From Lichtheimia corymbifera B2541 (Eukaryota; Mucoromycota; Mucoromycetes; Mucorales; Lichtheimiaceae): a DNA stretch of 44,851 nucleotides. A program made the position numbers and the translations under genes. The stretch covers positions 1 to 44,851 of the forward strand of contig JNEU01000903.1 in the NCBI GenBank assembly GCA_000697475.1. Direction: 5' to 3'. Below, piece by piece: positions 1 to 44,851 of this stretch; positions within the stretch are counted from its first letter, which is position 1, and every line of letters starts with the position of its first letter. Under the pieces are notes generated by a model. It worked only from the letters and a program-made list of their open reading frames with translations, was not told the origin of the DNA and ran no database searches.

Positions 1-447
1 CAGATATTCAATGGATGGATGATTTCCGTAATGGATGAACGATTGTGTTGGGGATGTTGTTGTAAAATAGTCTGCCGTACGAATGTGAATGTGATAAAAT
101 GCGCCCAGCTTCTCCACCAAAATGAGACGTAGGGCAGTGTGCTTGTAGCGAGAGAGTCGATGTATTCCAAAAACGGTATCGCCAAGAAGTCTTCCAAATC
201 AATTCCAGGTTCAATAAGCAATCGCAACTGCTTAATCACAAATCCTTCCAATGACAAAGAATAAAGACAATAAAGACCAGGGGTTTAATAAAATGTTTTC
301 AACGACACTTCTAAATGCTACTCTCAGCTAAACGAGTGGATGATGATGATGATGTTTCAGCTGGCAACAAATCCCGACCCAAAATGGCAACTCGAAGGCT
401 GACTACCCCACTACGGCCGTCTCAATCACAAGCCGAAAAAGGAAGGA
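1..447. other. Left edge, no assignable gene
   Basis: The minus strand is open in more than one frame between about 290 and 1, so an exon of a gene running off the left edge is possible. I do not recognise a family in any frame and no splice pattern decides between them. The remainder, about 300-447, is AT-rich spacer ahead of the tRNA gene. Confidence 0.25.
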
Positions 448-521
448 GCTCGCTTAGCTCAGTTGGTTAGAGCGTGGTGCTAATAACGCCAAGGTCACAG
501 GTTCGACCCCTGTAGTGAGCA
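448..521 (+). tRNA. tRNA-Ile (anticodon AAT)
   Basis: A full cloverleaf can be drawn. The acceptor stem pairs GCTCGCT (448-454) with AGTGAGC (514-520), with discriminator A521. The D stem is GCTC/GAGC. The anticodon stem is TGGTG/CGCCA with the seven-base loop CTAATAA, giving anticodon AAT (A34, read as inosine) for isoleucine. The T arm is ACAGG-TTCGACC-CCTGT. There is no intron and no encoded CCA, as expected for a eukaryotic nuclear gene. The internal A box (TAGCTCAGTTGG) and B box (GGTTCGACCCC) are present. A retroelement-like unit begins 45 bp downstream. Confidence 0.96.
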
Positions 522-549
522 TTGATCCTTGAAGAACTCGGAAATCCTC

Positions 550-563
550 TTTTTTGTTTTTTT
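550..563 (+). terminator. Pol III T-run terminator of the tRNA gene
   Basis: Six T (550-555), one G, then seven T (557-563) lie about 30 bp after the tRNA 3' end, a normal RNA polymerase III stop. The second T-run abuts the target duplication of the downstream element, so the insertion lies immediately past the terminator. Confidence 0.7.
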
Positions 564-566
564 CTT
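563..566. repeat. Target-site duplication TCTT (partner at 4501-4504)
   Basis: The four bases before the left repeat (TCTT) recur directly after the right repeat. Extending to five bases fails (TTCTT against TCTTC). Four-base duplications are known for some LTR elements. Because the left copy lies in T-rich DNA, a chance match is possible. Confidence 0.6.
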
Positions 567-776
567 TGTCGGATGATATTTTAGATTTGTAATGTTGCAC
601 ATGCTGCGGTGCTGAGCAGCCTTTATAAAAGGCTGCTGCAACACCGAGAATAAATCTTTAGCTTTTGATCCGGTGAATCATAGTTCTTGTCTATATTGAG
701 CGGGTAGTTGTAAAGAGGTGTTTACATCCCTGGCTACGGTGTTATACCGCCAGACGACGCAAAAGGATATACGACA
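567..776 (+). repeat. Left LTR-like repeat (210 bp)
   Basis: Starts TGTCGGATG and ends ATATACGACA. It holds a TATAAAA box (624-630) inside an imperfect palindrome (608-645: GGTG, GCAGCC, TTTATAAAA, GGCTGC, CACC) and an AATAAA poly(A) signal (649-654) only 18 bp further on. The order promoter, start, poly(A) signal fits a compact U3-R-U5. No base differs from the right copy by eye. Confidence 0.88.
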
Positions 777-820
777 ATCATTACAATGACATTTCGATAG
801 AAGCCCCCGTCGGATTATCA

Positions 821-1714
821 ATGGATACATCAGGGAGAAAACCGATAAATCCATCATCCGCTCAGGTGCCTAGGGTGAAGAGCTATTTGACGAAGATTAA
901 TAATCCACCGTCCTATAGAAACACTCTAATGGCGATGGCAAAGCGGAATTGGAATGTTCCTTACTTAGAGGGTGCAATACCTTCGGCTGAAATGGTGTTG
1001 GAAACGGTTGAGAACATGTTTGATTGTTTGTGTAAACCGGGTTGGAGGGAAGGTTTTGAATCCTTTTCGACATTTACTTTCAAACACTTTTTCGACACAA
1101 ACAGTGAGTATGTCGGGAAACTTGCACCTGGAAAACCGGCAAAATTCGATCTGGATGCAATGTTACCTCCGGAGCTGCATTTCAAGAATGTTTTCGAAAA
1201 GCATACAAACATGTTGAAAGCAAAAACAAAGTTTTCTTTGGAAGGAAAAGAGGAGCATGAATATGTGATCAACGCGACTATTAATTATCATGGACCTGAA
1301 ACGAATGCCATTTCATCGTCAGTCTTTAGAAACGTTATCAGAAGGTTACAACCTTGGTTACGAGACGACGTTTGTATGATGATTGAGAAAGATCGACCGG
1401 CAGTAGAAAAATTTTTCTACAATGCTCTGCAGAAGAAGAAATCTATTATCAGTAACGGTAAGATTATACCGTTGGAGATAGACTACTCCAAATTCGACAA
1501 ATCTCAAACAGAACGTTGTGCGATGATTGAAATGTTGATCTACTCCTATTTAGGTTTAGATGAAAGTTTCGCAAATTATTGGTTCGCGTCATTGAAAAAA
1601 GCGTCGACTTATAACTATCACGATCTTATAAAGTGTTATTTCGAATGGCAACGTCGTACAGGGACAGCAACCACTGCTCTCGGAAATACAAGCCTTTTCC
1701 GCGTTTCTCGTTGA
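821..1714 (+). CDS. Alphavirus-like RdRp fragment, truncated after motif B
   Basis: An uninterrupted 297-codon frame 45 bp inside the left repeat. About residues 30-297 resemble the N-terminal and palm parts of a virga-like (alphavirus-like supergroup) RNA-dependent RNA polymerase. A KRNWNVP-type motif lies near residue 41. Motif A is DYSKFDKSQ, with the metal-binding D221 and D226. Motif B is RTGTATTALGNT, with N289. The frame then leaves the family and stops at 297, so motif C (GDD) and everything after it are missing; a catalytically complete polymerase is not encoded. Residues 1-30 are not recognised and may be non-viral. No frameshift or internal stop interrupts the retained part, which suggests recent acquisition or selection. 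A five-codon mini-ORF (786-800) precedes the start. A plant-type virus and a mycovirus cannot be told apart by eye; a mycovirus is more likely in a fungus. Confidence 0.85.
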   Translation: MDTSGRKPINPSSAQVPRVKSYLTKINNPPSYRNTLMAMAKRNWNVPYLEGAIPSAEMVLETVENMFDCLCKPGWREGFESFSTFTFKHFFDTNSEYVGKLAPGKPAKFDLDAMLPPELHFKNVFEKHTNMLKAKTKFSLEGKEEHEYVINATINYHGPETNAISSSVFRNVIRRLQPWLRDDVCMMIEKDRPAVEKFFYNALQKKKSIISNGKIIPLEIDYSKFDKSQTERCAMIEMLIYSYLGLDESFANYWFASLKKASTYNYHDLIKCYFEWQRRTGTATTALGNTSLFRVSR

Positions 1715-1802
1715 GAAACAAAGTTGCCTAGATTATTAACCCGCCTCGAATTTATTTTAGCCTAGACGAAACCAGCCTTTAACAAATCTTGCCTTATTTT
1801 AC

Positions 1803-3875
1803 ATGGAATCATTGTCCCGTGAGGCTATCGCCCTGGGGGTTTTGACCCCATGTATCGAGGAATTTATCCTCAAAAATTATATGAACGGCGATGCAGATGC
1901 GCGAAAATTTATGGAACTTGCGTTTCATAATGCCGGTAAGTCGTACCTACTTCATCCTAACGTTAGCATGAATGACAAGGCTTTGATGAGAGTCTTTTCA
2001 TCCGTTCCAATGCAATTGCAAAGGGTGTTGTATCAGGATTTTGAAGATTACGATCTTCTTTTTACTTCTACATGGAGTTCAAAAGAAAACTTTGTGGAAG
2101 GATTACGCGAGTGTGCTTACAAATATTGTGTGGATTTTACAAGGAAATTCGCTGACAGATATGTTACAATATCAAGTGAGTTCAGGAGTAAAGTCTTCAA
2201 CAATTATGATATGCACGTTTGTGCCTCTGTAAAAACTTCAGATGATTTCACCGTCATGTCACGTCAGTTGGAATTCTTGAAACGTTATTCATATCCAAAA
2301 GAAGACGTTTCGGTACGAGAAGGTTTGAAGAAGTTGTTGATCGGAGGAAAAATCAATACTGATGTTGTGTGTTGTAAACCACAGGAATGTAAACGAAAGT
2401 GTGACGTTTTATTGGTTGATCACACAGAGGTTTATATGCCTTTGGAACAAGTGGTTTTGACTATGTTGAACCACGGCGCCAAAAAAGCTATGGGATTTCT
2501 GTTCTTTCCTGATGGGTTCAATTATCGAAAGAAAGGAAATTTTGCCATGGATACACTATTTTTTGATAAAACAAAAGAAGTGTACATGGGAAAAGAAAAA
2601 CCAGTGTTGTTTTACACAAGACAAGGTTTGGTTTCTAAGAAACCATACTCAGTGGAGGAGTACGAGAAGTTTTTTAAGACTAGCGTCGTTGTTCATGACG
2701 GAAAGTCTTATTGTTTCGAAATTGTGAATCGAACATCTTCTCTCCTGTTTTACAACCTGGTGTATGATGGTCCGTTTAATCCCACGGCTGATCTACCAAG
2801 ACATAAGATAGTGCATAGAGATGCTTATACAAGAGTGGTTTCTTTTCGTCCAAAAAACATGTTTGTTTGCAAAAACTTTTCTGATTTCGAAAAAGTTGAA
2901 GCTTTCATTCCCACTGAATTGTTTGAGAAAGTGAGAGTTTACGCTTCGACATTGGGTACTAAAGACTTTCACAGAAAAGAGATACACTCTCGATTGAGGG
3001 CCACGTTTTTGCGTGTACAAAATGCATCTACCGGAGCTGTAACTACTTTTGAGGATGGATTGGATTCTAGAGATTTGGAGATTGCGACTGATGCCATTTG
3101 GACAACTGCCTTCTTTGAAAGAAGGAAAGGTGCTGAGTTGTTGGCACACCAAAAGAGTTTGTTACAGCGCACGTCCACGATTGGATTCAATTTTTCCACT
3201 TTGACCTTGTTGATAGAGTCCATAAACAAGGAATACAATCCTTTGAAGCACTTGTTCAATTATATTGGACAGGTTCAAAGTCGCTTCAGAGAAGAAGAAT
3301 TGAGTCGGTATATCCCGTATTACGAAAATTTGGGAGCGTTCACTGTTTATGGTGGAAAAGAAAACGTTTTGTCCTTGAGTTGTGACAATCTGTTTACGTT
3401 CAACTCTGACTTTATGCCTCCGTGGATAAAGAAGTTGTTGGAACCGATCAAAGAAAAGGGGGAAGACTTTATACAGGAGTTTAACAGAGTCTTGCCAGTG
3501 TCTACTCAGGAAAGTCTCAAGGAAAGTCCTTACTTTTCCATGTTACACAGGGATTTAAGTAATGTTGATTCCTTGGATTTCTATACCGAAGAAGAGGTGG
3601 TATTGCACTCGAATGTAACGAGTATGGGTGAGGAGAGGGATAATTTGTTAAAGAAACTTAATGATATCACCGACCCTATCACTCCCATAATGGATACCAT
3701 TCTTGTGGCTCGAAAGCATTACAGGGGGGTTGAAGAACCTCCTGAAAAAATAGACAACGGACCTATCGAAAGATTGAATGATGTTGTAAGAAGTACGCAG
3801 ATGTCTGTGGAGTATGTGTCTAGAAAAGTGGATCCCAGGACTGACGCATTCTATGACTTATACGACAATTGGTAG
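1803..3875 (+). CDS. Alphavirus-like replicase N-terminal part (capping methyltransferase)
   Basis: An uninterrupted 690-codon frame. About residues 110-420 fit the viral methyltransferase/guanylyltransferase domain of alphavirus-like replicases: a His in YDMHVC (about 138), a following acidic/Arg stretch, a Cys-rich segment with CCKPQECKRKC (about 190-200), the VDHTEVYMP block (about 205-213), and the downstream region with REIHSRLRA-like helices. In such viruses this domain caps viral RNA at membranes. The N-terminal Met may be the original replicase start, because the 88 bp before it resembles a short AT-rich leader. The helicase is absent; the frame ends at residue 690 with charged linker-like sequence. 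It lies downstream of the RdRp piece, the reverse of the viral order. I assign it from motif layout; an alignment is needed to place it in a family. Confidence 0.75.
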   Translation: MESLSREAIALGVLTPCIEEFILKNYMNGDADARKFMELAFHNAGKSYLLHPNVSMNDKALMRVFSSVPMQLQRVLYQDFEDYDLLFTSTWSSKENFVEGLRECAYKYCVDFTRKFADRYVTISSEFRSKVFNNYDMHVCASVKTSDDFTVMSRQLEFLKRYSYPKEDVSVREGLKKLLIGGKINTDVVCCKPQECKRKCDVLLVDHTEVYMPLEQVVLTMLNHGAKKAMGFLFFPDGFNYRKKGNFAMDTLFFDKTKEVYMGKEKPVLFYTRQGLVSKKPYSVEEYEKFFKTSVVVHDGKSYCFEIVNRTSSLLFYNLVYDGPFNPTADLPRHKIVHRDAYTRVVSFRPKNMFVCKNFSDFEKVEAFIPTELFEKVRVYASTLGTKDFHRKEIHSRLRATFLRVQNASTGAVTTFEDGLDSRDLEIATDAIWTTAFFERRKGAELLAHQKSLLQRTSTIGFNFSTLTLLIESINKEYNPLKHLFNYIGQVQSRFREEELSRYIPYYENLGAFTVYGGKENVLSLSCDNLFTFNSDFMPPWIKKLLEPIKEKGEDFIQEFNRVLPVSTQESLKESPYFSMLHRDLSNVDSLDFYTEEEVVLHSNVTSMGEERDNLLKKLNDITDPITPIMDTILVARKHYRGVEEPPEKIDNGPIERLNDVVRSTQMSVEYVSRKVDPRTDAFYDLYDNW

Positions 3876-4290
3876 CTGATGAAGTTTCTTTCCACTTGCC
3901 TGCTGCTTCCTCTTCACCCTCCGTATCAAGTTTTTTCTCAAGGTTGTTTCTCCAACGCAAGCTGGTTTCTATGCTCGTTGTGCGGTGTGCTCGTCTGGTT
4001 CTCTGTTGTTTGTCCTTCCTCTCCTCTCTGTGCAAAATCTACTATCCTTTGGTCTCGCTGCTTGGTCCTCTTTGTTTTCTCGTTTTTGCCTTTGTGCCGT
4101 CGTGAGCCCTGGCCGAGTAGCCAATAAGTGCTCTGTTTTCGTTCTTGCCCGTGTGCCGTCTTGCTTCGTGATCTGGACGTTAAACCTTCTTCGTGGTCTT
4201 GTCTTCTCGTTTCGTTTCTCTTTTGGTGCCCTGCTGTCGTTTCTATGGTGATTATGTACGAGGACGTACAACAGTTTGGAGGGAGGATAA
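3876..4290 (+). other. Pyrimidine-rich internal tail and polypurine tract
   Basis: Composition changes sharply after the replicase stop. About 3880-4250 is strongly C/T-rich on the plus strand, so several overlapping frames stay open on both strands without looking like protein. Its origin is unknown (element-native or captured). It ends in GGAGGGAGGATAA (4278-4290) directly before TGTCG, which is placed exactly like a plus-strand primer tract of an LTR retroelement. Confidence 0.55.
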
Positions 4291-4500
4291 TGTCGGATGA
4301 TATTTTAGATTTGTAATGTTGCACATGCTGCGGTGCTGAGCAGCCTTTATAAAAGGCTGCTGCAACACCGAGAATAAATCTTTAGCTTTTGATCCGGTGA
4401 ATCATAGTTCTTGTCTATATTGAGCGGGTAGTTGTAAAGAGGTGTTTACATCCCTGGCTACGGTGTTATACCGCCAGACGACGCAAAAGGATATACGACA
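4291..4500 (+). repeat. Right LTR-like repeat (210 bp)
   Basis: A copy of 567-776 with the same ends, the same TATAAAA (4348-4354) in the same palindrome, and the same AATAAA (4373-4378). If the element behaves like a retrotransposon, this copy would supply the poly(A) site. The identity of the two copies implies a young insertion or recent gene conversion. Confidence 0.88.
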
Positions 4501-5277
4501 TCTTCGCGTATGGTCACGTGATTATTTTGCTGCCAGAGCTGGTTTCTACATGCACAATTGCCCCGTAGCATCTTTTTTCGAAGTTTTCTAGTGGTTATGA
4601 CCTTTATTCCTTGTGTATCATACTAGTTCTCATTTTGGGTATCATGTAAGATAGTCATTAATGCGCTTTATCCATGGTACTAAGGTAATAATAAGCGACA
4701 CTGTTATCAACTTAGTAATACAAGCTTCTCGCCTTCTCGGCAAATGATGATTCTTCAAAGGCAGAAGAATGTGCATTGAGAATTATCAAAGGCGCCTTAT
4801 GTTACTCATTACTCGCTCCTGTGTGAGGCAAGTACCTGTAATAATAGCGCATGAACACGAAAAGTGCTGGGGCGGTGATATTAGGAAGATTGCAAGAACA
4901 CGAGAGCAGATGAGTGTTTTAGTATAATACACCACATAGTTAGGATCAGTGACTAAACGCTGCATTAACGTAAGAAAATCCAATCTTTTATAATACTAGC
5001 GATATCATCAGACACTATCATTTCAATCTTTCTTCTTTAACAAGCTACATTTTCATTAAAACATAGGACCGTTGAAAAGTACTCTAGTTTGATAGGGAAT
5101 CACGTAGTCCAAATCATGCAAATACAGCAGTAATTTTATTGCAGCATGTTCCATTAAGTACTGGCATTGAATGTGATGATAAACAAAGAAGAGCAATGTA
5201 ACAATGGAATTCATCTGGGATCAAGTAAAGACCGCACAATCGCAAGAGTGAGAAGACCCATAGTCCTCCATTTCCTT
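4501..5277. other. Intergenic DNA without a recognisable gene
   Basis: AT-rich sequence between the element and the 3' end of the SWIB gene. A 65-codon minus-strand frame (4786-4983) has no family resemblance and no splice context. I see no RNA gene. Confidence 0.5.
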
Positions 5278-6183
5278 TCAAGCTGGTGGGATAGTATTGC
5301 TACCATTGGTATCGGTGGTGGTGGTGGTGGTGTTGGCAGGATCGGATGCAGTTGGTGGGGTATTGACAACGGCTGGTCCTAAGAGATGTTTGCCAACAAA
5401 CTTGTTCATGGTGAAGCCGCTGATGTAAGTTTCCCCTTCAAAGAGCCGTGTAAGCTTGTCATCACATCGAATATGAGTCTTCTTTTCCGGATCCTGCAGG
5501 TTTTTCTCTTTGATGTATTTCCAGAGATGTTTCACCACTTGAGGACGAGACAGCTATGGATAGGTGGGTGGGTGGGAATTAGCATAATGAATACCTTCCA
5601 TCCCAACAATGATCCCTTTTATTACCGTTTTTTCTCCAGTGACCTCTGCCAAATCATCGCTTAATATCCACGTCCTAGAGAAGTTGTTCTGTTCTCGCTT
5701 CTCTGGGTCTTGCTGCCGAGGTTTCCTTGGCTTTTTGGTGACCTTTTTTGTGCTCTGAGCTTCAGCTTTTCGTTTAGGTGCTGCCTTCTTCACAGTACCC
5801 TGGTTACTGCTCTTTGCTGTGGTGGTGGTTGGGGTGGTTTGAGCCTTTGTTGCAAGGGACGTGTCATCGTCGTCGTCGCTGCTGCTGCTGTCGCTGCTGT
5901 CGCTGCTGCTACTACTACTGGTATCCTTGGATTGCATTTCCTCATTGACCTTATCATAACATTCGCCAATCAATGCGTTGAGAAGCTTCTTGTGTTCATC
6001 GAGGTTGATAGTTGTTTCCTGTTGTAGTTGCTTTCTGACAGCCTTGGCACTGACACTACCAAGATCAGAGGCCTTCAAGATCTCTACCAAGACGCGGCAA
6101 GATTAGCCAAACAAGTTGTCTATAGCAAAAGGTAACGTGTTGACATTACCGATAATGCGTGGACGTAGCGTGTTGATATCCAT
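5278..6183 (-). CDS. DEK-C / SWIB-MDM2 domain protein (Uaf30/Tri1-like)
   Basis: Three exons: 6150-6183, 5626-6083 and 5278-5553, giving 255 aa. Introns are GT-AG. The first joins MDINTLRPRII to EILKASDLG; the second uses GTAATAAAAG and joins GEKT to LSRPQVVKHLW. Residues about 5-55 form a DEK C-terminal-type helical domain. Residues 60-130 are an Ser/Asp-rich acidic linker followed by a Lys/Arg-rich stretch with KRKAEAQ and KKPRKPR (nuclear). Residues about 145-225 are a SWIB domain (LSRPQVV, LWKYIKEKNLQDP, IRCDDKL, FTMNKFVGKHL). Family members act in chromatin or RNA polymerase I transcription, such as yeast Uaf30 and Tri1. The end is a Thr/Asn-rich tail. Length fits fungal Tri1-type proteins. 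Confidence 0.88.
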
Positions 6184-7452
6184 AATGCTTGGAAGGTGTT
6201 GCTGACGTTGACAAGGAAGAAGAAAAGGGAATAATGGAAGGTACCAGCAATTATTGTGTTCTCTTGCTCTCCATGCTAATTTCAGGATCAGTCAGCGCCC
6301 ATCTTTTGTCTCCACACCCCCCATAAATCAATATATCCTTCCCTGTTATCAGCTATTCACGCCATAGTATTCGGATGATAGAACATGAATAATAAGTGCT
6401 TGGCCCAATGCCATAGAATAATCTCCAATAAGCGTTCACACACACAAAACACCTTTTCAAATATGATACAGAATAAATGGCTTCAATGATAATCGCTGCG
6501 GCGATATAATGCAATAGTACTTATGCATGTTTAACAATGGTCTCTTAAATCAGCTTGACCAAGGAATTTACTCACTATCCGACCATAAAAGGATCTGCTA
6601 CTGCCTTGTGTCCATAGCATGGAGCTTGCAAACATGAGTGTTTGGTAATGGAACAACGATGCAGCTTGCTTCTTTCCATGCCCCACCTTCATAGCTTATC
6701 GCTTATCCTGGCTCACACGAGTTTTCAATTGCTCTACAGAAAATTGGTTTTATGTACTTTTGAGCTGTGTGATGCAATGATGAGGAAGCTGGTTCATTGT
6801 ACATGTTGGTGGCAGTGTAATGCTTTAGGTGTAATCATGCAAGCGCATATATCCACCACCAATATCATGTGATAAATGTTTGCTTGAAGCTGAGTAGTAC
6901 AAGGTGCACAGACAATGAAATGAATATGAGCCTAATGTGCTGTCAGACTGTGCCATGCTTTTAAACTTCATTCTTTAATTGCAGAGAAAGATAGAGTTCA
7001 TATAATGTGGGTACGTACAACCTGCTCTTGTCTCAAGGCGTAGATAACAGCATCAGGGTATGTGAATGTGTTCTTCTCAAGACTCAAGCATGATGGAACA
7101 AGAAAGCATTTGGATCAAGAAATAGAGTACAGGAGATCAAGGACGTGTGGCAAATGAAACAGTCAACTGCTCGGACCCGGGTTATACAAGGTCATCCTGC
7201 TGCATGCAATCAAACCATCAAAGAGTGAAGAAAGGGCCCCAAGATGAAAAAGGGGGTCTTCAACGCCACAGCGTATCACATCAATGAACCACACGAAACA
7301 ACAAATAAAGTTGAGTTAATTTAGGAAAGCTATTTTGATTGTTGTCGCTTGTGAGTCTTTATTAAAGAGGTGTAATCGTTGAATTTCTCTCTCTTTCTTT
7401 CAGATACACATACACACACCCTCCCTCTTTCTTTTTTATCTTCAGCCGACGG
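6184..7452. other. Long intergenic region, divergent promoters
   Basis: About 1.27 kb between two divergent genes (SWIB protein on minus, OMA1 on plus). A 76-codon plus-strand frame (6642-6872) looks like chance. A CT-rich stretch (about 7385-7440) precedes the OMA1 start and ends in a possible acceptor TTTCAG, so a leader intron or CT-rich leader is possible. No RNA gene seen. Confidence 0.5.
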
Positions 7453-8685
7453 ATGATGTTTGGACCAAGAATACTATTACGCACGCGTCTCGTACGACCC
7501 TTGACACATCAATGGCATAAACAACCCAATTGCAATGCGTTCATGGGTGCTGTGTCTCGAGGGCGCATGTTCCAATGTCGACCAATGGCCTCATTACCAC
7601 CGGGATTTCCAAGACCAAAGACGGTTATGACGGGGAAGGATGGATACCAACGCTTTCACCAGAGCAGTCAGCCATTTTACATGTCGAAACGCTTATGGGT
7701 GTTTGTGGGCACTGGCGTCTTTATGTTTGGTGGATATTATGCAACACATCTTGAGAAGGTACCCATCAGTGGGCGTATGCGATTCATGGATGTGACGCCA
7801 AGACAAGAGGAAGCCATGGCCAAACAAGCGTATCAAGAAGTCATGTCACAATACGGATTACGTGTGCTCCCTCCCAACCATCCCTACACGCGATTTGTAT
7901 CCAGGGTGGCGAAACGGATTGTGCAAGTATCGGGCATGGATGATCTACAATGGGAATTCCATGTTATTGACTCGCCCGAGCCAAAGTAAGTAGTGTGTGT
8001 GTGTGTGTGTGTGTGAGTGACAGTATATTCATTGTTATGCATTAGTGCCTTTGTGCTTCCAGGTGGTAAAGTGTTTGTGTTCACAGGCATCTTACCGATT
8101 GTACAAAATGAAGGTGAGGAATAGCTTTATATGTATAATATCATTCATGCTAATAAGAGTGATAGATGGCATGGCAGCTGTGCTTGGTCACGAAGTAGCC
8201 CATCAATTGGCACGACACAGTGCGGAAAAGCTGAGTTTTGCCAAAGTGATTCTCGCATTGCAGTTGACGCTTGTCCTCTTTGGGATCGAACCCTCGTTTG
8301 TCTTTAATCGCGTTCTCCTCAACGTTGTGCTCAACAAGCCCTTTTCACGTAAATGCGAGACTGAAGCAGATGTCATTGGATTGCAGTTGATGGCTCAAGC
8401 ATGCTTTAACCCACACGAAGCCGTTGCCATGTGGAGACGAATGGAAAAAGCAGGTGGTGGTGATATCCCTCAATTCATTAGTCCCCATCCAAGCCATAAG
8501 AATCGTATTGAATTTCTTGAAAAGGAGGTGAGTTGTCTAAGGACGCTCAACATGTTGTGCCTCTTTTTAATCAAAATGACATCATGTAGATGCCGACCGC
8601 ATTGGCGAAACGTGCTTCCAGTGATTGTACTACCGAGCTTCAAAATCTTGCAGACATGTTTAACACACAACGGGTGCGTTGGTAA
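7453..8685 (+). CDS. OMA1: Mitochondrial metalloendopeptidase OMA1
   Basis: Four exons: 7453-7985, 8046-8113, 8166-8527 and 8590-8685, giving 352 aa. All introns are GT-AG. The N-terminus is basic and Ser/Arg-rich (mitochondrial presequence-like), with a membrane segment near residues 80-100 (LWVFVGTGVFMFGGYYATHL). The M48 zinc site HEVAH lies in GHEVAHQLARHSAEKL, and the third ligand Glu is in CETEADVIGLQLM, so the catalytic set looks complete. NAFVLPGGKVFVFTGIL spans two splice junctions and is typical of the family. OMA1 is an inner-membrane stress protease that cleaves proteins such as OPA1/Mgm1-related substrates. Length matches fungal OMA1 (about 345 aa). It converges on the next gene with about 90 bp between stops. 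Confidence 0.95.
7993..8015 (+). repeat. (GT)n microsatellite in OMA1 intron 1
   Basis: About eleven GT units lie just after the 5' splice site of the first OMA1 intron. A simple length-variable repeat with no evident function. Confidence 0.9.
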
Positions 8686-8774
8686 TATATAGACAGTTCC
8701 CACCCACCAACCATGGACGTACACATCATCAATAAAGCAACTAAGATCATGTTATAATATATATGTATATCCAT

Positions 8775-9182
8775 TCAAAATCGAATCTCAAAGTCTCCAA
8801 TGGTATTTGCTATCTCTTCTACATGTTGACCATCCGATAAGAATGATCCCAACACCGTGTACACGACCGTCTCATCAATCTTGCCATCAGGTTGTCGTGC
8901 TGCTTCCAGCGTGGCTTTGAGCTCCTTTGCATTTTCTTGTTGGTTTTCAGGGAGATCATTCTTGTTGAGTGTTTCGAGTAGCTTGGTCATGTCTTCTTCA
9001 GTGAGTGGTTTGCCTTCGCCTTTATTGCATAATTCAGTCGTCGTGTTGTCATGCCACGTCAATAGGTCTATTTATCCCATACCAAGATTCAATGCACCTC
9101 GTACAAGACCTTCGAGTGATGGGTCGACACCATTGAGAGGAACACTGGTAGAAGGAGCAGGGTTGACAGTAGATTGCGTCAT
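8775..9182 (-). CDS. Conserved-looking small protein, 114 aa, unknown function
   Basis: Two exons, 9083-9182 and 8775-9019. The unspliced frame is interrupted by TAA. Removing a 63-nt GTATGG...AAAG intron (9020-9082) restores one frame and joins LVRGALNL to GEGKPLTEEDM. The product is acidic and helical: an N-terminal Pro/Ser segment, then TEEDMTKLLETLNKNDLP, a Lys/Glu helix, and a C-terminal VVYTVLGSFLSDG segment. No signal peptide, membrane span or known motif is visible, and I do not recognise the family. It lies downstream of the kelch-BTB gene on the same strand and converges on OMA1. (GA)n (9194-9210) lies just upstream, a CT tract on the coding strand. Confidence 0.65.
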
Positions 9183-9480
9183 GGTGGATGGTAAGTGAGA
9201 GAGAGAGAGAGAAAGGCGAAAGAAAGACGATCCAAGCCGCGTTTGTCTCCATGTGACAATTTTAAACGTGGTACAAACAACGCAAGATTAACTCAGCTTT
9301 GGCCCACACGCATCCATTTCACATGTGTCGCACAAAGAGCCATGTCATTCATTATATGTATATGTATATAAATGGTTGTTCTTCTTTTATATATGTGTAT
9401 GTCAAAAAGCAATGAGCAAATAAATAAAAAAGAGGTGTTGTTGTGTGTGGATCTTCTAGTACTACTACTACTAGGTATTA

Positions 9481-11889
9481 TTACTGAAATGACATTGAAA
9501 ACTTGCTTCCGAATGCTTCCAGGAATGGTTTCTTCTTTTTGGTTTTTTCTTTTGCTTTGGGTGCAGGTGTTGAAGGTGGAGGCTGATCCAAGGGAAAAGT
9601 GGGTGTTGCACCTTGAGAAACGCTGAGATCGTCGGTATCCATGACATGTTGTGGAAGACCCATGGGTAACTGGCGAGGTGTTCCTGGTGGACTTGTAGAT
9701 GAACCTGTGGATCGAGTTGTTCCAAAAGGAGATGAGCGTGGTTGTTGTTGTTGTGGTAAAGGATTGGATCGATTGGTCAATGATGGTGTACGTGCACGAT
9801 AAGTGGATAATGTGGGTGATGCAGCACTGCTACTGGACGGGCTATGATTGCCTGGTTCATACATGGAGGGTGTACGTGAATCCGCATAAGGTGATGAAGC
9901 ACTGGATGAGAAATGTTGTCGTTGTGGAGATGGATTTGGCATATAACCCGAAGTGACTGATGTAGGCGAATCACCACCACCATTATTACTCACAAGACCT
10001 GCCGATGAGGGTAATCGTTGTCGTCCATCGTTATTGGTATTGGTTGCTGTCAATCTTTGTTGCTGCTGTTGTTGTTGGATCATCTTTTTGGCTGCAATCA
10101 TCATTTTGAGAGCTCGAATCTGAAGACTTGTTTGATGAGATAATGCTGCTGTTTCAAAGATCAATGGTGCAGTTGACATGTTGAGCATCTGATGCAGTGC
10201 ATGTGTTGTCAATTCTCGTAGTCGTGTCAAATTGTACATATCGGCAAGCAACAAGAGCTGTGAAAGGACATGAGGCTGATACTGCTGTGCTGTCAACAGG
10301 TTGTCCGTATAAATGTACTGTAACAAGGCAACAACTACAGCGTGTGGGTATGGAAACATCATGCTGTGACTCTTGATCGCAGATCGTTGCAAGGGTTGTT
10401 GTGGTTGTGGTGTCTCTGGTTGTGATTCATTGTCGTCTGGCATCGGTGCATCGTTGCTATTACTCTGCTGCGTTGGCGTTGTACTAGCCGTCTCCGTGGT
10501 GGTGATGTCGCGGTTCGTCTTCATCAATTCAGCGAAATAAGGCCATCGTTGTGATAATACTGCCGAATTAACAGCAATCGACTGGCGTTCACGTGTGATA
10601 ATACGGAAATCCGAGACGGATGGTTCATTGAGTAATGACAGCCCCATTTCTTGTGCAAGTGAAGAGCAGGTAGGCTTGGGTAAGTTGTATACACCAAATG
10701 CTTCCAAATCAACCGTTGCCACGTGATCAAAATTGACTTGTCGATGATTGTAATCCTCGAGTAGGTTGCGAGATCGATGACCAAATACCAACAAGCGATT
10801 ACTGTCAGCATGCAAAACACCCTTGTTCCATGATCCAGTGCCAAATACAGATCCTGTCTCGATGCGTGACCAAGTCAATGTGCCGAGATTGAGAGCCCAA
10901 ATGGTATAAGCATGACTCTGAGGAGATAAATAGGTGCCAGCAAGTACAAGATGGTGACCCAATGTGTGTCCTGTGGGGAAACGCAATCCAGGTGGCATCA
11001 CTGAACCTGTCATGTATGACGAGCAATCCTCGATCGTTGAAGAAGGTGAAGAAGGTGAAAATATCAATTGCAATTCACGCTTGACATCTGCAAAGTTGTA
11101 GTTGGTGTACAAATAGATCGGCGTAGGTTCTTGTGTATTCTGCAATAATTGACCGTATTGTCGTACCATGGATGCTCGACGTTGTTGCTGAGCCTCCTTA
11201 TTATCCACTGCATCCAATCCTTGTTGTTGTTGTTGCTGCTGCTGATCATTCATGTTGAGTACAGCTGGTAAACGAGTGCCTGGTGGAGTAGTGATGGCAA
11301 TTGAACGATAAGCGCCTACATGTTTGTCGAGCTCTTTGACTTGCACCCATTCCCAAGTATCCAGGTCGAGAATATTGATTTCACCGAGATAATTGTTGTT
11401 CATGTCCTGACCACCAATGATGATGAGCTTATTATCTTCAGCGATACATGCCAAATGAGCATAGCGTGGACGTGGAGCGAATAATGAAGGCTTGATCTCA
11501 GGGCGACGCCACGACATTGTATCAATATCAAAGATCGAGATATCATCCAATACGCATAGTCCATCACCAGAAACACGCGAATAGCCCATGCCACCAAAGA
11601 CAACAATTGTATTATTGTGCACACTTGCAGAATGGAAATAACGAGCCTTGGGCGGTTTATCCGAGTCAGGTGGCGGAATGTGTCGTGTCCAAGTCAAGTC
11701 GCCAATATCCAAGACGTACATGTGGTTGGTCATTTTTCGTGAGGTGACAAGTCGTCCAGCAAATACAAAGACTCGATCCCCTACTACCGTCACTGACGCT
11801 CCCACCAACGGAGGTGGTACTTCACCCGTCGTATTCCTCACTTGAGTGATGATGCCCGAAATAGATTGCATTTGCATGGTCGTCGGCAT
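9481..11889 (-). CDS. Kelch-BTB protein (Ral2/LZTR1-like architecture)
   Basis: A single exon of 802 aa. Residues about 25-420 carry kelch-type blades (VFVFAGR, TIVVFGGMGYS, KLIIIGGQ, LLVFGHRS), with a poly-Q insertion near residue 220. Residues about 430-590 are a BTB/POZ fold: DFRIITRERQSIAVNSAVLS, then ALLQYIYTDNLL and LLLLADMYNLTRLREL. The C-terminal 200 residues are disordered and Ser/Pro-rich with poly-Q, ending in a Lys-rich segment. Kelch-BTB proteins usually act as scaffolds or Cullin-3 adaptors; fission yeast Ral2 (Ras activation) and animal LZTR1 share this order. Assignment to Ral2 is inference from architecture only. The start is chosen at MPTTMQMQ because upstream DNA is CT-rich leader. 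Confidence 0.85.
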   Translation of the reverse strand: MPTTMQMQSISGIITQVRNTTGEVPPPLVGASVTVVGDRVFVFAGRLVTSRKMTNHMYVLDIGDLTWTRHIPPPDSDKPPKARYFHSASVHNNTIVVFGGMGYSRVSGDGLCVLDDISIFDIDTMSWRRPEIKPSLFAPRPRYAHLACIAEDNKLIIIGGQDMNNNYLGEINILDLDTWEWVQVKELDKHVGAYRSIAITTPPGTRLPAVLNMNDQQQQQQQQGLDAVDNKEAQQQRRASMVRQYGQLLQNTQEPTPIYLYTNYNFADVKRELQLIFSPSSPSSTIEDCSSYMTGSVMPPGLRFPTGHTLGHHLVLAGTYLSPQSHAYTIWALNLGTLTWSRIETGSVFGTGSWNKGVLHADSNRLLVFGHRSRNLLEDYNHRQVNFDHVATVDLEAFGVYNLPKPTCSSLAQEMGLSLLNEPSVSDFRIITRERQSIAVNSAVLSQRWPYFAELMKTNRDITTTETASTTPTQQSNSNDAPMPDDNESQPETPQPQQPLQRSAIKSHSMMFPYPHAVVVALLQYIYTDNLLTAQQYQPHVLSQLLLLADMYNLTRLRELTTHALHQMLNMSTAPLIFETAALSHQTSLQIRALKMMIAAKKMIQQQQQQQRLTATNTNNDGRQRLPSSAGLVSNNGGGDSPTSVTSGYMPNPSPQRQHFSSSASSPYADSRTPSMYEPGNHSPSSSSAASPTLSTYRARTPSLTNRSNPLPQQQQPRSSPFGTTRSTGSSTSPPGTPRQLPMGLPQHVMDTDDLSVSQGATPTFPLDQPPPSTPAPKAKEKTKKKKPFLEAFGSKFSMSFQ

Positions 11890-13402
11890 TGAGTTCTTGT
11901 GTTGTGTATGTGTGTGTGTATAATTCTCGACCGATTAAACGAAATGAAAAGAAAAAAAAAGAAAGAGCTTTCAGGAGCAAAAGCCGACGATTCCTTTCTT
12001 TCTCTTTGTTGTTGAGACTTGGAAGAGCCGAGACAAAACGTGTAACCGAAAAAGAAGAGAGGGCGGTAGAAAGAGATAGGGCTTGTGGGTGGTTAAGAGG
12101 GAAAGGGGGAGAATAGGAAACGGGAGTGAGTGAATGAAAACAGTAGTGCGAAGCTGGCCCCAACCAGGCGGGGTTTATTGTGTTGGGTATGTGTTGTAGT
12201 CTACTACTACTAAAGGCACCTATCCAATATGGATGTTTCATTCTCTTTTAGCTGGCATTGTTTCAGGCACGTTTTTCTATCCTTGTTCCCATCATCATCA
12301 CCTTTTTAACTTGTTACCCATTTTATAACCTAGATAGAATTCCGTAGCAGATTACACAAATGACGATTATACGACGCGCTATCGTGCTAATTTGTGCCTC
12401 ATTTCTAACGTGACACACACATATGCTTCTTTTCGAGAATGCCACTGCGGAGTAGAATAAGCACACACCTCCTTCTCATTATGGAAATCCAAGGGCGATC
12501 ATTTTTGTCGCATCATTGTTCTTGTAGAAAATCGTCTTGCATCACTCAATTCACTCACTCACTCATTTATCTTTTTGCTGATTCATGTTACTAAATGATC
12601 TTTTCCTTATGCTATCATATACATCAATCACGTATTGTTCTTTGTTGTACTCCTTAATTTGCTCAGCAATAATGACCGCTCATTATCACCTGCTTGCTGT
12701 ACTCCTTATGTCTAGTGTATTGTGCTTTACCATTGGTATGATATGCCATTGGACTCCTCCCCAAGAGATATTATACAGGAGGTGTTGTGTGCGTGTGTGT
12801 GTAGGTCGGACATCGTTTTAAATCCAGGGACCACCACCATTCCCATGCACCACGCATTAGGGAGATCAAATGCATTATCTGAACCTAGCTACCACAACTA
12901 CTAATAGTATCAGCTCCCTTTACCTGCATTAAAGAGTGTGGCAATGCGCACATGCTTCAAAGCATGCAGAAATGGGACACCACCCATACCAAGATGATGA
13001 TGGTTCGATCACGTGACTGAAGGGGGATGAAGACAAAGGTGGTACATGATATCAGTCTCACGGATGATCCGCTGCCCCCCTCATATTTCAATGTCTGGAC
13101 CTGGATCATCTCCTCAAAAGCACCATTGATTGACTTTCCGATGGTAGTTATGACGCGATGAGGGGTCATAAAGCATATACGCGTTGATGAAAGCTTACCC
13201 ATCAGCGATCAAAGGATCTTGAAGTCATATCTTTTGATGTTTTGCCAACAGAATGCTTTATTTTATAACATGCATTAACGGAACAGAAAGAGGGGGTAAC
13301 GATAGGTACTTTTTTTTCGTGGTGAAACTGCAATATACAAGTGAGGAGGAGGGAGGGGGGATGTGATATGATAAGAGGTGTATACAATGTGGGTTGGTTT
13401 TT
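11890..13402. other. Long intergenic region
   Basis: Upstream sequence of the kelch-BTB gene (GA-rich on the plus strand, 11940-12070, a CT-rich leader on the coding strand) followed by about 1.2 kb reaching the stop of the KilA-N gene. Short frames at 12585-12821 and 12957-13202 show no family resemblance. I see no RNA gene or repeat of note. Confidence 0.5.
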
Positions 13403-15278
13403 TTATCTGAGGTCATCATCGCGATCACTACCACCAATATCAATTTCCTCATCTTCGTCGTCTTCTTGAATAGTAGCTAAAACGTCGCCTGAAGAAGATG
13501 AGTCTTTTGTTGTAGTAGTAGAAGGAGGAGGCGTGGTAGTAGTAGTGGTGATGGTGGTGCTAGTAATTTCAGCGGGTTCAGCCTTGGAAAGTGTAGGGGA
13601 GGGTGACGACGAGGATGAAGTATGTTCTACGACGCGATTGTTGTCATGATGACTGGTGCTGTTGTTACTACTCGTTGAGCCACGTAATTTGCTGGGTCGT
13701 AAAGAGGTAGTAGATTTACGATTATTGTTGTTGCCGGATGATGATTTTTTGGAAGGTACAACCACACGTAATGGCGATGTCAGGCTACCACTCCATGAAG
13801 CTGACTTTTTCAAATTGGATGGTGCAATTTTACCGCCAGTGCTATTGCCATGACGAGCTTGAGGACGACGACGTGAGGTGGCACGGACAGTAGCTGTACG
13901 TCTCAAGGCATCACTAGTACTACTAGATCCACCACCACGATGTTCAATACCAGAGGACATGATAGGTGAACTTGCACGTCGAATAAGTTCTTCCAAATCA
14001 ATCGAGCTGCCACTTTCCATAGCATCAATAGCTGCATCTCGCATCCGTTTCATTCGTTTGCGAACTTCTTCCACGTCGGTATCCGTATCCGTATCTTCGC
14101 CTTCATCATCATCATCCTCCTCCTCTTCAGCTTCAGCTTCTGAACCACTGTTTTCAATATCCACATCACTGCTGTGATCCGCTTGTTCATTCAATCGTCG
14201 TTTCTTGGCTGCACGTTTCTTAGCCGCCGCTGCTGCTGCTGCTGCACGTGCTGCAACACTGGATGCATCAATCACCGCCACTTTACGCTTGGTATTTTCA
14301 TGATCATCACCAAATGTACCCAGTAACGGTGCCTTTTGTGCATACTCGGCTATTTTGCGTGGATTGTTCGTCAATAAGAGTTGATGTAATTGTGCAGCAG
14401 TGGATGTTGTCAAGGCCTTGGTATTATTGCTGGATGAAGATGATGCTGAAGCAGCAGCGTCGTCACTATCAGGATGAGTGATACCGTTACGTAGAGCACG
14501 TCGTGCCAAGGATGCCCAGCGATTATTGCTGCTTTCTTTCAATGATGGTAGCTGAGGACGACGATGGATAGTGATAGGCAATGGTGATGGAAAGTAGGAT
14601 TCAATAGAATCAGTCAAGAAAGGACCCAGTCGATGTTGAATAGAACATGTTACAGCCAATTCCTGAGCTCGCCTTAAAGGAATCCATGTGCCGTACAATG
14701 CGCTCTTCTTTTCTGGAATACGACGTCGTTCCATTTCAAAGCTGAGAATCATACTGCGTTCACTGTCAGTGTCGATACCACCTGCCGTCAACAAGGTCGT
14801 ACCATTAATGTAATTGGTGTCCAGCCGGCGCATGATACGATATTCAGGTGTGTTAGCGTCTGGTGGTGCCAGCACCGCAATACAGACAGCGACATTATCA
14901 GCGACGGTTATATACATGGTGGGATTGGTGGGCATGATTGTATGCACAACCACCGGTTGTTGTTGATCGGTATTTACAATGGCCGGAGAGGTGGTGGTAT
15001 TGGTGTTGTTATTGGTGTGAGCGGTAGTGGTGGTAGTGGTGGTAGTAGTGGTAACAGGATCTTTGCGTAAAAGGGCTTCCAATGCTGGGAACCTTGCCAA
15101 TGCAGCCTTGATATCAGTCGCAGTTGTAGTAGGATTATCAGACTTTCCACCATTACTACTGACAGATTGCATATAGGCCGTCAATGCTTTTGTTAAATCC
15201 ACACCTGGAAATGCCGCTGATACTTGTTGAAGTGCTGCGAGATTGAATGTCTTTGATAGATCCAATGGTACCGTTGTA

Positions 15279-15312
<34 letters not shown>

Positions 15313-18083
15313 TGGCTGTTGCTTCTTCTTCGGCTACATCATTTGTCGTTGCTGGTGTTGGTGTATTATCAGGTGTCTTTTTTTCCTCATCATCTTCAAA
15401 TTTGACAAAGAATTCACCGTCATCCACATTGAGTAACGACGAGCTGCTAGCGGGATCCTTGGATTCTGGAGGAGTGGGTGTAGATTTCTTATCACCTTCT
15501 ATTAACCAGAATGAGCACGCCATAATATATTTTGAATGAGTCAATAATTTACCTTTGACATGGTCCTCTTTTTGGTCATTCTTTTTCTTTTCCTTGTCCT
15601 CCTCGTCCTGCTCGTCATCATCGTCTTCTTTGCCGTCCATTGGATCATCTCCCAATAACTTGGTGATACCAGGATATCCATCAATACCATATTCCTTGAC
15701 CAATTCACGAGCTCGGCTTAGAGGTACCCTAAGAATGATCATTTAGTTTTACCTTCTTCATTTGGTATTGACCAGCTGCTATTTCCGGATATACTCACCA
15801 TGCACCACGACAATCCATGGGTCCTTTTGTCAATGAAACCACCACTCTGCCTTCTCCAGTCTCACCAGCAGCATCAAAAGGTCCTTTGCCCATAACAGGT
15901 CGAGCTGCTTTACGTAACTGAGTAGCATTGACATAGCCTTCACCAAGATAAAAATGCTGATGACTATTGCGTCGATGTTTGGCGTTCTTATCGGCAGCAT
16001 GACGAGTACGTAACGCCACATGTTCTGTGGCACCATCGGTAGATGCAATGAATCGAAGAACTTTGGTATCAGGAATGTCGTCAGGTGAATCCAATTGATA
16101 ACATTCGAGAGATCCCCATGTGCGTTTGCGAATAACAAAACTTTCATCTTCATGCTGCTGCTGCGATTGCTGTTCCTGTTGGTGGTGGGTCGTGTCTGTA
16201 GTGGATGCTGTGGGCTCAGGAGAAGAAGACGATTGTTGTTGTTGTTGTTGTTGCTGATCCTGATCATCCGATGTTGTTGTCGTTGTTGTATTGATAATAG
16301 CATCCTCCTTCTTGTCTTCTTTACTATGATCTTCTTCATCCTCGTCTTCTGGGAATAAAATTGCACCCGAGGTTGTGGATTCATCAGGCCATGATTTACG
16401 TCGTTGTCGTGGTGGTGATGGTAAATCATCTTCTGTTGTATCATCATAATCTTCGGTAGTCATAGCAGCCGCAGCAGCCGCAGCTTCAGCCATACCACGT
16501 GCCGCTGTACTTGCCAAAAGCGCTCGTTGTAATAACGACGTTTCTCGAGTTCCCATGAGTGCTGAAAAGCTCTTTCGTGATGATTGTAATCGTGAAATCG
16601 CTGGTATATCTGATGTTGAAGAAGAGGAAGCAGCGGATGATGGTTCTTGTTGCTTGTCGCTACTACTGCTACTACTGCTACTATTGCTACTAGTAGTAGC
16701 TGCTGCTGCAGCAGCTGCACCAGTGAAATAAGTTTCAAGTTCGGCCATAGAAATTGATTCGGGTGCACCAATGCTGAGTGGAGGAAATGCATGTGTACTA
16801 GTCGATTCGTCGGACAAGAATACGGAATCAAAATCATGCTCCAAAGGACTCGTTGTCCATATTTCATCACCATTGTTGAGTGAAAATGATTGTCGACGTG
16901 CTGTTAATCGAGGTGATTCACCATGTTTACTTGATCCAGTTGCTGTTGCTTGTGCTATACTGGGTCGTCGAGAGCTGACCATATGGACTGAAGGTCGTCG
17001 ATCGGTAAGGCCCGTGGTTGTATCCAGCATCATTGCATCATCTCCTTTCAACATTTCTTCATGATAATCAGGATATTCATCCGCCTCACTTTCCTCGTCA
17101 TCTTGTTGTTGTTGCTTGACTTGTTCTTGTATCTCGTCCTCGATATCATCATCCTGATCAGACGCTTCTTCCAGTTGTGTGGGTGGTGGTGACACAGGCG
17201 GAATTGCTCGTGATAAAACATGTTGACTTTTGTGTGTAATCGGATCTACAAGTTATAATAGTGAATAAAAGAGGATATACTACTTTTACATTGAATATAG
17301 TAACATACCACGCATAGGAGAAAGCGGGAGACTATCCTTGCTGTGATAATGTCGACGTATACGTTTGGCTCCACGTCGTTTTGCCATGAGATCCGCTTCA
17401 TCATCGGCATCATCTTCGTCGATAACCACTGTCACTTGTTCATCGTCTTCTTCTATTGATTGTTGTCTTGTCTTTCTTCGAGATGCACGTGTTACGGGTG
17501 GTGAAGCATGTCGATTGGATCGTCGTAACGGTTGTTGTTGTTGTTGTTGCTCACGAGATGTCTCATCCTCCGACATGTCTGACAATGTTTTATGGTTGTC
17601 ATGATGCGTTGATGTTGTTGGTGACCCGTCGTCATCTTGTGGTGATGAAGAAGATGTTGGTTCGGTTGCCAAAGAATAGTTGATTTTGCGTGAGTGGTTT
17701 TCATCAAAGTGTTTGGCCAACAAAGGAGGTCGTGGCGGATTATGCTGTGCTGCGCGTTTAAAATGCTGGGATATGCGAGAAGAAACGGTAGCGAATGGAG
17801 TTGCACCACTATCAAAGGTCGTTAGTTATCTATAGTCTCCTCCTCGTATAGTAGCTTACCCTAATGTAGCATATTTGTACTTGACAATGACATTGGCCAG
17901 TTCTTTGGGTGAGCTTGGCTTGTTGCCCATTTTCAATAAAGCCTTCAGAATAGCTGTAAAGACCTTGTCTTTGGCATCGTCAGGGTGTATAGGAACAGGT
18001 AAACCCTGTCGTTGCTGTTGTTGTTGCTGCTCTCTAGCATTGGACGATGACTCTGCTTGCATGGGTGAATTGGAGTCTGACAT
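13403..18083 (-). CDS. Gds1 winged-helix plus two KilA-N/APSES-like domains, regulator
   Basis: Five exons: 17860-18083, 17309-17808, 15799-17245, 15553-15728 and 13403-15498, giving 1,480 aa. Residues about 25-95 match the fungal Gds1-type winged helix (VFTAILKALLKMGNKPSSP, then SRISQHFKRAA across intron 1). Residues about 690-755 are a KilA-N/APSES-like unit (YVNATQLRKAA ... WVPLSRARELVKEYGI) split by intron 3. Residues about 975-1085 are a second unit (YINGTTLLTAGGI ... YGTWIPLRRAQELA ... HRLGPFL). Between and after are long acidic, Gln/Ser and basic segments (KKRAAKKRR). APSES domains bind DNA in fungal regulators such as Xbp1 and StuA; binding here is inferred. The fourth intron (15499-15552, 54 nt) has no in-frame stop, so retention would add 18 aa. 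The 5' leader has a long (CT)n tract on the coding strand. Confidence 0.82.
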
Positions 18084-18963
18084 GAGGTGATGCCAGTGGT
18101 GGAAAAGTGGCGCAGAGGTGAATAAAGTGAATGTGTAACAAAGTGAAGAACTAAGGGTATAAAGCGGACAAGGGTGGTGGAAAAGAAGACAAAGGTGGGG
18201 GATGTTCAACGTCCACGCACAGAGAGAGAGAGAGAGAGAGTGAAAGAGAGAAAGTGAGTGGGTCAAAGTGAAACCAACTTTGAAAGAGAGCAGAAACGAA
18301 AGAGCGGCAACAGTTGCTGAAATAGGACAACTCTTTTGGACAGGCAACCCCGGATGTGGACATCAAGAGCAGTGCCTGTAAAGTTTAGTATGTGGATGAC
18401 CAATATAGAAGGTTGAACCACTTACAACAACACACACGCACTCTCGCACACATGGATGCTTTATAATAGTAACCAGCCCATTCATTATATTCATTTACAG
18501 AAATATACAAATACATATGCCACTTTATGCATGTTTGTTTCTTTCACTAATCCTGTTACCTTGTTCATTGTTCTTCTTTCTTTTAACCGCTTCCCGACCA
18601 AAAATTTTTTGTCCTTTTAAACATGTCTTCCTCCTCTCTCTGTCAACCACATCACAAGCTTTTAAAGAGCGAACTACCTTAACATGCGTTCTTTTGCCTG
18701 AATAAGATCATTGTGCTAACGCTTACAACATATTCTTCCGAGAGAGAGAGAGAGTATAATATGACATGTAACTCCTTTTTTTGTCACCCTCATTCCTTCA
18801 CACAGGATATACTCCAAAGTGAAACCGTACGAACCGGAAACTATGTTGACAATCCCGATGATGACCGTCATTGCTCGGAATCTAAGAGAAGTTTACTAAC
18901 ATGCCATAGCCAGAACATCCTTTTTTTATTATGATTGGTTATGCACTGCTGCAAACATTGATT
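18084..18963. other. Intergenic, CT-tract leader of the KilA-N gene
   Basis: Contains a (GA)n run at about 18221-18256 (CT on the coding strand) in the leader of the minus-strand regulator gene, and a second GA run at about 18740-18753. The frame upstream of the chosen start stays open for about 88 codons but is hydrophobic and CT-encoded, so I treat it as leader. No other gene seen. Confidence 0.5.
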
Positions 18964-20000
18964 TCATGATCGACGAGCATATTCTCGGGAACACCGCTCA
19001 CCTGATGATGGATAATATGGATGAGTGTGAAAATGACTTGTTAATCACGGGGGGGATGTTTGTCAACTTACAATACTTTTGACCACCACGAATATGCCAT
19101 CTCTTTGCATCCGTGGTTGCACAAGATGCGCAGACCAAGAGTGGGCGATGTTGTTGCTCATCCTTTTTGTTAAGCATGCCTCGAGAAATACGTGCCTTGC
19201 CATCTTCTTGGATCACAACAATACGTCGTTGACGGCTGACTTTTTCGCTGTATATCATTGAGTGGGAGATACATCATACAATAAACACGCACTTACTATA
19301 GACCACAAGCATTGCAAAGGAGCCATCGAGTGATAGGACCTCTTCTCCAAGTAGGTGTCTTGGTCGCTCCGCAATTCATGCATTTATTCTTTTCCTTGGT
19401 ACGTTTGACGCCTCGCTTCTTTTTGTCACAAGAGGATGTGGATGCAGCCTTGGTATCTGAAGCAATCCCAGTAGTAGTACCACCAACAACAGCGGAATGA
19501 GTTGTCGTAGTAGGAGGATGGTGATATGGTGACGATAGGCCTATTGGTGGCATCATCAGATGGAAGGTGCTAGCACGAGAAGAAGAAGAAGGAACCACAT
19601 CATTGTGGGGTGTTGCTAATTCTTCAGGAGAAGAGCTTAACGTGTAAGTATCATAATCAACGCCATCCGAAAAACGAGGCCAGTACTCGCCATCAGCATT
19701 GCTGACATGAGGATAGACATCCATGGCTGGATAATAAGGGGGCCACGCTAAGGACGGAACACTGGATAATGGGGATGGCAATGTTTGCTGTTGTGAAGGC
19801 ATGAAAGGATGGCCACTACCACCACTTGCAGATGATGGACTTGAAGATGATAGAGAAGAAGGGCTTACGACAAGTGGGTCGTATATGTACGTGTAATCCT
19901 CCACCAATTGATCAGTGCTTGATAACAAAATGGACCCGTGCAGAGGAGCATTGTAGTCATCCAGAGTATCAGAATGGCGATCATCATCGTGGAGGTTCAT
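18964..20000 (-). CDS. GATA-type zinc-finger transcription factor with a degenerate second finger
   Basis: Three exons: 19297-20000, 19072-19247 and 18964-19001, giving 305 aa. The N-terminal 200 residues are Ser/Pro/Asp-rich. A basic stretch (KKKRGVKRTKEKNK) leads into a CX2CX18CX2C finger, CMNCGATKTPTWRRGP...LLCNACGL, the spacing of white-collar-type GATA fingers; intron 1 falls directly after CGLY. Exon 2 plus exon 3 encode a second Cys pattern, CASC...YCERC (CX2CX16CX2C), ending SREYARRS and stop. GATA factors bind GATA sites and control light, nitrogen or iron responses. Which response cannot be read here; no PAS or LOV domain is present. A TATAAAA box on the coding strand (20076-20082) lies about 76 bp before the start, which supports MNLHDDD over an upstream ATG that overlaps the TATA box. 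Confidence 0.88.
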
Positions 20001-20650
20001 GTTTGCTTGCTTTATGAGAAAGAAAAAGGAAAAAGGAAGACGTGGATGATGGCCTCTTTTTGACAAATGCTTGCATTTTATACACATACGCTATTGCGTA
20101 TGTGTGTGTGTGTGTATGTATGTCCTTCTTTTACTCTCAATCTCTCACTCTTTATTTTGCTTTCTGTCATTCTCCCACAAGCTTGTCATTGCCAAATAGG
20201 CTAGAGCGCCAATTTATCATCTTGGTTTGTTTACCCACCACCACCACCACTCCTCGCAGGTGAAAAAGATCTCCTTTTTATGGCTCTTGCTGTCATATGC
20301 CACCATAGCATCCATATACACGTGTAATTGTAAACAAAAAATTTATGCTGTTGGAAAAGGAGGGGAGGAGGAAGAAGAGATAGGTAAAAAGAAGTGGGGG
20401 AGGAAACAGGGTTTATGCGCATGAATGTGTCGTAGTAATAGTGGAGTAGGTAGAGGCTAACACACACATCATGCGAACCTTAACTCATTCTCATTGCTGT
20501 AAACAATACATACACCGGGTGTGATGATATGGATGCATTACATGTGGAGCCATATTTGGGATGTATCTCAAGCGATTGGCGGGATAAGCGATTGGCGTAC
20601 AGTGCTTGTTGCCTTTTGGTTGAAAGGGTATATTTCATATTGACCTTTGT
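20001..20650. promoter_or_regulatory. Divergent promoter region, GATA factor and sirtuin
   Basis: 650 bp between two divergent starts. A TATAAAA on the minus strand (20076-20082) fits the GATA gene. GT-rich (20100-20117) and CCACCACCA (20237-20250) simple runs are present. No clear core element is visible for the sirtuin gene. Confidence 0.5.
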
Positions 20651-21795
20651 ATGTTGAAATCCACATTGCCACGTCTTGGCCAATCACCCTCTGCCGGTGC
20701 TGCTTATTCCAAAGTATGGTCGACCACCATCAAGATCCCAGGACTTGCGCAAACCACTGTTCCTCCTACTGTGCCCCACATTCACGACGATCTTGAGGCC
20801 GCATCGTCGCTTGTACATGACATGTTGACTCGACATAAGGGACGCACGGTGATTATGACTGGTGCAGGCAAGTTGTCTATTATTATCCAAGCATGTATTG
20901 TATTGTAGTTATTAATGATGTATCTAGGCGTATCCACAGACTCTGGTATCCCTGACTACCGTGGTGATGGGGTATGTACGTGTATGAGAAAGCATGCGTG
21001 AGAGTCTTGTATATTGATGAAGCGTAGGGCACCTATGTCCGTAATCCAAAGCATAGGCCTATTCTTTATCACGAGCTGCTTTCCTCTGAACTATTTCGCC
21101 GAAGGTACTGGGCACGAGGCTTTATGGGATGGCCAGAGATGAGTAAAGCTCGTCCAAATTCAAGTCATCATATCATGGCAAGGTTCCTAAGCGACGGATA
21201 TATCAATCATCTCATTACACAAAATGTGGACAACCTTCATCGAGCTGCACAACAACAACAGCAACAACAACAGCACAAGGATCAAGTCACAGAGTTGCAT
21301 GGTTCATTATATCAAGTCGAGTGTCTCGATTGCAAAACGGTTGTGCCGCGTGAAGCCTATCAACGACGTTTATTTGCAAGGAATCCAACATGGGCAGCGT
21401 ATCTACCAGAGAAACCCAAAATTAATCCGGATGGTGATGTCGAGTTACCAGAACACATGTCTTATGGGGAATTTGATATTGCTCCTTGCACGACATGCGC
21501 TAGCCGACGAATGAAACCACGAGTGGTATTCTTTGGTGAAAATATCCGCAAGGAAGTAACCACCGCAGCAGAAACCATGGTGAGGGCATCAAGTGCCATG
21601 TTGGTTGTCGGGTCATCGTTGGCTACTTATTCAGCATACAGGCTTGTTCGGATGGCCAGTGAAGAGCTCGGGATCCCTGTCGGTATCCTATGTAAAGGAC
21701 AGACGAGAGCTGATGCATTGGCTTCTTGGAAGATAGAAATGGGATGTACAACGGTGCTTGAACGAGTGCAGGAGCGTTTATTATTATCGTCATAG
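20651..21795 (+). CDS. Sirtuin NAD-dependent deacylase, probably mitochondrial (SIRT4-like)
   Basis: Three exons: 20651-20867, 20928-20971 and 21028-21795, giving 342 aa. The first intron is GC-AG (GCAAGT...CTAG): only this join gives TGAGVSTDSGIPDYRGDG. The core is complete: the NAD motif TGAGVSTDSGIPDYR (about 70-84), TQNVDNLH (about 151-158), the catalytic His in VTELHGS (about 178), a Zn site CLDC ... CTTC, VVFFGENI and GSSLATYSAYRL. Residues 1-35 are basic and Ser/Thr-rich, resembling a mitochondrial presequence. A run of eight Gln (about 162-169) sits between the NAD-binding loop and the catalytic His. The SIRT4-like label rests on the presequence, the Zn-site layout and FFGENI; other class II sirtuins remain possible. 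Confidence 0.92.
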
Positions 21796-22036
21796 TAGAT
21801 TAGAATGATAGATATAAAGAATACCTTATTATACTATAGCCACTATTTAATATGTATGTGTTGTGTCAATGGGGGTGGTGGGGGATTGATTGCTGAAATG
21901 ATTGAAGAAATTTGAATTTGTTTGGGCGGTTGGAGAGGAAAATCCCACATCTCTTTCACTCACTCAATTCTTATAATTTCAATCTTTTATCGTTCTTTTA
22001 CCACGTCTTATATATTGTCCTATTCCCTTTCAATAA

Positions 22037-26516
<4,480 letters not shown>

Positions 26517-26783
26517 AGAGAAACAGAAAAAGCAAAGTATATATACACATCCATCTCCAATCCTGCACTCACTTTTTCACCCTGATTCCTTTTTCGCCCT
26601 CCCAGTCTCTCTCTCTCTCTCTCTTTTTCTTCCGTTGTTAGTCTTTTTGTACATAATTCTTTTTTCCTCTAATTTACAAAACAAGAAATGCTAGTATATT
26701 CTTTGAAATCATCTTTTGGACTATATTGGTGGGATGTTACAGGGGAGGGGGAGGATATACATGTTGAAAAAAGAAGCGTTTTT

Positions 26784-29700
26784 TTATGGTGATCTTAGAT
26801 TGTAGGCTTCCGAGACTCTTCGAGGATTACGCCTAGAAGATTCACTGGAGGATGAGCCGGCTGATTTGAGTGAATAGACCAATTGGATCATTTGATCCTC
26901 GTCCTTGCTTAGATTCATGCCATGGGATGCTGCATAGCTCTTGCCACCTGAACGAAGGATGCTACGGATCTGGTTTTGACATTTGTCAAACACTTGGCTA
27001 TTGCGATACGTCTCAAGTTGTATATTGAAACCAAAACGGTGCTTTTCAATCTCGTGGCATAAGGCTGCCAAATCTTGGATTTTGGAGAGTGGATTGTCAC
27101 TCTACATCAAGACAATGGTTAGCACGCTACCCTCACGCGCGTATGTGTGTTTTACCTGTTGAGAATGTTCTTGTGAAGCAACCATGACAAGATCCTCATT
27201 CGTCGTAACACCCAACTCCAAGAGTAAAATTTGTGCATCGGGAGACAGCTTGGTTTTGGGGTGAACAGCTTCAATGAACCCAATCGCCAAAAAGTTGTCG
27301 ACAGCATTCTGGCTCACTTCAGTTGATAACACCTCACGATACATGGTTCGTCGACCGCTGATCAAATGTGCAGCAATCCATTGCGAAAGTACGGGTATAA
27401 TCTTGCGTGGCATGTAAGGAAGGTCTCGTAACGCTGACAATGAGCATGAGGTAATCCAGTATGCATCAAGGGTTGGATACAGGAGCGATGCTATCAAGCA
27501 CACGTGCGTATACATCGTAGGATCATTGTCTTGAGTAGCTCTTCTCTCAAATACTCCTTCCTCGCTAATGGGTACAAGGGCCTCTCTTGATATAAATCGA
27601 TCCAGTAGCTCATTGAATTTCTACACAATATTATACATTAGCGTCTAAGCAAATAAACAGATAGACTACTTTTACCTGCTCATAACACCATGGGTAGATA
27701 AACTCGTCTTTGAACAGGTGAATCAGGAACGTAAAGCTTTTGTACAACTCATCTCTTGACACTTGGCCGTTGCTTCCGGTAGCTAGGTAACCGATAGAGA
27801 ACAAGGCATCGGCTAGAAGCATCTCCACCAGCTATATAAACTTGTAGGTGAGTGTGATTGTGCCTATAGAAAACTGATCCCCTATGATATACCTGATTTG
27901 CCATATAAGACAAGGCCATGACATTATCCGCATGCTCAATTACTCGCACATTAGAATTCTCAGTGACACGTTTGCCATCAATGGTGATATTCTGACGTGC
28001 GTCCAAAAGATTGAGTGCATATGCCACCATGACTTCCACATCTTCATGCTCTGGATGATATTTGAAAGCCAAGGTGAATCATCTCGAAAAAATGATAGCT
28101 CATTTCCTGTTACCTTGCCAATCCAATGGAATGCCCTTAGCATTCAGCTCATCTCGTAGCCATGATACATGCTCATAGATGGTGCCTGGAGTATAGTACA
28201 TTAGTTGTCATGCATAATTGCACCACGTTACACAATGCAAGCTTACCCATTGTGATGGAGCCCGACGAACGACCAAAAAGAATGACAGCAGCCACAAGAG
28301 CCACTGGGCTTACTACCATGGCCTCATGCTGATTGGTTTGGATAGCTCTTGCCACAGCCGAATGTAACTCATCTTCATTGCCATCCCTATACAAGCAAAG
28401 TCAATTTGTGTATATACGTAACATGGCCTTTCCATTTACATACATGTCATCAGCCATTTTGCGTACATCCACCACGTCGCCAATGCCAATGTACACACGT
28501 CCGTATTTTCCTTTTTCAGATGCACCATTGTCCTTGTTGGCAGCTCTACCGGCAACGGATGCACTAGGTCGCAAAAATGATGATGAGCGAGCAAGTGCCG
28601 ACATACTGCGTTGTAACTGAGGTTGTTGTTGACCATTTGCATTGCCATTGGGAGATGCAGTAGCGGATGATGGTGAAAGAGTTGATGTAGTGTTTTTGGT
28701 TTTGGGTTGCTTTTGATCTAGCACCTGATCGATCAACATATTCAATTCCGGGATCTTTTCATAGGTGATATGGAATGGCACGAATACAGTCTCCTTGCGT
28801 CGTGATGTTGGGAAGCTGTGGCGTGCTTGGGGGTTGGAAGTTGGTGTTGAGGGTGCGCTTGGTTGATGTTTTTCCAGGCTAGCTTCCAGTACCATATCAA
28901 TCATACCATCAGCATAAGCCGTGTGAAGTCGACCCGTACGTGAACGTGTCTTTTCAATGAGCATCGATAATGCGCCATGTTCATGGAGGAGGGCTTCTGT
29001 GTAAGCTGCTGTAACGGCTGTATTGAGCGGAGACCGTGTGTTCTGATCACGTCGTACAAAGTAGGCACCAGCAATACGTAAGATATCCGAAATAGGACCA
29101 AGGAGTGCCAATGCTATTGGTGATCCATGAGTTATCTTACTGAGCCAATAGGCAAATCACTATTCTTACCTTCATCGCAAATGATAGCTGGCATAGGTAA
29201 ATGATAGCGCAAACACACGTACCAAATCAGCAACTGGTCCAACAGCGTCTTCGATACAGGAACATAAACCACATTTTTGTCCTTGATTTGTTCTTTGAGC
29301 TACATGACAAAAGCTAGTATCCAAGATGATGATATGGGATACTAAACCTACCTTGGCTAAATCAGCTTCACTGATACGAATGGTGGAGAACAATCGCTTA
29401 AATAGACCATCCAAAAAGGCACCTGCGAACCATACATAGGCCAGCTGTGTACGTTCACGCATTCGCAATAGGATCTTGATCGCTTCACCCACCACAGTCT
29501 GCTGAGGAACACCTGATGTCTCAATGATCTATATATACAAGTTAGCATACAACGCTTGTACTCATGCCCATTCGCAATGACTTGCCTGCTCAACGCTATT
29601 TCGGACACGTTTATCATTCAATACAACCACCTTGATGGCTTCGTCATGTTCACCCAAAACCTTGCCCCAACGTCCCAACACGGCTGCCGTTTTTGCATCC

Positions 29701-32661
29701 TTGAGTACACCAGAATCATCATGACACCAATCATCCAAGCTTGCATCGAAATCATTGATCCATTCCTCATTCTTTCGCTTGTCACGTTGATCGTAGTTTT
29801 GCGTATTCTCAAGTGTCTCGACAAGCTGGATAAGCATTCGCTCTGTGCGCTTTTGGATATCGGATGCACTGAATACAACGGATTCAATGGGTTTTTCAAT
29901 GATGGAATGGCGAATATCGATATGCTTCGAATACAAGGCACAATCCCATTCATCAGGCACGACCAAATTTCGCAAACCAGGCGGACTTTGAGCAATATAA
30001 GTGTGGGTGCCATAGCTGTAATTGACCATGTACGAGAACCAGTCGATCTGTTGATACTGTGCCAGATTAAACTGAGCATCCCTGGCCACTTGGTCGGCAA
30101 TAGCACGCACGTTTTGGTGGTCAAATACCCATCGGTGGCGTAAAAAGGGCTGATTGGCTTCGGCGTTGCGTGATGCGCTCTCAATCGTACGTGCTGTCAC
30201 TTTGGAGTAATAAGATCGATCATTGTTGTTGCTGTTGTTGTTGGCATTGATAGCTGTTGTCATGGATACAATCGAGTTGGCAAGATGATTCTTCATAAAG
30301 ATGCGTGCTTTGAGTAAAGCCTTGTTGGTCACAAAATACTCCTTGGATGACGGCAGTGACACCTTCGTATTTCGATTCCAGTAGTGACAGACGCCATCAT
30401 AAATCTCACTCCATGTTGCCATTCGTAAGCTGCTGCCAGAAACTTGATAAATGATGGGGAAACACGGTATAATAGGTTGCGGTAGAGGGCTGTTTAATCC
30501 ATCATCTTCGGTGATAATCTCGTTGTATGGCAAAAGGAATCGAGTGCCAGGTGCGCGGATCATGGCTGCACTGCTCAAGGCAACACGCGCAAGATAATCA
30601 ACGGGTATAATATCAGCTGGCATGTGTCCAATATCCGTTTGCAAGACCTGGATCCCGTGACCCAATAAAAAGATCGAGCCATTTGTGCCAGTAATGCCAT
30701 CCACCTAAAAGCAGCCCCTATTAGAATCTATATGTCATGTCGGTCTCAATCTTTACTTACCCAGCCTGGGAGAGGTTCATAAGCACCTGCTCCTACTTGG
30801 GTGGCACGAACAATGGCAATTGGCCACTGTTTTTTCCCTCCTTGTGCTTCCTCCACCCGGTTATAATCCACACGTTTGAGAATAAGATGCTCCGTCAAGA
30901 ACTTGGTGAAGGTATAAGTATTGGGAAATGCTTGCATGATGCGTTGAGTCATCTTTGGGATATCTAATATTCACGTCCGTTCCATTAGACTCCAATAAAA
31001 GGTTTATGCTCCCCATTCTTTACCTTGTAACTCCAATCCAACAATCTCCTTCAACAGCTCTTCAGGATCACCAATCTCCATGGGATAGACACGTTCTTGA
31101 ATATAACCATCAGGCATATTTGGATTGAAATATGCGATTGACATGTGCACAAACGACTCTGTTACATCTGTTAGAGTTGATGATTATAGCAGGATGATAT
31201 ATATGTATACTTGCCCATATTAACACATTCATCAGCAAGATCCATCAAGCGTAAGGTACCCAAGGTATTGGTCTAATGGGAATCCTTTTGAGCTTTCCTT
31301 TCGTACCTTCAACCCGTCTCTTTCATGATTACTTACCTCCAAGGCCAAATCCAACCGTTCATGATAATCCAATGTTGCAGCACAGTGTATAAAAACTTGA
31401 ACGCTGTTGATGATCATTTCTCGATCTTGATCTGACAAGGAAAGGTCGGGCGAAATGATGTCACCAGTGATAGGTTGAACTTTTGATTGTATAATCTCGT
31501 CAAAGACGGCTTCACCCATGTCCGATCGTAGATCCAAAAACGCCTATGATATATTCCCTACTTAGCAATCCCTCCTCATGTCCTTTTCTTCTCCCCATTA
31601 TTTACCTTATTGTTCAAAATCTCATTCTTGATACGATCTGCAGGTCGACCGATTTTGCTTCGTTTGTTGCTACCGCTTCGAATCAACAAATAAATCTTGC
31701 CAATACTTGAACCCAAAGAATGAATCAATTTCCATAGCACAGCCTTGCCAACGAATCCTGTGGAGCCAGTGAGCAGCACCGTTTTGCCAGCATAAAAGTC
31801 AGCCACTGATGGTGATGGTGGTTGTATACGCCGTTGATAAAGTGGAGTCTCATCATCATTATCATCGTCCTCTTTTTGAACTGGGCCAAGCCCTGTTGTT
31901 GCTGATACTTCAGGTTCGGGTGATGAAGGCTGATCCTCCATTGTATTCTCATGTGATATAGGAGTTTGGGGTTCGACTAATGGTGTCTCATCCCTTGTTG
32001 CTATGGGTGATGATGGCTGTTCATTGTCGGGATTTTCGGGCTCGACCGGCGGTGATGAAGGTTGTTGAGAAGGCTTGTGCTCAGTTGTAACAACAGCCTC
32101 ATCCACTATAGCAACGTCGGTGTTGTTGTTGGTGGTGGCTGCAGGTGATATGGGCTCAGTCTCTTTATCATGACGATGATCGGTCGTTTCCTCTTCCTGT
32201 TGCTGTAGTTGTTCGACATGTTCAACCTTCGGATCATCCTCTTCTTGCTGTTGTTCCTGAGGTTTCTCCTTCACATCCATTTCCACATGCTGCTCATTGT
32301 CTTTTTCCTTCTTCTCCTCATCATCAACTATATCATCGGGTTCTTCATGTATTACTGGCTCTTCTTCTCGAGTATGTTGATTATGCTCGTCTTCGTCTTG
32401 GGCTGGAAAAGCTTCTTCAGGAGTCGTGGGCGAGTCTGGTAAAGGCTCAACGTTCCCACCTTCGCTATTGTTGATGACAATGGTTGGAATCGTCATTGGC
32501 TTGGTCGTGTCCGAATGCTCAATAGCGTCATTGTCTTTAATGGGGTGTGTTGGTTTGGTGTCCTCCTCCTCGGTCTCGCTGGTGTTCGCCTTGTCATTGT
32601 TGTGTTGGTGTTCATGGGGTGGCGATTGCTCGACAGTTGTAGAATCGTCTTGGGGCGACAT
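26784..32661 (-). CDS. Fatty acyl-CoA reductase fused to PlsB/DHAPAT-type acyltransferase
   Basis: Fifteen exons, 1,690 aa: 31606-32661, 31337-31543, 31215-31272, 31024-31167, 30761-30963, 29586-30704, 29352-29528, 29170-29299, 28444-29113, 28247-28386, 28114-28185, 27893-28050, 27676-27831, 27156-27620, 26784-27101. Residues 1-285 are acidic and disordered. About 286-760 form a fatty acyl-CoA reductase: TGSTGFVG (about 298-305) and the active pair Y505/K509 in YTFTK. About 985-1300 form a glycerol-3-phosphate/DHAP acyltransferase: VYVPVSKTLLD, GAYFVRR, IEKTRSRTGR, FVPFHITYEKIPE. The HX4D motif reads SX4D (Ser1004, Asp1009): the catalytic His is missing. The helical C-terminus (about 1370-1690) suits the PlsB family. 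Dictyostelium has a comparable FAR-acyltransferase fusion for ether lipids; that role here is inference. Two introns begin GCAAGT (after 31215 and after 29586). Confidence 0.88.
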
Positions 32662-33431
32662 GAGTGAATATTGCGTCGCTCAAGCGTAGAGACGTATGTG
32701 AACAAGGAAGAAAGGAAAAAGAGAGAAAGAGAGAAAGAGAGAGAGGGCGGGTATATGAGATACGATTGATGAGAATGGGATTGAGAGCGCTGTAGTGTGT
32801 GTAACATCAAGAGCAAGCGTCGTTCAATCCACTGGATTTGGTAATCGAGGACGTATTGTACTTGCTACAAAAGTTTACTGATGGATACAGTTGTATGTAA
32901 ACGATTTCATGTGTTCCTCTTGTAAATGATAATGATGGATTGTCTTTATTGAAGGAGAGCCTTGTTGATCCATGAATGCGTAGACCGTTCTAGCCCTGGG
33001 AACAAGTTATATGCTGTGTTTCAAGCCAAATCGTCATCCGCTAATAAATGCTTAGCTGCTTCATCACAAAGAAAAAGAAATGTATGTACCTGTGCAACTA
33101 TGGTTAGGCGCAGCAACTCCACAAAGCCTAACAATAATACAACCCTGCATTACATGATCGGGTAATTCTTTCTTGCAGGGTGAACTTGTCTACGATCAAT
33201 TAAGGTCGTTGCCAGATAAAGCGTATTTCAATGCAACATCACATGGTTGGGCTTAGTATCTCGTTTCATGATGCTTAGATGCATAATACTAACATGTCAT
33301 GGAATGCCAAGATTTTGTCTGTCAACATAATAGCAATGAGCATTCAAGGCGCGTCCTTATCACCTGAAATTTATGGCCTCCAACTCGGTGTCCGCACACT
33401 CATTCACATACCAACCCAACTAAAGAAAAAC
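32662..33431. promoter_or_regulatory. Divergent promoter region, reductase fusion and Eaf6
   Basis: 770 bp between divergent starts. (GA)n at about 32718-32750 (CT on the coding strand of the minus gene) marks the leader of the fusion gene. A 67-codon frame (32962-33165) has no family resemblance. No TATA box stands out. Confidence 0.5.
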
Positions 33432-34587
33432 ATGGTCGAAGCTCCAACTGCAGTATGTTCTATAACTAGTTGTTTTATTGATCGTGATTCATAGACCCCA
33501 TGAGCTAATTCCCTAGCTAGTCTTCTTCTACACAGCAAGAATCGTCTTCTCCATCACAACCAGCATCTGATTCACAGCAACAGGCAGCTATGGGTCAATC
33601 CTCCTCCTCCTCCTCCTCACAAGAAGCATCCAACACATCGACTACCGATGCAACTACGTCAACCTCTACAGCAGCTCCAGCACAACAAACAGGATCAGAA
33701 ACAACTTCAGAAGAGAATAAGCAGGCAACGGTTGATAAGGACAAGGCTGGTGCCACTGACAACAACAACAACAATAACAACAGCAACAATACATCTTCCA
33801 CTGCACCAGCATCAACATCAGCACCAGCACCAGCATCATCATCTTCTTCTACCCCTGCCTCTACAACAACAACATCCAATCCACAACCCACAACAACTAC
33901 TACTACGACTACAAATACTTCTTCTGCTGCTGTCGCATCACCATCCACATCAGGTGGTACCAATACCAACACAGCAACGACTACTACTGCTACGACAACC
34001 GCATCTGCAGCACCTACTGAACCTCCACAAGTAATTCGTCAGAAATACGAAGAAGCCAAATTAGAGCTGCAGGCACTATTGAGTCGGAAAAAGCAAGTCG
34101 ATACCAACCTGGTAAGCTCTTTCTTCAAAGCTGTCAAGCCAATTGCTCATGTGTCCACGCATGAATATAGATCAATCTCGAACACGCCATTTATCTATTT
34201 GAAGGGTCATATTTGGAAGACACGCAGCAGAATGGCAATATCATTCGCGGCTTTGAAGGGTACTTGACCAATCGACCTGATAAGCGAAAGCAAAAGTTTA
34301 CAGAATTGGATCGGCTGTTTTCTCTATCGTCTTCCACATATCAAAAGGTATGCAATAATAGGGATGTTATGCGGTAAAGGATGCACGTTAACAAAGATGG
34401 GATTATCTTAGGCACTGGCCCAAAAGGAAGAGAAAGAGGAATCAAGCCAAGACGATCGATCAACGCATAGTTCCGTTGGGTCCATGTCAATGAGAAAGGA
34501 GAAAAGGGGTAAGTCTAAAAGGATGATGGCACTTTTGTTATCATACTCATTACGGGGATTCTTGATTATTTAGCACGTCATTATTAG
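33432..34587 (+). CDS. EAF6: Eaf6, histone acetyltransferase complex subunit
   Basis: Five exons: 33432-33452, 33521-34111, 34171-34347, 34412-34508 and 34574-34587, giving 299 aa. Exon 1 encodes only MVEAPTA; the acceptor CTAG before 33521 keeps the frame. About residues 175-265 are Eaf6: [64 protein letters not shown]. This small coiled-coil subunit belongs to NuA4 and related acetyltransferase complexes in the nucleus. Most Eaf6 proteins are about 110-200 aa; here about 165 residues of Ser/Thr/Ala/Pro/Gln/Asn repeats precede the domain. An in-frame ATG at 33279 would lengthen the protein; I prefer 33432 for its AAAAACATGG context. Confidence 0.9.
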
Positions 34588-35809
34588 AGGATAAGGAAGA
34601 TGAACATATTTCATGCACAATTATCAGAATATACGATCTTTATATAAAGCAAGTAATCATTTGTCTGCAAGAAGGATTAGGTGTAGAGTGTGATGATGAT
34701 AGCAGGGCATACGATGAGAGCTATGTAAATATACTCCACTTAAGCTGCAGTTTGGATGGCCAATCAATACAAAGATTTTGGACTAACCAAGTAATTGGAG
34801 AGTTCAATGATGTTTAAATAAGGATCACGTAGTCCACATATAGGATATTTATTGCTGACAGCAGCAGCATCAACATGAGCACGACCATATCCATATAGGC
34901 ATTACTTCCATTTTAGGACATTGGCTGCAGCTAGAGATGATGCTCATGATCGCTGTGGCCGGGTGGACTTTTGGCAGGGAAAAGTTGGCTGTAGCGAGGC
35001 ATCCAAAAATGGATGCGTGATCCCAATTAGGAACCGAGTTGGTTGTTGAGCGGCTCTCAAGATCGAGCTGTAGCTGGGTGGCCACCCTTCATCCATAAAA
35101 GGCAACCTCTTCACATTTTATTATATAGGATTTTCCATGATTGACGCATGTTGAATTTCACTTAGCATGATACAAGTTCCATTTGGATGAAGGTGGATGA
35201 TTGTGTTGGCCATAGAGATTTCAAAAGGATGGCTGCAGTGTAGTGGGCTCTTTCTTTCGCACATAATAAAATGTGAAGAGGTTGCCTTTTATGGACGAGG
35301 GGTGGCCACCCAGCTACAGCTCGATCTTGAGAGCCGCTCAACAACCAACTCGGTTCCTAATTGGGATCACGCATCCATTTTTGGATTGCCTAGCTACAGC
35401 CAACTTTTCCCCACAGCGATCATGAGTGACTCACCACCCGATCGCATCCACTTCAATTCAACAATGGTGATTCTCAATAGTACAAGCAGTCCTATTTCTT
35501 CATCAAGAAGACAATGTGAAGGAAGATCCATGGAAGCTTTTATTAAAAAGCAATGCAGAATGATTCTGCATGAAGAGTCTTGATGAATTTACTGCGTGAT
35601 GATCCAAATACCACAAGCAGGGAGATGAGCTATACTAATACTATGAGAGGTTCTTTACATCATCCACCGGGTAATATATATCGAAGAATGTGAGAAAGGA
35701 CATGTACGGAACATCCCGGCAACTGATGCGAGCTTGACAGTCTGGGAGCCAATTACATTGCGAGTGTGTGATATGGCCTCTGGTCTACGTCTATCTTTTC
35801 TCCTGTGAA
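34588..35809. other. Intergenic region with a large inverted repeat
   Basis: 1.2 kb between Eaf6 and the thioesterase gene. Apart from the inverted repeat (34943-35426) it holds AT-rich sequence. The frames in it (34870-35085 minus, 35197-35583 plus) are open because both read the same repeat arms and are not credible genes. Confidence 0.6.
34943..35426. repeat. Large imperfect inverted repeat (fold-back)
   Basis: The left arm, 34943-35124, is the reverse complement of the right arm, 35263-35426, with a 138-bp spacer. The arms are nearly identical except for an extra stretch of about 18 bp in the left arm near 34959-34977 and a few substitutions. Each arm contains GGGTGGCCACCC, itself a perfect 12-bp palindrome, and a poly-A-like inner end (TTTTATTAT). 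It would fold into a hairpin of about 160 bp if transcribed. No transposase or clear target duplication is seen; a MITE-like or fold-back element, or a local inverted duplication, are the options. Confidence 0.85.
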
Positions 35810-36676
35810 ATGTTGCCCACCACTGTTTTACGATCCCCAGCATTAGTTCAAAAAGTACTCAAGGTAAGTGCTGGCAATTCAACAATGGGGTCGCATGCGA
35901 CAATGGACTCACTTATTCTGTGTGCGTTCTCAGAGTTTTCATACTGAAGGAGGTTACGACTCTTTGGTGCTGCCAGGGGTAAAACAACAACCGAGTTCCT
36001 GTATATCCCCATACTCATTTCTATGTAATATCAACAGCTCAAGGTGATCAACAGCGAAGAAGGTCGAGTTCGTGCCGAGTTTACTGTGGAAAAGCAACAT
36101 CTGGCAAGTAATATACATATGAAGAAACAATGCTTGACAGCTAACATATCATCTCCATGATGTAGAATCGACTCAAGTCTGTGCATGGTGGATTGCTTGC
36201 AACTGTGGTATGGATGGATACAGGAATGAGATGCAGCATATGGATGACCTTTATTTATGCCGATAGGTCGATGTTGGCGGATCATTGGCTTTAGCTTCGA
36301 AAGGATTATATGCAACCGGTGTAAGCACAGACATCAACATTAGCTACATTTCGAGTGCCAAGGAAGGAGATGTTGTGTCAGTGGTAAGTGGAAAATGCAT
36401 GATCAATGCCGTATCCATGGATGCTTATGTAACCATGAATTCAGGATTGTCGTTGTGACAAATTGGGCAAGACACTCGCATTCACAAGCATTGAACTTTC
36501 CTCAAATGGTCGCCTTGGTAAGTGTGTTTATTTCCCCCCTCTCTCTTGATGATAATCATGGAACTCAACATGCGGATACATGTGTGTATGTAGTTGCTCT
36601 TGGAAGACACAACAAGTTTGTTGCTCAAGCCTACGCCCACCCGCAGAATGAGATTGGCCATGGCCGAAAGCAGTAG
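35810..36676 (+). CDS. Hotdog-fold acyl-CoA thioesterase (ACOT13/PaaI-like)
   Basis: Seven short exons: 35810-35863, 35934-35978, 36038-36103, 36166-36207, 36267-36383, 36445-36517 and 36594-36676, giving 159 aa. The hotdog core is clear: NRLKSVHGGLLATVVDVGGS (the HGG and the Asp of the active site), GVSTDINISYISSAKEGDVV, GKTLAFTSIELSSNGRLVA, and a C-terminal GRHNKFVAQA. Family members hydrolyse acyl-CoA thioesters, often in mitochondria or cytosol. The short basic N-terminus (MLPTTVLRSPALVQKVLKS) could be a weak presequence. Intron 3 begins GCAAGT (36104) and ends TGTAG. Length equals typical ACOT13 (about 140-160 aa). The inverted repeat lies about 380 bp upstream of the start. Confidence 0.92.
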
Positions 36677-37444
36677 TATATTGTTATAGAAGCTTTTAAA
36701 ATTAGAGATCCGCTTGGCATGAAGAACACGGGCGCGCGTCTCCATTTTTTCTCTTTACTTCTTTTCATGTGAGCGCGTCAGGCGTTTTGTTCAAACTGCG
36801 TTTTCACGCGTGCGGCGCCTGATTTTTTTTTACATTTACCATCGCGACTATCTCGCATACCCCGTGTAGCACCTCGTGTATCTCTCCCCCCATCTTGTCT
36901 CACCCCAACAAATGCAACAGCTCACTATAATGATATTGGCTCACCAGATTATTATTGTTTCATATTTGCGATTGTTAACCAGCTTGCAATGAAGAAAAGT
37001 GTGGACATGATTGAACATTGTACATATATAAAGTATATACCATTGTGCACGTGAGCTGAGAAAATCGAATGCATGGCGGGAAAAAACTTTGATGCAAGGA
37101 AATTATGGTTGTCTTGGATACTTTTTAATGTGCCCTGAAAAGTCTTCGCGTGTATGGATGATAATAAAGCAAGGAGTAATGGGTGTGTGAAACAGGAAGA
37201 GTGGGGAATTGTCAAGTGTGGAGTATCAAAGTAAAACGCGCGTCAGCGCGGTACGAAACGCGAAATGGCGGAGGCGCGTGTTGGCCACCGCAGTATACGC
37301 GTGATAACAAAGGTGCCGCATCCCCGCTCTTCCTTATTCTCTCCTCTCTCTCTCACTCCCCCCTCTGTCTTTGTGTTATCTCGCATTTACCATTGTTCAC
37401 TCTCTTTTCCGCTTTCTCCCCACTTTTGACATATCCTCCCATCG
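36677..37444 (+). promoter_or_regulatory. MCB/E2F-like box cluster upstream of the Whi5/Nrm1-like gene
   Basis: This spacer has dense CGCG words, unlike the rest of the window. ACGCGT (MluI cell-cycle box) occurs at 36806-36811 and 37297-37302, CGCGAAA (SCB/E2F-like) at 37259-37265, with further ACGCGC/GCGCGT words at 36731-36740 and 37235-37243. The cluster at 37235-37302 lies 140-210 bp before the start of the next gene. In yeasts such boxes bind MBF/SBF and drive G1/S expression. A CT-rich leader (37330-37440) follows. Confidence 0.65.
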
Positions 37445-38661
37445 ATGCAAGTACAACATCACGACGCTATTCAAAGACATAGCGGATATCCCTCCATACA
37501 ACCCAGAAACGAGATCACACAACTGAGCACAAACCAACGCATGGATCCACCCCCCATTGATGTTTCACGAGTAAGTCTACCTTTGCTAACCTATCCCGTT
37601 TCTTCTAATTGCTAACTTTTGGGCTGTATGAACAGCACTTGGCAAATCTCAAGACGCGCCTCAACTTTGCATGCTTCAAGCTGCACAATGGATGGGAAAA
37701 TAGCACGCTGATCGATGTGGAGCTAAAATGGAAAAAGAGACAAAAGAAGCTATACAATGAAATACCAACACCTCGTTTTACACAACAAGATATCCTCGAT
37801 AAACGTGGGCAGTTTTCATCAGCCAAGATCAGAAAGGCTAAGCTGACACGTACCTATTCGACTCCATTGATATCGACGCGTGATCCATACCGTAAACGAA
37901 AGCACAGACACACTGCCCCTGAAATTTACCATAACAATGACAACCAACACCATCATTCTGTATCATCATCCACAACCATCTCCACAGCAACCGAGCCCAA
38001 CACCACGACTATACATCAATTCCCAGAATCCGTTACTCAAGACACCAACACCAACACCCTCAATGCTGCTGCATCATCATCAACAGACGATATTTCCCTT
38101 GACAACAATTGTACATTGAATGAACAACCATCATCATCCTCTCCTACCATGCCATCATCACAAAAGTCACCACATCAAGAACCTGCTGATGGTGATGGAG
38201 CTGAAGATTCATTTATGACTACAACAACGACTCCACCAGTCAAGAGCTCACTTGATTTCTTGTCGTATGCTATTGAAATGACTGAAGGGAGTAATGCGTT
38301 GCCATCGTCACCACAACCACCATTGGAGGATACACGGATGGGTGATGGCTTGTCAAGCTCACAACCGCAACCTGACATTAGCCGTATTGCCCCAACGCTG
38401 TGTGATGAAGATGAAGATGATGTGGGTGGAAGTCAAGAACGAAGTACATTGCAAAACGGAAAGTGGGAAAGGAAGAGGACTCGTTCTTTCCAAAACGATG
38501 ATCGACATGGAGGAAGATACTCTGGCGCTGAAACGGAGAGCGATGATCAGTTAAGCCCACCCAGTTCACCTGTAACAGCCGCTGCACATGCCATCATGAT
38601 GTTTGTCAATGATCATTATTCGATTGACCGTAACTCAAAATCACCCTCGATGTACGACTAG
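37445..38661 (+). CDS. Whi5/Nrm1-like G1/S co-repressor
   Basis: Two exons, 37445-37570 and 37636-38661, giving 383 aa. Right after the splice junction (residues about 43-65) is a motif like the Whi5/Nrm1 GTB motif: LANLKTRLNFACFKLHNGWE. In yeasts this short segment binds the SBF/MBF transcription complexes, and the proteins repress G1/S genes. It is followed by a basic region (KWKKRQKK, RDPYRKRKHRH) and then a long disordered Ser/Thr/Pro/Asp-rich tail with several SP/TP sites, as expected for a CDK-regulated protein. The start at 37445 is in frame with a later ATG (37541), which is an alternative. The tail gives no further identity, so the assignment rests on one motif plus the promoter boxes. 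Confidence 0.72.
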
Positions 38662-39195
38662 TTTCATGCAGAGCATATACACATAGCTCATCATTCACCC
38701 TGCTCTTTCACTCTCACTCTCACTCTCACACACTCACTGACATTCACAACATACTTCCTTTTTGCTTTTAGTCAAAACCATTTGTTTTTTCAACCTTGCT
38801 TGTATATAACTGAATTAAATGATCAACACACACACGCATGCTAGCCATAGCATATGGACCTTACAAACATACAAAATAAGCATGATTTCTTTACTCTCCA
38901 TAAAAGGGCTGGTCTGCAATCGAAGAGCAACCAATACGTATACTTTATGTTTATCCCAGGATGCTTCGTGCATAAATCACACAACAAGCTGAGTACAATT
39001 GTCATCATTGCGATTTTATGTTGATCCCATTTTATTTGATGACCACTAAACTACATAAACACCGCCAGCAAAACGACAAGTATCTCTATTCTAAGAGCTC
39101 TCACCATATCCTTTTGAACTTCATCCACATGTATGATACCTAGATTGCTTGATACCAATTCGATCCACTTCTAACAAGCACCTGGCAATCAGTGC
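38662..39195. other. Intergenic, convergent 3' regions
   Basis: Between the stops of the Whi5/Nrm1-like gene (plus) and a minus-strand membrane-protein gene. CACTCT/CTCTCA simple runs (38700-38735) follow the first stop. No gene seen. Confidence 0.6.
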
Positions 39196-39830
39196 TCAGA
39201 ACACCGCCCATGAGTGTATAGCTCCGCCGTCAACTGTGCCACTAGAAAGCATGATCCATAAAGCAACAGCGCTATCCAACAACGTCGCGGCATAATGCAG
39301 TGCAAGCCAAGAGGTGACAAGAGTAGTATTCCATGTAGAAAGAGTCGACTGAGCAAGGGGTATCGTGCAGATTATAATCTGGGTGCTGAAACATCGCCAT
39401 CCAAGGAGTCCCACATGATTGGGTATGCTTGCACAAGTAGCTATTGAAAATTTTAAGACGTGAGCTGCTTGTAACAAGTTATTTTGATATTCCCACGTAC
39501 CAGTCTTCATAACCATGCCAAAGTGTGTCTATGCAACCTTGCTAAACCCTTGGTTCGTTTAGTAGCAGGCGTACATGACAAAGCCGTGTTCAGGGACTAG
39601 CAGGTCACCAAGACCAATGCCAAAGTATCAAGCAGGATGAAATGACAGTATTGTTGACGATCGGTTATCAGCGGAGGCTTCACGTCGAACGTGCATTGAA
39701 AAAACTGGCTTTGAAGAGGATGCAGAAACAAGTACACGGAGCAAGCGAACAAGACAAGTTCTCGTAGTGAGGACGTATAACACAGTATGAATGCTGACAC
39801 GATCTGACCGATTAAGGAGAGGATGTTAAG
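39196..39830 (-). CDS. Probable multi-pass membrane protein, 5' end unresolved
   Basis: The 3' exons are consistent: one ends at 39609 (GT donor), then 39501-39528, then 39196-39440 with stop TGA; phases agree across both GT-AG introns. Hydrophobic segments include LNILSLIGQIVSAFILCY, ELVLFACSVYLFLHPL, HFILLDTLALVL, TQIIICTIPLAQS and LVTSWLALHYAATLLD, suggesting at least four or five spans. There is no ATG in the upstream-most exon. Coding-like hydrophobic sequence continues on the minus strand to about 40230 (for example LGPSKKLWVCHTCWLSFSV), so the gene probably starts between 40230 and 40350, divergent from the kelch gene. I could not fix those exons without a stop codon intervening. The family is not recognised. 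Confidence 0.45.
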
Positions 39831-40397
39831 AGTGAAACGTCCGAAGGTATGAAGTATAGAAAGAGAGGAAGAGCGAGTGTAATAGCTTCTCAGAAGAACC
39901 TTGGCGGGAAATTAAATTACCATGACACAAAAGGTGTCCCACATTCACGAATGCCCACGGGACCAATTTCGTACAACAACTGCCTCAGTGGTCAGATAGC
40001 TATTTTGACATTAAGAATTATTGTCTATGAAAGCGTACATAATAAAGAATATACTACATTTTCGAAGACAAGTGCCAAAACCGAGAAAGAAAGCCAACAA
40101 GTGTGACAAACCCATAGCTTTTTAGAAGGGCCAAGTAAATCAATGCTACATACACCATATCCGTACAACTGTGCTCTATACTTTGGCGGGTGTACCTGTG
40201 CTGCGAAATTTCTATATGGAGATGTGATTCACATACGAGGAAGTAAATGTTATTCAGAGCAGTGATAGAGTTAATGATCCGGGTTGTGTGATGGAAAAAC
40301 AACCTTGATAAATGGATGTGTCGGTGTGGTACCTGGCCATTTTGCACTCGATCTTTGTATTGAATCGCGACAACTTCCCTCTTTCTACCGCATCAAT

Positions 40398-43300
40398 ATG
40401 CTGCTTTCAATACACCTATGCTGGGCCTATCTCCTCTTGTTTTTAACGACCGTGTTTGATACATACTCTTTCGTTAAGGCTGCATATAATCTGAGCGAGG
40501 ATGTGGAGAATGCGTATACTTACATACGTCCTTTCTCTCAAATGGGATCGGCCACTTTTGTACGGGATGATATTCTTTACACTGTAGGAGGTTTATCGCA
40601 ATACTTGAATATGACCCAACCGACAAACAACTTCATTGCATTTCAATTAAGCCAAAAAAACGGCATGATCGAACCGGTTCAGTTACCTGGTGGTATGCTT
40701 GCGGTAGCGTATGCACAAGCAGTGCTGCTTCCCGATAAAGATCGTGTGTTGATGTTTGGCGGCAATAATGAAATGCTGGAGAATAACAGCACGCTTCTTG
40801 TCCATGAGTATCGATTTAGCACAGGCGTATGGCAAGTGCTCAATGTCACTGCCGCTAATAATGCGACCAATGGGATGGTGCCCCAGAACCGATACAAGCA
40901 TACAGCAACTCTCTCATCGAACGGAAAGATATACATTTATGGTGGTCAAGTACCGGGTACCGCCACAGAGTTTTTCTTTGACTTTTGGGAGTATGATCCT
41001 TCCATGGGCCGTTTCACCGAGATTCCAATCGATCACGATCCCTCAGACACGACCCAACCCACAGCCGTTGCCCTTCGGTGAGTACGAAAATCGATCAATC
41101 AACGATATCTGTCAGATTTCTAAAGACTAGTAATACTTCTTTACGCATATATAGAGATGGGAGGATCGTATATATGATGGGATCTAGCCAAGGAATAGGC
41201 GCAAACCGGGTATGGGATCATGCATGGATCTTTGACACCAAACGTCGAATCGGGTACATGCAAGAGCTCTCCAATCAAACGATCGGTTCTTTTCCAGGTG
41301 CCAGATACGGCTGTAATGCCATGTTGGGTATGTCGATTTTTGCACTTTGACAATATCTCGAATTGACTTTTCTTAAGCCCTCGACAATACTACAATATAC
41401 TATTTCGGCGGTAAGTACGGAGGGCCTCTGTTGCTGCGGTACATATCACAGTGCTTTTGGTAATGAAACCTTTCTGTGATCCGGTTAGGCAAACAACAAC
41501 ATCCCAAGAATGATAGAAAAAGTAACACCCAGATCAAACTTTATGCATTCAACGAGTTAAATGTCCTTGACACCAAAACTTGGATGTGGTTGTCCCCCAG
41601 CATTGTGCGTGGCGATATTGCCCATCCAAGATATGATGCATCGGGCGGCTTACTCTACGGGAAATATTGGATGATCCTTGGAGGTACAAACTTGAATCGA
41701 CGGCTAACATGTGATAATCTTATCAATCCTTATTATACAGGGATGTCTGAATTTGCATGGACAAACGATGTAAATGTACTTGAAATTCCTAATATCAAGT
41801 CCTCCAACAGCAACTCCGTGGAAGCCTCTGGTACATTTACGTGGGTCTATAATATTACCGATCCCACTCTTGGTATAATCAAGGAAGGTGGAGCAAAGGA
41901 ACTTGGAGGAGGTGCCATTGCTGGTATTGTGTTGGGATCCTTGGCAGCTGCTGTACTGCTTATCGCTCTTGTATGGGTCCTACTCCGTAAGAAACATGAT
42001 CCATTAGGACCAGTGACTGCAGTAAGGAATGCAATGATCTCGATGATATGGGATAGGCGGTAATATATGAAGATCAACACACGCCGATGTATAACACGAT
42101 TACTGACATGTATATGCAATAGTGTTGGTGAACCTTTATGGACAGCTGTTTTGCATTCGGTGTCAAAATTGCTTCTCAATGGGCTATTCATTGCGTATTG
42201 TATATACAGCATCATCCGAATAATCAAGAGCTCTGAGACAACAATGGTAATGAGCAAACCAGTAACACGAGTAAGAGTGCCAGGTATGCTATGGGTATTA
42301 AATAATCAGCTGATAACGTAATGATGTTCTGGTTAATCATTGCATATTGTGTAGATATACGCTTTTGTTTCGACAACTACCGCAGTAGTGATGCCCTTCA
42401 TGTCCAATCAGATACTGTGTCTAGGCCGGATGGATTAGTGAAATGGGAAAGCTACATATCTTATCTCGATACTCGTCACCATGTTCCCTCTTACCCTAAT
42501 AGCATCTATGGTGATATTCGATGCTGGTTGTTCGCAGCTCCTCCAGAATTTCGACTAGGCAATCAGGCGAATGGTCAATCAAGCAATGGCAGTAAGCTTC
42601 GTTTTCTGCTTGGCGGTGGTACGTTCCCTTCTGGATTCAATACGAGCCATAGCCGCGTTCATATATCGGTATATCATCCCGACCGTGATCCCAACAAAGT
42701 CGTATACAACATCAGCGAACAACCAAATTTGACGGACATTGATATCCAAGAATGGTTACGACGCGAAAGGAACGACCAAGAAACTGCAAACACTTATACG
42801 GCTGAAATCAACACGTATTCATCCATTGGTTATCAACTCAAGAATCACCGTTACCTTCTAAACATACCATGGAACACTGTTGGATTTGCCCAGTCACGCA
42901 ACAATACACCCGAGATCGAAACAAGCTTTCGCACAAGTATTCAGGACGATGCAATGATGGTTAGAAACACTTTGGATGTGTATCCTACAAGCTTTATGGA
43001 AATTGAGGAAGAGGATCAACGCATTGATACGCTCATGTCATCGTTTGGTTTAATTGGTGGTATGCTATCGCTGTTTACATTCATACTTACTCGCATGTAT
43101 GGATCACGTCCATCATCAATGCATGGTTGGATCATGAAACTACCTTTTAACAAACCAGCTCGATCTATTGAAAGAAATTTGCTGAAAAGTTTTGGTTCCC
43201 TTGGCCACCCAGTCCCATTTGTAAATCCAGTCGATCATCATTTATTGAATGATCAACAACTTCAAGAACACGATCTGGTGGAAACATCACACAACAATAC

Positions 43301-43646
43301 AGAAAATAGCAGTATTCAGGACCTACATGCCAAAATGGAAAATGCTGAAAGAATCCATCAGCAGGAGATATCGGATCTTAAACGGAGACTCCAATTGATG
43401 GAACTCGTATTCAAGTCGTATTATATTGATGATGAAGTATTCAACCGGCTGTATGACGCCCATTGTGCTGAGAAAGCCTCAGAGGATAATAGCGACAAAA
43501 TAACTCCTTCCACTGATAACGATGGGATGCTAACAAGACTCTTTCATCGGCGTCGATATCGTCCTCAAAATATGCATGACGAGGAGCAATCCCCGGGACG
43601 ATCCAATACATCACTGCTTGACTTACCCCAGAAACACGAATCATGA
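40398..43646 (+). CDS. Kelch-repeat multi-TM membrane protein (single fused gene)
   Basis: Six exons, 969 aa: 40398-41077, 41155-41327, 41378-41410, 41489-42059, 42123-42283, 42355-43646. A signal peptide (MLLSIHLCWAYLLLFLTTVF) is followed by an N-glycosylation-rich kelch ectodomain (ILYTVGGLSQYL, VLMFGGNNE, KIYIYGGQVPG, IYYFGG, WMILGGTNL; about residues 45-440). Then come a TM segment (IAGIVLGSLAAAVLLIALVW, about 450-475), a Gly-Glu-Pro-Leu-Trp motif with a second TM (LLLNGLFIAYCIYSIIRII), VPDIRFCFDNY, a second domain with N-glycosylation sites, a third TM (LIGGMLSLFTFILTRMYG) and a C-terminal coiled coil (MENAERIHQQEISDLKRRL). A two-gene reading would put stop and start 3 bp apart; a 63-nt GT-AG intron (42060-42122) joins them in frame, so I prefer one gene. 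Function unknown; a surface or secretory-pathway sensor is a guess. Confidence 0.8.
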
Positions 43647-44612
43647 TTACATGTATGCATATATTAAACGCATTTGATAAACATCTCTTTAAGTATACAA
43701 TGGTATTCGCTTTCATGAGGTATTAAGTCTCTTAATGGACCATGATGAAGAAGGATATGTGTAACATCCCTTGTATTAGGTATAGCAGATAGGACAGCCT
43801 ACTCACAGATTGTTGATTACTTCCTCGACGATAAATTGATTAATAAAAGGAACCAGTGATTGGACTATATTTCTTATTCATGCGATACACAGGCGTTTCG
43901 CAGTGGCGATATTCATCTGTTTGCGTTACACGTGCTCAATAAAAGCCGGTACTCTATCACTAGCTTGGTTAATTATAAACTTATATTTTATATTTTTTGA
44001 ATACAATGATGTATGATGATGAGTACATGGACATCCCATGCATACCTATAGCAATATTCAGCTGACTATCTTATGCAGCCTTATACAATAATGAACCATT
44101 CCATACGCCTATCATAGGCCGGCATCACTATTGGCAATCAGGGGAACGAACATCATGCGTTCTTCACCAATAGGGAAGTCATGCGCGCTCGGTCTTGTTA
44201 CAAGACCGAATCTCTCTGCATCTCTGGCTCTATCAGGGTCTACCTACTTGACAACGAACAAGCACCACCTACCATATAGCATCACGCTTGCAGCATATGT
44301 AAAAACATAATGGTGTCTGTATCTCTAAACTTTACAATGAAACATGAGCTCTTTCATAGAACAATATTGCTCGTCGTGGTCGAGCGCACCTAGTGTAGAA
44401 GTTTCAGAATCAAGCTTGCCAATCCCAGTTTTCGAAATGTCACCACCAGCCAAAGTCGAAAAAAAATTCAAGAGGTGGACCAGATTTTTGTGTGTAAATG
44501 GTATTTATTATGCGCAACATAAGCTACGCATTTTAAAAAACCTAAATAAAGTCCCGTGGACTGAAAAAAGAAATGGGCAGCACTCAAGTGCCATCCATGC
44601 TTTTCATCTAAA
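43647..44612. other. Intergenic region
   Basis: AT-rich sequence downstream of the kelch gene. A 90-codon plus-strand frame (44344-44616) has no family resemblance. A 19-bp perfect dyad, CGGTCTTGT-T-ACAAGACCG, lies at 44190-44208. No RNA gene seen. Confidence 0.5.
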
Positions 44613-44850
44613 CTAAGTCACCATATCATCCGTTGCACATTTTGTGGACGAAATATCCGGCTGCTTGTCATTAGCTGGAAGGCAATGCTGGCTTGGTTTA
44701 TCAGGTGGGGAAGTTGTAGCTGGAGTGCTACTGTTATCCGTGGCAGTGATTGGTGTGAAGTTCAAAGGCGGTGAATGGGATGGAGAAAAGTTACGTTGGC
44801 GTTTGCTCTGGGTTCGGTATGTATAGCTTGATGGGGTTGTATCTTGATTA
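44613..44850 (-). CDS. C-terminus of an unknown Ser/Thr/Pro-rich protein, partial
   Basis: A minus-strand frame is open from the right edge to a TAG at 44613-44615 (79 codons). Its composition is that of a disordered regulatory tail: a basic patch (RTQSKRQRNFSPSHSP), then Thr/Ser/Pro-rich sequence (ATDNSSTPATTSPPDKPSQ) ending DDMVT. The 5' part lies outside the window. No domain is visible. The plus-strand 60-codon frame in the same place is its shadow. It may be an exon of a transcription-factor-like protein, which I cannot support further. Confidence 0.4.
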   Translation of the reverse strand, partial: NQDTTPSSYTYRTQSKRQRNFSPSHSPPLNFTPITATDNSSTPATTSPPDKPSQHCLPANDKQPDISSTKCATDDMVT

Positions 44851-44851
44851 G

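What the first reader, a model, noticed from the sequence alone, without database searches (positions are those of the whole stretch)
567..4500. LTR-bounded element whose cargo is an RNA-virus replicase, not gag-pol
Seen: two 210-bp TGTCG...CGACA direct repeats, TCTT on both sides, a purine tract before the right repeat, and between them two intact ORFs with alphavirus-like RdRp motifs A and B and capping-domain motifs. Known: endogenous non-retroviral virus pieces are usually naked insertions or lie beside retroelements. Here the viral sequence sits inside a unit with its own LTRs, as if packaged, reverse transcribed and integrated as retroelement cargo. Such a unit could spread virus-derived sequence through the genome and feed an RNAi or dominant-negative antiviral response.
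Basis: partly seen in the sequence, partly recalled or inferred. Interest (0 to 1): 0.96.

Follow-up and report, generated by a model that had tools for sequence, protein, structure and literature searches.

The report
RNA-virus gene caught inside a retrotransposon
In a eukaryotic, probably fungal, genome a small non-coding retrotransposon carries, between its left end and its primer site, two parts of one RNA-virus polymerase gene in swapped order, most likely because the copying enzyme strayed onto viral RNA at an 11-letter match and came back, which would show letter by letter how an RNA virus can enter a chromosome.

Summary
Window 567-4500 is a 3,934-bp LTR element: identical 210-bp LTRs, TCTT on both sides, a polypurine tract. 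Two other loci carry it complete and virus-free: 843 bp, non-coding, with 4-bp target duplications and a primer site matching 12 nt of the own initiator tRNA. The window copy holds 3,091 extra bases exactly between U5 and primer site. ORF1 is a clear RdRP_2 fragment (E 1.1e-41), cut after motif B, without GDD. The two 'ORFs' are one viral gene in permuted order: in four close relatives the counterpart of ORF2's end runs straight into that of ORF1's start. Both junctions lie on TATACGACAAT, at once LTR end plus spacer and viral coding sequence. The viral sequence is single-copy in this assembly. A Ty3/gypsy relative with an open pol frame shares the primer site; one copy has this LTR in front and its own behind, as strand transfer at that spot would give. 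I read it as a first-generation capture: reverse transcriptase left its template just past the primer site, copied viral RNA and returned. The mechanism is inferred; packaging, spread and antiviral function are unsupported.

The parts
448..521 (+). tRNA-Ile(AAT) gene; the element starts 45 bp beyond its 3' end
   Evidence: ARAGORN; Rfam RF00005
563..566 (.). left target-site duplication TCTT
567..776 (+). 5' LTR, 210 bp, TGTCG...CGACA, with TATAAAA (624-630) and AATAAA (649-654)
   Evidence: identical to 4291-4500; 22 matches in the own genome; motifs read
768..778 (+). left copy of TATACGACAAT: last 9 nt of the LTR plus AT; shared with the viral coding sequence
   Evidence: only 11-nt same-strand identity between viral stretch and 843-bp element, none of 12 or more
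779..1690 (+). viral piece A: start of the RdRp domain to motif B (frame also open upstream of the ATG at 821)
   Evidence: RdRP_2 E 1.1e-41, PF00978 match at 788-1693; 57-62% identity to P0001-P0004 over 260-292 aligned residues of 821-1690
821..1714 (+). ORF1, 297 aa, RdRp fragment without motif C (GDD); last 7 codons not homologous to the relatives
1690..1691 (+). rejoining point inside the viral stretch: similarity to relatives ends after GNT of motif B
1691..1802 (+). 112 nt, inferred viral 5' untranslated region; no significant overall fold
   Evidence: position before the ATG; single-copy in the genome; fold z 0.87; viral origin is inference
1803..3875 (+). ORF2, 690 aa: viral piece B, the part of the same viral protein that precedes the RdRp domain; last codon and stop come from the retroelement
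   Evidence: residues 421-690 align with the pre-RdRp part of P0004 (E 6e-11) and P0008 (E 3e-12), E-values for a 13-protein database
3859..3869 (+). right copy of TATACGACAAT
   Evidence: 3,091 bp from the left copy
3870..3881 (+). primer-binding site TGGTAGCTGATG, displaced 3,091 bp from U5
   Evidence: complementary to the 3' end (with CCA added) of initiator tRNA-Met, three gene loci in the own genome
3868..4290 (+). 423-bp non-coding internal region of the miniature element
   Evidence: 99% identical at C324 and C269, cut by the contig end at C140
4278..4290 (+). polypurine tract
   Evidence: similar stretch before the 3' LTR of the gypsy element
4291..4500 (+). 3' LTR, identical to the 5' LTR, virus-free
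4501..4504 (.). right target-site duplication TCTT

Best explanation
Window 567-4500 is a miniature, non-coding LTR retrotransposon that holds, between its 5' LTR and its primer-binding site, two pieces of one RNA-virus replicase gene in swapped order, most likely inserted when reverse transcriptase left its template for viral RNA at an 11-nt identity and later returned there. Shown: the virus-free 843-bp element, its 4-bp target duplications and its primer site for the own initiator tRNA; the 3,091-bp addition with TATACGACAAT at both edges; the permuted order of the viral gene; its single-copy state in this assembly; a Ty3/gypsy relative with an open pol frame and the same primer site, and a copy of it with this element's LTR in front and its own behind. 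Inferred: the gypsy element supplies the enzymes. The excursion happened after second-strand transfer, when the minus strand had copied the primer site, the AT spacer and 9 nt of U5, because an excursion at that late step changes the 5' side alone. The enzyme copied sense viral RNA towards its 5' end, continued on viral RNA at motif B (by a jump, or because the template was circular or head-to-tail), reached the same 11 nt again and went back to U5. The product then integrated 45 bp past tRNA-Ile. Predicted: a further cycle would put the virus into both LTRs; no such copy was found here.
For: Identical LTRs; 22 LTR matches; two complete virus-free 843-bp copies and one cut by a contig end. Matching 4-bp flanks in 9 of 13 LTR loci readable on both sides. 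Primer site equals 12 nt of the complement of the own initiator tRNA end. RdRP_2 E 1.1e-41. Permutation: ORF2 residues 421-690 match the pre-RdRp part of P0004 (residues 1-70), P0008 (7-161), P0006 (1-69) and weakly P0003 (1-87); the ORF1 frame matches from residue 71, 163, 71 and 89 on, that is 0 or 1 residue later. Alignment scores 132, 151, 77 and 60 against maxima of 49, 58, 45 and 52 in 300 shuffles each. Both edges lie on the only 11-nt same-strand identity between virus and element, flush with the primer site. The viral frame is in sense with the element, as plus-strand viral RNA copied into the minus strand would give. Hybrid C153: this LTR, the shared 20 nt, then gypsy internal sequence and the gypsy 3' LTR up to the contig end; its left flank TGTC equals the right flank of the same element on C389, and C399/C34 pair as CCAC.
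Against: An 11-nt match somewhere between the two sequences is ordinary: 107 of 300 simulated viral sequences had one at least as long, and the real pair has two more 11-nt matches on opposite strands. Template switching needs the same 11 nt twice plus one non-homologous step; a single crossover with a viral DNA circle would need fewer joins. There are no reads to prove the junctions, and the LTR is repetitive. The C153/C389 pairing rests on a 4-bp match and on contig ends, one other right flank (C57, TGAT) does not fit either left flank, and TGTC is also the start of the LTR. Mobilisation by the gypsy element is inferred from the shared primer site and the hybrid, not tested. More distant relatives with long N-termini (P0005, P0007, P0009, P0010) show no match to ORF2 residues 421-690 at E 10, and P0012 one at E 0.048 at an unrelated place.
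Confidence: 0.58

Rival explanations
1. The miniature element integrated first; later a circular viral cDNA recombined with it on the chromosome at the 11-nt identity (single crossover or microhomology-driven replication), so the LTR element is only the landing site.
For: One circularisation and one crossover explain permutation and both 11-nt edges in two steps; the joint is the longest same-strand identity. LTR identity cannot separate the orders, because the LTRs of other copies are also nearly identical.
Against: 11 bp is short for homologous recombination (established knowledge). The site falls flush with the primer site, where reverse transcription changes templates; a random place in 843 bp would do so in a few per cent of cases (inference). 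The hybrid C153 suggests template exchange at the same boundary.
Confidence: 0.25
2. The composite is a working virus-bearing retrotransposon or a kept antiviral gene: transcribed from the LTR, its truncated RdRp acts as dominant negative or feeds RNA interference.
For: Both frames are open without stops; the LTR carries TATA-like and AATAAA motifs.
Against: Single copy; displaced primer site; identical LTRs mean it is young, so open frames need no selection; the polymerase lacks GDD. No expression data.
Confidence: 0.08
3. Assembly artefact: viral sequence from elsewhere in the genome joined to LTR copies.
For: The LTR is repeated, and several LTR copies lie within about 700 bp of contig ends.
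Against: The outer flanks share a 4-bp duplication as other copies do; both inner edges share one 11-nt sequence that also fits the viral coding sequence, which mis-joining would hardly produce; the viral sequence is found nowhere else in the assembly.
Confidence: 0.07

Closest known systems
eBxnv-1, nodavirus-like RdRp inside a Bel/Pao LTR element of Bursaphelenchus xylophilus (Cotton et al. 2016, PMC5177903; parts 1 and 2 of 4 of the text read)
   Same: Non-retroviral plus-strand RdRp gene between two LTRs identical over 132 nt, with primer site and polypurine tract; single copy; authors propose copy-choice during reverse transcription.
   Different: There the carrier is a degenerate Bel/Pao element without gag, otherwise seen as 9 fragments and isolated LTRs. 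Here it is a non-coding miniature element with complete virus-free copies in the same genome and a gypsy relative with open pol frame; the viral gene is permuted and both junctions lie on one 11-nt identity.
LCMV-IAP recombinants (Geuking et al. 2009, Science; seen only as reference 37 in PMC5177903, otherwise recalled)
   Same: A retrotransposon joins a non-retroviral RNA virus to retroelement sequence.
   Different: Experimental, in a mammalian system; not a fixed genomic locus with both LTRs (recalled).
Plant non-retro RNA virus sequence with retroelement ends (Tanne and Sela 2005; seen only as reference 38 in PMC5177903)
   Same: Called by Cotton et al. the one earlier natural example they knew.
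Terminal-repeat retrotransposons in miniature (TRIMs; recalled)
   Same: Short LTRs, primer site, polypurine tract, no coding capacity, moved in trans.
   Different: This copy carries 3 kb of RNA-virus sequence between LTR and primer site.
Jiviviruses, pucciniviruses and viviviruses: segmented Martellivirales-like viruses with an Mtr1-RdRP protein (PMC12282112, passages)
   Same: Polymerase with a long, poorly recognised domain in front of it in one protein, as in the relatives P0003, P0004, P0006 and P0008.
   Different: No virus of these groups was compared here; the best named hits are 2a-type polymerases (P0007, P0009 'Ilarvirus APLPV', P0010) at 26-30% and Blueberry virus A at 21%. Assignment is an inference.

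Membership tests
Non-autonomous LTR retrotransposon (TRIM-like) | Two LTRs, target-site duplication, primer site, polypurine tract | tested here: met
   in the window copy the primer site is not next to the 5' LTR
Non-autonomous LTR retrotransposon (TRIM-like) | No gag-pol, several short copies | tested here: met
   virus-free 843-bp element complete at C324 and C269, cut at C140
Non-autonomous LTR retrotransposon (TRIM-like) | Moved in trans by an autonomous partner | tested here: inconclusive
   same primer site, similar 3' end and a hybrid copy with gypsy; movement itself not testable
Ty3/gypsy element (the proposed helper) | Domain order protease, reverse transcriptase, RNase H, integrase | tested here: met
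   Pfam on L030 266-3931; of gag only a zinc knuckle was seen
Non-retroviral endogenous viral element | RNA-virus gene joined to host DNA | tested here: met
   RdRP_2 E 1.1e-41, flanks with a tRNA gene; by assembly only, reads not available
Martellivirales-like virus with Mtr1-RdRP protein | RdRP_2 polymerase domain | tested here: met
Martellivirales-like virus with Mtr1-RdRP protein | Long domain in front of the RdRp in the same protein | tested here: met
   read from relatives P0004, P0006, P0008 and weakly P0003
Martellivirales-like virus with Mtr1-RdRP protein | Methyltransferase (capping) domain | tested here: inconclusive
   Chropara_Vmeth E 0.069; fold model pLDDT 34.6
Intact RNA polymerase | Motif C GDD | tested here: not met

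The most novel reading that the evidence does not exclude
The insert is exactly one turn (3,091 nt) of a circular or head-to-tail viral template copied into a retrotransposon by its reverse transcriptase: a frozen excursion at second-strand transfer, and genomic evidence that retroelement enzymes and circular (or concatenated) copies of defective RNA-virus genomes meet in fungi.
Probability: 0.33. Interest if true: 0.86.

Novelty: new variant of a known kind. Interest (0 to 1): 0.74.

Why it matters
How RNA viruses without reverse transcriptase enter chromosomes is mostly guessed from worn relics. Here the carrier, its virus-free copies, a candidate enzyme source, the primer tRNA, the target duplication and both junctions are all readable, so the step at which the virus was captured can be named and tested. 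If right, it suggests that second-strand transfer at the primer site is a weak point through which foreign RNA can enter LTR elements, and that even the smallest non-coding elements can carry a virus gene into a chromosome.

Tried and rejected
Other viral copies in the genome: none by ORF1 protein, ORF2 protein, DNA of 777-1900, PF00978 or PF01443. PF01443 rang in 12 of 14 cellular control genomes and in none here, so it is a poor test; PF01660 was not searched in the genome. Protein search with ORF1: 2 hits among 372 candidates; with the RdRp alignment: 13 hits among 3,630; with ORF2: no hit at E 0.001, 7,995 candidates scored. Viral contigs with the RdRp alignment and with ORF2: 92 and 19 pattern matches, none confirmed. 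PDB by sequence: RdRp weakly to nsP4 polymerases (4 sequences, best E 0.00018), ORF2 nothing. AlphaFold of ORF2 residues 1-420: pLDDT 34.6, no fold search made. Fold of the inferred 5' untranslated region: not better than shuffles (158 of 200 fold at least as well). First idea, two viral segments (one per ORF), was dropped after one search showed one continuous protein in relatives. An 11-bp target duplication from a LINE-like insertion was dropped because the 11 nt also fit the viral coding sequence. Papers: searches were listings; passages only of PMC9603141, PMC12282112, PMC12548735, PMC7482067; I saw no report of this locus there, which is no proof of absence.
Full report
What is there. 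Window 567-4500 is bounded by two identical 210-bp repeats with TCTT outside both and a polypurine tract before the right one. The LTR gives 22 matches, partial ones included, in the 35-Mb genome that holds the window. At C324:194569-195411 and C269:21708-22550 the same LTRs enclose only 423 bp of non-coding sequence, and C140 has a copy cut by the contig end. The window copy is this 843-bp element plus 3,091 bp. The 22 matches fall into 17 loci by my count. Of 13 readable on both sides, 9 have matching 4-bp flanks; of the four that do not, three are truncated LTRs and the fourth, on C374, is complete. Three loci were read on one side only (C153, C140, C88), and C336 starts at a contig end and was left out. 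The primer site TGGTAGCTGATG matches 12 nt of the complement of the 3' end, CCA added, of the genome's initiator tRNA-Met, found at three loci (of the seven listed matches one is the same gene on the other strand and three are not tRNAs). The window's LTRs are identical and its internal region differs from C324 and C269 at 3 of 423 positions, which points to recent activity.

What the cargo is. ORF1 matches RdRP_2 at E 1.1e-41 and metagenome proteins P0001-P0004 at 57-62%; similarity ends after GNT of motif B, and GDD is missing. Named relatives are 2a-type polymerases of plant viruses (one labelled Ilarvirus) at 26-30% and Blueberry virus A at 21%. ORF2 alone finds nothing. But its residues 421-690 align with the stretch in front of the RdRp in P0004 (40% over 72 residues) and P0008 (28% over 156), less in P0006 (30% over 70) and weakly in P0003 (22% over 88, E 0.021), and the ORF1 frame starts 0 or 1 residue later in each. 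P0001 and P0002 do not reach upstream; the more distant P0005, P0007, P0009 and P0010 do and show no match to ORF2. So the two ORFs are the front and middle parts of one viral protein, in swapped order, rejoined near 1690/1691. The 112 nt before ORF2 are inferred to be viral 5' untranslated sequence. A capping domain in ORF2 is plausible, because jivi-, puccini- and viviviruses are reported to carry a divergent Mtr1 in front of the RdRp (PMC12282112, passages), but it is not shown here.

The junctions. The sequence TATACGACAAT stands at 768-778 and 3859-3869. In the virus-free element it is the last 9 nt of U5 plus the two bases before the primer site; in the viral gene it falls on the YDN stretch that P0004 also has. 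It is the only 11-nt same-strand identity between viral stretch and element, and there is none longer; two other 11-nt matches are on opposite strands. A same-strand match that long is expected in about a third of random pairs (107 of 300 simulations); what is telling is that both edges fall on it and that it lies flush with the primer site.

How it likely arose. Reverse transcription of an LTR element (established knowledge) ends with second-strand transfer at the primer site, after which the minus strand is extended into U5, R and U3 of the 5' LTR. A detour at this step changes the 5' side only, as seen; a detour at the start of minus-strand synthesis would have put virus into both LTRs. The sense orientation fits a plus-strand viral RNA template. 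I infer that the minus strand, 11 nt past the primer site, switched to viral RNA, copied to its 5' end, continued on viral RNA at motif B, met the same 11 nt again and returned. Whether the middle step was a jump or a circular or head-to-tail template cannot be told.

Supporting case in the same genome. L030 (C153) has an open 1,222-aa frame with zinc knuckle, protease, reverse transcriptase, RNase H and integrase, about 99.9% identical on C399, C57 and C389. C399 has its own, different LTR before the same primer site. C153 has instead the 210-bp LTR of the window's family in front, joined within a shared 20 nt, and the gypsy LTR behind, up to the contig end. TGTC left of C153 equals the bases right of the element on C389; CCAC left of C399 equals those on C34; C57 has TGAT and pairs with neither. 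Such a two-faced element is what second-strand transfer between two co-packaged molecules would give. Mobilisation of the miniature element by this gypsy family is therefore likely but not proven, and contig ends limit the reading.

What it is not. The viral sequence is single-copy in this assembly and no other RdRP_2 match was found in the genome, so there is no sign of spread. With the primer site 3.1 kb away from U5, a new cycle would give 3.3-kb LTRs with virus in both; none is seen. Function in antiviral defence is untested.

Host. Of 16 listed ORFs of 200 aa or more right of the element five were scanned: they have BTB-Kelch, GATA, Sir2 and PLU-1/PHD domains, and one a male-sterility domain just under its cut-off. 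I read this as a fungus, perhaps an early-diverging one; that is an inference and no call tested it.

Known or new. Retroelement capture of RNA-virus sequence has been proposed for eBxnv-1 (PMC5177903, parts 1-2 of 4 read), whose authors cite Geuking et al. 2009 as an experimental demonstration (seen as a reference only). Different here, as far as I could see, are the miniature carrier with virus-free copies beside it, the permuted viral gene, both junctions on one 11-nt identity, and a hybrid sister element made at the same boundary.

Noticed in passing
window 521-567 and 12 other LTR loci readable on both sides: LTR copies sit on the 3' side of tRNA genes: 8 of 13 loci within 120 bp, five of them at 42-46 bp. 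Looks like targeted integration about 45 bp past tRNA genes.
   Followed up: partly
window 4515-4520 and other insertion sites: A CACGTG palindrome lies within 60 bp of the insertion in 8 of 13 two-sided loci and 3 of 4 loci read on the upstream side only (one of them the gypsy copy C399), 9 of these 11 at 11-16 bp; background is 13 in 40,347 bp of the window, this one included. Might be a targeting signal or a feature of tRNA surroundings.
   Followed up: partly
L030 (G000:C153:1-6500), L062, L063, L064: Young Ty3/gypsy family, copies about 99.9% identical, one with a foreign 5' LTR.
   Followed up: yes
P0006 and P0008 (longest metagenome contigs 4,261 and 6,187 bases): Relatives whose polymerase frame breaks off shortly after the RdRp start although the contigs are long; may be endogenous fragments in other genomes.
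   Followed up: no
window 615-637 and 4339-4361: Palindrome-like AGCAGCCTTTATAAAAGGCTGCT in the LTR encloses the TATA-like box.
   Followed up: no
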